Part shown: positions 1-54,717 of the stretch, one piece after another
Numbering within the stretch: position 1 is the first letter of the stretch
Layout of the letters: each line of letters begins with the position of its first letter
Assembly (NCBI GenBank): GCA_937981665.1
Contig: CALJOJ010000039.1
Coordinates: forward strand, 1-54,717
Direction: 5' to 3'
Source: an uncultured Rubritalea sp.
Lineage (GTDB): Bacteria > Verrucomicrobiota > Verrucomicrobiia > Verrucomicrobiales > Akkermansiaceae
DNA: 54,717 nt
Program-made: the position numbers and the translations under genes
The notes under the pieces: model-generated
Database searches by the model: none
What the model was told of the DNA's origin: nothing
The model's input: only the letters and a program-made list of their open reading frames with translations

Positions 1-45
1 ACAGAGGTCACAGAGGTCACAGAGGTCACAGAGGTTACAGAGGTT
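1..45 (+). repeat. 9-bp tandem repeat coding for Thr-Glu-Val
   Basis: Five in-frame copies of ACAGAGGT[C/T] code for TEVTEV... in the linker before the haem domain. The array touches the window edge and may be longer. Such perfect short repeats are prone to changes in copy number. Confidence 0.85.
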
Positions 46-2478
46 ACACCTAAATCAAAAGATGAGGTTGAAATAGCAGAAATTGACTTCAACACACCGG
101 AGATAAAGCCAGAACCCGCTGAAATCGAAAGCACTCCAGTCGCAACTCCTAGTAAATACAGCCTATCAAAACACAGTGCAGCATTCACCAATAAGGTAGT
201 GCCATTTTTTACGAAACACTGCGTCGAATGCCACGGACCAGATAAGGAAAAAGGTAGTCTAAGAGTAGACCAGCTCATCGCAAACCTCGATGACGAATAC
301 ACTCTAAGCCACCTTCAAAACATCGTCGATGAAATGACCGTCGATAACATGCCTCCGGAAGAAGAGCCTCGTCCAGACGCGGCTGAAGTTACAGAGATTA
401 TTAAAATCCTCACCAGCATAGAAAAAGAAGTAAAAGAACTTCACACTGCTGGAGGAGGAAGACCTGTACGCCGCCTCACTCGTACAGAATTCCTAAACAC
501 CACAGAAGATCTCCTCGGTATATCATCCGGTATAGATTCTCTACCAGATGATCTCTATGTAGGTGATTTCGAGACGAATGCAGAAACTCTTTTCCTAACG
601 GATATGCACGTAGACCTCTACTTGGAACGTTCTCGTGAACTCGTTAAAAAGTTTATAAATAGCCGTAATGATAAACCTGGTACTTATAAAATCGAAACCC
701 CGTACTCCCCGCTCTTAAAACGTTCTATCTTTGCATTTGATGCTACAAATACTCCTTCTGCTGGTCATCTTACCATCAGAACTCAATGGTACGCTAAAAC
801 CTCTGACGGCATAGGAAAAACCTCTGTAGGATCATCCGATGAAAATTCATCATACATTATCACGGGTACTAAGTCAGCTCCTCAAACCATAGATATAAAA
901 ACTACCACACCTAATGACCAGCTCACTTGGGTGATCAAGAAGTCGAATAAGAAATCCATTAACTTAGCAGTTGGTAAAAATAAAAAAGAGACTAAAAGAA
1001 AAAATGAGGATCTTGCAAAAAACACGATCAATGAAAATAACCTTGTTAGCATTCAACAGAACACGTTTGACCACCCAGTGGTACTATCTAAAATAGAACA
1101 CATTGTGACAGTAAACCCGCAACCTTACAATTTTTTTAAGCAGTATCTTAACTCTGGCGACAAGCTGTCAGACTCAGCCGCTCGTTCTATCATTACTAAG
1201 TTCTCAGCCCTTGTGAAACGTGGACGCACAGTAGATAGAAAATATGTGCATATGCTGAACGAAGTTTTCCTTCAAGGTCGTAAGCAAGGCATGTCATTCT
1301 GGGAAGCTCTCGAAGAGCCAATGGCATTTTCCCTCTGCTCTATTGATTCTCTTCTCCAGTTTGAAGATAGAAATGTCACTAAGAAATCTAGAACTGTTAA
1401 TGGTGTGGAACTCGCGAACCGTCTTTCCTACACTCTCTGGCGCTCAGCACCAGATGTAGAACTTATAAGTCTAGGCAGATCTGGTGAGCTTCTAGACCCA
1501 ACGACCAAAGCCAAGCAGATCACGCGTATGATCGCTCATCAAAAATTTGAAAGATTCATGCATGACTTTTCTGACCAATGGCTAGAGCTACCCCGTCAGG
1601 AAGAAATCGCCGTTGATCCAAAGGTATATAAAGAGTTCAACTCTGACCTTAAGAAACACATGAGACAAGAAACAGTGGAATTCATGTCTTATTTGATAAA
1701 GAACAACCTACCGATCTTGAATATGATCGACTCTAACTTCATGGTTCTCAATGAACCAATGGCCGAACACTACGGTATCAAAGGAGTAAAAGGTAATAAC
1801 TTCAGGCCAGTAAAACGTGGTAGCAGTTCCGCTGATCGTGCGCGTGGAGGCATACTCACCCATGCTGGTATACTCATGCAGGGAACTACTGGTGATAGAA
1901 CATCTATCGTAGAGCGTGGCGCATTCATCGCCCGTAAGATAATCAATAAGCCACCCGCTGATCCACCACCGCTAGTGGGTGAACTAGCTACCAATGATGC
2001 GGCTTCAGCTAAAATGACTGGTGCAGAACTCGTAAGACTTCACGCTAAAGACCGCCAGTGCGCTAACTGTCATGCTGGTATTGACCCACTAGGTATGGGA
2101 CTCGAAGAATTTGACGTAGTCGGCCTAGTTCGTAAGGAAGAAATCCGCCCTAATCCTATTCTAAACACGCTAAGAAGGTCATCTAGAAAAAACCCGAAGA
2201 ACCACAACATTTCGGTTCGCCTCGATACATCAGGTAGACTCTATGACGGGCAAAGATACACAGGTGCTTCACAAATGAAGAAAGTCCTCATGTCTAAAAA
2301 ACATGATCTAGCTAGAGGTTATGTTATGGCTCTACTTACATACACTAATGGACGTCCGGCTGGACTAACAGATGCAGCATTGGTTGATAGAATCCTTAAA
2401 GAAACAGCATCAGAAAACTACCCTGCAAGTACAATCATTGAAAAAATAGCGAGCTCTGACGTCATGTTACGTTTTTAA
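1..2478 (+). CDS. DUF1592-family planctomycete-type cytochrome c protein (5' end missing)
   Basis: The reading frame is open from the first base, so the gene begins upstream; a GTG at 199 lies inside the frame and is unlikely to be the start. The visible 825 residues begin with a Thr-Glu-Val repeat and a low-complexity linker. A single haem c site (CVECH, residues 74-78) follows, then a DUF1587-like stretch (RRLTRTEF, about residue 157), DUF1592 (ANRLSYTLW, about 468), DUF1588 (RGGILTHAGILMQGTTGDRT, about 614, plus a CANCH motif near 686) and a DUF1585-like end. This domain order is typical of large cell-envelope cytochromes of Planctomycetes and Verrucomicrobia. Their substrate is not established. 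The DUF1552 gene downstream is the usual partner. The family is secreted, but the signal peptide would lie outside the window. Confidence 0.9.
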   Translation, partial: TEVTEVTEVTEVTEVTPKSKDEVEIAEIDFNTPEIKPEPAEIESTPVATPSKYSLSKHSAAFTNKVVPFFTKHCVECHGPDKEKGSLRVDQLIANLDDEYTLSHLQNIVDEMTVDNMPPEEEPRPDAAEVTEIIKILTSIEKEVKELHTAGGGRPVRRLTRTEFLNTTEDLLGISSGIDSLPDDLYVGDFETNAETLFLTDMHVDLYLERSRELVKKFINSRNDKPGTYKIETPYSPLLKRSIFAFDATNTPSAGHLTIRTQWYAKTSDGIGKTSVGSSDENSSYIITGTKSAPQTIDIKTTTPNDQLTWVIKKSNKKSINLAVGKNKKETKRKNEDLAKNTINENNLVSIQQNTFDHPVVLSKIEHIVTVNPQPYNFFKQYLNSGDKLSDSAARSIITKFSALVKRGRTVDRKYVHMLNEVFLQGRKQGMSFWEALEEPMAFSLCSIDSLLQFEDRNVTKKSRTVNGVELANRLSYTLWRSAPDVELISLGRSGELLDPTTKAKQITRMIAHQKFERFMHDFSDQWLELPRQEEIAVDPKVYKEFNSDLKKHMRQETVEFMSYLIKNNLPILNMIDSNFMVLNEPMAEHYGIKGVKGNNFRPVKRGSSSADRARGGILTHAGILMQGTTGDRTSIVERGAFIARKIINKPPADPPPLVGELATNDAASAKMTGAELVRLHAKDRQCANCHAGIDPLGMGLEEFDVVGLVRKEEIRPNPILNTLRRSSRKNPKNHNISVRLDTSGRLYDGQRYTGASQMKKVLMSKKHDLARGYVMALLTYTNGRPAGLTDAALVDRILKETASENYPASTIIEKIASSDVMLRF

Positions 2479-2540
2479 TTCCGCCCCTTGCTCTTTAAAA
2501 AAAACACCTTATATGTATTATACATTAACCATTCACTACT

Positions 2541-3848
2541 ATGATTTTATCTAACTCTAACAAACACAATAGACGCTTCTTCCTAAAAAGCTCTTCTGCC
2601 TGCATCGCTCTACCTATATTACAATCTATGTATAACACCGCCGGAGCTCAATCTAGTGGAGTAGTTTCTGCTTCTAAAAAATTAGACGGTGTTGGATCTC
2701 CTCTGTCTAAGTCAGGCATACCAAAACGCCTAGTCTTTTTACCAATGGGTTATGGTGTAAACTACCCAAACTGGTTTCCTGTCAAAGAGGGACCCAACTA
2801 CGAATTACCTCCATTAATCGATTCATTTGCTCCTATTAAGAAGGATATTTCATTTGTCCAAGGCTTAAAAGTGAATAGGTTACGCAGCCCACACGATGGC
2901 ACCTCTAGCTTCCTTAACTGTGCTAACAATAAAGACCAATCTGTTTCCGCTGATCAATTAGCCGCTGAGGTCTTAGGCATTGATACTCGCTTTGACTACC
3001 TAGCACTAGGTAGTCCTGGAAGAGCTGACGGTCACGGCAGACTACCTAGTTATGACCGTGATGGTAAGCCAGTAGGTTCTCACAGAACTATCCCTTCATT
3101 TTATGCTGCTCTCTTCGGTAGAAATACTGACCCTAAAATAGTCAAAGCCCAGCTCTTACGTAAAGAGAGTAGTCTCGATGCTATACTCACCGATGCTAAG
3201 AAATTAAATTCACAGATCGGCCAAGAAGACCGTGATCGTATTGATGAGTACTTTACTTCTATCAGAAATATTGAAAAAAGGCTCTCTAAAGCACAAGAAT
3301 GGGCGGATACACCTTACCCTAAATCTGATGCAGTAGCTCTTAATGGCGTTCGTGGCCCCAAGCTAATGGAGCTAGTCTTCGACATGATGATCACAGCTCT
3401 TCAGTCAGACTCCACACGCGTGCTCGCCTATTCACTCCCTAGTCAGCTAGTCGGTGTTCCAAATCCCCACAAAATGAGCCACAAAGCAAGTGGCGAATAC
3501 GTACCAGGTCAACTTGATAGACATCAGGCGCGTGATTTCGCCCTTGCTCAGCAGGTCTCTAATTTTTGTATCAAGCTAAAAGCAATTAAAGAAAAAGATG
3601 GAACATCTATCCTAGACAACACACTTGTTGCGTACGGATCATGTCTCAGATCTGGACACAGAGTAGGTAATGGACCAATGCTCGTAGCTGGTGGCGGAGG
3701 AGGAGGCTTAAAACAAGGCAACAATATCCTCTCTACCAAAGATCAACCACTTGCTAACATGTGGCTCTCCATGCTCAGACACGTAGGAGTCAACCAGGAA
3801 AAATTTGCTAACAGTACAGGAGTCATCAAAGAGATGGGCTTTAGTTAA
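2541..3848 (+). CDS. DUF1552 domain-containing secreted protein
   Basis: This 435-residue protein starts with a twin-arginine-like export signal (NRRFFLKSSSACIALPIL near residues 10-27). The body matches the DUF1552 family: PKRLVFLPMGYGVNYPNWFP just after the signal, a central DRDRIDEYFTSIRNIEKRL segment, and a C-terminal glycine run near residue 385. DUF1552 proteins are nearly always encoded next to DUF1592-type cytochromes in Planctomycetes and Verrucomicrobia, and here the gap is only 62 bases, so an operon is likely. The biochemical role is unknown; a periplasmic partner of the cytochrome is the usual inference. The start is the ATG after a T/A-rich gap with no Shine-Dalgarno. Confidence 0.88.
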   Translation: MILSNSNKHNRRFFLKSSSACIALPILQSMYNTAGAQSSGVVSASKKLDGVGSPLSKSGIPKRLVFLPMGYGVNYPNWFPVKEGPNYELPPLIDSFAPIKKDISFVQGLKVNRLRSPHDGTSSFLNCANNKDQSVSADQLAAEVLGIDTRFDYLALGSPGRADGHGRLPSYDRDGKPVGSHRTIPSFYAALFGRNTDPKIVKAQLLRKESSLDAILTDAKKLNSQIGQEDRDRIDEYFTSIRNIEKRLSKAQEWADTPYPKSDAVALNGVRGPKLMELVFDMMITALQSDSTRVLAYSLPSQLVGVPNPHKMSHKASGEYVPGQLDRHQARDFALAQQVSNFCIKLKAIKEKDGTSILDNTLVAYGSCLRSGHRVGNGPMLVAGGGGGGLKQGNNILSTKDQPLANMWLSMLRHVGVNQEKFANSTGVIKEMGFS

Positions 3849-3970
3849 GCGATTATTGCTAATTCTAGACAAAATATAGCGTTGAAAATTTCAACAAAGT
3901 ACCTAAGTTGCGAATCATCAGATGTGGAGCACGAAACTGTGACTCACCAGAAACCAAAACTAACATTAAT

Positions 3971-5347
3971 ATGTACGATCTTATAGTAATCGGTGGAGGC
4001 CCTGCAGGCTATGTAGGAGCTATTCGGGCAGCTCAGCTAGGTAAAAAAGTAGCTTGTGTAGAAGTAGAACGCCCAGGCGGAACATGCCTTAACTGGGGAT
4101 GTATCCCAACCAAGGCTCTTCTCAAAAATGCCGAGCTTTACCAAACACTCACTAAAAAAGCTACAGAGTTTGGTATCTCGTTCGATAACCTCCAGTACGA
4201 CTGGTCAAAAGTTATCGGCAGATCACGTAAGGTTTCTAGTCGCCTTGCAGGAGGAATCGAATTCCTCTTCAAGAAAAATAAAATCGATTACATCAAAGGT
4301 TTCGGAAGTATCCCAGCTCCTAACAAAGTAGAAGTAACTGCTGCTGACGGCAGTAAGCAGACCATCGAAGGTAAGAACATACTCGTGACAACGGGTTGCA
4401 AAAGCCGCGAGCTTCCACCCCTTCCATTCAACGGCAAGTCAGTCATCTCTTCTAAGGAGGCCATGATTCTTTCTCAGCAACCAAAAGAACTCGTCATTAT
4501 CGGTGCTGGTGCAATTGGTGTTGAGTTTGCGTACATTTATAATGCATTCGGAACGAAGGTAACAATCATTGAAATGATGCCTAACCTTCTCCCTGTAGAA
4601 GACGATGAAGTAGGCGCTACGCTCACTAAATCATTCCAGAAGCAAGGCATCACATGCCTCACAAGCTCTAAAGTAGTTAAAACACAAGACAACGGTACAT
4701 CCGTTACCCTTACAGTTGAAAATGATAAAGGTACGCAAGAAGTCACTGCAGAAGTATGTCTCGTTGCTATCGGTGTAGCTCCAGTCCTGCCAGGAGGCAT
4801 GGAGCCTGAGCTAGACCGCGGATTTATCAATGTCGGTGACCGTTATGAGACATCTATCCCTAGCGTATTTGCTTGTGGTGACATCTCTGGGCCGCCATGG
4901 CTAGCTCACACAGCTTCCTTTGAAGCCATCCAGTGCGTAGAAGGCATGTTCGTAGAAGGCTACACCCCACGCCAGGTTGGGAATTTCCCAGGCTGCACAT
5001 ACGCTCACCCTCAAGTAGCATCTGTAGGTAAAACTGAGCGCGCGCTTAAAGAAGAAGGTATTGACTACAAAGTCGGTAACTTCCCTTACGCAGCGATCGG
5101 TAAAGCACAGGCATCTGGTGATACAGAGGGATTTGTGAAGCTCCTCTTCGGTAAGAAGCACGGTGAACTACTAGGTGCTCACATCATCGGTGAAAATGCT
5201 ACTGAACTCATTGCTGAAATGGGCCTTGCTCTTGAGATGGAACTCACAACGGATGAGATTCATAGTACTATCCACGCTCATCCGACACTCGCTGAAGCTA
5301 TCCACGAGGCAACTCTAGATGCGGATGGTCACGCTATCCACTTCTAA
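3971..5347 (+). CDS. lpdA: Dihydrolipoyl dehydrogenase (E3)
   Basis: This flavoprotein reoxidises dihydrolipoamide with NAD+ in the pyruvate and 2-oxoglutarate dehydrogenase complexes and the glycine cleavage system. The start is placed at the ATG giving MYDLIVIGGGPAGYVGAIRA, the FAD-binding Rossmann motif; a TTG further upstream would add unrelated residues. The redox disulfide motif GGTCLNWGCIPTKAL is at residues 37-51. The NAD-binding motif GAGAIGVEFA is near 177, the second FAD motif (ACGDISG) lies in the C-terminal half, and the catalytic His-Glu dyad region HAHPTLAEAIHE is near 435. The length of 458 residues is normal. It stands alone, with no E1 or E2 gene nearby, and ends at a strong terminator hairpin. 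Confidence 0.95.
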   Translation: MYDLIVIGGGPAGYVGAIRAAQLGKKVACVEVERPGGTCLNWGCIPTKALLKNAELYQTLTKKATEFGISFDNLQYDWSKVIGRSRKVSSRLAGGIEFLFKKNKIDYIKGFGSIPAPNKVEVTAADGSKQTIEGKNILVTTGCKSRELPPLPFNGKSVISSKEAMILSQQPKELVIIGAGAIGVEFAYIYNAFGTKVTIIEMMPNLLPVEDDEVGATLTKSFQKQGITCLTSSKVVKTQDNGTSVTLTVENDKGTQEVTAEVCLVAIGVAPVLPGGMEPELDRGFINVGDRYETSIPSVFACGDISGPPWLAHTASFEAIQCVEGMFVEGYTPRQVGNFPGCTYAHPQVASVGKTERALKEEGIDYKVGNFPYAAIGKAQASGDTEGFVKLLFGKKHGELLGAHIIGENATELIAEMGLALEMELTTDEIHSTIHAHPTLAEAIHEATLDADGHAIHF

Positions 5348-5385
5348 GAACTGATTACAGAAATCTGTAACAAACTTATAATTTA

Positions 5386-5418
5386 AAATGGTTCTCATTC
5401 ACTTGAGATCCATTTTTT
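5386..5418 (+). terminator. Rho-independent terminator after lpdA (probably bidirectional)
   Basis: A 12-bp stem with one mismatch (AAATGGTTCTCA pairing with TGAGATCCATTT) and a six-base loop runs into six T residues. The complementary strand also has a T-rich tail, so it can serve the convergent coiled-coil gene as well. A smaller hairpin (TTACAG/CTGTAA) lies just before it. Confidence 0.75.
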
Positions 5419-5466
5419 GTTTCCTTCTACAAAGACAAAAGCATCTATCTTGACCTACTTTCAATA

Positions 5467-8286
5467 CTACTCAGCGCCTTTATCCACGGATAGATCACTC
5501 GTGTATAAAGTATGCTTTGAAACCACTTCTTCGATCATTACTCCTCCAGTGCCATCATCTAGTTTACGCAACTTCAATATGAAGATTAATTGGCCTTTTT
5601 CATATCCATTGAACAAGATTTGATAATTTGGGTCATCTTTCCTGATATAAGCATTAGTTAAATTAATCGCATCAGGGCTTGAGCTTCTAACTCGTAAATT
5701 AGCATACTCTTCTGCTGAATAATCAGGGTGTTCATCACCTTCGAAATCCACTCTCACGCGCCAGTCTTGAGGAACTGTATCATCTGACATCGAGTACTCA
5801 TCCCATCTACCTCCTTCGCTATCGATGTAGTTAAACCAATCAAGCTTCAGCTCCTTACCTTGACCTATTTCAAAGATCGCAGTTCTTGAACCTATAACAC
5901 CACCTTCTTCAGTAACCACATCGACTTCCACTAGCTTCAAATCTTCAAGTTCGATTATAACAGGGGAAACATTTACTTCAGTCACCTCGATCTTATCTTC
6001 ATTTTCGGAGTAATAATCCTCCATCGCGACTAATGTCCGAAACGGCACACGGCAGTATGATGCTTTTTGAGTTGTATCTGAAGCTTTATGAAATGAAGTT
6101 AAAGCATCCTTCACATATTGCTTCACTTCAGGGCTTTTCAAATCAATCCCTCCCTTAATAGAATCAGCATCAGTCACATTTCCAGAATCCTCATCATTGC
6201 TAACAAAAGCCCCTTCCGGAGCGAGAGCAGCCCCTCTATCTTTGAACATATAAACGCCTAGCCCACCAAGAGTCAATGCTACAGCAGCAGTAGCACATAC
6301 TAATAACTTGATATTTGACGGCTTGGCTGGCTCCACAAATGCATAATCAGCCTGTAATAAATGAGCCTCATCATTACTTTCATCTCTCCAGGATTCATCA
6401 ATAGACTTAGGGTTCGTTGTGAACTGCAGCCTCTCATTATCCTTTAAAAGCTCACCGAATGACTTATCAGGTGAATACGCCTTACGCTTTTCATTCCTAT
6501 CAGAAGTAACTTCTTCCGTGCCTTTCTTAGCTACCGAAAGTGCTATTTCTTCTGCTGTTTCACCAGCTGCCAACCTCTCCTTGTAATTACCGATGAGTAA
6601 CTCGAGTTCCTTCTTTCCTTCATCTTTTTCTTCAGGATCACGGTAGCCTCTGTATTTCCTAAGCTTCCCAGCAGGAGGTCCATTAAGACGCTTTTCATCC
6701 TTATCGCCTATATTAGGATCCACCTCAAGTCTGACTATCGGTGTCGGTGTGTTTAATTTAGCATGAGTCTTTTCAAAACCAGTCGCTAAAGTAGGCTTAA
6801 CCACTTTCTTAGCCTCATCTAAGGAAACCTGGAGCTGAACTAACTCTTCACTTGGCGTAGGTAGCTGTTCAACATAAGCACGGAATTTACTTAGCTCTCT
6901 TTCCTTGATCTCCAGCTCAGTCCTAAGATTTAGTACTTCTTCGCTATCTTGATTTTCTCCCTTAGGAGCACTAACTCTTTCCGTAAGTATCTTTTCATTT
7001 TCAAGTTTCGATTGCTTTAACTCCTCTTTTACAGAATCCAATTCCTCGCCTAAGTTGGCAAAATCATCTGCTCTACTATCACTCAGCCTTTCTAACTTAT
7101 CGTTCTCTACCCTAAATCGATCAAGCTCTCCACTAACAAGGGCTAAATCTTGAGCAAGCTCAGAAAGCTCAGCAGATTTACTTCCGTCCTGAGTTACTAA
7201 CTTCTCGCACTCACTTTGCGAAATATCTAAATCTAACTTAACCTTACCTAACTCCTCCGCTAGCTTAAGTGCTTCATCTGATTTAGACCCAGCGAGAAGA
7301 CGTAACTGATCATTCTCTTTTTTTGATAAACCCAGTTCAGTACGTAGGCTACCAAGATTCCCACCCAGTTTGATCACTTCCTGTGCATTATTTGTTACTT
7401 CACTAAAAACCTTCTCACTCTCAGCTTTGGCTTCATCAAGCTCACTGCGGAGTTTCTCAACCTCGTTTTTCGCTACATCCAGCTCAGCAGTAGCATTACC
7501 CAGCTCAGCACCGAGCTTAATAATATCCTGTGACTTGATCTCCTCTTGACTACGTAACTTCTCATTCTCGCCATTTGCCGCATCCAGCTCGAATAGAACA
7601 TTACTTAATTTCTCGCTAAAATCAGTAAACTCTTCCAGCTTACTTCCTGCCTGAGCTCGTAACTTGGCAACCTCATCATTAGATGCTTTTAACTGTTCCT
7701 GTGAACGGTCTAGCTCAGTCCCTAGTTTTATGAACTCAGCGTCATTGCCTGCATCCTTAGCCTGCAGACCTACCAGCTCATTGTTTACCTGCTCAAGCTC
7801 CTTCAGAGCACTATTTAACGCCTCACTAACTTGTTTAAATTCTTTCTCCTTGTTTTCCCCATCGGTTCGCAGTTTTACTAACTCATCCTGAACCTCAAGG
7901 AATTCTCCGCGAACACAGCTTAGCTCGTCAGACACTTTCTTGTACTCCTCGCTCTTATGATCGCTAGAAGATTGTAAATTTAGATTACCAGCTCTAGCTT
8001 TCTCCAGTTCTTTGAGAGTTAAACCAAGCTTACTATCCAGATTATTGAGAGCTTGCTGCCTCTCATTTACTTGATGTTTTAGGGATTCATTTTCGACCTT
8101 AGCCTCAGCCAAGTGATCCGCTAAATTAATCGCATCATCAATCGGAGACTCAGCTTCATGCACCAACTTACTTACCTCAGAATGTAACTTGATATTTTCA
8201 TCACGAGACATTTTCAGAGCATTCCGCAAATAAGAAAGCTCCTCCTCATTATCTTCAAGTATTTGTTTAATTATTGGTTCTGACAT
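5467..8286 (-). CDS. Membrane-anchored coiled-coil repeat protein, function unknown
   Basis: I do not recognise a named family. The 939-residue protein has no N-terminal signal. Residues 20 to about 490 are a coiled coil, and within it residues 81-451 divide into about ten units of 35 residues, each five heptads, with a consensus like IKLGxELxxxxxELxxxxxE and a Lys-Leu-Arg near the middle. Unit 6 is longer by 14 residues and unit 10 by 7. A charged, basic linker follows (about 500-655), then one transmembrane helix (about 659-681), then a roughly 250-residue C-terminal domain rich in beta-like segments. The predicted layout is a long cytoplasmic rod and a periplasmic domain. A scaffold or envelope-spanning tether is an inference only. 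Confidence 0.85.
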   Translation of the reverse strand: MSEPIIKQILEDNEEELSYLRNALKMSRDENIKLHSEVSKLVHEAESPIDDAINLADHLAEAKVENESLKHQVNERQQALNNLDSKLGLTLKELEKARAGNLNLQSSSDHKSEEYKKVSDELSCVRGEFLEVQDELVKLRTDGENKEKEFKQVSEALNSALKELEQVNNELVGLQAKDAGNDAEFIKLGTELDRSQEQLKASNDEVAKLRAQAGSKLEEFTDFSEKLSNVLFELDAANGENEKLRSQEEIKSQDIIKLGAELGNATAELDVAKNEVEKLRSELDEAKAESEKVFSEVTNNAQEVIKLGGNLGSLRTELGLSKKENDQLRLLAGSKSDEALKLAEELGKVKLDLDISQSECEKLVTQDGSKSAELSELAQDLALVSGELDRFRVENDKLERLSDSRADDFANLGEELDSVKEELKQSKLENEKILTERVSAPKGENQDSEEVLNLRTELEIKERELSKFRAYVEQLPTPSEELVQLQVSLDEAKKVVKPTLATGFEKTHAKLNTPTPIVRLEVDPNIGDKDEKRLNGPPAGKLRKYRGYRDPEEKDEGKKELELLIGNYKERLAAGETAEEIALSVAKKGTEEVTSDRNEKRKAYSPDKSFGELLKDNERLQFTTNPKSIDESWRDESNDEAHLLQADYAFVEPAKPSNIKLLVCATAAVALTLGGLGVYMFKDRGAALAPEGAFVSNDEDSGNVTDADSIKGGIDLKSPEVKQYVKDALTSFHKASDTTQKASYCRVPFRTLVAMEDYYSENEDKIEVTEVNVSPVIIELEDLKLVEVDVVTEEGGVIGSRTAIFEIGQGKELKLDWFNYIDSEGGRWDEYSMSDDTVPQDWRVRVDFEGDEHPDYSAEEYANLRVRSSSPDAINLTNAYIRKDDPNYQILFNGYEKGQLIFILKLRKLDDGTGGVMIEEVVSKHTLYTSDLSVDKGAE

Positions 8287-8432
8287 AATTTACTATTGTT
8301 TAGTACAAGATTGTGTTTTGATCTAACGAGTAGTAAATTAACACGATTAATTATATTTTACTATCAATTTATCACATCCTCAGATTTCATTTTTTTCTGT
8401 CATTCTCCATCCGTAGCCGATACTCATTATCC

Positions 8433-8879
8433 ATGTCACAAGCACTATGGATGAGGCTCAGAGAGGTTAACTGGTCAGATTACGAAACCTCAGACGGAAA
8501 CTCAGAACGAGTCCCAAGATTAATCCAAGATCTTTCATCACGTAAGACTTCGCGTGCTATCAAAGCTGGTCACCTGCTATGGAAAGCTCTCTGTAGCGGA
8601 GAAATACAATCCGCAGCCAGCCCCACAGCACCATTTCTCATAGACCTACTCCATCAGGCTCATACAGATGTGAAGATTGAAATACTCTATATTATCAAAA
8701 GCTGCGCAGTTCATATCTCTGAGCTTAAAGAGAAAAAGGATTGGCAAAACAAAACCTGGAACACCTTCGCTAAAGCATTACCCATACTTAGAAAACTTCA
8801 TAAAACAGGCTCATCCGACCTCCAAATATCACTAGAACCTATCATCGACCTACTTCAAACAGATTCTCTCGAAAAGTAA
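8433..8879 (+). CDS. HEAT-repeat-like hypothetical protein
   Basis: A 148-residue all-helical protein with no signal peptide. The pattern of an N-terminal Trp-Ser-Asp-Tyr, then PRLIQDL, then AGHLLWKALCSGEIQSA, then APFLIDLL resembles the opening of bacterial HEAT-repeat proteins that contain paired-helix repeats and bind other proteins. The specific partner cannot be inferred. It is divergent from the coiled-coil gene and 35 bases upstream of lysA, so it may be cotranscribed with lysA. Confidence 0.65.
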   Translation: MSQALWMRLREVNWSDYETSDGNSERVPRLIQDLSSRKTSRAIKAGHLLWKALCSGEIQSAASPTAPFLIDLLHQAHTDVKIEILYIIKSCAVHISELKEKKDWQNKTWNTFAKALPILRKLHKTGSSDLQISLEPIIDLLQTDSLEK

Positions 8880-8914
8880 TTGCATTTTACCCTAACTCAA
8901 AGCAACTTCACGCC

Positions 8915-10159
8915 ATGGAAACACTCAATTTTCTCACCTCTGAGCTCATTTCTCAAGCAGTCGAGCAAGTCGGCTCACCAGTCTACGTCTACAGCCGTGA
9001 AACCATCGAAAAACGCTGCAGAGAAGTCTCTGCATTCCCAAGCGCATATGGGCTAAATGCTCGCTTCGCGCTAAAGGCAAACCCACACCTAGCTATCCTC
9101 AAAGTAGTCGAGTCTATGGGACTACATTTTGACGCATCATCAGAGTTCGAAGTCATGCGATGCCTCCACGCTGGCATACCTGCTGAGAAAATCCAACTTA
9201 CAGGTCAGCAATTCCCACGCAAGCACCTCAAGGAAATCGTAGAAGCTGGCGTACTATTCAATGCATGCTCACTCAAGCAGATTAATCAATTTGGCAAAGC
9301 TTTCCCAGGTGCTAATATTTCATTCCGTGTAAATCCTGGCACAGGGTCTGGATCTAACCGCAAGACCAACGTTGGTGGACCATCCGCATCATTCGGCATC
9401 TGGCACACACAGACAGACGAAGTAGCTGAAATAGCCGCTAGACATAACCTTAAGATCAACCGCATCCATTCACACATCGGATCAGGATCAGATCCTGAAG
9501 TCTGGAAAGCCGTCACAGAAATGACCCTCGCGCAGGCAGACAAATTCCCAGACGTCCACACCGTTAATCTCGGCGGCGGTTTTAAAGTCGCCAGAATGGC
9601 ATCTGAGAAAAGTACAAACCTGCAAGAAGTAGGCGAATTCGTTAAGACAGTATTTATCAAACACGCTGAGAAAACTGGCAACGAATACAAGCTAGAGATC
9701 GAGCCAGGCACTTACCTATCAGCTAACTGCGGATCACTCATATGCGACGTAGATGACATTTCTAACACAGGCGAAGAAGGCTATACCTTCCTCAAGCTCA
9801 ACACTGGAATGGACACCATTACACGTCCCGCACTCTATGCCTCTGAGCACCCCATCATCATCATCAATGACAACATCGAAACTAAAGACTACGTAGTCTG
9901 TGGCCACTGCTGTGAAAGTGGAGACGTCTTCACAGTAGATGAGTCAGACACACTCACCACACGCACAGTGAGTAAGGCAGAGACTGGTGACCTAGTAGTC
10001 ATCGAAGGCGCTGGTGCATACTGCGCATCCATGTCACTAAAGAACTACAACTCTTTCCCAACAACACCTCAACTACTACTTGATGACGGTGAGCTAAAAG
10101 TCATCCAGAAACCACAATCACTCACTGAGATGCTCGCTCCTGAGATCATCCCTAGCTAA
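8915..10159 (+). CDS. lysA: Diaminopimelate decarboxylase
   Basis: PLP enzyme that decarboxylates meso-diaminopimelate to lysine, the last step of lysine synthesis, in the cytoplasm. Visible fold-type III motifs are the PLP lysine in ALKANPH (about residue 54), HIGSGSD (about 187), the glycine loop VNLGGGFKV, EPGTYLSANCGSL (about 262), the active-site Cys in GHCCESGDVF (about 332) and GAGAYCASMSLKNYNSFP (about 366). The 414-residue length fits. The closest alternatives are ornithine/arginine or carboxynorspermidine decarboxylases, but the CESGD and GAYC motifs favour LysA. The start ATG follows an AC-rich leader without a Shine-Dalgarno. Confidence 0.88.
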   Translation: METLNFLTSELISQAVEQVGSPVYVYSRETIEKRCREVSAFPSAYGLNARFALKANPHLAILKVVESMGLHFDASSEFEVMRCLHAGIPAEKIQLTGQQFPRKHLKEIVEAGVLFNACSLKQINQFGKAFPGANISFRVNPGTGSGSNRKTNVGGPSASFGIWHTQTDEVAEIAARHNLKINRIHSHIGSGSDPEVWKAVTEMTLAQADKFPDVHTVNLGGGFKVARMASEKSTNLQEVGEFVKTVFIKHAEKTGNEYKLEIEPGTYLSANCGSLICDVDDISNTGEEGYTFLKLNTGMDTITRPALYASEHPIIIINDNIETKDYVVCGHCCESGDVFTVDESDTLTTRTVSKAETGDLVVIEGAGAYCASMSLKNYNSFPTTPQLLLDDGELKVIQKPQSLTEMLAPEIIPS

Positions 10160-10199
10160 GTAGCTCCCCCAGAGAGCCTAGGCTGTAAATTTCACTAAC

Positions 10200-10685
10200 A
10201 TGTCTCACCAACGAGCTAAGCCCATTGCCACCATTCTTGTCGTCAATACGATCACACTAGGAAGCGCACTCATCACGAGCTGTAGCTTCAGTGGAAAAGC
10301 CGATACTGGTGACAACGCTACACTACACCTTACTGAAAACGCTGCTGCTGACAGTAAGGTCATTTATAATAAAATCGATGATTCCGCCATTACCTTCAAG
10401 GCTAAATATGGCATAACCTACGAAATCATAGGTAACGTCATTGGTAAGTACCAACATTTCGACCTCGCTCTATTTAGTAAAAAAAATATCCCCGGATCGG
10501 ATACTCAAATCGTCACATACGAACTCACCTCCAAAGACGGCTTAAGAAAAGCTCATTTCACCTGTGACCCCAGAAAAACGGGTAAACAACACTTCTATCT
10601 AGAAGACCTGCACTTCTATTATCATAGTAACTCTAAAGACCAAGTCACTATCTATATGCCACCTCAGCTGCTAGCAGCCAGATAG
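10200..10685 (+). CDS. Hypothetical lipoprotein
   Basis: A 161-residue protein with a hydrophobic N-terminal segment ending in the lipobox-like ITSC (Cys about residue 28), so it is probably exported and lipid-anchored. The rest is polar, with a beta-rich C-terminal half (EDLHFYYHSNSKDQVTIYMP). No family is recognised. It lies 40 bases after lysA and 39 before a small membrane protein, so the three may share a transcript. Confidence 0.7.
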   Translation: MSHQRAKPIATILVVNTITLGSALITSCSFSGKADTGDNATLHLTENAAADSKVIYNKIDDSAITFKAKYGITYEIIGNVIGKYQHFDLALFSKKNIPGSDTQIVTYELTSKDGLRKAHFTCDPRKTGKQHFYLEDLHFYYHSNSKDQVTIYMPPQLLAAR

Positions 10686-10724
10686 ATAAATCTTAGCCAC
10701 CCCTCGCTCTCCATTCTAAACATC

Positions 10725-11021
10725 ATGAAACTCACTTCTCCAGTAGGCCGCCTACGCATCATGAGCCTGCTTGATGCCGTCTCATATATCTATCTACTCT
10801 ACTGCTCACTCTACCTCAAGCACTTCCTCGGTGAGACTGATGCGATCAAGATCCCTGGTATGATTCACGGTGCCCTCTTCTGTTTATTCGGCCTTGCGCT
10901 ACTCAATGTCTGGATCGTTAAAAAATGGAGTTTTAATACAGTCTTTCTTGTCTTTCTCACCTGCCTCATCCCCATCGTACCATTCTGGTTAGAAGGTTGG
11001 CTTAAGAAACAAGACAACTAA
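10725..11021 (+). CDS. DUF3817 small integral membrane protein
   Basis: The 98-residue sequence has the DUF3817 pattern: an N-terminal RLRIMSLLDAVSYIYLL helix, a central MIHGALFCLFGLALLNVW helix and a final hydrophobic segment ending in a charged tail. Three membrane helices are expected. The function of this widespread family is unknown. Confidence 0.75.
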   Translation: MKLTSPVGRLRIMSLLDAVSYIYLLYCSLYLKHFLGETDAIKIPGMIHGALFCLFGLALLNVWIVKKWSFNTVFLVFLTCLIPIVPFWLEGWLKKQDN

Positions 11022-11049
11022 ACCATTTCTAAATTAACTTCTTACACCC

Positions 11050-11268
11050 ATGGAAACACTACACATAGTAATCAACATATCTCTCGTTTTATTCATCATC
11101 GTTTGGGCTATCCTTGGGTTTTGGCTATGTAAGAACTACAACCGTCTCTTTGGACCAAATCCAGATGACCCCGCTGAGACTCCAGGCGCTCGCTCCTTTG
11201 GCGTAGCCCACATCATCGCTGTCTGGATAGGCGGCATAGCACTAGCCATCTATTTCCTAAACAGATAA
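11050..11268 (+). CDS. Small membrane protein, unknown
   Basis: A 72-residue protein with two hydrophobic helices (about 8-27 and 50-69) joined by a polar loop containing NPDDPAETPGARS. No family is recognised. The ATG follows an ACACCC leader, and codon use is like the neighbours, so it looks like a real gene and not a chance reading frame. Confidence 0.6.
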   Translation: METLHIVINISLVLFIIVWAILGFWLCKNYNRLFGPNPDDPAETPGARSFGVAHIIAVWIGGIALAIYFLNR

Positions 11269-11374
11269 AGTTTCCTGAGCTTCAAGAGAAATCTCAACAC
11301 TTATAATCAAAAAACCAATATTGATAGTGGCAGATCTCACCTTTAACATGACAATATTTAATGTTTTTTTATAA

Positions 11375-12580
11375 ATGAGAGCTTTCAAAATGGCTGAAAA
11401 TTTATCACAATCTGATAAAAATTTCCCTATGGACGATTACAACACACAAAACAACGATTCAGACCAACCTAAAGATGTAAAAAATACACCTTTAACAGCC
11501 AAGCTTCCATCAGCTTCTTCTCTTGCTAAACCTGGCACCTCTACTGAAAATGCAAATCAAGACAATGCAGCCAAACAAACTCAAGCAACCAAGACCAAGA
11601 TTAAGCCAGTGCAGAACACAGAAGTAGAAACTTTTTCTCCTGTAAAAAGAGAACAAAACACACAACTCGCACCTATCAAACCAGCCAGTAAATGGGCGTT
11701 CTGGAAAAAAGGTAAGCAACGCGACGAGCAGCTATCACGCATTTCAGACGGCTATATTGAAATAGTGGACATGGTTCGTAGTATCCGTGACCAAGCGGAC
11801 GCTCAACACCAAAATAACATCATCCTTCGTGATTCACTCATTCACCTACCATCGGCGATCCAGAGCCTCGAAGGCTTCGGGAAATCCCATGAGCAGGTCG
11901 GTCAAGCACTCGGCAAGATCAATGAGCAAATGGAGAACTACTCTATCCAAGATAAGCGCATGGCTAACACCATGGAAGGCTTCAATGACACTCTAAAAGG
12001 AATGGACGGAACCAGTAAGGCTACCATTAAGACCTTCGACCGTGTTCAAGAAAGAATGCGTGACTCAGACATCCGCATGGAGAACCTATTCTCAAATGTG
12101 AGACAGTCAGAAGAGAAAGTAAGTGAGACCATGACCCGCCTCCAGCGAAATATGTCTATCTTCCAAGCCCTCTTCCTACTCTGCCTCATAGGACTCATTG
12201 GCGGACTCATATACCTATTCATCAACAAGGAAGACTTCAGAAATACACCCGCTCAAGCACCAGTTGCTCAGCAACAACACGTCGACCCAGGAACAAACAC
12301 AGTAAATCCTTCTGACCAGATCTCTTCTGACCAGACTCCAGTTGAAGTAGCTCCTATAGAAGGCACCACACCTGCTGTGGAAGAAAATGTACCTGCTGTA
12401 AAAGAAGTCACACCTAATGAGGTCGTGCCCCATACTCCAACTGAGGAAGCTCCTTCAGAAATACACCCTGAAGACATCATACCTGAAGACATCATACCTG
12501 AAGAAGAGCCAAACATAGAGCAACCAGAAGCTGAGCAATTAGAAGCTCAACAGCCGCAAAGCGAAGAGCCAACAATCTAA
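11375..12580 (+). CDS. Coiled-coil membrane protein with acidic Pro/Glu-rich tail
   Basis: Not a recognised family. The 401-residue protein (or 396 if it starts at the ATG at 11390) has a disordered polar N-terminus to about residue 105. A helical, coiled-coil-like region follows (about 115-255) with regularly spaced Met/Lys/Glu, then one transmembrane helix (SIFQALFLLCLIGLIGGLIY, about 260-282), and then a disordered tail rich in Pro, Glu, Val and Thr that includes a Pro-Glu-Asp-Ile-Ile tandem repeat. The helical region before the membrane segment superficially resembles methyl-accepting proteins but lacks their conserved hairpin tip. A terminator follows closely. Confidence 0.75.
   Translation: MRAFKMAENLSQSDKNFPMDDYNTQNNDSDQPKDVKNTPLTAKLPSASSLAKPGTSTENANQDNAAKQTQATKTKIKPVQNTEVETFSPVKREQNTQLAPIKPASKWAFWKKGKQRDEQLSRISDGYIEIVDMVRSIRDQADAQHQNNIILRDSLIHLPSAIQSLEGFGKSHEQVGQALGKINEQMENYSIQDKRMANTMEGFNDTLKGMDGTSKATIKTFDRVQERMRDSDIRMENLFSNVRQSEEKVSETMTRLQRNMSIFQALFLLCLIGLIGGLIYLFINKEDFRNTPAQAPVAQQQHVDPGTNTVNPSDQISSDQTPVEVAPIEGTTPAVEENVPAVKEVTPNEVVPHTPTEEAPSEIHPEDIIPEDIIPEEEPNIEQPEAEQLEAQQPQSEEPTI
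12470..12499 (+). repeat. 15-bp perfect tandem repeat coding for Glu-Asp-Ile-Ile-Pro
   Basis: Two exact copies of GAAGACATCATACCT lie head to tail in the acidic tail of the upstream coiled-coil protein. They keep the frame and probably arose by slippage. Confidence 0.8.
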
Positions 12581-12612
12581 ATCAAACAAACTCTTACTAA
12601 CAATCACATCAG

Positions 12613-12659
12613 AAGGCTGATTCTCGAAGCATAATGCTTTGAAATCAGCCTTTTTCTTT
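12613..12659 (+). terminator. Rho-independent terminator
   Basis: AAGGCTGATT pairs with AATCAGCCTT, with a second inner stem (AAGCAT/ATGCTT), and the structure is followed by TTTTTCTTT. It closes the transcript of the coiled-coil protein. Confidence 0.8.
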
Positions 12660-12796
12660 GGCTAAAATCTGCCAAGAATGACCTCTAGACAGGAAATCCA
12701 CTAGGCATCCCATCAGAAATTCATAAAAATCCCTAAATCTTGAAAGAATCAGCCTGCGTTCCTAGTTAGATATTAAGCCTATTCATACTCATAACA

Positions 12797-14674
12797 ATGC
12801 AAATCAAACGCCAAATTTCACTCATCCTAGCAGCCTTCTCGGGTCTCAGCCATGCACAAACAACAATCATTCAATCTCCACTCGGAGAAGGCAATGACCT
12901 AGCCGCTACTGGCGAGTGGTGGAAAAAGGAATATACCGCTAAAGAAAAATGGATGGACCTCGAAGTCCCGCGTGATGAAGTCATTGGTTTTGCCCTCTAC
13001 ACCACCCACAAAAACACGCTAAAACTCACTGCACAGTTCTACCCCTTACTACCAGATGAGCCTCGTAAAGCAGTCTTAGAAATTGAACGTGACGGTAAAT
13101 GGGTTCAAGTAGCTGAATCTAAAATTCATGAACTAGGCTGGTCCGCTCACTTTAGAGTAGAAAACTGGGACCAAACTAAAGATGCCAAATACCGTGTCAA
13201 ATATACAGATACAGCAACCTATTCTGGGCTTATTAGAAAAGACCCAGTAGATAAGGAACGCATCACTGTAGCCAGTCTTTCCTGTAATTCTAAAAAAGAT
13301 CGCGGTGACCGTGCTAACATCGTTAAAAACCTCCTGCACCAGAATCCTGACCTCCTCTTCTTTGCCGGAGATCAGAGCTATGATCATAAAGAGCACACCG
13401 CTGCGTGGTTACAGTTCGGTAGACAGTTCGGTGAGATCATGCGTGACCGACCTACAATAACCATCCCCGATGATCATGATGTAGGACAGGCAAACCTCTG
13501 GGGAGAAGGCGGAAAAGTCTCCACCTTAAGAGGATCTGCAGATGGAGGCTACACATTACCAGCACCCTATGTAAACATGGTCGAGCGATGCCAAACTTGG
13601 CACCTACCAGACGCCTATGACCCTACCCCTATCCAGCAAGACATCGGAGTCTACTACACCAGCATGACTCTTGGTGAAATCAGCTTCGCCATCCTTGAAG
13701 ACCGTAAATGGAAGACAGGCCCAGCAGGTAAGATACCTAAACAAGGCCCTCGCCCAGATCACATCAAGAATCCAAAGTACGACCCGAAATCTATCGATGT
13801 TGAAGGTCTAGTTCTACTCGGCGAGCGTCAGCACAAGTTCATTCACTCCTGGGCTCAAGACTGGACAGGTGCTGATATGAAAGCCGTCCTATCTCAGACC
13901 CCATTCGCAGGAGCAGCCACCCAGCACGGAAATATCAGAAACCGACTCCATGCTGATATGGACTCCAATGGCTGGCCACAGACGCAACGAAATAAAGCAC
14001 TCTCTGAAATCCGTAAATCATGGTCTGTCCACCTCTGTGGTGACCAGCACCTCGGAGTCACCTTCCAAAACGGTATAGAGAACTGGAATGATGGTCCATA
14101 CTGCCATAGCTCCCCAGCCATCGTTAACACCATTTATTCCCGCTACTGGCTCCCACTAAACGATGCCGCGGGCAACAATCGTAACCCACAGGATGAACTC
14201 CCCTTCACCGGTGAGTACCTAGATGGATTTGCTAATAAAATCACCATGCGAGCATACGCTAATCCACAAAAAGACAAAAACAAAGGCAGTGGTTACTCCA
14301 TCGTATACTTTGATAAGTCAGACCGCACCATCACCTTCGAGAACTGGCCAGTTAGCGCCAACATCGAAAATGGTGACAAACCATACCCTGGCTGGCCAAT
14401 CACCGTAAAACAACAAGATAACGATGGCAGAAAACCAATCGGAAACCTAGGAGCTATCACCGTAAAAGGCATAACAAACCCAGTTTACCAAGTTGTCTCA
14501 GAGGAAACTAAAGAAATTCTCTACACAGTACGTGCCACCAATAACACCTTCACACCTAACGTCTACAAAGAAGGTTCCTACACAGTAAACATCGGCAATG
14601 ATCTTCCTAATACAAAGTCCCTAACAGGACGCAAAGTCGGAGCAGACCCTATCACTATTTCACTGAAAGATTAG
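12797..14674 (+). CDS. PhoD-like alkaline phosphatase / metallophosphoesterase
   Basis: A 625-residue secreted protein with a signal peptide (MQIKRQISLILAAFSGLSHA). The PhoD-type metallophosphatase core begins near residue 155 with VASLSCNS. FAGDQSYDH (about 192) and ITIPDDHDVG (about 220) carry metal-binding residues, and HLCGDQHLG (about 415) supplies the last metal ligands. The first 150 residues look like an N-terminal beta domain. PhoD enzymes hydrolyse phosphate mono- and diesters outside the cytoplasm. Many relatives in Planctomycetes and Verrucomicrobia are uncharacterised, so the substrate is open. It stands alone between a terminator and a SecB-like gene. Confidence 0.85.
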   Translation: MQIKRQISLILAAFSGLSHAQTTIIQSPLGEGNDLAATGEWWKKEYTAKEKWMDLEVPRDEVIGFALYTTHKNTLKLTAQFYPLLPDEPRKAVLEIERDGKWVQVAESKIHELGWSAHFRVENWDQTKDAKYRVKYTDTATYSGLIRKDPVDKERITVASLSCNSKKDRGDRANIVKNLLHQNPDLLFFAGDQSYDHKEHTAAWLQFGRQFGEIMRDRPTITIPDDHDVGQANLWGEGGKVSTLRGSADGGYTLPAPYVNMVERCQTWHLPDAYDPTPIQQDIGVYYTSMTLGEISFAILEDRKWKTGPAGKIPKQGPRPDHIKNPKYDPKSIDVEGLVLLGERQHKFIHSWAQDWTGADMKAVLSQTPFAGAATQHGNIRNRLHADMDSNGWPQTQRNKALSEIRKSWSVHLCGDQHLGVTFQNGIENWNDGPYCHSSPAIVNTIYSRYWLPLNDAAGNNRNPQDELPFTGEYLDGFANKITMRAYANPQKDKNKGSGYSIVYFDKSDRTITFENWPVSANIENGDKPYPGWPITVKQQDNDGRKPIGNLGAITVKGITNPVYQVVSEETKEILYTVRATNNTFTPNVYKEGSYTVNIGNDLPNTKSLTGRKVGADPITISLKD

Positions 14675-14855
14675 CACCTAAAGAACACGTAGTGCACTGG
14701 AGAAGCTTTGGTTCTGCCAGCCACAACCAGAAAATCACTCATGTCTCTAACATTACAGAATATTCAAAAGCACAATTCGTAACGGCTCCCCTAGCTCCTA
14801 ATGATGAAGCATTGGCCTCATAAAGCCTTATCCCTAGATAAACATAGACCCAACC

Positions 14856-15314
14856 ATGCCTCACGATCAATCACCACTCACATTACTTTCACACCGTTTT
14901 CTATCCTTTAGCTGTGATGCTTCTAGAGATACAAAAGCTGAGGGTCCACTTTCACTAAACACTCAGCACACAATCTCACAACACACTGAAGAAGCACTTC
15001 GCTGGTTGGTCGAGTTAGAAGTAGCTTTTAGCCCATCAGAGGAAGACAATCCCAGCCCATACACGGGGAAAATCATCGTCCAAGGTCATTTTCTAGTCAA
15101 TGAAGAGTTCAAAAAAGATCACGAAGACAAAGAAAACTTCCACGAGGCACTAGTCAGAGTCACAGGATCATCTATGCTCTACGGTGCCGCACGTGAAATG
15201 CTGGCTAACTTCACCGCCCGCTCAACCCACGGAACATTGAGCCTCCCATCGATATCATTCCAAGAAAACAAGGAAAAAGTAACAAATACAAACGCTCAGG
15301 CTAGTTCAAAGTAA
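14856..15314 (+). CDS. SecB-like chaperone-fold protein
   Basis: 152 residues, no signal peptide. The C-terminal half (VTGSSMLYGAAREMLANFTA, then STHGTLSLPSISF) has the layout of the SecB fold, where a helix with the sequence LxPxAREхI-like is followed by a short strand with Leu-Pro/Asn-Phe. The N-terminal half has alternating strands (LVELEVAFS, GKIIVQGHFLVNEEF), as in SecB. Classical SecB holds preproteins unfolded for SecA. SecB-like proteins can also be toxin-antitoxin chaperones, but no toxin pair is adjacent. Assignment is by pattern and of moderate strength. Confidence 0.6.
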   Translation: MPHDQSPLTLLSHRFLSFSCDASRDTKAEGPLSLNTQHTISQHTEEALRWLVELEVAFSPSEEDNPSPYTGKIIVQGHFLVNEEFKKDHEDKENFHEALVRVTGSSMLYGAAREMLANFTARSTHGTLSLPSISFQENKEKVTNTNAQASSK

Positions 15315-15366
15315 ACATCATTTTTTATCCTATATTAATCTCGTTCAGATTCCAAACCAGACTAAA

Positions 15367-16272
15367 TCAAAGACCAAAAAACTTCACGAACTCGCGCCAC
15401 TCTTGTGTCGCTAGTTTATAGTTTATAGGGACGAACTTAAACTCCGCCCCGGGCCTCATCTGCACGAAGCTAGGTAGATCTACACGGGCGACATTCCCCA
15501 CCTTCGCATAGCCTCCCTGAGTCTGCCGGTCACTGAGCAGCACGATCGGCTGGCCACTTGGAGGCAACTGAATGCACCCTAAAGATACGCCTTCGGAAAG
15601 TATTCCACCGAGCTTCGGCAACACGCCTACCGAATCTAACTTTCTACCCATTCTATCAGACTCTGGACTCACTTTATAAGTATTCTCTAGGAAAGTATCA
15701 CGGCTCGTCTGATCTATACTTCCGGGCATCAACACCCTCACCTCTCTAACCTCATCATAGTCTGGCATATAGTCAGCAGGCGTGTATTTCGTTATCGTTT
15801 CCGTGCTATCGCTTAACTCTACCGAGATCAGATCACCCTCACTAAGCCATTCACCCATCTCATTTCTCACCACCGTCGAGCTACTGCCTAGAAGCTTCTC
15901 TTCCGCCAAACCACCCTTCACACCGAGATAAGCATGACAACCTTTACTAGCATAGCCGAGGCTAAGAACCTGTCCCTTTCTCACTCGATGCGTGCTCCAG
16001 TTAGATAAGTTCATCCCGTCTATCTTAGCTCCCATCTCAGCACCTGTTAGAGAAATCTCGCCATCAACTAACACCTCCCAAGAAACATTCCCGAGTGTGA
16101 TCTCCAGAGTCACCGCATCCTTATCATTACCTAATAAGTAATTCGCCCAGCAATGTGCATGTAGATCTATCGCTCCTCCCTGACTCACACCAAGATGAGC
16201 CCAACCATAACGACCAAGATCTTGATAGTGCATCATCCCACCACGTTTGATTACTTTCAAAAACGCGATCAA
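15367..16272 (-). CDS. pxpC: 5-oxoprolinase subunit C (biotin-dependent carboxylase-like fold)
   Basis: Third gene of a pxpABC operon whose product opens 5-oxoproline (pyroglutamate) to glutamate with ATP. The 301-residue sequence has the family pattern: GGMMHYQDLGRYGWAHLGVS near residue 11, GGAIDLHAHCWANYLLGN, and IQLPPSGQPIVLLSDRQTQG near 235. It starts at TTG in a 4-base overlap with the pxpB stop (TTGA). The start is fixed by a full-strength ribosome site, AGGAGGTGAT, which lies inside the last codons of pxpB. PxpB and PxpC form the catalytic complex that receives phosphorylated substrate from PxpA. Confidence 0.9.
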   Translation of the reverse strand: MIAFLKVIKRGGMMHYQDLGRYGWAHLGVSQGGAIDLHAHCWANYLLGNDKDAVTLEITLGNVSWEVLVDGEISLTGAEMGAKIDGMNLSNWSTHRVRKGQVLSLGYASKGCHAYLGVKGGLAEEKLLGSSSTVVRNEMGEWLSEGDLISVELSDSTETITKYTPADYMPDYDEVREVRVLMPGSIDQTSRDTFLENTYKVSPESDRMGRKLDSVGVLPKLGGILSEGVSLGCIQLPPSGQPIVLLSDRQTQGGYAKVGNVARVDLPSFVQMRPGAEFKFVPINYKLATQEWREFVKFFGL

Positions 16273-16970
16273 ATATCACCTCCTAATCTCAGAAATTCCT
16301 TTCTCCCCACTGGCGTGAATCTCACCTCATCCCCCACCTGAAACGGGCTAATCTCATCCACATTATCAGCGCTAACATCGAACAACTTTGTGGGACAATT
16401 CCCGATAACCACCCATCCACCAGGTGAAGCTTTCGGGTACACCGCCGTCTGTCCATCAGCTATCCCCACACTACCCTTCGCCACCATCTTCGGAGTACTC
16501 ATCCGAGGCATCATCAAGCGCTCATCTAGCCCAGACAAATAGGCAAACCCTGGCGCGAAGCCCAGACTCACCACCTTATATACAACTTCACTATGCAGCC
16601 TGGTCACCTCACCCACACTAAGACCTCTCGCCGTTGCCAACATCCTAATATCTGGCGCGATCTCCTCACCATAATACACAGGAAGCTCTATCTGCTTCAC
16701 CTCGAAACAGTCTCTAACAAATGACTTAGAAAATTTTACTAACAGGCTACCCACATCATCCTCCACCTGCTCCACATCCGTGAGCAACACATGAAACTCA
16801 ATAAACATCGACATCCCACAAGCCACCACCTCAATACAACCTCTAACATGTTCTCTAACAAAATCTGCAAACCGCGCAATCTCAATCACCACGACATCAT
16901 CCACATCATCGCCAAAGTAAAAACTCAGCGACGTCTCAGAATACCTCACACTATGAAGAACATCTAACAT
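16269..16970 (-). CDS. pxpB: 5-oxoprolinase subunit B
   Basis: 233 residues with the KipI/PxpB pattern: the N-terminal ferredoxin-like part (YSETSLSFYFGDDVDD), then the cyclophilin-like C-terminal part with LPVYYGEEIAPDIRMLATAR (about 133), LHSEVVYKVVSLGFAPGFAYL (about 160) and MPKMVAKGSVGIADGQTAVYP-like segments that line the substrate site. It overlaps pxpA by 7 bases and pxpC by 4, so the three are translated as a unit. It works as a heteromer with PxpC. The alternative name KipI (kinase inhibitor) applies to the same fold in Bacillus but not to this gene context. Confidence 0.9.
   Translation of the reverse strand: MLDVLHSVRYSETSLSFYFGDDVDDVVVIEIARFADFVREHVRGCIEVVACGMSMFIEFHVLLTDVEQVEDDVGSLLVKFSKSFVRDCFEVKQIELPVYYGEEIAPDIRMLATARGLSVGEVTRLHSEVVYKVVSLGFAPGFAYLSGLDERLMMPRMSTPKMVAKGSVGIADGQTAVYPKASPGGWVVIGNCPTKLFDVSADNVDEISPFQVGDEVRFTPVGRKEFLRLGGDI
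16275..16284 (-). promoter_or_regulatory. Canonical Shine-Dalgarno deciding the pxpC TTG start
   Basis: AGGAGGTGAT on the minus strand is a ten-base match to the 16S rRNA tail, six bases (from AGGAGG) before the TTG. It lies inside the pxpB coding sequence. Almost no other start in this window has such a site, so it probably drives coupled reinitiation at the overlapping genes. Confidence 0.85.
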
Positions 16971-17629
16971 CTATTCTGTAATAATTTTAACGCCTGAACA
17001 GAAGCTAAATTATCCCCATGAAAACAAAGCGTATCCGCATCTAACAACATCCAATCTCCAGCAATAAAAATTTCCGCCTGCGCCACAATCTGCGTCGCTT
17101 CTAAATAGAGCGCACCCACCTCAGACCTAGGTATCAAGCCACCATCTGCAGTGTATCCTCTATCAGCAAACACCTCACACAGCACCTCCACTCCCCATTC
17201 AACATCCTCGCTACCTGCCTGCACAACCAATGGCACCCCGTACCTTTTTGCAACCTCCACCATTACAGCACGCACCATCCCCCCCTTATCACTCATCATA
17301 TCATGATACAGCGCCCCGTGTGGCTTCACAGCACTCAACATGACACCTCGTTCAGTACAAATTTCATGCAATAACCCCACCTGCTCACTCACTAACAACA
17401 TGAGCTCCTCTCTAGAGTAATCCACCGAGACTCTTCCGAAATTTTCTCTATCTCTATACCCTGGATGTGCACAGATCTTCACCCCGTGCTTCATCGCCAG
17501 ATCCACCATCACCGCCATATGCTCAGCATTACCAGCATGACCACCACAAGCAATATTCCCCATATCAAGAACCGGCATCATCGCCGCATCATCCCCCGTC
17601 ATCTCTCCTATATCCGCATTGATCAGCAT
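16964..17629 (-). CDS. pxpA: 5-oxoprolinase subunit A (LamB/YcsF family)
   Basis: First gene of the pxpABC operon. Family motifs are ADIGE at the N-terminus, GNIACGGHAGNAEHM (about 24-38), GVKICAHPGYRDRENFGR (about 49-66) and AVKPHGALYHDM (about 100-111). The start is placed at the ATG at 17629 (MLINADIGE), because the family begins within a few residues of the D-x-N/G-E motif; a GTG nine bases upstream would add only three residues. The length of 221 residues is slightly short of the usual 250. PxpA binds 5-oxoproline for activation. The operon runs divergently from the Cys-rich protein at 17770. Confidence 0.92.
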   Translation of the reverse strand: MLINADIGEMTGDDAAMMPVLDMGNIACGGHAGNAEHMAVMVDLAMKHGVKICAHPGYRDRENFGRVSVDYSREELMLLVSEQVGLLHEICTERGVMLSAVKPHGALYHDMMSDKGGMVRAVMVEVAKRYGVPLVVQAGSEDVEWGVEVLCEVFADRGYTADGGLIPRSEVGALYLEATQIVAQAEIFIAGDWMLLDADTLCFHGDNLASVQALKLLQNRC

Positions 17630-17721
17630 CGCACTCACAATCTACCCTAAAAAACAATTCCCTGAAAAGAAAAACCTTATCTCTGAAGAAAACCATGCTC
17701 CTCCACTGAATACTAGACACC

Positions 17722-17750
17722 TTGACTTATCATCACAGCCACGTTAAATT
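17722..17750 (+). promoter_or_regulatory. Likely sigma-70 promoter of the Cys-rich/ABC/selenoprotein unit
   Basis: TTGACT and TAAATT are separated by exactly 17 bases. The -10 box ends 19 bases before the ATG at 17770, so the leader would be only about a dozen bases. The -35 box is a five-of-six match. Confidence 0.5.
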
Positions 17751-17769
17751 ACCCACAGAAAGACAAACC

Positions 17770-18264
17770 ATGTATCAACCTATTAAAATAGCCACAGCAG
17801 CCATCCTCGCCTGCCTAATGCTTGTAGTCACTACTGCATCGCATCTAGGACTGAGTTACTGCCTGTGCCAAGATACTGTCTTCCTAGGTGAATGTTCATG
17901 TCCCGCTGAAGTTCTGCCAGACAATACAGCGCTTACACCGTGCTGCTCATCTAAGAAATGCTCAGGAGATACTGACATTGTTGAGAAATCAACATCCGAA
18001 ATCCAAGTCACCCCATGTACCAATTGTAATATCAAGCTTCAATGGGAACTCGATCATTGCTCCATCCATAGCCTTACTGCATTCAAAACAAAGTCTAACT
18101 CTAAACTAGAGCTAAAGAAACACTCCGCTAACTTTTCGCTAGCCGCTATTTTCAAAACTCCCTCATTGAAAATCATCACCACCAGAGGTAGCCCACTTGA
18201 TCTAACATCAGCGCCTCACTCACCAGTGCCACACTATATCAGGCACTCAGTCTTCCTTATTTGA
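17770..18264 (+). CDS. Secreted cysteine-rich protein, unknown
   Basis: 164 residues counting from the ATG at 17770; a TTG further upstream coincides with the promoter and is unlikely. A hydrophobic N-terminal helix (about residues 5-28) suggests export. The next 75 residues hold ten cysteines as CLC, CSC, CC, C, CTNC and C. Such spacing suits metal binding or disulfide bonding outside the cytoplasm. The C-terminal half is basic and has no cysteines. No family is recognised. It heads a run of same-strand genes that includes an ABC efflux system and two redox proteins, so a metal or redox role is plausible but unproven. Confidence 0.65.
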   Translation: MYQPIKIATAAILACLMLVVTTASHLGLSYCLCQDTVFLGECSCPAEVLPDNTALTPCCSSKKCSGDTDIVEKSTSEIQVTPCTNCNIKLQWELDHCSIHSLTAFKTKSNSKLELKKHSANFSLAAIFKTPSLKIITTRGSPLDLTSAPHSPVPHYIRHSVFLI

Positions 18265-18419
18265 TCTCTCGTAGATCTATCCGCACGATGATGTATTCAC
18301 ATCTCATCGCTTGCCCCTATCTCATGCTCTGAACCGTGCACTATGCACCCATTACGTTCACCAATAATGACCCCACACTACTGCGAACCACAGTAATAAA
18401 ATTTCATTCAAATACCATC

Positions 18420-19886
18420 ATGTCACTTGATGCACTCACCTCAACCCGCTCCAGCGGCACATCTAACTTTGCCTCCCAAACGTCACGACGCCGCTCGTAC
18501 GCCTGGCTACTTCCTGTCTGCCTGATTATCGGGTTCGTCGCCATCTTAGGCCTACTCTTCGGCAAGCGCCTTATCCCAGCCGTCGAGGTGAAAACAGCTC
18601 CCGTCATCACCATCCGTACAGCAGAGAAAGCCACTAAAGACACCACATCAGAGAACGAAATTTCACAATCCGAGAAACCAGCTCCTCACCAAGGAAAAGG
18701 CCAACTCGCCTTCCAAGCCTCTGGATGGGTAGAGCCAGACCCCTACATCACCTTCGCTCCCTCTCTGGTAAACGGCATCATCCATGAAGTCCATGTTCTA
18801 GAAGGCCAGACCGTCAAGAAAGGTCAGCTACTCGCTACCCTCATCAATGAAGACGCAGTCTTAGACCTACAAACTGCTGAACAAAATCATGCAGCCTTCG
18901 CAAAACAGATAGAAGCTCATTGCACTAATGACGACATCATAGACTCAGAAATAATCGCCGCCAAGAGTAACATCGCAGCCGCTCAGACCAGACTAGCTAG
19001 CGCCCAAGACATCTCTAACAGACTCGCAAAGCTAGGCAAAGGAAGCGTCTCAGAACAAGTAGTCAGCCAAGCAAAGCTCAACACAGAAACCCAAGCAACT
19101 CTCCTCGAAGAAGCAAAAACTAAAACCCTAAGCCTCGATGCCAGAAAAGCTCAAATCGCTGCTCAAAAGCAAACTATGGAAGCTAACCTCAAAGGCCTAG
19201 AAATTGCTATAAGACGCGCCCAAGTAGATCTAGACCGCACCAAGATCACAGCCCCTATGGATGGCGTCATCCTCAAGCTTCACGCTGCTCCTGGCATGAA
19301 GCGCATGCTAGCAATGGATGAAATGACCTCCTCAGTCATCGCGGAAATGTATGACCCTAACAAGCTCCAAGCCCGTATCGATGTTCCGCTCAATGAAGCC
19401 GCAGCTCTTACAGTAAATCAACAAGTAGAGCTCCTTTCAGACCTCCTCCCAGATACTAAGTTCACTGGTACAGTCACCAGCATCAGCGGTCAAGCAGACC
19501 TCCAGCGAAACACCCTACAAGCCAAAGTGAAGATAGAGAATCCTGATCCACGCCTACGCCCAGACATGCTCATGAGGGCTAAATTTTTCTCTATCTCAGC
19601 TGCCAGATCACAGACTAACAACAAGCAGAAAACCCATACATCCAGCCTACCGACGAATTCTAGACTAGCCATCTACGTCCCAGAGGCAGCTCTCATCGGT
19701 GAGTCTAACGTCTGGGTAGTCACCTCAGATCACACCGCTGAAAAACGCAGCGTCACCCTCGGTAACCCATCACAAAACCGTGAAGACCACCGCCTCGTCA
19801 TCACAGGGTTAAACTCCGGAGAACACGTCATCCTCCCACCACATAGTGAGATCAAAGACGGAACCCGCATCACCACCCAACCATAG
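18420..19886 (+). CDS. Periplasmic adaptor (membrane fusion) protein, HlyD/MacA type
   Basis: 488 residues counting from the ATG at 18420; the in-frame GTG 84 bases upstream gives an unlikely N-terminus. A single transmembrane helix (WLLPVCLIIGFVAILGLLFG, about 29-48) anchors it in the inner membrane. The biotinyl-lipoyl-like half (GIIHEVHVLEGQTVKKGQLL) comes next, then a long helical hairpin (about 160-265), the second lipoyl half (DRTKITAPMDGVILKLHAAP) and beta-barrel domains. It should connect the ABC pump encoded downstream to an outer-membrane channel, which is not encoded here. Similar adaptors are found in MacAB and DevBCA systems. Confidence 0.88.
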   Translation: MSLDALTSTRSSGTSNFASQTSRRRSYAWLLPVCLIIGFVAILGLLFGKRLIPAVEVKTAPVITIRTAEKATKDTTSENEISQSEKPAPHQGKGQLAFQASGWVEPDPYITFAPSLVNGIIHEVHVLEGQTVKKGQLLATLINEDAVLDLQTAEQNHAAFAKQIEAHCTNDDIIDSEIIAAKSNIAAAQTRLASAQDISNRLAKLGKGSVSEQVVSQAKLNTETQATLLEEAKTKTLSLDARKAQIAAQKQTMEANLKGLEIAIRRAQVDLDRTKITAPMDGVILKLHAAPGMKRMLAMDEMTSSVIAEMYDPNKLQARIDVPLNEAAALTVNQQVELLSDLLPDTKFTGTVTSISGQADLQRNTLQAKVKIENPDPRLRPDMLMRAKFFSISAARSQTNNKQKTHTSSLPTNSRLAIYVPEAALIGESNVWVVTSDHTAEKRSVTLGNPSQNREDHRLVITGLNSGEHVILPPHSEIKDGTRITTQP

Positions 19887-19895
19887 AACTTCATC

Positions 19896-20606
19896 ATGTC
19901 TACTGCAGCAGATAATCTTATTACCATAAAGTCCGTCACCAAATCTTTCACCAAAGGGAAGACCGTCATCACACCATTAGAGAATCTCTCACTAGACGTC
20001 CCGCGTGGTGAGTTCCTCTCGCTCATGGGACCATCAGGATCCGGTAAAACAACCTTACTAAACCTCATCGCAGGTATCGACTCTCCCACCTCCGGTGAAA
20101 TCATTATCGATGGCATTGACATCTCTCACCTCTCCCGCGCTAAACTCACTAAATGGCGAGCTAGCAATGTCGGTTATATTTTCCAGCTCTATCACCTAGT
20201 GCCCATCCTCTCCGCATACGAAAATGTCGAGCTACCACTCCTCCTAAGTAAGCTCAGTAAGTCAGAGAGAAAGCATAAGATCAACGCCGCACTTGAACTC
20301 GTGGGACTAAGCGACCGCGCAGACCACCGCCCATCTGAGCTATCAGGAGGGCAAGAACAGCGTGTCGCCATCGCCCGCGCCATCGTCCATGACCCCGAGC
20401 TCCTCGTAGCAGATGAGCCCACTGGTGACCTTGACCGCGAGTCAGCAGACTCTATTTTAAATCTACTCAACACCCTCGCTGTAGACCATGGGAAAACCGT
20501 CGTCATGGTAACCCATGACCCAAAAGCCTCAGCCAGAGCGCACCGCGCACTCCAGCTAGAAAAGGGTCAGTTCTCCACCACTGGTCACCTCCTAACATCT
20601 ACCTAA
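19896..20606 (+). CDS. ABC transporter ATP-binding protein, MacB/LolD-like
   Basis: 236 residues with all ABC signatures: Walker A GPSGSGKTT (about 45-53), Q-loop (IFQLYHLVP), signature LSGGQEQRVAIARA (with Glu where many relatives have Gln), Walker B LLVADEPTGDLD and the switch His in VMVTHDP. The subfamily powers mechanotransmission pumps with MacB-fold permeases. The adaptor gene upstream is 9 bases away and the first permease starts 1 base after its stop, so the unit is tightly coupled. Confidence 0.93.
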   Translation: MSTAADNLITIKSVTKSFTKGKTVITPLENLSLDVPRGEFLSLMGPSGSGKTTLLNLIAGIDSPTSGEIIIDGIDISHLSRAKLTKWRASNVGYIFQLYHLVPILSAYENVELPLLLSKLSKSERKHKINAALELVGLSDRADHRPSELSGGQEQRVAIARAIVHDPELLVADEPTGDLDRESADSILNLLNTLAVDHGKTVVMVTHDPKASARAHRALQLEKGQFSTTGHLLTST

Positions 20607-20607
20607 T

Positions 20608-21744
20608 ATGAAGCTCCTCATCCTAGCCTTAAAAAACCTAACAAGAAACCAGCTGCGCTCCTTACTCACCGTTCTCGGTATAGCAGCAGGCATGTTCCTC
20701 TACGCCTCTGTACAGACCATGCAGCACTCGCTATCCGTCGCTACAGAGGGTAATGCCACAGACACCACCCTAGTCGTCTACCGTGAGAACCGCTTCTGCC
20801 CCATGACCTCTCGCCTCCCTGAACACTACCTCTCCACCATCCAGCGTATCGAAGGAGTTCGTGAAGTCATCCCCATTCAGATCGCGGTAAATAACTGCGG
20901 AGCCTCGCTAGACGTCATCACCTTCCGTGGTGTCCCACCAGAAACTCTAAAAAAATACAACCCTAACATCAACGTCATCGCTGGCTCCTATGAGGACTTC
21001 ACTAAGCGCACTGACGCCACGCTAATAGGTAAGCATTTCGCAGAACGTCGCGGACTAAAACCTGGTGACAAGTTTGAAGCTGTCGGAGTCAATGTCACCG
21101 TCGCTGGCATCATCTCCTCTGACTCACCGCAGGATGAGAACGTTGCCTACGTTCATCTTAATTTCCTCCAACAAGCTAGCCGTATCGGCCTAGGAGTCGT
21201 GACTCAGTTCAATGTCAAAGTCGACTCCTCTGACCTCCTCGGCCCCGTCGCCGCAGAGATAGACGAGACCTTTAAGTCTGACTCACAGCCTACCGACACC
21301 AAGCCAGAGAAAGCCTTCTTCGCAGAAACAGCTAAGCAAATGATAGAGCTAATCAGCTTCACCCGCTGGCTAGGTCTCGGCGCAGTACTCGCAGTGCTCG
21401 GACTGGTAGCCAATGCCGTCCTACTCATCGTCCGCGGAAGAGTGAAAGAAACAGCCATCTTACAGACACTCGGATTCTCCAGACTAGCCATCGGCTTCAT
21501 GGTCGTCTCAGAAGGCATTCTGTTAGGCTTTATCGGAGGTATCATCGGAGTGCTTGGCGCGATGACATTTTTCCATATCAAGTCATTCACATTAGGTAAC
21601 GAAGGACTCACACTCGCGCTATCACCATCCCAAGAAGTTCTCATATCAGGACTCATCGTAGCGATCGCTCTCGGTCTCGTAGCTTCTATCTACCCAGCAT
21701 GGAAAGCCACCTCCCAGCCACTTACTCAATCTCTAAATTCATAA
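20608..21744 (+). CDS. ABC transporter permease, MacB/FtsX fold
   Basis: 378 residues: one N-terminal transmembrane helix (SLLTVLGIAAGMFLYASVQ, about 17-36), a periplasmic domain (about 40-255), then three C-terminal helices (LGLGAVLAVLGLVANAVLLIV; GILLGFIGGIIGVLGAMT; LISGLIVAIALGLVASIYPA). This is the standard MacB/FtsX layout. The usual terminal PAWKA motif is present. It probably pairs with the second permease to form a heterodimer. Confidence 0.9.
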   Translation: MKLLILALKNLTRNQLRSLLTVLGIAAGMFLYASVQTMQHSLSVATEGNATDTTLVVYRENRFCPMTSRLPEHYLSTIQRIEGVREVIPIQIAVNNCGASLDVITFRGVPPETLKKYNPNINVIAGSYEDFTKRTDATLIGKHFAERRGLKPGDKFEAVGVNVTVAGIISSDSPQDENVAYVHLNFLQQASRIGLGVVTQFNVKVDSSDLLGPVAAEIDETFKSDSQPTDTKPEKAFFAETAKQMIELISFTRWLGLGAVLAVLGLVANAVLLIVRGRVKETAILQTLGFSRLAIGFMVVSEGILLGFIGGIIGVLGAMTFFHIKSFTLGNEGLTLALSPSQEVLISGLIVAIALGLVASIYPAWKATSQPLTQSLNS

Positions 21745-21746
21745 CC

Positions 21747-22919
21747 ATGCTGCCATTCACATACGCACTGAGGAACTTATTTCGTGACCCTGCACGCCTA
21801 CTCCAGACAGTAGGCGGGTCGATGATCGTAGTACTCCTCATCATCACAGCCGTCGCGATGAACCAGGGCATGGACTCCATTCTTTCAGCTTCTGGCTCAC
21901 CAAATAATATCATCCTCATAGGCAAAGGCTCTGAGGAATCACTAGAGAGATCTGAAGTAGACATCGATGCTGAATCCGCCGTCACCTCTATCCCAGGAAT
22001 AGACACCAAGCTCGGAGTGGAAGCTATCTCCGGCGAGATCACCTACCAGGCCCCTGTCACTATTGGTATAGGAAATGATGCCAAGACCGAGCCAGCGCTT
22101 CTCCGCGGAGTCACCGAGAAAGCATTACTCGTCCACACATCTGTTAGGCTAACAAATGGCCACTTCCCTGCACCAGGTCAAGTCATGGTAGGTGAGCTCA
22201 CCCATCGTAAACTCGGCGTCAGCAAGGACACTCTTGCTGTAGGAAAGACCATTCTTTTTGAAGGTACAGAAATGACCATCGCAGGGCGATTCTCCGCACC
22301 AGGTACAGTGCTGGAATCTGAGATCTGGTTTGATAGAAATGACCTCTCTTCACTCACCCAGCGTGACTCACTATCCTCCATCATCATCCGCCTAGAAGAC
22401 CCCGCTCCTGGAGAGACCCTAGACACAGGAGATGCTGAGTTCTTCACCATCCAGCGTAATGACCTAGAGCTCTCCGCCATTCCAGAGAATGAATACTACG
22501 ACAAGCTCAGCATATTCTATAAGCCTATCCAGATCATGACCTGGGTGACCGCCGCTCTTGTAGCCGCAGGTGCCGTCTTCGGTGGGCTAAACACTCTCTA
22601 CGCAGCCTTCGCCTCACGTATCAAAGAAATGGCTACCCTCCAGTCTATAGGCTTTTCCCGCACAGCCCTCTTCATCTCACTGATCCAAGAAAGCTTACTA
22701 GCCACTCTAACAGGAACCTTACTTGCATCCCTCATTGCCTATTTCTTCATTGACGGAATGACTGTGCCATTCTCTATTGGTACTTTCACCCTTACCATGA
22801 CTCCTCTCGTCATCATGATTGGACTTATTACAGGGATAACTCTAGGCTCTATAGGAACCCTACCTCCAGCCATCCGCTGTCTACTACCTGCTCTACCCAA
22901 AGCTCTCAGATCTAACTAA
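21747..22919 (+). CDS. Second ABC transporter permease, MacB/FtsX fold
   Basis: 390 residues from the ATG two bases after the stop of the first permease; an in-frame start 48 bases earlier would lie inside that gene and is not needed. The layout is the same: one N-terminal helix (VGGSMIVVLLIITAVAMN), a periplasmic domain, and three C-terminal helices from about residue 265. The sequence differs clearly from the first permease, so this is probably a heterodimeric pump. The exported substrate is unknown. Neighbouring Cys-rich and redox genes hint at metals, thiols or envelope lipids. Confidence 0.9.
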   Translation: MLPFTYALRNLFRDPARLLQTVGGSMIVVLLIITAVAMNQGMDSILSASGSPNNIILIGKGSEESLERSEVDIDAESAVTSIPGIDTKLGVEAISGEITYQAPVTIGIGNDAKTEPALLRGVTEKALLVHTSVRLTNGHFPAPGQVMVGELTHRKLGVSKDTLAVGKTILFEGTEMTIAGRFSAPGTVLESEIWFDRNDLSSLTQRDSLSSIIIRLEDPAPGETLDTGDAEFFTIQRNDLELSAIPENEYYDKLSIFYKPIQIMTWVTAALVAAGAVFGGLNTLYAAFASRIKEMATLQSIGFSRTALFISLIQESLLATLTGTLLASLIAYFFIDGMTVPFSIGTFTLTMTPLVIMIGLITGITLGSIGTLPPAIRCLLPALPKALRSN

Positions 22920-22939
22920 CAACTAACAAAGTACTCACT

Positions 22940-23533
22940 ATGAAACTTAAATACTCCCTTACTCTAACAGCTCTTGTAGCCTCTCTCATTTCCTGCTCAG
23001 AAAAGCATGAACCAGCAGCAGCCATGGAGGAACAGGTCACTAAACAATCTGAACTAGTCTATGACAACGTACCCACTAGCGAACAGATAAAACAAGCCAC
23101 GGATGCACTCTCTAACTATCTCCTAAAGAAAGCTCCGGAAGGAGCCATAGAAATAGCAGAAGTCCGCAAGACCGCAAAAGTAGGTGATGAAGTCATCTTC
23201 AACGGCAAAGCAATTGGCTCATTTAGAATCTTCCCAAAAGACCGCTCAGCGATGCTCCTCGGTGATCCGAATGTACTCACATCCTGTGACCTCATCCCAG
23301 GTGACATGTGCTTGAGACCATGGGACGTCTGCTGTGATGACCTTGATGATATCAACAACACCATTCTCACCATTCAGTTCCTAGACAACGAAGGAAACCT
23401 TATCAAAACTAGCCCTAAAGGACTCAACAGCCTAACAGAACTCTCAGAAGTCACTGTCATAGGAACCGTAGCTGGAGGATCTAACGAAAAGAATATGCTC
23501 ATCAATGCTACAGGCATCTTCGTGAAAAATTAA
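22940..23533 (+). CDS. Lipoprotein with a four-cysteine motif, unknown
   Basis: 197 residues with a lipoprotein signal (LTALVASLISC, Cys about 19). The mature part has a short helical region and then a compact beta-rich domain (about 75-195) that starts with KVGDEVIFNGKAIGSF, an OB-fold-like opening. It carries SCDLIPGDMCLRPWDVCCDD near residue 112, with four cysteines close together. The cysteines could bind a metal or form disulfides. I have the impression that similar proteins with this Cys pattern occur in Planctomycetes, but I cannot search. It follows the permease gene by 20 bases and is probably in the same operon. Confidence 0.7.
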   Translation: MKLKYSLTLTALVASLISCSEKHEPAAAMEEQVTKQSELVYDNVPTSEQIKQATDALSNYLLKKAPEGAIEIAEVRKTAKVGDEVIFNGKAIGSFRIFPKDRSAMLLGDPNVLTSCDLIPGDMCLRPWDVCCDDLDDINNTILTIQFLDNEGNLIKTSPKGLNSLTELSEVTVIGTVAGGSNEKNMLINATGIFVKN

Positions 23534-23582
23534 TCACCATTCACCCAGCTACAGCAGTACTCTCACTCTAATCTAACAATCC

Positions 23583-23978
23583 ATGGAAATCACCGTCAGC
23601 ACTCCAGCACTTCTCTTCCCCGCAGTCAGCTTACTCTTCCTCAGCTATACGAACCGCTTTCTCGCGCTGTCATCACTGGTACGCAGACTCCATAAGGAAT
23701 GGCAAGATGGAGATCATGACCCCATTCTCTTCGCTCAGATTAGAAACCTCAGTAGACGACTCACCATCATCCGCTGCATGCAGCTCACTGGTGCTATCAG
23801 TCTATTCTGGTCGGTACTCTCAATGATCTTTCTGTTTTTCAACTGTATAAACATTGGAGAGATCACCTTTGCCATCGCGCTGTTAGTCATGCTACTAAGC
23901 CTGACTGCACTCACCGTAGAAAGCGCGATTAGCGGTGGAGCACTCCGCATCATGCTCGATGAAGCTAACGAGAAATAG
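23583..23978 (+). CDS. DUF2721 membrane protein
   Basis: 131 residues with the DUF2721 pattern: STPALLFPAVSLLFLSYTNRF, a charged loop, then LTIIRCMQLTGAISLFW and two further hydrophobic helices ending in ALRIMLDEANEK. Three to four membrane helices are expected. The function of the family is unknown. It lies in line with the ABC genes. Confidence 0.8.
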   Translation: MEITVSTPALLFPAVSLLFLSYTNRFLALSSLVRRLHKEWQDGDHDPILFAQIRNLSRRLTIIRCMQLTGAISLFWSVLSMIFLFFNCINIGEITFAIALLVMLLSLTALTVESAISGGALRIMLDEANEK

Positions 23979-24003
23979 CTAACGAACAGCGGATTAAAAA
24001 CAA

Positions 24004-24037
24004 GATGGCTGGGAATAAAAATCCAAGCCCAGTCATC
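24004..24037 (+). other. Hairpin between the DUF2721 gene and the TGA-containing gene
   Basis: GATGGCTGGG pairs with CCCAGTCATC (10 bp, one G-U) around a 14-base loop, ten bases before the next ATG. No T run follows, so it is not a typical terminator. It could be an RNA processing or stability element. Confidence 0.4.
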
Positions 24038-24046
24038 TAAGTTTAT

Positions 24047-24568
24047 ATGAAAAGGTCTGTTCAATCTCTCGTCATCCTCAGCTCCATTGGCCTATGCATG
24101 ATCTTCATCATGTTCTTCGCAGCCAGTAACCTAAGCGCAGCAACTAGTAAATACCCAGTAGAAGTTGGCCCCGCTACATTCCTCCGTGATCATGATGCAG
24201 CTATGGAGAAATCTAAGACAACAGGAAAACCAGTCTTTGCCTTCTTCCAAGAAGTCCCAGGCTGAGCAGGCTGTAAAGATTTCGGTCGTGAGGTCATGAC
24301 TAATAAAACAATCATCAGCACTATTGAGAACTCATTCATCCCACTTCTCATCCATAATAACACAGGAACGGATGCTAAAATACTCAAGAAATACAACGAG
24401 CCATCATGGAATTACCAAGTCATTCGTTTTCTAACAAGCGATGGTAAGGACATCATCCCAAGAAAGTCTTCCGTTAATACCGTTAAGGCACTCAGTGCAA
24501 GAATGGTAACAACCCTTGAAAAAGCAAAGCAACCAGTCCCTGCTGATCTACAACAGCTAGCTAAATAA
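24047..24568 (+). CDS. Predicted selenoprotein: secreted thioredoxin-like protein with UxxC active site
   Basis: Read straight through one TGA (24263-24265), the frame gives 173 residues. A signal anchor comes first (about 1-31), then a thioredoxin-fold start (KPVFAFFQEVPG), then U-A-G-C with the TGA as residue 73 and the Cys as residue 76, and FGREVM and the remaining fold after it. The TGA stands exactly where Cys is expected in the CxxC motif of this kind of thioredoxin (VPGCxGC). The downstream part keeps frame, codon use and hydrophobic pattern to a proper stop, which argues against decay. A hairpin with the features of a bacterial SECIS follows the TGA. It would act in the periplasm as a thiol-disulfide oxidoreductase. 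The alternative is a fresh nonsense mutation. Confidence 0.8.
24263..24295 (+). promoter_or_regulatory. Predicted bacterial SECIS element
   Basis: After the TGA and 18 bases, a six-base loop GGUCGU is closed by six pairs, GAUUUC with GAGGUC (24278-24283 and 24290-24295, two of them G-U). The distance and the G at the loop start fit the known rules for SelB-recognised hairpins (loop about 16-37 bases after the UGA). The loop GGUC core also occurs in the Escherichia coli fdhF element. Weaker pairing extends the stem below an A-A mismatch. Confidence 0.7.
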
Positions 24569-24593
24569 AAATTTATTCATACGCAGTATTGTA

Positions 24594-24661
24594 ACAGTTG
24601 GTTTCCATCTTGCCAACAAATGCCTCTTTGTTAGGCTAGTGACAACGATGAAACCAACTGT
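24594..24661 (+). promoter_or_regulatory. Long leader hairpin burying the SelW-like start codon
   Basis: ACAGTTGGTTTCCATC (24594-24609) pairs with GATGAAACCAACTGT (24647-24661): 15 pairs with one bulge, and the ATG is inside the stem. Between the arms a second 9-bp stem forms (GCCAACAAA with TTTGTTAGGC, one bulge, loop TGCCTC). The structure should hide the start unless opened by translation, a protein or a ligand. Confidence 0.6.
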
Positions 24662-24938
24662 AACAATCACCTACTGCACAGGTTGCCGCTGGCTACTACG
24701 CGCCAGCTGGAATGCTCAAGAACTCTTGACCACCTTTGAAAAAGAACTAACAGCCGTCACCTTAGTCCCATCCGCAGACACCGGCGGCATCTACACCGTC
24801 ACCATCGATAAAACCATCATCTGGGACAGAAAAGAACAAGGACGCTTCCCAGAGATGAAAGAACTAAAACAACACATTCGCAACCACATCGCCCCAGAAA
24901 AAGACCTAGGCCACAGTGACAGCGAGGTGAAGAAATAG
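24648..24938 (+). CDS. SelW/SelT/SelH (Rdx) family protein, cysteine form
   Basis: 96 residues counting from the ATG at 24648 (MKPTVTITYCTGCRW). The active motif is CTGC at residues 10-13, where many relatives have CxxU. Family features follow: RASWNAQELLTTFE, the central VTLVPSADTGGIYTVTID, IIWDRKEQGRFPEMKELKQ and the LGHSD ending. These small cytoplasmic proteins have a thioredoxin-like fold and a poorly understood redox role. It lies 79 bases after the predicted selenoprotein, with a strong leader hairpin between. A GTG nine bases upstream is a possible but less likely start. Confidence 0.88.
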   Translation: MKPTVTITYCTGCRWLLRASWNAQELLTTFEKELTAVTLVPSADTGGIYTVTIDKTIIWDRKEQGRFPEMKELKQHIRNHIAPEKDLGHSDSEVKK

Positions 24939-24995
24939 TTACCTTTTAACGCTACTTAGAAACCAGCTCATCAGCTCATCAGCCCAGAGTTCAGC

Positions 24996-25670
24996 TTATT
25001 TCAGGATATTCTCAGTAGCTAGTTTTTCAAGATAAGGTGGGTAACCAAATCTTTTAAGAGTCGTTTTTACCAGTGCTCGCAGCTTGATTCTCACACACCC
25101 ACGTTTCGTCCAGTCGATACTTGCGTTCTTTCACGCTACATTGACTACAACAATAGCTAAGTCTTTTAAATACTCTTTCTCCATGAATTCTCTAGCTTTT
25201 CCATTATCTGCAAGAGCCATGTAAAATGAATATTCGAAGTCAGTAAGCCCTCTCTCTTGCGACTCTTTATCAAAATATTTGATCTCTTTGGCATGTAATA
25301 TTAGCTCTTCTATCACCTCAGCTGCGGTGAGAACATTATTCTGATACTTACGAATGGTGTTTCCGAGCATCTCTGAGAGTTTCTTACTTTGGAGAGCATT
25401 ACGCTTTGTCCTAGCTTTGATTTCATCAATGATCTGACGGATTGCAGATTCTAACTCCACATCACTTTTCCCTCCTTCTCCACTTCCTTCAAATTTTGCC
25501 AAACTCGCTATTACAGCTTGGAAGAATGCGACCTCTTCCTTCAGGCTCACCGCCTCCTCACCAGAAATGGATAGCGCAAAGGCATTAGAGAGAGCATTCA
25601 CCTCTTTGCAGAATCTAGCACTACCATCATCTAGCCCTAGAATGTGTTCCTGAGTTTCGAGTAAACTTGT
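24996..25670 (-). pseudogene. Remnant of type I restriction enzyme subunit HsdR (C-terminal part)
   Basis: On the minus strand the sequence matches the C-terminal domain of HsdR: EHILGLDDGSARFCKEVNAL, then SLKEEVAFFQAVIASLAK, then the helical DEIKAR, RKYQNNVLTAAEVIEELI and YSFYMALADNGKA, and finally SIDWTK and VRIKLRALVKTTLKRFGYPP to a TAA at 24996. It is broken. The motor and nuclease parts are absent. A stretch of several dozen residues is missing at about 25430 (AIRQI joins directly to DEIKAR). A TGA at 25131 replaces what is probably an Arg codon. No hsdM or hsdS is nearby. It is a relic of a lost restriction system. Confidence 0.85.
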
Positions 25671-25684
25671 TTTGACGAAGAGTA

Positions 25685-25880
25685 AAACAACACTGCTCGA
25701 TAGGCTGCTGGAGTCGGCGGGGGTCAAGTGATCCCGCATGAGGAGTCCAAGCTGCAAGGAGGGAGTGCAGTGAAGGATGAACGTAATGACTAGATGAAGC
25801 GTAGGCGACGACGAGGACAGCACTTTACGCTCGACTACGGCTTCCTGAAAAAGTCTCAAGGAAAAGCAAAGACACTCCAA
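25685..25880. other. Unidentified GC-richer segment fused to the hsdR remnant
   Basis: From about 25685 to 25880 the base composition shifts (GGCGGGGGTC, GGCGACGACGAGGACAGC). No HsdR similarity remains, although the minus-strand frame stays open by chance. I see no transposase and no clear inverted repeat. It is probably foreign DNA inserted when hsdR was broken. Confidence 0.4.
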
Positions 25881-25920
25881 ATCAGGATATGAACACGTTT
25901 AAAATCACATCATATAAATC

Positions 25921-25952
25921 AAAAAAATTCCCCTACCACTGCTTAGCGGTAG
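25921..25952 (-). terminator. Terminator after the DUF481 gene
   Basis: On the minus strand CTACCGC pairs with GTGGTAG (one mismatch), followed by GGGGAA and seven T residues. Confidence 0.75.
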
Positions 25953-25979
25953 AGGATAAGATAAAATATTAGAGTTCTA

Positions 25980-26690
25980 TTAGAACTTGTAACTCACACC
26001 TGTGATAAGGCGGAAGTCATTCTTTTCGCTACCTGCAGCAGGGTCAGAATCATACTTATCCTGTGCCGCTATCTTCAATGAAAGAGCACCAGAAAGTGAA
26101 GTCTCAAGACCAAGCTCAGCAACAAGCTGGAAGTCACTTGGCTCATCTACAGGGAGAATGGCTGTGATTGACTGATAAATCTTAGTCTTCTCATTAAGGC
26201 TGTGCTCAAAGAACTCACCGAGGTAAACGTGTGCGAAGCTGTCACCAAGTCCACCAGTCTCTTCGAATGTGTAACCGATACCTGCTTCAAGCGCTAGAGA
26301 TGTATTTTTCTCCTTAACTACATAGTAACCTACTGTTCCTGTGAGTTGAGCTCTGTAAGCGATGTCAGCAATGTCATCTCTACGGAAATCAAGTCTTCCT
26401 CCTGCGTAGAACTTTTCTGAATAAAGATGTCTCCATGAGGCACCACCGAGCACTTCATCGTTGGTAGCTGTATCAGCCTCTTCACCATAGGTATAAAAAA
26501 GGTTCATTCTGTACTCATCAGTCTCCTCAAGCTTCTCACCTGTGTATCCAAGTGTAACGAGAAGTGACTCACTGTTACCTTTTGTCAAAGTAGCTCCAAG
26601 GTCGAAGCTGTTATCCCACTCAGCTGCATTACTCTCTAGTGCTAATCCTGCTACTAGAGCTGGAACTGCTAATCTTTTTAGTATGTTCAT
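25980..26690 (-). CDS. DUF481 outer-membrane beta-barrel protein
   Basis: 236 residues with a signal peptide (cleavage near SNAAE). The body is alternating strands with aromatic ends, starting with WDNSFDLGATLTKGNSESLL, which is the DUF481 opening (YdiY-like), and ending in ITGVSYKF with a C-terminal Phe as in outer-membrane barrels. DUF481 proteins are salt- or acid-induced in enterobacteria, and their function is not known. It is a single gene with its own terminator. Confidence 0.85.
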   Translation of the reverse strand: MNILKRLAVPALVAGLALESNAAEWDNSFDLGATLTKGNSESLLVTLGYTGEKLEETDEYRMNLFYTYGEEADTATNDEVLGGASWRHLYSEKFYAGGRLDFRRDDIADIAYRAQLTGTVGYYVVKEKNTSLALEAGIGYTFEETGGLGDSFAHVYLGEFFEHSLNEKTKIYQSITAILPVDEPSDFQLVAELGLETSLSGALSLKIAAQDKYDSDPAAGSEKNDFRLITGVSYKF

Positions 26691-27016
26691 AGTGTTTGTG
26701 TATTTGGTTTAATATTGATTGGTTTCCTTTATTAAGAACCTGTAACAATACAGACAACTTTATAGATAAAAATGTCACATAAAAACTACATTTCAGGCTA
26801 AATTTTGAACAATTCGCCTTATTTCGTGACTTAATGCATATGCCCTATTCACTGATCATTTTGAGGATCTGTCTAGATGCCTAATTTCATCTCACTTACA
26901 CTCAAAAGGCATTGGCGATCAGCACGCTAGAGTCATATCAAAACTGCTGAAATCGACCTCGTTGATGACAAGATCGAATGAGAAAGCTTACGTCTGGCTC
27001 ACCAGAGAATAAGCGT
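26691..27016. other. Intergenic region without recognisable gene
   Basis: Upstream of the DUF481 gene the minus strand has an A/T-rich leader that probably holds its promoter (TTGTCT, 17 bases, TAATAA, weak). The rest, up to the gyrA terminator, shows only short broken frames. Confidence 0.4.
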
Positions 27017-27050
27017 AAAAAAAGCTCTCCACACCTGAGGTGTAGAGAGC
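27017..27050 (-). terminator. Terminator after gyrA
   Basis: On the minus strand GCTCTCTACACC pairs with GGTGTGGAGAGC (one mismatch, loop TCA), followed by seven T residues. It ends the gyrB-R-M-gyrA unit. Confidence 0.9.
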
Positions 27051-27108
27051 ATTGAATTATATTACTTTAAGAATTTTATTCTTCAGTAGAGTCATCTACA
27101 TCAGTAGC

Positions 27109-29715
27109 TTATGGAGTACCTCCCTCAGGAACCTCTCCTTCTTCACCTTCAGTTTCTTCGACGACAGCTTCATCATCAGGAACCACACGAGCAGTGTCCT
27201 GAAGCTTCACTCCCTCTTTCATCGTCACGAGCTTAACCCCCTGAGTATTTCGTCCACATTCGCGTACATCAGCACAGCGGATACGGATAGACTGCCCATC
27301 AGACGTCATTAGCATGAGCTCATCATCAGCGAACACCGTTGAAGCAGAGACTACTTCACCTGTCTTCTCAGTGACTTTCATTGTGATAATGCCCTTACCT
27401 CCACGTGACTGCACGCGATAGTCTGAGAATGGTGATCGTTTACCGATTCCGTTTTCAGAAGCGACCAAGAAGGTCCCCTCTTCATTCACAATCGCCATGC
27501 TCACCACGTAGTCATCCTCTTCTGGGCGAATACCTCTAACACCAGCAGTAGCTCGGCCTTGAGACTTCGCTTGCGCTTCGTCAAATCTGAGTGATTTACC
27601 TTTCCGCGTTACAAGAATCACTTCATCATTACCATTAGTCATACGCACATCGATCAGCGTATTCCCTTCGTCTAACTTAATCGCGATGATACCATCTTTA
27701 CGGTAGTTCTTGAAGGCAGCAAGGGCTGTCTTCTTAATCTTACCGCTACGTGTAGCGAAGATCACGAACTTATCTTCCACCTGGAGAGTGATGTCGTTGC
27801 CATCTTCATCCAGCTGACGCTCAAGACGCTGTGTAGCGGCAATCGTTTCGTCTGGCTGCAGATTAAGAACGTTCTTAATATTACGACCTTTCGATGCACG
27901 TGAACCTTCAGGTAGACCATAAACACGCTCTACATAAACTCGGCCAGTATTAGTGAAGAACATGAGGTAATCATGAGCTTGCGCAGAGAACAAATGTTCT
28001 ACGAAATCCTTATCGTCATCTTCAGATTTATTAGCTTTCTTAGTCTCCATCCCCTTCACTCCCTTACCACCACGTGCTTGCACGCGGTATTCAGCAGATG
28101 CGGTACGCTTGATGTTACCTTGATTTGAGATCGTTACGATCATGCCATCATTAGCAATAAGATCTTCAATCGCGATCTCTCCTTCATCAGGAAGGATTGG
28201 GCAGTGACGTGGTGTCGCATGCTTTTCTTTGATCTCTAACAGCTCAGTCTTAATGATACCAAGTACACGAGCTTCCTTAGCAAGGATATCGATGAAGTCT
28301 TTGATATCTATGAGAAGGTTATCGTACTCACCCTTCACCTTATCACGCTCCATACCAGTAAGCTGGTAGAGACGTAGCTCAAGAATAGCATTCACTTGGC
28401 GGTCAGTAAATATATAGCGATCGCCTTGGACTGATGGCTGAGAACGAATAAGTATTCCGAGTGACTCAGCAGTCGCAACTGAAAAATCATACTTTTTCAG
28501 CCTCTCACGTGCTTCATCACGGTTCTTAGAGTCACGGATGATCTTGATGAAGTCATCAAGATGACCAAGAGCAAGAAGGAATGCTTCTAAGTTCTCAGCA
28601 CGAAGCTCAGCCTTCTTAAGAAGGTATCGAGTTCTACGGATAATGATTTCGCGACGGTGTTCAATGAATGCATCAAGACAGTCGAGGATCGACATTTGCT
28701 TAGGACGACGCTCATGAATAGCGAGCATGTTGACACCGAATGATGTCTCCATTGCCGTGAGCTTAAAGATCTGGTTGACCACCACTTGTGGACGAGCATC
28801 ACGCTTGAGAGTGATCTCAATACGAGTGTGATCATCAGAGAGGTCACGCATACCAGAGATATCTAGTAAAATTTTCTCTCTAACAAGTTCCGCAATTCTT
28901 AGCTGAAGTGTAGCGCGGTTCACCCCGTGTGGGACTTGAGTAATAGTGATGATAGAAGTACCAGAAGCCTTTTCAGTCACCTCCATAGTACCTCGCATCT
29001 TGACACTACCACGACCAGTACGGAAATAACTATCGATTCCCTTGAAACCACGAATCTCACAAGATCCCGCAAAGTCAGGTCCCTTGATAATCTTCTTCAC
29101 CTCTTCAAAGCTAAGCTGAGGATTATCAATACGTGCGCAAACACCATCGATAACCTCACCCATATTATGAGAAGGGATGTTAGTCGCCATGCCCACCGCA
29201 ATACCTGTACCACCATTTACAAGGAGGTTAGGAATAGCCGCTGGAAGAACCACTGGCTCTTGACGCGTCTCATCATAAGTTGGAGTGGTGTCGACCGTCT
29301 CTTTCTCGAGGTCGATCATCATTGCTGAGCCCATATGCGTGAGGCGAGCCTCAGTGTATCGCATCGCAGCTGCTGCATCACCTTCCACGGAGCCGAAGTT
29401 ACCCTGACCATCGATCAAGATTTCTCGCATCGTCCATGGCTGAGCCATATTTACCAGAGTGGTATAGATAGCGCTATCACCGTGCGGGTGATACTTACCC
29501 ATCGTGTCACCAACAATACGCGCAGACTTCAGGTGCGCCTTAGCTGGTGTGAGCGAGAGGTCATTGTGCATCGCGTACAAGATTCGTCTTTGAGATGGCT
29601 TGAGGCCGTCTCGCGCGTCTGGCAGAGCTCGTGAAATAATCACTGACATCGAGTAATCCAAGAAGGACTTCGACATCTCGTCAGCTACGTTTACTACTTT
29701 TATGTTATCGTTCAT
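27109..29715 (-). CDS. gyrA: DNA gyrase subunit A
   Basis: 868 residues; breaks and rejoins DNA as the A subunit of gyrase. The catalytic Tyr is residue 120 ([11 protein letters not shown]). The quinolone-region helix is [18 protein letters not shown], with Ser at 81 and Thr at 85, the positions of Ser83 and Asp87 in Escherichia coli. The C-terminal pinwheel carries GyrA-box-like motifs (QARGGKG about 551, QSRGGKG about 768). The tail is acidic ([14 protein letters not shown]). It ends the gyrB-led operon and begins 14 bases after the methyltransferase stop. There is no Shine-Dalgarno at its ATG. Confidence 0.97.
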
Positions 29716-29729
29716 TTATTGTTTTTATT

Positions 29730-30824
29730 TTAAATTTTCATTCCCTCTGCGGCATAAAGATCTTCTACTCCTAAAATTAAGCTTCTTCCTTTTTGGGTCA
29801 CATACTTCTCTTCTTTTTCTCGTAAATTATTAGAATGAGGAGCTCCTTCTAGAGCCAACCTAATAGACTTTGCCATACAGTAAGCTAAATTGCATGGAAC
29901 AGCATTTCCTACCATTTTATAACCATGAGCAACATTGGAATAATAGAACTTAAACCAATCAGGAAATGTTTGAATTCTTGCACACTCTCTAGCAGAGAGC
30001 CTTCTATAGAGATCCTCTTTACCTGGTACAAAAATTCTCTTATTGGGCTCTACAAATTGCATTTTAGGAGCCTGTGGATGTATAGGAGCATGTCGTCCAC
30101 CAGCTTGGATAGTGTAAGAAGGTTCGTCCCAAGATCTCACTCTATTTCTAGACATGAAGATAGATGAAAAACCGCCAATCATATACTCATGATTATCCAG
30201 CTTACATTTTTCAAAATTAGACTTTTGCTTTTCTTGAGCAGGTAGCACATTCTTTTGAAGGTCAGAAATAGCCATGCTTAAATCTCTCTTCTTGGTAAAA
30301 GGAACTGGAAATTGATATGATACATTAAGATCTTTTCTAAATCCGACAAATAACACACGTTTACGATCTTGTGGCACAGCATGATCTTTAGCATTTAGCA
30401 ATTGCACATGTAGATCATATCCGCATTCAGTAAACATTACTTTAATATTTTCAAAAGCTTCTTTATGACGAGCTGCTAACATTCCAGAAACATTCTCTGC
30501 TAAGAAAAACTTAGGCTGTTTATCCTTTAGAATCCTAATATAATCATAAAACAACTGCCCACGCTTATCATTAATACCCTTCAACGAACCCGCCTCACTC
30601 CAACTCTGACATGGCGGCCCTCCAATTATACCATCACAATCAGGAATTTCAGACTCATTCACTTTTACAATACTTCGCCTATCTAAGGTTGTTTTAGGAA
30701 AGTTCTTTTCAAACGTCTCCCAAATATCCTTATCGTATTCATTAGCCCACACTGTATCAAAACCTGCGGCTTCAAAACCAAGATCTAGCCCCCCTGCTCC
30801 TGCGAATAAAGATATGATTTTCAT
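29730..30824 (-). CDS. DNA (cytosine-5) methyltransferase, M.HaeIII-like (predicted GGCC)
   Basis: 364 residues. Motif I is LFAGAGGLDLGF at residues 6-17, the catalytic PCQ loop is at 71-73 (GGPPCQSWSEAGS), ENV is at 110-112, and QDRKRV follows. The target-recognition region NHEYMIGGFSSIFMSRNRVR and the IHPQAP segment are nearly the same as in M.HaeIII, so GGCC with methylation of the internal C is the prediction. A short C-terminal extension of about 30 residues is present. It overlaps the nuclease gene by 4 bases (ATGA) and protects host DNA against it. Confidence 0.93.
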   Translation of the reverse strand: MKIISLFAGAGGLDLGFEAAGFDTVWANEYDKDIWETFEKNFPKTTLDRRSIVKVNESEIPDCDGIIGGPPCQSWSEAGSLKGINDKRGQLFYDYIRILKDKQPKFFLAENVSGMLAARHKEAFENIKVMFTECGYDLHVQLLNAKDHAVPQDRKRVLFVGFRKDLNVSYQFPVPFTKKRDLSMAISDLQKNVLPAQEKQKSNFEKCKLDNHEYMIGGFSSIFMSRNRVRSWDEPSYTIQAGGRHAPIHPQAPKMQFVEPNKRIFVPGKEDLYRRLSARECARIQTFPDWFKFYYSNVAHGYKMVGNAVPCNLAYCMAKSIRLALEGAPHSNNLREKEEKYVTQKGRSLILGVEDLYAAEGMKI

Positions 30825-31807
30825 GCTAATTTTTTGTTAGTTGATAAGTTAACACTAAACAAAGAAGAAGGAGCTTTAAGTAATGATACATCAAATTTTA
30901 GTGATGCTTCGATTCTTGAGCTTGCACTATGAATTCGCATTGAAAACACCCAATCGTTGTCTAGCTCCACGATTACAGTGTTCCTCATTTTACTTCTAGA
31001 GCTGTTTTCTAATCTAGTCTCAACTATTCTTGTTGGCATTTGCAAAACTGGAACAAAGAGTTTTGATTTCCTTTTCCCTGCTTCCCTGTTTAAAGTTCCT
31101 GATAATTTAAAAGCTTTAATCTCAATGTTATTACGAGTTTTAATAACCTTATAGTAATCTTTTCTCCCAACTAGATACTTTACTAATTTTTCTGCCACAC
31201 CATCTGAAGCAGACAATCTGTTTAACTCCTTACTAAACGCCTCTAATATATCAACATATACAGACTCTTTATCAGCATGGTCACTCCATGTAGCAGTAGC
31301 ATTACTCTCTTTTCTTAGTTTTTTCAACGAATCAAAAACAGGTGCTATATCTGCAAAGTATTCCTCAGAACAGTCTATACCTAACCAAGTTTTCCCAAAA
31401 TCAGCTACTTTTGAAAGTCTGGAATACTTAACTGCATCATGGTTATTTTTAGCAGAGATTCCAATTTCCCATTCTTGTAATAACCTAATAGCTATAACAT
31501 CTCTGACATCTCCGCTTTTACCATGAGCATCGCTTAAAATCTCTAATTGCAGAATATCCTTATCATTTTTCTCAAAACAGAGCCTAGGCTCAAGATCCAT
31601 TAAAAAATTTATAGCGAAGCTTGAACTTATACGATAAAGACCTTGCTCCTCTTCATTAAAAGAATCGTAACAACTCCTAGCTATTTCAAGTGATGAATTT
31701 TTAATCACCTCAACGTTAACTAGCCGTTCTAGCTTCTCCTTAAATTCAAGTAATAGAGCATATTCAAATGCTTTTCCATTCCTAGCTTGTGGTGATCTTA
31801 AACTCAT
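30821..31807 (-). CDS. Type II restriction endonuclease, HaeIII family (predicted GGCC)
   Basis: 328 residues. The N-terminus, ARNGKAFEYALLLEFKEKL, and the middle, SGDVRDVIAIRLLQEWEIGISAKNNHDAVKYSRLS, fit the HaeIII-type endonuclease family. The latter contains a D...E-x-S-A-K catalytic arrangement typical of PD-(D/E)XK enzymes. It should cut GG/CC. Its ATG directly follows the gyrB stop with no gap, so it depends on gyrB transcription and probably on translational coupling. The nuclease is encoded before its methyltransferase, which is unusual for safe entry into a new host. The base composition is more A/T-rich than gyrase. Confidence 0.88.
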   Translation of the reverse strand: MSLRSPQARNGKAFEYALLLEFKEKLERLVNVEVIKNSSLEIARSCYDSFNEEEQGLYRISSSFAINFLMDLEPRLCFEKNDKDILQLEILSDAHGKSGDVRDVIAIRLLQEWEIGISAKNNHDAVKYSRLSKVADFGKTWLGIDCSEEYFADIAPVFDSLKKLRKESNATATWSDHADKESVYVDILEAFSKELNRLSASDGVAEKLVKYLVGRKDYYKVIKTRNNIEIKAFKLSGTLNREAGKRKSKLFVPVLQMPTRIVETRLENSSRSKMRNTVIVELDNDWVFSMRIHSASSRIEASLKFDVSLLKAPSSLFSVNLSTNKKLA

Positions 31808-34402
<2,595 letters not shown>

Positions 34403-34522
34403 CTATTTGACCAGAAAAAACACCTTAAATTAGACGTTTTTTTCGTTACTTTTTTTCTAAAAAAAACACCTCACCCAACGAGAAGTTTTTAAAAACACAA
34501 ACCTCTCAAAAAGAGCGTGTTA

Positions 34523-35578
34523 CTACTTTATATTTAACAACTCCATCTGCCATTTCATGAGCACGGATGAAGCCTCAACCTCTTCCGCAGCGAGAGCCTC
34601 AATAGTAGCCTTAGAAATAATCAAACTAGCATCAATATCGGACTCTTCAGCCACGCTATCACGTAATTTAGACATCGCGTCCACACGCGCATCAAAAACT
34701 TCATTTTTATCGCGTCTTCCTTTACCGCGAAGACGCTGCGGGAGAACATCATCAGAAAGGTTTTTAGCCTCATCAGCTGCAGTAAAAAACGCAGTTCTTC
34801 GACTAGCTCTAAAATGTTTTGGCAGAGTAACTGACCTCCCTTCTTCGAGATCGAACACCCAAGTCAAGAGCTGCTTATTACCACAGACCATAAAAGTAGG
34901 CCTATCCCACTCTTCTGCCTGCGCATCACGCCAATACCACAGCGAACGGAGATACGCTAATGCGCGCGGCTTTAATTTACCAGATCCAGCAATTCTCCAA
35001 GGATCTTCCTTCGCTATTGGACGCTCTAGGACCTTCTCTCTAGCCCAGTGACAGCTTTCGACAAACCAGCCATATCGCCCCTTCTCGTGTAAACCTTTCA
35101 GAGTTTGCTCCACAATAGGCTTAAGAAACAGCACATCATTTATAGCGTACTCCTTCATCTTCTCAGTCAATGGTCGCTTAGACCAGTCTGCCTTCTGTGA
35201 ACTCTTAGAAATCTCTACTCCCAGAAAATGCTCAACTAAGTTCCCATAGCCAAACTTCTTAACTCCTAGTAATCTTGCACCTATCTGAGTGTCCCAAATA
35301 AGCGGAGGGACAACTTCAAGATCCTTACGCATCATGACTATGTCATAATCAGCACCATGCATCCAAAGTTCCCCGTCTTTCAAAAAGTCCTTCAATGGCT
35401 GCATGTCATCGATCGCTAATGGATCGATCAACTGGTGGTTCTCACCATCAGTAAACTGTACCAAAGAGATCTTCTCTTGGTAGCGATGTAAACTATCGCC
35501 CTCAAGATCCATGGCCCTGAAATCACCTTTTAATGACTTTAAATAAGTGTCTAACTCTTGGGTTGTTTCTATCATCAA
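34523..35578 (-). CDS. rnd: Ribonuclease D family 3'-5' exonuclease
   Basis: 351 residues. DEDD exonuclease residues are visible: MDLEGDSLHRY (Asp24, Glu26), HGADYDI (about 75), and the third and fourth acids in WDTQIGARLLG and YAINDVLFL (about 138-146). An HRDC domain follows (about 205-290, KPRALAYLRSLWYWRDAQA). RNase D trims the 3' ends of tRNA and other small RNAs. The gene starts directly at the rho stop with no gap, so coaE, rho and rnd form one unit. Confidence 0.9.
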   Translation of the reverse strand: MMIETTQELDTYLKSLKGDFRAMDLEGDSLHRYQEKISLVQFTDGENHQLIDPLAIDDMQPLKDFLKDGELWMHGADYDIVMMRKDLEVVPPLIWDTQIGARLLGVKKFGYGNLVEHFLGVEISKSSQKADWSKRPLTEKMKEYAINDVLFLKPIVEQTLKGLHEKGRYGWFVESCHWAREKVLERPIAKEDPWRIAGSGKLKPRALAYLRSLWYWRDAQAEEWDRPTFMVCGNKQLLTWVFDLEEGRSVTLPKHFRASRRTAFFTAADEAKNLSDDVLPQRLRGKGRRDKNEVFDARVDAMSKLRDSVAEESDIDASLIISKATIEALAAEEVEASSVLMKWQMELLNIK

Positions 35579-37036
35579 TTAAAGTCCTTTCAACAGCAGC
35601 TCAGCATTGTTTTGTGTCTGACCGAGCGCCTTCATTAGAGTCTGCACAGCATCACCCACTGGTAAAGCAGCAATCACTCTGCGAATTTCTAACACCTTCT
35701 GCATCTCATCGGGATGATAGAGACGGTCGTCATTACGTGTTCCACTCTGCGGGATATGGATCGCTGGATAAATTCTGCGCTCAGCTAACTCCTGGTCGAG
35801 CCTTATCTCCATATTACCCGTGCCTTTAAATTCCTCAAAGATCACTTCATCCATCCTACTTTCAGTTTCCACTAAAGCCGTAGCTAGAATGGTAAGACTT
35901 CCTCCGCCTTCTACATTACGGGCAGCACCGAAGAACTTTCTACTCTTCTGAAGCGCTTGTGGGTTAAGACCTCCAGAGCCAATCACTCCACCTTTTTGAG
36001 AATTATTATGACCTCGCGCAAGACGCGTGAGTGAGTCCAATAGAAGAACCACATCCTTTCCTAGTTCAACGAGACGCTTAGCACGCTCTAAAACAAGATC
36101 TGAAACTTGTGCATGCCTTCTGGATGGCTCATCAAAGGTAGAGCTGAAAATCTCAGCATCCACTGTCTCTTCAAAATCAGTCACCTCTTCAGGTCGCTCA
36201 TCTAACAAGAGGACAATCAACTCAACCTCTTTGTGGTTAGCCTTAATGGACTGCGCGATACTCTTAAGCAGGACTGTCTTACCCCCACGTGGTGGAGCTA
36301 CGATCAATCCACGTTGACCTTTACCAAGTGGAGCAACGAGATCAACTAAACGAACACCGACACCACCTGTTGCACCATTTTCAAGAATGATCCGCTCATT
36401 TGGAATGAGTGCAGTGAGCTTATCAAAGTGCGCTGGCTTCTCGTAATAAGAAATAGCTAGCCCCTCAACAGAAGTGACCTCCATTGCTGATAAATATTTA
36501 TCCCGTCCACGCGGAGCACGCATCTTTACCATGATTTTTTGGCCAACGCACAATCCGTGTTTCTTAATCAAATCACCACCAATGTAGAGATCATCAGGAG
36601 ATGTTTTGAAAGAGCGCTTAGGGCAACGGAGCATCGCATAGTTATCCTTAGCCTGTTCCATGAAACCATAGCCAGTAAGAACAGAGCCATGCTTTCCATA
36701 GAAAGAAAGAATATCAAAAACAATCTGACTCTTCATCGCCACAGGATGTATCTTGATTGGTAATTCATCAGCGATCTCATGCAGCTCAGCAAGCGGCTTC
36801 TCACGAAACTCATTTACTACGATCGTATCAGGCACATCGTACACTGGCTTTACTACCACTTCTTCTACAGGCTTCTCATCAGAAACTATCGTAGCTTTAG
36901 ACCCAACTTGTTCCGCTGGATCATTATTAAACTTTTTGTCACCTGAAATGGTTCTCTTATCAGCCTCCACTTCTCTATTCTTTGCATTCTCTTTATTAGG
37001 ATCTATATATAGTTCCTTCTGCGTATCTTCGCTCAT
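35579..37036 (-). CDS. rho: Transcription termination factor Rho
   Basis: 485 residues; hexameric RNA helicase. The N-terminal 60 residues are a charged extension. The Rho N-terminal and cold-shock-like RNA-binding parts follow (about 75-200, with [19 protein letters not shown]). The ATPase domain has [20 protein letters not shown] (Walker A about 248), the [15 protein letters not shown]-like loop and [11 protein letters not shown]. All motor motifs are intact. The start overlaps coaE by 4 bases. Confidence 0.96.
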
Positions 37037-37632
37037 GATATTTGTTCTTTAATAAATCGTTTTACTTGTGCTTCTAACACAGATCTAGGCCCTTCATTCC
37101 ATAACACAACATCGGCACATTTCTCCTTATGAGAAATGGGGAGTTGAACCTCAAGAATGGCATAAACAGTATCATCATTCAATCTGCTCCTCACTTTCAG
37201 CCGCTGCACCTGCGTATTACGCGACGTAGCAACCACCAGATTTGCCTCCTGACCAAAGTCATAGCTACTTTCAAATAAAAGTGGCACGTCGGCAACAAAG
37301 AATGATGTGTCAGGATTATTAGATGCTTTTTGCTGCATAGCAAGACATTCTTTACGCACTAACGGATGAATAAAGTCCTGAATCCTCCGTCTCCTCACCT
37401 CGTCAGAGAATACCACCTCACGTATATAATCTCTATTTAAACCACCATCCTCAAGAATAGCTTCAACCCCAAACATCTTTTCAATCTCATCAAGGATTTC
37501 TTGAGTCTTATAGAGCTGGTGTACACAGTAATCCGCATCAAACACGGCTATATTAGGATTAATTTTCAGCATCATCTTCGCTGCTGTAGATTTACCCGTA
37601 GCTACTCCCCCAGTTAAACCAAATGATTTCAT
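37033..37632 (-). CDS. coaE: Dephospho-CoA kinase
   Basis: 199 residues; phosphorylates dephospho-CoA, the last step of coenzyme A synthesis. P-loop GGVATGKST is at residues 8-16, the family DAD motif is in FDADYCVHQLY, IHPLVRKEC is near 84 and VPLLFES near 110. The length is usual. First gene of the coaE-rho-rnd unit, the reverse of the more common order in which coaE follows other genes. Confidence 0.93.
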   Translation of the reverse strand: MKSFGLTGGVATGKSTAAKMMLKINPNIAVFDADYCVHQLYKTQEILDEIEKMFGVEAILEDGGLNRDYIREVVFSDEVRRRRIQDFIHPLVRKECLAMQQKASNNPDTSFFVADVPLLFESSYDFGQEANLVVATSRNTQVQRLKVRSRLNDDTVYAILEVQLPISHKEKCADVVLWNEGPRSVLEAQVKRFIKEQIS

Positions 37633-37706
37633 AGGTAAATTCTATCAAACTCTTCAGAGCCTAGCAAACTATCAACAAGATATTTTCACCTCCTATTACC
37701 AGAGAT

Positions 37707-37739
37707 AAAAAAAGGCGGAACCGAATGAACGGGTCCGCC
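37707..37739 (-). terminator. Terminator after the secretin gene
   Basis: On the minus strand GGCGGACCC pairs with GGTTCCGCC, followed by seven T residues. It separates the pilus-like block from coaE-rho-rnd. Confidence 0.9.
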
Positions 37740-37763
37740 TAAAATATTTAATACTGACTATAT

Positions 37764-40331
37764 CTAGTTAGAAATAGTTGGCAGTAACCCTGCAGCACTT
37801 CCTGCCCCAACAGGAGACGATAAGTCAGTGAGAACAGCTTGATCCACTGGCTGACCAGTAGCATCGATGATGCGTGCTGTTACGAAGATGATAAGGTTAC
37901 TCTTCTCTCTTGTCTCAGCTGTTGTCTGGAACAGACGACCGATGAGAGGAAGATCTCCAAGTATAGGTACTTTATCTTCAAGTGTCTGCACGTTCTCTCT
38001 CATGAGTCCACCTACTGCCACTGTGTGACCATCATAGATAGTGAGTGCGGTATTCACACGACGTGTGGAGAATACTGGCATTTCAATTCTGTTCTCTGTG
38101 ATTGTAACAGTAATTGGGTTACCAAGCGCATCTGTAGCACTAGTCTGAATTGGTGATCCGTAGTTAACGAATCCTTCAAACTCAACAATTTCAGGTCTGA
38201 ATGTAAGGTCGATCGTGTATCCATCATCACCGAGAATCGGCTCAACTTCAAGAATCACACCAGTGTTACGGGTCTCAAACGCTGTAGGAGTAGCTGGAGT
38301 AACAGGGAATGATGATGATGTTGTCGCACCTGTTAACGTTGCTGTTTGACCTGTATTGATATTATTCGGCAGCTCAGGTGGCTCATACTCAGTTGGGTAG
38401 ATAAACTCACGAATAATCTCGATAGTAGCTCTCTCACCTGAGCGAGATACGATACTAGGAGCAGTCATTACGTCAGCCCCACTCTTCTGGGAAAGTCCAC
38501 GCATAATAAGCTGAACCTGACCGTCAGTGAATAATCCTGTTAGTGATAGAATACCTGGAGCAACAGTACTTGACTGAGCAGTGCGGTTCGGGTTATTCAA
38601 GAAAGAATCAATACTATCAGCAGCAATACCGAAGTCACCTGAACGGTTACCTGCAGTAATGATGTTAGATACATTTGACGCAGCAGTTGATGAAAGACCA
38701 TCAACTGTTACACCATTTACAGAATTAACAAAGTCCGCAGCAGTACGAGTTGCACCGTTGCCGATAGTACCACCTGAGAGGAAGTTATTGTTAGAAGTTA
38801 TTCCGAATGGAGAAAGAACCCAATCAAAACCAAGCTCATCACTGTTGCTTTGTTTGATCTCAACAAACTTAGTGAGCATCTTCACCTGCTTAGGCTTTCT
38901 GCGGAGGAACTCGTTGACAAGTTCTTCAACTTGATCAAGTGCACTCGCAGTGTTTCTCACGTTAAGCGTAGATGTAGCTTTACTAAATCCAGCTGTTGCT
39001 TCACTAGGGAACTTGATTCCTGATAACTCAAGAAGCTCTTTAACTGTCTTCTGCTCACCTGCACCAGTGTCTTCACTGAATGGATCGTCGCCAGCTGCAC
39101 CTGTACCGCCACCACTTGACTGACCAAGTAGAGTCATTAAATCTGGTGGAACACGGAATGTGCGTTGATAAAGCTCAGTGTTATCGAACTCAGTCGCACG
39201 TAAGATTACTACTGAGAAATCTTCTACTTTATAACGAAGACCAGCGACCTGACAGATCTGTCTGAGTGCTTCTTCAAGAGGAACGTTACGAAGCTCGAGA
39301 GCTCCAATTTTAATATTCTCAATCTTGTTAGTGGTTTCAGAATTTGGAGCACCATCACCGATCTCAGAACTAATATCTACGATCGCTGTATTACGAATGA
39401 GGAAATTAAGACCTTTTTTATCTGGGTCTAGCTCATTAGTGTCTAGCTCTCTTGCACGTTGGCGAAGTGAGTCAATAGCATCACGCACAGTGGAATCTTC
39501 ATCAAACTCAACTAATGGCAGTATAATGCTCTGAAGCTTTTGTCTATTATACTGGGCAGGATTATTACTTACATTAATACCTTCCGTGCCTCTGGTCTCC
39601 CTTATTTGCATTGGAACTGTAGTCTCCCACGCTGCGTCTACCTCTCTGAGCATCGCTGCTCTGGTCTGGTCATAAGCTGCACGATAGTAGTCCATCTTGG
39701 CTCTATCTACACGCTCCATACCACGTCTTGCAGCAGTGTTATACGGGTCTATTCTTAAGACTTCTTGATACTCTAAATACGCTTGGTCAAACTGTGCTTG
39801 ATCATAATAGCTGTTTGCTCTCCGAAGGAGATTACCAACTTTTTCTATATCCTTCACGTGCGCATGCGTAAGTGTAGGACTAGTACGGATAGGATCATCA
39901 AGATACTCGAGATGCTTCTTAGCAGTCACATTACCAGGATCTCTGTCTAGTACGTTATCAAGAAGCTCTCTCGCTTCTGTGTATTTGCCTATTCTGCGGT
40001 ACTGAGTAGACAGAGCAATGGATCCATCAAGAAGATGACCCATGTATGAGCGGCGTCTATCTGCAGCGATAGGTCCTGCTGGCAGCAAGTTTACCGCCTT
40101 ACGATAGTGAGCTACTGCCTCTTCGTATTTTTTATTTTGATAAGCTTTTCGCCCATCTAGGATTACTTTGTCTGCTTCTGCCATCTGTAGTTCTCTTCTA
40201 GCTATCTCTGCTGACACGAGGCTATTCTCGTGAGCTGATGCTGTACTAGTTACTACAATCGGCATAGCGATAGCAGCAGCCATAAGAATGGCGGCTGTTC
40301 TGCTGGATCGATGCGTAGGTGTGTTTTCCAT
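37764..40331 (-). CDS. Secretin with N-terminal TPR region (PilQ-like, Amuc_1098-like)
   Basis: 855 residues with a signal peptide (about 1-32). Tetratricopeptide-like repeats follow (EARELLDNVLDRDPGN and AYLEYQEVLRIDPYNTAARR). A short STN-like segment comes next (GALELRNVPLEEALRQICQV), then a secretin N1-type domain (NVRNTASALDQVEELVNEFL), and the C-terminal secretin domain (VMTAPSIVSRSGERATIEII, then VGGLMRENVQTLEDKVPILG and LPLIGRLF). Secretins form the outer-membrane pore of type IV pili and type II secretion. Gene order and domains match Akkermansia Amuc_1098. It is last in the five-gene block. Confidence 0.92.
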   Translation of the reverse strand: MENTPTHRSSRTAAILMAAAIAMPIVVTSTASAHENSLVSAEIARRELQMAEADKVILDGRKAYQNKKYEEAVAHYRKAVNLLPAGPIAADRRRSYMGHLLDGSIALSTQYRRIGKYTEARELLDNVLDRDPGNVTAKKHLEYLDDPIRTSPTLTHAHVKDIEKVGNLLRRANSYYDQAQFDQAYLEYQEVLRIDPYNTAARRGMERVDRAKMDYYRAAYDQTRAAMLREVDAAWETTVPMQIRETRGTEGINVSNNPAQYNRQKLQSIILPLVEFDEDSTVRDAIDSLRQRARELDTNELDPDKKGLNFLIRNTAIVDISSEIGDGAPNSETTNKIENIKIGALELRNVPLEEALRQICQVAGLRYKVEDFSVVILRATEFDNTELYQRTFRVPPDLMTLLGQSSGGGTGAAGDDPFSEDTGAGEQKTVKELLELSGIKFPSEATAGFSKATSTLNVRNTASALDQVEELVNEFLRRKPKQVKMLTKFVEIKQSNSDELGFDWVLSPFGITSNNNFLSGGTIGNGATRTAADFVNSVNGVTVDGLSSTAASNVSNIITAGNRSGDFGIAADSIDSFLNNPNRTAQSSTVAPGILSLTGLFTDGQVQLIMRGLSQKSGADVMTAPSIVSRSGERATIEIIREFIYPTEYEPPELPNNINTGQTATLTGATTSSSFPVTPATPTAFETRNTGVILEVEPILGDDGYTIDLTFRPEIVEFEGFVNYGSPIQTSATDALGNPITVTITENRIEMPVFSTRRVNTALTIYDGHTVAVGGLMRENVQTLEDKVPILGDLPLIGRLFQTTAETREKSNLIIFVTARIIDATGQPVDQAVLTDLSSPVGAGSAAGLLPTISN

Positions 40332-40417
40332 GATTAGATGTAGGTTCGTTTATTTTTGGGTACTTTGTGAAGCTTTTTTTTACTATTTGTAAATTTTTAT
40401 TCTATTATTGGGCTAAA

Positions 40418-40444
40418 TACCCAGAAAAATGTGATTTTTGGGTA
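40418..40444 (-). promoter_or_regulatory. Hairpin and repeats upstream of the secretin gene
   Basis: On the minus strand TACCCAAAAAT pairs with ATTTTTCTGGGTA (one bulge). One arm is also a 13-bp direct repeat, ATTTTTGGGTACT on the plus strand, at 40352-40364 and 40434-40446. This may be an attenuator, an RNA-processing site or an operator between the fourth and fifth genes. Confidence 0.35.
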
Positions 40445-40446
40445 CT

Positions 40447-41454
40447 CTATTTAGTCGGTATGGTGAGCTCAAGTGGCGATTGAACACCTTTCAGATTGTG
40501 TTTAATGATCGCTTTGTCCCCTTTTCTAGCAACAAATGTGAACGGCTTGTTACTCGCCATTTTATCAAAAGGTAAAGAGAATGAATCACCTTCTGCCAGT
40601 TTAAATGGCTTATTCACCTCGCCAACATTGATATCGATTTTTAGATCAACTGTCCAGTCATCTGACTTAACCTGTGCTTTGTAGTAAAGCTTAGTGACGT
40701 TATCCTCTTGTTTTAAATTATCTTTAATATCGTAATACTGACCTTTTTCACCTTCAATAGAAGGATCTACACCTCTCTTCACGACCTCAAACCGATTCAA
40801 TAAGCCAGGAGCCTTTTGCTTATTACAGAATTTAGCATCAGGAAACTGAAAGCCTACTTCCTTACTAAAGTAGGATGCCTTTTTACCGTTATAGATAAAC
40901 TTAAAGTTAGCTTTAACGTCATCTACATTTGTCCAGCTCATCACAAATCCAGATGGCTTAGCCCCTGTACACTTGAGCTTTGTGAGATAATGAGGTTTAG
41001 AGTCAGCCTTTGTGGGATCCGTACCTCCCTCCATTTCATCACGGTTAGTAAACCCGTCCTTATCAGGATCGAGATCCGGGCCATTCGCTAAAGTATAGTC
41101 AGAAAGACCATATTGAGTCCACCACTTGATAGGCATACCCTCGTGAATCTCAAAGTCATTACTAAGCACATCTATCTCCGGTCTACCTTTGATACTATAT
41201 AGAGGGTAAGCTGTGAAACTGTTTACTTCATTACCCGCTGCTGATTTCGGGATAAATGCATACTCATTAGCTAAACGAGTTTTAGCAAGATCGAGATTCT
41301 GATGCTCTGGAATCCCTACATTGTTTTCAACTCTGATACCTTTCACATTAGGCACTTTATTCTCCGAAGAGAGAACAGAGTACCCAACTGCTATAACAGC
41401 CACTGCAGCTACACCGAGCGCTGCTTTTTCATAATTTTCTGATAACCAAGACAT
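40447..41454 (-). CDS. Amuc_1099-like pilus-assembly protein
   Basis: 335 residues with one N-terminal transmembrane helix (AALGVAAVAVIAVGYSVL, about 10-27) and a periplasmic body. Near residues 126-150 it has PDLDPDKDGFTNRDEMEGGT, a calcium-binding thrombospondin-3/dockerin-like loop, followed by DPTKADSKP. Position and this loop fit Akkermansia Amuc_1099, which sits next to the secretin. By position it may act as the PilP-like link between inner-membrane proteins and the secretin. It starts 15 bases after the previous gene. Confidence 0.85.
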   Translation of the reverse strand: MSWLSENYEKAALGVAAVAVIAVGYSVLSSENKVPNVKGIRVENNVGIPEHQNLDLAKTRLANEYAFIPKSAAGNEVNSFTAYPLYSIKGRPEIDVLSNDFEIHEGMPIKWWTQYGLSDYTLANGPDLDPDKDGFTNRDEMEGGTDPTKADSKPHYLTKLKCTGAKPSGFVMSWTNVDDVKANFKFIYNGKKASYFSKEVGFQFPDAKFCNKQKAPGLLNRFEVVKRGVDPSIEGEKGQYYDIKDNLKQEDNVTKLYYKAQVKSDDWTVDLKIDINVGEVNKPFKLAEGDSFSLPFDKMASNKPFTFVARKGDKAIIKHNLKGVQSPLELTIPTK

Positions 41455-41469
41455 AGTTTCTCTTTCTTG

Positions 41470-42501
41470 TTATTTAGTTGAAGTTGATTTAGATGCCTTT
41501 TCTACAATAGGAATGACCACATCACTAGCTTTTGAAAAAAGCTGGAGATCTAGTTTAACAAAGGCAGTGATCATTTCATTACCGGCCACCTGTTTTATAA
41601 TAGTATCTTCAGTACTTGATGTTGATTCATCAGCACCACCAAAGCTCTCGAAACCTAGATCACCAAAATCTGATGATATTTCACCTTCAGCAGCTTCTAC
41701 CACGGGAGCAAAACTTGATTCTTTGATGGAGATAGGATTCCTCTTTTCGTTCAATATCTTCAGCAAGTTCAACTTGAAGAAATACTGTTCACTAGAAGCC
41801 ACCTTAGTCAAGAAGTCTTGCATATTCGCCTCAGTACCTGTGAATGAGATTTCAATAGGAAGACTGTTGGCTACTTTCATCTCAGCCTGCGTCTTATTCC
41901 TCCTATTAGATCTTCTCTCTTTACTTTTTTCTTCTCTAGGTTTCCCGCCACCTAGAACTTCTGCTACTGGATCCCGATAAACGTGATCTAGACTGGCGAT
42001 ACCAGAATTAGCTAATTCGATAAATAGCCACTCTAATGCTTCTCGTTGGTAACTAAGATATGCAGTGTTTGCTTGGTTAGCCATTGGCCCAGCATAACTA
42101 CCCATCCCAAAGTGTTGTTTTCCTTTAGATTTGAACCCTATTTTCTTTGAGCTGTAGAGATTATTGAGCTTTTTAAAGTATTTAGAAACCTCTGAATTAA
42201 AGGCACCAGGACTAATCTTTTCAAACTTCTCAGGTCTGAATTCGAGGATCTGGCTCTGGAATTCTTTTGCCTCCGAAGCGAAAGCAATGAGATTCTTTTT
42301 TAGAGCCTCTTCATTATCAGCATCAGGATATGTCTTATCAGCACGAAGATTATCAATCTTCTTTACCGCTACTAACTCATCTCCTCGCGCCGCTGCAGCA
42401 CCAGAACGGAAACTCATTCCGAAAAAGACTAGCACACCAGAAACGACGGCTGTTGTACCCAGTAAGGCACCTGCAAACTTATTTTCTTGAAACCAATTCA
42501 T
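41470..42501 (-). CDS. Amuc_1100-like protein (PilO-like)
   Basis: 343 residues: an N-terminal transmembrane helix (about 10-30), a coiled-coil stretch (about 45-110) and two alpha/beta domains. The C-terminal one has LPIEISFTGTEANMQDFLTK and YFFKLNLLKILNEKRNP, the same pattern as PilO and Amuc_1100, where PLEIAFQGD precedes the repeat. Amuc_1100 of Akkermansia is known as an immunomodulatory envelope protein. Here the gene is in the same order and place, and it has a charged insertion (EEKSKERRSNRRNKTQ) between the domains. It starts 2 bases after the PilM-like gene. Confidence 0.88.
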   Translation of the reverse strand: MNWFQENKFAGALLGTTAVVSGVLVFFGMSFRSGAAAARGDELVAVKKIDNLRADKTYPDADNEEALKKNLIAFASEAKEFQSQILEFRPEKFEKISPGAFNSEVSKYFKKLNNLYSSKKIGFKSKGKQHFGMGSYAGPMANQANTAYLSYQREALEWLFIELANSGIASLDHVYRDPVAEVLGGGKPREEKSKERRSNRRNKTQAEMKVANSLPIEISFTGTEANMQDFLTKVASSEQYFFKLNLLKILNEKRNPISIKESSFAPVVEAAEGEISSDFGDLGFESFGGADESTSSTEDTIIKQVAGNEMITAFVKLDLQLFSKASDVVIPIVEKASKSTSTK

Positions 42502-42503
42502 AT

Positions 42504-44360
42504 TTATTTAAGGATAAAAGGGTTATTAAGTGGAATGATGAGTTCAAAAGAAGCTCCTAGCTTGTCTTCATCAGCTGGAGAAGATGTATTCTTTATCACT
42601 ATTTGATCGTTCTCTAGTGTAACCTTCTCCACGACAGGCTTTCTACCAGTTGATAATTTAGAGATCTCCTTGCCAAAGACTGTAGACTTATCCACTAGGT
42701 TTTTGAAACGTTCAAGCACAATTGAGTTTGACTCACCCCGCCAGAAACCGCGTAATCTCACGGCGTTTACCATAGGTGCCACGTAGTCAGGATTAGGTCT
42801 GTTTTTCTTAGTCAACTTTGGCTCTAATTTAATTTTAGCTAATAGCGTCCTTCCGCCTTCGCTCGAGGTAATTACAGGCTCAATAATCTCCTTATATGAA
42901 GTCGATGGATCACTTGAATCCGCCAGGTTGAAGTTAAGCACAGGCTCAAATTCAGTCAACCACAGTTCAGGTGTAGCGAAATGCGTCTTGATGTCATTTA
43001 GCGCTTCTAACCAATAAACTCTTCCGTTCACCTCTGCGCTGTACTTTGAAACCACTTCATCGATCTTCGCCGCATCTTCGCGCCCATGTCTGATCGGGTT
43101 AGAAAACCGCTCAAGCCCATTAAGCTCAGATTTTCTAGCCTTAGAATCTTTAACTGCCTTCCCTTTAGCAAGGAAACCAGTAATACAGAACACTAGACAT
43201 GCACCCATGATTAAACTAGATGCTAGGATAAGCTTAGGACGCTTGTTAGCGTCTTCGCGCTCCTGCTCTACTAATTGGGGAACAAGATCAATATTTAGTC
43301 TAGCTTCATCTTTAGCACGAAGCCCGAGACCGACGAGTTCACCGATCTTATGCGCTTCTAGAGAAACTTTATCAACGTCAACTCCCTGTCCTACTGAAAC
43401 TTTTTTCAGAGCATTAAAGAACTCTACAGGTAAGCGCAGCTTGTCCTGGAAGAAATCTGCAATCATTGGTAAATCAGAACCACCACCAGCGAGGAATACA
43501 CGCTTAGGAGCTTGACCACCGTGTTGACTTCTGAAGAAATTAGTCGTACGGGCAATCTCTGCCGGCATTCTATTGAGAGATGTTCTAATGCAGCTAGCGA
43601 GAGCTGCGGTAAGGTCGTCAAGTTGAGTTGTATGGTTTGTGTTCAGAGCGACAACACCATTACTGCATTTTTGAGTTTCAGCCTCTACAAACGGAACATT
43701 ATATTCCTTAGCGATCGCTGACGTGACAGCTGCACCACCAATAGCAATCGTTCTAGTAAAGATCTTGCTACCATCCATGTAGATCAAGTTACTGGTTCTT
43801 GCCCCAATATCAATGAGCACTGCTGGCTCACCAATATCACCGTAATTATATATAAATGCGTTAGCGAGCGCCATTGGTGAAGCATCAACTAAGTTCGTAG
43901 AAACTTCTGCTTCTTTCACACAATCGTTTAGATCATCGAGAGCATCTGACTTAATCGCCACAAGAACCACTTCTTTCTCGTCACCTTCATTGGAAAGTAA
44001 CTGCCAATCCCAGACCACTTCATTGATAGGAAATGGCACGTGCTGTTGCGCCTCAAATTCTACTAATTGCTCAATATCGCTACTCTCAAGTGCTGGTAAT
44101 TTGATAAATCTAGTGAATACAGACTGTCCCGAAATGGAATAACTTACCTTCTCTTTAGAAGCTCCAAGCTTAGCTACCAATTCAGCAATCGCCATGCGAA
44201 TCTGTGGTAAGCGTGTCATCTCTGCAGCTGGATCTGCTAGAATCGATGACGACTCATACTTCTTCAAAATGAGACCACCATTACTTGAGACAGATAAAAG
44301 TCCCATGGTCACTCGCTGAGAACCTATATTTAGAGCTAAGACAGACTGTGATTCAGCCAT
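42504..44360 (-). CDS. PilM-PilN fusion-like protein (Amuc_1101-like)
   Basis: 618 residues. The first 350 form an actin-like PilM domain: ALNIGSQRVTMGLL, FEAQQHVPFPINEVVWDWQL (about 107), LIDIGARTSNLIYMDG (about 185) and the adenosine loop VFLAGGGSDLPMI (about 285). A transmembrane helix (LILASSLIMGACLVFCITGF, about 380) and a C-terminal PilN-like region (RVYWLEALNDIKTHFATPEL) follow. So the cytoplasmic PilM and membrane PilN functions seem to be fused in one chain. The first gene of the block is 83 bases upstream, and the PilO-like gene follows after 2 bases. Confidence 0.88.
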   Translation of the reverse strand: MAESQSVLALNIGSQRVTMGLLSVSSNGGLILKKYESSSILADPAAEMTRLPQIRMAIAELVAKLGASKEKVSYSISGQSVFTRFIKLPALESSDIEQLVEFEAQQHVPFPINEVVWDWQLLSNEGDEKEVVLVAIKSDALDDLNDCVKEAEVSTNLVDASPMALANAFIYNYGDIGEPAVLIDIGARTSNLIYMDGSKIFTRTIAIGGAAVTSAIAKEYNVPFVEAETQKCSNGVVALNTNHTTQLDDLTAALASCIRTSLNRMPAEIARTTNFFRSQHGGQAPKRVFLAGGGSDLPMIADFFQDKLRLPVEFFNALKKVSVGQGVDVDKVSLEAHKIGELVGLGLRAKDEARLNIDLVPQLVEQEREDANKRPKLILASSLIMGACLVFCITGFLAKGKAVKDSKARKSELNGLERFSNPIRHGREDAAKIDEVVSKYSAEVNGRVYWLEALNDIKTHFATPELWLTEFEPVLNFNLADSSDPSTSYKEIIEPVITSSEGGRTLLAKIKLEPKLTKKNRPNPDYVAPMVNAVRLRGFWRGESNSIVLERFKNLVDKSTVFGKEISKLSTGRKPVVEKVTLENDQIVIKNTSSPADEDKLGASFELIIPLNNPFILK

Positions 44361-44443
44361 ATTTGTTATTTAAAATTAAAAGTTATAAAATTGATACCTT
44401 TAGCGAACTAGAGGCGAAAAAAATACTCTCCCAAGTGACCGAA

Positions 44444-45067
44444 CTATTTTTCCACCTGGAGTTCAGCATAACGGCTAAACCAAAGATTCTGAAATGGAGT
44501 CTCGTCTTTCTTTAGAAGAGAAACTTTATCATAGCGTGAAAGACTACCGCTATCCCACCACACTTTCTTTTTACTTGATGAGAAAAATCCTTTGTTTGCA
44601 CTTACTGGAACTTGCCCATCAACAGTAATCACACCACCGACTTCCTCAAAGTCGCTTTTATTTATTTTGTCACCACCTGTGAGTTTCATTATAGAATTAG
44701 GTGAAAGATACACAGATACATAAACATCTTCTCCAATTGGGACATTCACGTGTTTTACTTCTTTTTCAAGTAAGATAAGCCTCTTGCTTCCCTTTGTAGG
44801 ATCTTCAGCTGCGACATACCACTTTACGTTCACTCTGTCCGCAAATAGCTTTTTAGAGTCCTTAGCTTCGATTTTGAATTTCAATTCGAACTCTAACCAG
44901 TCCTTCTGCTTGAAACTCTTATTGGCTAGATCGCTACCTGTGTCTGGCTCAAGAATCTCTACTATCTCTGGTTTGTCTACCTCGACAATATACTGAGCAA
45001 TTGCCGATGAAGGAAATGCCATTACTACTAAAGCTGTTAAAAGAGTTCTGAGTGATTTAATGTTCAT
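44444..45067 (-). CDS. Amuc_1102-like secreted protein
   Basis: 207 residues with a signal peptide (MNIKSLRTLLTALVVMAFPS, cut near SAIA). The mature part is beta-rich and Ig-like (WLEFELKFKIEA, VNVKWYVAAEDP, VPIGEDVYVSVYL), ending in NLWFSRYAELQVEK. In Akkermansia the homologous position is Amuc_1102, also a small periplasmic protein. It is first in the block. Its leader contains TAATAT 24 bases before the ATG, a possible -10 box. Confidence 0.82.
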   Translation of the reverse strand: MNIKSLRTLLTALVVMAFPSSAIAQYIVEVDKPEIVEILEPDTGSDLANKSFKQKDWLEFELKFKIEAKDSKKLFADRVNVKWYVAAEDPTKGSKRLILLEKEVKHVNVPIGEDVYVSVYLSPNSIMKLTGGDKINKSDFEEVGGVITVDGQVPVSANKGFFSSSKKKVWWDSGSLSRYDKVSLLKKDETPFQNLWFSRYAELQVEK

Positions 45068-45486
45068 GATGTAAATATATTAAGTGCACACTAAGAAACG
45101 ATCTAAAGGTTTGGCGAGTACAAATCTCACAAATTTTAGTTTTGGGCTCAGAACCATACAAAACCAAACAAAGTAATCCCCCTTCAGTGCTCATAGAACA
45201 GAACGGATTACGAATACCCCACACCATTCTCACTCAGCTCATAACACCTCCATCATTCAATTCTTAAAATGCTTTAGGTTTATTAAATAAATTGAAAACC
45301 TAGAGATTAACAATACTGACCCAATAAGAATTGGAACTCATTTCAAACCAAAAAGAAACATCTTCCTAACGCTCACGCAGAAAAAAAGATACAATCTAAT
45401 AACCAAAATAGTGATATTGATCATTACCAAAGGTTTTGCCTCACTTTAAACTTCCCTGTTCCACTATTTTTCTCTTCACTCAAAGC
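45068..45486. other. Divergent intergenic region, no gene seen
   Basis: A/T-rich and non-coding in all frames. It must hold the promoters of the pilus-like block (minus) and proS (plus). I see no strong consensus promoter, repeat or RNA gene. Confidence 0.5.
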
Positions 45487-47007
45487 ATGGCAAAGCAACC
45501 AAAAAATGCGATCTCACCAACGAGAGCAGAAGATTTCCCAGAATGGTATCAACAGGTAATTAAAGCAGCTGATATGGCTGAAAACTCTGAGTCGCGTGGA
45601 TGCATGGTTATCAAGCCATGGGGCTATGCGCTATGGGAAAACATTCAGCAGCAGCTTGATAAACGTTTCAAACAAACTGGTCACCAAAACGCCTATTTCC
45701 CGCTTCTCATCCCTCTTTCTCATCTTGAAAAAGAAGCAGAGCATGCAGAAGGCTTTGCCACTGAGTGCGCAGTTGTCACCCACCACCGCCTTGAAGCCGA
45801 AAAACAAGACGACGGCAGCACCAAGATGATCCCATCTGGTAAGCTCACAGAGCCGTATGTCATCCGCCCTACCTCTGAGACCATTATTGGTTCCGCCTTC
45901 TCACGATGGACGAATTCCTACCGCGACCTGCCATTACTCATTAACCAATGGGCTAACGTCATGCGTTGGGAAATGCGCACCCGTCTCTTCCTCCGCACCG
46001 CTGAGTTCCTCTGGCAGGAAGGCCACACCGCTCATGAGACCAAGGAAGAAGCGATCGCTGAGACCAAGCTGATTCATGACATCTACACCGAGTTCCTCAC
46101 CAACAACCTCGCCATCCCTGTCATCCCGGGTGAGAAATCTGAGGTCGAGCGCTTCCCAGGAGCTGACAGAACATTCACCATCGAAGCAATGGTGCAGGAC
46201 AAGAAAGCCATCCAAACTGGGACCTCGCACTTCCTTGGACAAAATTTCTCCAAAGCTCAAGACATCTCATTCACAGGAAGAGACAACACCATTCAGCACG
46301 CCTGGACCACATCATGGGGAGTTTCTACCCGCCTCATCGGCACACTCATCATGGCACACTCAGATGACGACGGTCTCATCTGCCCACCACGTGTCGCACC
46401 CCAGCAGATCATTATCATTCCGGTCACCCCTAAGGAAGACTCACGTGAAGCGATCATCGATGCCTGTGAAGCACTAGCGACCACTCTCAGACATAAGGAC
46501 TTCCACGGCGAGCCACTTCGTGTCCACGTTGACAAGCGTGACCTTGCTGGCGGGGCCAAGAAATGGGAATGGGTGAAAAAAGGAGCGCCTATCAGGATCG
46601 AAATCGGCCCACGTGACCTCGAAAGCAGAAAGATCTGCATGCAACGTCGCGATGAAGACGCATTCGAAAAGCACTTCATGCCTAAAGAAACATTCCTCCG
46701 TGACTGCATAGACACACTTCAGCAAATCCAGAACGAAATCCTCCACCGTGCCACAGAACTCCGTGACACTAATATCTCAGAATGCGGAGATCTAACAGAA
46801 TTTGAAAGACACTGGTCAACTTCTGATCAACCAGGCTGGCTCACTACCCCATGGGACGCCAGTAATGAAGAAGAAGAAGCTCTAAGCAAAAAGTACAAGA
46901 TCGCGATTCGCTGCCTACCACTAGACCAGCAAGACGGCGAAGATGCTCAGTGTATCAAGACTGGTCAGCCTACTAAAAAGCGTGCTATCTGGGCTAGATC
47001 TTACTAA
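45487..47007 (+). CDS. proS: Prolyl-tRNA synthetase (short, archaeal/eukaryotic-type)
   Basis: 506 residues counting from the ATG at 45487 (MAKQPKNAISP); an upstream in-frame start would add a less typical tail. Class II motifs are visible: motif 1 (SRGCMVIKPWGYALWENIQ), motif 2 (MRWEMRTRLFLRTAEFLWQE), a TSHFLGQNFSKAQDI loop, and motif 3 (STRLIGTLIMAHSDDDGLICPP). The anticodon-binding domain and the zinc-like C-terminal domain (ending in Tyr) follow. It lacks the editing insertion of the common bacterial type, so it is the archaeal-like ProRS found in several bacterial phyla. Confidence 0.95.
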   Translation: MAKQPKNAISPTRAEDFPEWYQQVIKAADMAENSESRGCMVIKPWGYALWENIQQQLDKRFKQTGHQNAYFPLLIPLSHLEKEAEHAEGFATECAVVTHHRLEAEKQDDGSTKMIPSGKLTEPYVIRPTSETIIGSAFSRWTNSYRDLPLLINQWANVMRWEMRTRLFLRTAEFLWQEGHTAHETKEEAIAETKLIHDIYTEFLTNNLAIPVIPGEKSEVERFPGADRTFTIEAMVQDKKAIQTGTSHFLGQNFSKAQDISFTGRDNTIQHAWTTSWGVSTRLIGTLIMAHSDDDGLICPPRVAPQQIIIIPVTPKEDSREAIIDACEALATTLRHKDFHGEPLRVHVDKRDLAGGAKKWEWVKKGAPIRIEIGPRDLESRKICMQRRDEDAFEKHFMPKETFLRDCIDTLQQIQNEILHRATELRDTNISECGDLTEFERHWSTSDQPGWLTTPWDASNEEEEALSKKYKIAIRCLPLDQQDGEDAQCIKTGQPTKKRAIWARSY

Positions 47008-47076
47008 CCTATCAGACTCAACTACCCTCCCCTACTACCTCCTTTTACTTTAAATTTAACCAACTCCTAAAGCACC

Positions 47077-47880
47077 ATGTTTCTCGAACTCCAAGACGTT
47101 AAGACCCACTTCCCGATCAAAAAAGGAATCCTTATTCAGAAACAAGTCGATGCCGTCAAAGCAGTCGACGGCATCAATCTCTCCATCAAAAAAGGTGAGA
47201 TCCTCGGCCTCGTAGGAGAGTCAGGCTGCGGCAAGTCCACTCTCTCCCGCACCATCATGCAGCTCATCCCTGCCACCTCTGGCAACATCATCTTAGAAGA
47301 AGAGAATCTCACCAAGCTCAGCTCCAGCCAGGTCCGTCACCGCCGCCTAGACTTTCAGATGATCTTTCAGGACCCCTACGCCTCACTTAACCCGAGGATG
47401 ACCATCTACTCTACGCTCGCTGAAGCCCTCGCTCAGCGTAAGCCTGAGCTAAAGAATAATAAATCACTCATGATCGATGCCGTCGTCGCCCTGATGGAAC
47501 GCGTGGGCCTGAACCCATCTTTCATGAAGAAGTACCCACATGAGTTCTCTGGTGGTCAGCGTCAGCGCATCGCCATAGCACGCGCCCTTGCACCAGAACC
47601 TAAGCTCATCATAGCAGACGAGCCCGTCTCAGCACTCGATGTATCCATCCAGTCCCAGATTCTTAACCTCCTCATAGAGCTCAGAGATCAGCTAAACCTC
47701 ACCATGATCTTCATCTCCCACGACCTCTCCGTAGTTCGCTACATCGCCGACAACATCGCCGTCATGTACAAAGGAAAAATAGTAGAATACGGTGAGTCCG
47801 AGCAGCTCTTCAACAGCCCTCAACACGACTACACCAAACAACTACTAGACGCGATTCCACACATGGAATCCGTTAGCTAG
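47077..47880 (+). CDS. Oligopeptide/dipeptide ABC transporter ATP-binding protein (OppF/DppF-like)
   Basis: 267 residues with Walker A GESGCGKSTLSR (about 48), the long QMIFQDPYASLNPRMT loop typical of Opp/Dpp ATPases, signature FSGGQRQRIAIARA (about 149), Walker B LIIADEPVSALDVS, and the switch HisSHDLSVVRYIAD. The C-terminal extension, SEQLFNSPQHDYTKQLLDAI, is the subfamily hallmark. No permease or binding protein gene is adjacent, so it works with distant partners or is an orphan. It is 69 bases after proS. Confidence 0.9.
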   Translation: MFLELQDVKTHFPIKKGILIQKQVDAVKAVDGINLSIKKGEILGLVGESGCGKSTLSRTIMQLIPATSGNIILEEENLTKLSSSQVRHRRLDFQMIFQDPYASLNPRMTIYSTLAEALAQRKPELKNNKSLMIDAVVALMERVGLNPSFMKKYPHEFSGGQRQRIAIARALAPEPKLIIADEPVSALDVSIQSQILNLLIELRDQLNLTMIFISHDLSVVRYIADNIAVMYKGKIVEYGESEQLFNSPQHDYTKQLLDAIPHMESVS

Positions 47881-47916
47881 GGCAAAATATACGATAAGTC
47901 AGCCAGATCAACCAAG

Positions 47917-49095
47917 CTACTGCTTTAGCAATATCTTTTCTCTGTCTTTATTCACCTTACGGCTGATCCAGCATAGCACGATAGCTGATAGAGTTATCAA
48001 GATAACTAATACTTGTAGATAATCTATCAGTGGCATTTTGCCACCCCATAGTTCTTTGATAGACATCGCAGCATTCAGGATAGGCACCCACAAGATCGTC
48101 TTAGTGATTCCGACCCCTGGAATGATACAATACACCAGCGACATCGCCACCACGATCATTAGTAAAGAGGATCTCACATGAGCCTCCTTACTAGACTTCG
48201 CTAAAATGGAGAACGCAAACAAGATAGCCGAGAAAAATATCAGCAACGAGATCAACAAGATAGCTATACCCAGCAGAGAAGTTATCCCCACATCGGCAAC
48301 ACTAAAGCCGGATCCACCGCCATACCCCACTACCATGATCACGATCCCACCAATGGTAGAAAGCACAGAAATCATCCCCATAATAAAAATAAATACCAGC
48401 TTCCCTGCTGCCACCCCCATAAAGCTCCCAGGAGTCACTAACATAGCCTCCAGCGTACCACGCTCCTTCTCGCCAGCACCCGTATCTACAGCCACAGCCA
48501 TACAGCCAGTGAAGGCTAAAAACGTGATGAAGTAAGCACCCATCCCTCCGTATTTATTCCCTGAAACTTCACGAGCAGTCGCGTGATCTTCTCTCCCTAC
48601 TATCTCAATAGGCTTCAGCATATTTTCATTTCCTCCTAGCTGCTTCACTACTTCTAGCTCTCTCATTTTATCCAACAATAAACTCACCCGTTGCATCGCT
48701 AAAGACCCTTGTATCGTCGAAAAATAATGTACAATCACTTTCTTATGCACGTAACCTTTCTTAGGCTCGCTTTCCACCTCTAGAAAAATGTCTATATCAC
48801 CAGATCTCAGTAGTTCATCCTTTTCTGAAAGCTCTGCTGAGAACCACTTTATCTTAACTAAAGTTTCCATTAACTTTGGATTATCAGTTAGGTCATCATC
48901 GCCCCAGCCAGCCACAGCCACCTGCACCACTCTATCCTCCATCTTAGCACTCTGCTTTCGCTCCAGGTCCTTCGTCATTAAGCTCATCGCTGGATAAAAA
49001 CCCAGCGGAACGAGAATCGTAAGTAACAAGGTACGCTTATCCCTAAGCACCTCTCGCACCTCCTTCTTTAAGGATGCCCATATAATAGCTAACAT
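47917..49095 (-). CDS. ABC exporter permease (NatB/ABC-2 type)
   Basis: 392 residues: an N-terminal helix (TLLLTILVPLGFYPAMSLM), a large extracytoplasmic domain to about 180, then five hydrophobic helices beginning at GAYFITFLAFTGCMAVAVD. The GEKERGTLEAMLVTPGS motif (about 209) is characteristic of NatB-like permeases. It overlaps the ATPase gene by 7 bases, and an AAGGAGG site inside that gene lies 7 bases before its ATG. The substrate is unknown; NatAB relatives export sodium or drugs. Confidence 0.88.
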   Translation of the reverse strand: MLAIIWASLKKEVREVLRDKRTLLLTILVPLGFYPAMSLMTKDLERKQSAKMEDRVVQVAVAGWGDDDLTDNPKLMETLVKIKWFSAELSEKDELLRSGDIDIFLEVESEPKKGYVHKKVIVHYFSTIQGSLAMQRVSLLLDKMRELEVVKQLGGNENMLKPIEIVGREDHATAREVSGNKYGGMGAYFITFLAFTGCMAVAVDTGAGEKERGTLEAMLVTPGSFMGVAAGKLVFIFIMGMISVLSTIGGIVIMVVGYGGGSGFSVADVGITSLLGIAILLISLLIFFSAILFAFSILAKSSKEAHVRSSLLMIVVAMSLVYCIIPGVGITKTILWVPILNAAMSIKELWGGKMPLIDYLQVLVILITLSAIVLCWISRKVNKDREKILLKQ

Positions 49096-49883
49096 AACGC
49101 TTCCTCCTTCTCTTTTAATCTCTCTTCAGCTTCCTCTAACAGACTAATAAATTTTTCCTCCATACTCTCACCAGCACCCGCACCTCCATGCTGCTTTAGC
49201 TCCTCTATGGTCCCAGAAAATATCTGCTTCCCCTTATGTAAGATCGTCACATCATCTGCTAGTAATGCTACTTCACCCATAATATGCGTCGAGAACAACA
49301 CCGTCTTACCCGCATCCTTACACGCCCTGACAATATCCATTAACCCCCTGGCAGCCAGTACATCCAGACCAGTCGTCGCCTCATCAAAGATTACCACCTC
49401 TGGATCATGGATCAATGTCCGAGCTATCATGACCCGTTGCTTTTGCCCCATCGAAAGCTTTCCGGTAGCACGATCGATAAATTCTGTTAGCTTAAATTCT
49501 TCTATCATCTGAGAAATCCGCGTTTCTAAGTGCTCATCAGATAACCCCTGTAATGTCCCAAAAAATTCTAAAGTCTCACGGCCGCTCAGTTTCTCATGAA
49601 GACCAGCGCTTCCAGTAAGAAATCCAATCCTCTTCCTCACCTCTTCACTCTGCTTCACACAGTCAAACCCTCCAACGATCAACCCACCTTTATCAGGACT
49701 CATTAACGTAGAAATCATTCTCAGTAGCGTAGTCTTACCGCTACCATTCGGTCCTAGCAGAGCAAACACACGCCCAGGCTCACAGCGAAAGCTCACCCCA
49801 TCCACAGCATGTACATCAGCCTTACCAGTGTTGCCTTTTTTTCCAGTCTTAAATACCTTGCTAACCTGCTTTGACTCGATCAT
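49089..49883 (-). CDS. ABC exporter ATP-binding protein (NatA-like)
   Basis: 264 residues with Walker A LLGPNGSGKTTLLRM (about 42), signature LSMGQKQRVMIART (Met in place of the usual Gly), Walker B VVIFDEATTGLD and switch FSTHIMGEVALLAD. The helical region after Walker A fits NatA-type ATPases of ABC-2 exporters. A short Lys/Gly insertion (KKGNTGKAD) precedes the first strand. It is translationally coupled to the permease. Confidence 0.9.
   Translation of the reverse strand: MIESKQVSKVFKTGKKGNTGKADVHAVDGVSFRCEPGRVFALLGPNGSGKTTLLRMISTLMSPDKGGLIVGGFDCVKQSEEVRKRIGFLTGSAGLHEKLSGRETLEFFGTLQGLSDEHLETRISQMIEEFKLTEFIDRATGKLSMGQKQRVMIARTLIHDPEVVIFDEATTGLDVLAARGLMDIVRACKDAGKTVLFSTHIMGEVALLADDVTILHKGKQIFSGTIEELKQHGGAGAGESMEEKFISLLEEAEERLKEKEEALC
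49103..49109 (-). promoter_or_regulatory. Shine-Dalgarno for the NatB-like start
   Basis: AAGGAGG on the minus strand, 7 bases before the ATG, inside the end of the ATPase gene. It is one of only two canonical sites seen. Confidence 0.75.
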
Positions 49884-49942
49884 TGATCTTTAAGCTAGCC
49901 ATAAATCATAGTTTGCCAACTTCATAACTCACGAATACTCAC

Positions 49943-49977
49943 AAAAAAAAAAGAGAAGCACCCGAAGGTACTTCTCT
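49943..49977 (-). terminator. Terminator after the EF-hand gene
   Basis: On the minus strand AGAGAAGTACC pairs with GGTGCTTCTCT (one mismatch, loop TTCG), followed by ten T residues. Confidence 0.92.
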
Positions 49978-50049
49978 GAAATTTCTAACTAATTAATTAG
50001 CTGAGGTATCAACAATCAGTGAATAAATTCCTTCACCGACTGCCTCACA

Positions 50050-50877
50050 TTACTCATCTGAATCGTCTTCTTCGTCATCAGAGTCGTCGCCTTTCTTGCA
50101 ACCACCTTTTTTGCAGCCACCCTTCTTACTGTGGAAGAATGGTCGGTTCTCTCTAAGCCAGTCACCAGCGGCTTTACGCTCTTCGCCTTCTAACTCACCG
50201 CTGTTGTCAGAATCGAAGTTATCAAGAAGATTCTGCTTCTCAGCTTCACGAGCTTCTTTGCGCTCTTCCTCTGAAAGCTCGCCATCACCATCTGCATCAT
50301 ATTTTCTGAGCATCTCTGTCTTGAATGCTTCGCGATCAGCTTTTTGCTCCTCTTTGAAAACATCTTTCTCTTCTTCAGAAAGCTCGCCATCACCGTCAGT
50401 GTCGTATTTCTCTAGGAATGCAGCCTTACGCTCTTCATGCTCAGCCTTACGCTCTTCATGCTTAGCTTTCATTGCTTCCTTAGCTGCTTCCTTCTCTTCA
50501 TCAGAGAGCTCGCCGTCACCGTCAGCATCAAATTCTTCAAGGATTCTCTCCTTCATTCCTTCGCCACCATGACCACCCCTAGGTCCGCCATGACCACCTC
50601 TTCGGCCACTACCCATCTTCTCACGAAATGCTTTCTTTTCTTCATCGGAAATTTCACCATCACCGTCAGTGTCGATCTCATCCATATGCTTAGCGATGAA
50701 TGCTTCCTTAGCAGCCTCTTTCTCTTCTTGAGAAAGTTCGCCGTCACCGTCAGCATCAAACTTCTCCAGCATAGCTTCGTGATGCTTTTTCCCTCTGTGC
50801 TCACCTGGCTTAGCCATAGCAAGACCTGACATCCCAAATAGGGCGACCGATGTTGTTATAATTACTGTTCTTTTCAT
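50050..50877 (-). CDS. Secreted six-EF-hand acidic protein
   Basis: 275 residues with a signal peptide (about 1-22). Six calcium-loop motifs of the form D-x-D-x-D/N-G-x-I/L-S begin at residues 41, 69, 117, 159, 194 and 222; the last is DSDNSGELEGEE. The loops are joined by Lys/Glu-rich helices. A Gly/His-rich linker (about 91-107) lies between loops 2 and 3, and the tail has Lys-Lys-Gly-Gly-Cys repeats and an Asp/Glu run. It should bind several calcium ions outside the cytoplasm, but the partner is unknown. Similar multi-EF-hand proteins are frequent in Planctomycetes and Verrucomicrobia. Confidence 0.85.
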   Translation of the reverse strand: MKRTVIITTSVALFGMSGLAMAKPGEHRGKKHHEAMLEKFDADGDGELSQEEKEAAKEAFIAKHMDEIDTDGDGEISDEEKKAFREKMGSGRRGGHGGPRGGHGGEGMKERILEEFDADGDGELSDEEKEAAKEAMKAKHEERKAEHEERKAAFLEKYDTDGDGELSEEEKDVFKEEQKADREAFKTEMLRKYDADGDGELSEEERKEAREAEKQNLLDNFDSDNSGELEGEERKAAGDWLRENRPFFHSKKGGCKKGGCKKGDDSDDEEDDSDE

Positions 50878-51165
50878 AATATTTTATTGGTTACATTTCT
50901 TCTTTTTCCAGCATTTAAAATGCTACAATTATCCTCTTACATAAGTATTAACTGCCTCTCTCAAGATTAGTTGTAACTTTTTTAATAATAAGTATGTTTT
51001 CTCCTCAAGAACATTATCGCACAAATAAAAAACATCTCAAAAAAACATAAATGCTTATTAATTAAACACTTACAATAAAATAAAACCGACAAAATATCAT
51101 ACCATTGAACTATTCATTATTTCTAGAGTAACTACAGCCAGCAGTAAAAGCCGCTGCTGACTATT

Positions 51166-53160
51166 CTAATGATAATAACTCTCCTCCGAGATCACCTTAA
51201 ATCCACTTTCCCCTTCAGCTTTCCAACTCATAAGCATACTATTCTCAACAGACACAGCCTTCTCTAAGAACAATGTGAATGGGTGCATCCCAGCTTGTAA
51301 GCTCAATGTATTATCATTCTGATAAGCCTCCTCAGATGCTCTATCAAGCACATTAATATGGTGAACACGGATCATCCCCTTGACTCCAGCAGGAAGATCG
51401 AACGTGTACTTACCTGCCGTATCTACCTTGATGAAACCTTGCAGCTTAAAGCCACTCTGAGAAACATAACTCATAGATTCTCCAACTGCTGGCACAAGCT
51501 TAAGCCCTTGCTTTAAGTCAGCCTGCTTTACGCTAACCGCTGCTATTTTCACATCATCATAAGGGCGTGCGGCCGAGCTATTCTTATGGTGATGACGTGA
51601 CACCGCGTCTAGCCAGTGCTGCTGGGTAGGTACTCCATCCTGCCCTGCTATATTATTAGCCTCACTAGGATCTTGAGTCAGATCAAACACCATGAAAGCA
51701 TCTTTCGCATCTCTCACGTTATAGCGGATCGCCTTATACTTACCCTGCCTAATGACCTGCATCTCTCCACGCTTCATTCCTCCTCTACCTTTAGTAAAAT
51801 AATTATATTTTGGAGTCTTCTTATTATTAAAGTACTCAACATAAATCTCGGACCCTTTCTCCGGATCACTTGCTATTTCACCCAAGAGCTGAGGCATCAG
51901 TGAGACTCCATCCGCTATTGCTGGCGTCCCTATCTTAGCTGCATCACAGAAAGTAGGCATCCAGTCCTGCATCTGAGACGCTGACTCCATAACGCTACCT
52001 GCCTTCACAACAGCAGGCCATCTGACAATTGCTCCCGGTCGGATCCCTCCCTCCCAGCAGTCACGCTTGATCCCCGTAAAAGGACCAAACGACCTAAAGA
52101 AATCAGGCTTCAGCGCTTCCTTAAGGTAAGACTCTTCCGACGGCCCATGGTCACTAGAAAACACCACTAAAGTATTCTTATCTAACTCAAGATCCTTCAG
52201 CGTCTGCATCACATCTCCAACCGAACTATCAATACGTCTCACAGAAGAAGCATGACGCTTATAGACATTCTTCCAATCCTTGTCTTTATAATCTGGATGA
52301 ATATAAGAATCCGTCAAAGCACTCGCGGTATTTATCATCTTACCTTTCTCCCCTATCCACTGAACACCACCCTTCACGCCAGATCCCTCAGGATAAGGCA
52401 TCGTCGCTATCTGAGTAGCTGCATGTGGCGTGTCATAAGATAGCATGATGAAAAACGGCTGATCATTTTTCTCACTCACATGAGAAATAATAAAGCGCTT
52501 AGTCACAGCAGTGAATAAATCAGTAGTATAGCATCCCTCCAGCTGACCAGATATTTCACTATTTTGCTCCCATAGTTCAGCCTTTCTCTCTGACTGCCCC
52601 TTCCTTTTTGCCTTATCTTTAAAATGAATATTCTCAAACGGATAATGTTCATGACCATCTTTATGAGTCACATAACCTAAAAAATAATCAAACCCACGCT
52701 TCGTAGGATACGCCGGCCATGCATCAGCACCTGTTTCACCATTTTTCTTCTCTCCCTGAAGTCCCCATTTACCAATCAGCGCTGTATTGTAACCAGCTTC
52801 CTGCAAAGTAGACGCCAAAGTAGGCTGATTGGGCAATGCCTTATCAAACTGATTATTCCTTACCGGTGAGTTACCCTGTGACTGTCCCAGAAACAACGTC
52901 GCACGAGATGGAGCGCACACTGGAGCACCCACATAGTGCGCTCGCAGCTGCATTCCCTCATGAGCAAGCTTATCAATATGCGGCGTCTTCATTGACGGTT
53001 CACCCACTGCACGTGAGTTTTGATAAAACACTCCTACATCTCCATATCCTAAGTCATCGCAGAAGAAGAAGATAATATTCGGCCGTTCACTCGCCATACA
53101 AACCTGAGTTAGCATCAAAACTCCAGTAATCCCGAGTAACTTTTTCATGTTAAATTTCAT
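51166..53160 (-). CDS. Secreted sulfatase
   Basis: 664 residues. A signal peptide ends near MASERP (about residue 26). The core begins NIIFFFCDDLGYGDVG (metal-binding Asp-Asp) and has the formylglycine motif C-A-P-S-R at residues 82-86. Cys there needs an anaerobic or FGE-type maturase encoded elsewhere. VFSSDHGPSEE holds later metal ligands. After the core (about residue 540 on) comes a beta-rich extension (SGFKLQGFIKVDTAGKYTFD, then MHPFTLFLEKA) resembling a PA14-type carbohydrate-binding domain. It likely desulfates a polysaccharide such as algal fucan, carrageenan or mucin. An ATG 12 bases later is an alternative start. Confidence 0.93.
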   Translation of the reverse strand: MKFNMKKLLGITGVLMLTQVCMASERPNIIFFFCDDLGYGDVGVFYQNSRAVGEPSMKTPHIDKLAHEGMQLRAHYVGAPVCAPSRATLFLGQSQGNSPVRNNQFDKALPNQPTLASTLQEAGYNTALIGKWGLQGEKKNGETGADAWPAYPTKRGFDYFLGYVTHKDGHEHYPFENIHFKDKAKRKGQSERKAELWEQNSEISGQLEGCYTTDLFTAVTKRFIISHVSEKNDQPFFIMLSYDTPHAATQIATMPYPEGSGVKGGVQWIGEKGKMINTASALTDSYIHPDYKDKDWKNVYKRHASSVRRIDSSVGDVMQTLKDLELDKNTLVVFSSDHGPSEESYLKEALKPDFFRSFGPFTGIKRDCWEGGIRPGAIVRWPAVVKAGSVMESASQMQDWMPTFCDAAKIGTPAIADGVSLMPQLLGEIASDPEKGSEIYVEYFNNKKTPKYNYFTKGRGGMKRGEMQVIRQGKYKAIRYNVRDAKDAFMVFDLTQDPSEANNIAGQDGVPTQQHWLDAVSRHHHKNSSAARPYDDVKIAAVSVKQADLKQGLKLVPAVGESMSYVSQSGFKLQGFIKVDTAGKYTFDLPAGVKGMIRVHHINVLDRASEEAYQNDNTLSLQAGMHPFTLFLEKAVSVENSMLMSWKAEGESGFKVISEESYYH

Positions 53161-53351
53161 AGCTGAATGATCATAAATAAAAACAGCTCAATCAAGTTAA
53201 TATGAAACATCTTACAGGTTCATAGTCCTCCTCCTAAAAGTACCTAAACTATAGCATTCAGACACAAAAATCTATAACACAAATCCATTAACAAAGCTTA
53301 CCTTACATAAACATCACAACCTCCACCCGTTTTTAATGATGGATCTTCACC
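53161..53351. other. A/T-rich intergenic stretch
   Basis: Upstream of the sulfatase no gene is seen; it probably holds the sulfatase promoter. Confidence 0.4.
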
Positions 53352-53561
53352 GAATGGCACGGACTTAAGCGAAAAAAGCTTATTTTATAAGGGTTCTAGA
53401 ATCTAATGGTTTGATGCTATTATTATTCGGTTTAAATGGGCTAGGAAGCTTGAGCAATATTAGAATTGTGGCTTTGATAACTCAGACAAAAGTTAGGACT
53501 GTTCTATACCTTGAAGAATAAGGGGAAATCACCGATGAATGCCCTTAAGTCCGTGCCATTC
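53352..53561. mobile_element. 210-bp element with perfect 18-bp terminal inverted repeats
   Basis: GAATGGCACGGACTTAAG at 53352-53369 is repeated in reverse at 53544-53561. The interior has no intact gene; a stop-terminated plus-strand frame of about 35 codons (with LLLLFGLNGLGS) is all that remains. Size, clean ends and lack of a transposase suggest a MITE or a collapsed insertion sequence. I could not find a clear target duplication at the flanks. Confidence 0.65.
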
Positions 53562-53583
53562 AGGACCCTTTTTTAGTTTCTTA

Positions 53584-54096
53584 TTATGGTTTTCCTTTAT
53601 TCACCGTTAATGTCTTCGACCATGCTACAAATTGATTTGCTAAATCCTCGTATTTTTCATCTGAAATAAAATTTAATCGACTACAAGGAAAACCAGTTGC
53701 ACGATGTAAAGAGTCTAGTTCTATCTCGGATAAAGGTGTTTGATTTTTTTTACTACGTAGTAGAGATAAATCTTTCCGCATGTCAAACTTATGATTATCG
53801 AGTTGAGTCAATATAACACTCAATAAAGCTTCAATATCTTCATCCAAAATCTTAACTTTTTCAATATTAGACGCATACCAGTATGCATAACAAATCAAAT
53901 AGCTCTGTCGAATATCCAGTAAATGTTTATCTAATTCTTGTTTTGTGCTGATATTGTTTAAAAATTCTATTGAACTATGAAAACCTGCATGAAATAAATA
54001 ATTAATAGAGGGTGACGGTTCCTGGACTATCTTATCATCAGCTTTGGTTACACCAAAAAGATAAAATACAATAAGCAAAGTATATTTTTTTTTCAT
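53584..54096 (-). CDS. Secreted protein downstream of an RHS toxin-like gene; possible immunity protein
   Basis: 170 residues counting from the ATG at 54096; a TTG two codons earlier touches the preceding stop. A signal peptide is visible (KKKYTLLIVFYLFGVTKA), so it is exported. The mature part is mostly helical (TKQELDKHLLDIRQSYLICY, VKILDEDIEALLSVILTQ). No family is recognised. It directly follows the C-terminal end of an RHS protein, which is the usual place of an immunity gene. Export would place it in the periplasm, which suits a toxin acting there. Confidence 0.6.
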   Translation of the reverse strand: MKKKYTLLIVFYLFGVTKADDKIVQEPSPSINYLFHAGFHSSIEFLNNISTKQELDKHLLDIRQSYLICYAYWYASNIEKVKILDEDIEALLSVILTQLDNHKFDMRKDLSLLRSKKNQTPLSEIELDSLHRATGFPCSRLNFISDEKYEDLANQFVAWSKTLTVNKGKP

Positions 54097-54102
54097 AATC
54101 AA

Positions 54103-54717
54103 TTATTTATAATTTTTGTAAGAATTGGCATATTTTTCAGCTTTACTAAGTCCTATTTTTATATCTATAGCTAAATCCTTTGCCATAGTAGGCAGTCCAT
54201 AAGTACCTCCGGAACCTATTCCTCCCATCCCTCCTTGTAGATCTTTGGAGTACTTTTCAATTTTACTCCATTTCAAGCTCCCCCCTTTTTTCAAACACTT
54301 ACGATGAAGCCCAATTATCGAAACTCTTACTACGCCTTTCATAGTATTAATACTTCCTATTAGACCTATGCCAGCTTTAATAGCCTTAGCTACCACTTCC
54401 TCTACTATCTTTTTCAAAATATGAACTGCTGCAAGCTTACCAGCAAAAGCCCAATAGCCAGGTATAGCAGCTGTTGTTCCAGGACGAGGAATGCTAGCAA
54501 ACCAATAATCAACGTCACCTTCATTTGTACACTCACCAACTCCAGATCCAACTAAACCATCTCCACCTCCATTTTTAGGACATGGTTTTTTGTAGCAATC
54601 CATGCTAAGTTTTGCATTTCTACAATCTGCCGCACAAGCACCATAATTGCTACCACATTGATCATCACATGGCTCACAAGTATACAAGCCTAGATAATCA
54701 AACTGGCCAATAGGATC
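54103..54717 (-). CDS. C-terminal end of an RHS-repeat protein with variable tail (5' end missing)
   Basis: The minus-strand frame is open to the window edge. Its first residues there, DPIGQFDYLGL, fit the DPxGxxDxxGL box that closes RHS-repeat cores, and the variable C-terminal domain follows. That domain (about 190 residues) has a Cys-rich start (CEPCDDQCGSNYGACAADC), Gly-rich segments, and a hydrophobic region (YWAFAGKLAAVHILKKIVEE, then AIKAGIGLIGSI) that could insert in membranes. It ends in NSYKNYK. Such tails are usually secreted toxins in contact- or type VI-dependent competition. The activity cannot be told from sequence alone. Confidence 0.75.
   Translation of the reverse strand, partial: DPIGQFDYLGLYTCEPCDDQCGSNYGACAADCRNAKLSMDCYKKPCPKNGGGDGLVGSGVGECTNEGDVDYWFASIPRPGTTAAIPGYWAFAGKLAAVHILKKIVEEVVAKAIKAGIGLIGSINTMKGVVRVSIIGLHRKCLKKGGSLKWSKIEKYSKDLQGGMGGIGSGGTYGLPTMAKDLAIDIKIGLSKAEKYANSYKNYK

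Follow-up and report, generated by a model that had tools for sequence, protein, structure and literature searches.

A predicted selenoprotein of the VPGU thioredoxin-like family in an uncultured Rubritalea, with an MsrA-like half that appears to be a separate gene

In the window analysed here, a stretch of 54,717 nucleotides from an uncultured Rubritalea sp., a single TGA interrupts an otherwise open frame, raising the question of whether this codon ends a short protein or is read as selenocysteine (Sec), and, if the latter, what the resulting protein might do. The frame runs on the forward strand from the ATG at 24047 to a stop ending at 24568, and encodes 173 residues once the TGA is read as a residue. 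The sole in-frame TGA is codon 73 (24263-24265), in the motif context VPG-U-AGC, and 100 residues follow it to the end of the frame. Read-through translation thus reproduced the interrupted frame and the 100 open codons described in an earlier note on this DNA, and gene calling under the standard code produced the two short fragments that the note had expected from annotation (24047-24265, 72 aa; 24296-24568, 90 aa). Read-through translation, the codons of homologues and a match to the NCBIfam model NF041383 would together define 24047-24568 (+) as a selenoprotein gene whose product has Sec at residue 73 and represents the VPGU thioredoxin-like family in a short form.

Evidence on this codon comes from homologues of the protein. 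A search covering 195 genomes from the same family returned matches in 48, of which 35 were strong (E 1.9e-28 or lower) and were all read at the codon; left out of the counts were 13 genomes in which every match was weak (E 1.6e-6 to 8.7e-4), together with a second, partial match in G031 that begins behind the site. Codon 73 was TGA in 27/35 strong homologues and TGC or TGT in the remaining 8, a distribution implying that the TGA is not there by chance, and the Cys three residues after the site was kept in all 35. The exchange between Cys and TGA that the earlier note had proposed as a check is therefore present at this codon. Four further homologues from named records, all MAGs with titles referring to Flavobacteriaceae, Saprospiraceae, Candidatus Kuenenia stuttgartiensis and Bacteroidetes, have Cys at the codon. 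A pseudogene or sequencing error, in which the TGA would be a broken Cys or Trp codon as the interrupted frame and its two annotated fragments might suggest, is nearly refuted, because the identical TGA occurs in 26 other genomes with the frame intact behind it, which makes an error very unlikely, and because Sec machinery is present. Reassignment of TGA to another residue, for which we found nothing in favour, is scarcely credible, as homologues lacking the TGA have Cys, fitting Sec and not Trp or Gly, and the Sec machinery is complete. Among the weak matches, three (G108:C158:37530-37841, G019:C30:283135-283407 and G156:C189:5257-5472) fall in frames 471, 461 and 424 aa long, each containing two TGA codons, and might represent double selenoproteins.

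The machinery that the earlier note had assumed for this organism was found by searching its genome (G000; 2.7 Mb, 107 contigs, 92.94% complete). The four components expected of a genome encoding bacterial selenoproteins all scored above their family cut-offs: tRNA-Sec (60.4 bits, cut-off 47; anticodon UCA read from the alignment), selA (497.9 bits, cut-off 267.9), selB (271 bits, cut-off 242.25) and selD (383.7 bits, cut-off 125), the frame of the last itself containing one TGA. ARAGORN did not call a tRNA-Sec in this genome. Among 12 genomes of the same genus, selA and selD exceeded their cut-offs in 11 each, and selB and tRNA-Sec in 9 each. Three members of the genus (G001, G002 and G005) exceed the cut-offs for selA and selB and carry a selD with a TGA, without a strong copy of the gene studied here, implying that the VPGU gene does not sustain Sec use in the genus.

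Across the 195 genomes, selA was detected in 70, including 25/27 genomes with the TGA form and 0/8 with the Cys form (Fisher p 1.9e-6, kinship ignored); the two TGA genomes lacking a selA match were G150 (72% complete) and G114 (86% complete), completeness being a limit on every absence reported here. Few independent events lie behind this association, since the Sec and Cys forms occupy different genera (TGA in g1, g9, g11, g12 and g16; Cys in g6, g7, g13 and g15). In three genomes of g11 (G033, G042 and G050) the gene adjoins selA on the same strand, with 29 nt between the selA stop and the ATG in G033. The reading of the UGA at 24263-24265 as Sec (U73), as the earlier note proposed, is borne out by the Sec genes of the genome and by the TGA and Cys codons of homologues, and comparison of sequences makes it near certain.

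The encoded protein would fold as a thioredoxin, as the earlier note had also recognised. Residues 46-112 (24182-24382, +) match the Pfam model Thioredoxin_7 (PF13899; 30.4 bits, cut-off 27), and a structure model built from five aligned sequences (mean pLDDT 80.3) places U73 immediately ahead of a helix spanning residues 74-82. The UxxC motif U73-A-G-C76 (24263-24274, +), identified from the translation, homologues and model, would thus stand at the start of this helix, in the position of a redox-active pair. Fold matches in the PDB include 2dlx, 3f9u, DsbH and DsbD-gamma (E 4.9e-6 to 1.5e-4). The N-terminal residues 1-34 (24047-24148, +) form a hydrophobic stretch, recognised by eye and modelled with pLDDT <50, which is a probable signal peptide and suggests export. 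Insertion of Sec into an exported thioredoxin-like redox protein is very probable, slightly less so than the identity of the residue itself.

The gene directly behind the putative selenoprotein (24639-24938, +) belongs to the SelT/SelW/SelH (Rdx) family and has a CxxC motif, with Cys where its kin have Sec. When this SelW-like protein, a DUF2721 protein and the protein encoded at 22940-23533 were searched for at E 0.01 around the homologues at 38 other loci, for the most part with some 1.5 kb of flanking sequence per side, none was matched; the same search recovered all three proteins from L009. Farther along, a frame of about 249 aa on the reverse strand (25131-25880) matches a type I restriction enzyme subunit in its C-terminal part alone (T1RH-like_C) and may be a fragment.

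Sec insertion in bacteria calls for a SECIS hairpin, modelled in a 2026 review (PMC13188914) as a stem of 4-16 bp with a loop of 3-9 nt, a G in the first two loop positions, a distance of 16-37 nt from the UGA and an energy of -7.5 kcal/mol or lower. The likeliest candidate, selected by folding and by paired changes, lies at 24284-24301 (+; GGUCGUG-AGGU-CAUGACU), with arms at 24284-24290 and 24295-24301 forming 7 pairs and the loop AGGU at 24291-24294, 25 nt after the UGA. It agrees with the published model in every respect, narrowly so in energy (-7.8 kcal/mol), and its pair probabilities are 0.85-0.94 in a 36-nt fold. In the five sequences with the AGGU loop, the class to which the window belongs, 93.3% of the cells of a nine-pair helix are paired and two pairs are altered on both sides, as against zero in slid versions of the helix; a set of five leaves shuffling a weak discriminator, as 87/500 shuffles reached two such pairs and 23/500 the covariation score.

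This candidate overlaps the hairpin of the earlier note (24278-24295, +), which can indeed be drawn as described, with six pairs and a loop GGUCGU at 24284-24289 that begins 18 nt after the TGA. Its proposed role as the SECIS was not favoured: at -4.9 kcal/mol (-5.7 with an extra pair) it is above the -7.5 limit and less stable than the overlapping structure at -7.8, its pair probability is 0.06, and it is not kept among relatives of the window's class, in which 73.3% of cells are paired and no pair is altered on both sides. We judge that it is not the SECIS of this gene. It would nonetheless stand in the register of 21/27 TGA homologues (GGUC, 18-19 nt) and the window is able to form both hairpins, so that it might be the working signal after all, or alternate with its neighbour; given its energy, its pair probability and its poorer conservation against the AGGU hairpin, we regard either version as unlikely. 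The SECIS is probably the hairpin at 24284-24301.

The wider set of homologues would be consistent with two registers of one signal. The best folds of the TGA homologues carried a GGUC loop at 18-19 nt in 21/27 and an AGGU loop at 25 nt in 5/27, with L090 having neither. Among 18 relatives with GGUC at 19 nt, the covariation score of 0.299 was reached by 0/500 shuffles and slid versions gave at most 0.141; the pair beside the loop-closing one was C-G in 8, U-A in 8 and unpaired in 1 of 17 distinct rows. Stems of at least 5 pairs in the tested registers were found in 26/27 TGA and 1/12 Cys homologues, a comparison biased towards the TGA set by the picking of registers after these homologues had been seen. 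In the window's own genome, best folds gave loops of GUU for SelD and AGUUC for MsrA, and no convincing hairpin was found for a peroxiredoxin-like gene. An Rfam search over 23900-24700 returned three matches, all far under gathering scores and unrelated in kind.

Stability of the fold was rejected as proof in its own right. The 64-nt stretch at 24257-24320 folds only modestly better than its shuffles (z -1.52; 20/200 fold equally well), so that the hairpin by itself proves little, and synonymous-codon shuffles left the window unexceptional (p 0.172). In the latter analysis p 0.05 was reached by 5/27 TGA and 1/12 Cys homologues, with a mean z of -0.91 against -0.27 and a difference between the groups at no better than p 0.049. 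The case for Sec is carried by the Cys/TGA exchange and the machinery, not by fold energy. A separate, strong hairpin with 11 pairs in one helix lies ahead of the ATG, in the gap after the upstream gene (24003-24038, +); the 66-nt stretch around it has a z of -4.43, equalled by 1/200 shuffles, and no T run follows it. It could be a terminator or a leader element.

The family to which this protein belongs has already been catalogued. The model NF041383, in full VPGUxxT family thioredoxin-like (seleno)protein, type 2, was matched over positions 1-135 of 287 (E 3.2e-53), which comprise the VPG-U/C half, at 181.2 bits (174.3 bits in a phylum-wide scan) and thus under the curated cut-off of 275; its C-terminal MsrA-like half has no counterpart in the 100 residues after U73. 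The same review (PMC13188914) lists NF041383 as a VPGUxxT family thioredoxin-like protein, with hypothetical protein OS_HP5 as an alias, and traces the latter to 2007 work on the symbiont of a gutless worm. On sequence grounds the window gene is a short homologue outside the curated cut-off, and a protein that usually has two parts is here divided between two genes. Among the literature matches listed, no paper dealt with the short form or with the selenoproteome of Verrucomicrobiota.

When homologues were classed as short or long by their length behind the site and a Cys motif, 17/27 TGA forms were short, 13 of those in genus g9, and 10/27 were long, one of the long TGA forms (L100) having no Cys motif. 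Cys forms were long in 7/8 cases within the family and in 4/4 named records. In a scan of the phylum with NF041383, 9/387 genomes held a protein over the cut-off, a TGA being absent from 8 and present in 1; weaker matches were left unused, except for a match to the C-terminal half in the window's own genome. That match led to P0002 (G000:C26:34907-35467), a protein of 187 residues that covers NF041383 positions 122-287 at 113.4 bits, has a hydrophobic stretch at its N-terminus and is encoded on a different contig from the window gene. In 40 genomes searched, strong separate copies occurred in G051 (72% identity) and G159 (63%), both of which have short TGA forms, and nothing convincing was found in the remaining 14/17 short TGA genomes (best E 3.9e-4, G137).

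Several comparisons relate the C-terminal half to methionine sulfoxide reductase A (MsrA). In the fused homologue L010 this half matches PMSR positions 1-43 of 153 (25.7 bits, cut-off 23.7), MsrA chains are retrieved by a profile built from four Cys relatives of the fused kind (best E 1.1e-4), and the MsrA structures of Clostridium oremlandii (E 1.8e-4) and of PilB (E 1.9e-3) follow a thioredoxin-like chain among the matches to a model of the fused L070 protein (mean pLDDT 78.9). P0002 itself passed the cut-off of no MsrA model: Pfam gave nothing at 0.001, and the model for bifunctional MsrB/A was matched weakly, at 21.3 bits against a cut-off of 330. At L070:788-2581, the fused VPGC thioredoxin/MsrA-like gene is followed 24 nt behind by a classical msrA (190.3 bits, cut-off 108.1). 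The window's genome also encodes a TGA-bearing MsrA with the motif GUFWG (117.5 bits with C for U, cut-off 108.1). The gene for this MsrA is adjacent to a TGA-bearing peroxiredoxin-like gene on the selB contig (L134:1348-2788, G000:C41).

From the fusions, the three divided cases and the one msrA neighbour, we consider it somewhat better than an even chance that the window protein serves an MsrA-like partner. Against this role stand the 14/17 short forms without a convincing C-terminal half, the lack of a Pfam match for P0002 and the long form L100 without the Cys motif. The 14 short forms without a partner also argue for a broader role, in which Sec is inserted into a general envelope thiol-disulphide reductase of the DsbD-gamma or DsbH kind, or into a reductant linked to peroxide, with the MsrA-like half of no consequence for the short form. 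The presence of DsbH and DsbD-gamma among the fold matches and of a TGA-bearing peroxiredoxin-like gene in the same genome would be consistent with such a function, which we hold to be a serious contender somewhat short of an even chance; the MsrA-like fusions outside g9, the three divided pairs and the msrA neighbour count against it.

In the favoured reading, SelB carrying Sec-tRNA-Sec would bind the hairpin just behind the UGA, most likely that at 24284-24301, and codon 73 would be decoded as Sec. U73 and C76 would then work together as the redox-active residues of UxxC where the thioredoxin helix begins, U73 attacking an oxidised partner and C76 resolving the mixed bond. Outside g9, 21/26 of the homologues read are long: in these the thioredoxin-like domain continues into a divergent MsrA-like domain, which mostly keeps a conserved Cys, whereas the window's organism encodes this domain as a protein by itself that begins with a hydrophobic stretch. 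The likeliest task would be reduction of the MsrA-like partner, and perhaps of the selenocysteine MsrA of the genome as well, in the setting of repair of oxidised methionine outside the cytoplasm; the comparisons show the Sec at codon 73, the machinery, the fold and the split, and from them we infer the electron path, the substrate and the compartment. The combined picture of an exported, selenium-based methionine-repair pair divided in at least three genomes, together with an insertion hairpin that has moved between two registers, is put forward tentatively, as appreciably less likely than the partner role.

Because annotation splits the gene and the read-through protein scores below the family cut-off, short VPGU selenoproteins are probably undercounted. 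With fused and divided forms, and both Sec and Cys versions, in a single bacterial family, one can test directly what the MsrA-like half does and what is gained from Sec, and a hairpin in two registers of one gene offers a natural experiment on the requirements of SelB. If true, the shift of register would be a recoding signal caught moving along a conserved coding sequence.

Among known systems, the closest is NF041383, which has in common with the window protein a homologous thioredoxin-like N-terminal half, the VPGU motif and Sec/Cys exchange at the same residue; its name specifies UxxT, whereas the window protein has UxxC and its C-terminal half is a separate gene. The type 1 model of the same series (NF041382; 349 positions) is homologous over window residues 21-170, at 124.2 bits, but this is far under its cut-off of 350. 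The C-terminal domain of DsbD and DsbH (1uc7, 2fwg and 2ju5) share with the window protein the thioredoxin fold of exported reductases, but have Cys where it would have Sec, with 13-21% identity in structural alignments. MsrA, represented by the Sec-MsrA of C. oremlandii (4lwj and 4u66) and the PilB domain (3bqh), resembles the C-terminal half of the fused relatives in both sequence and fold, although its match to the MsrA model is confined to the initial third and the window protein itself has no such half.
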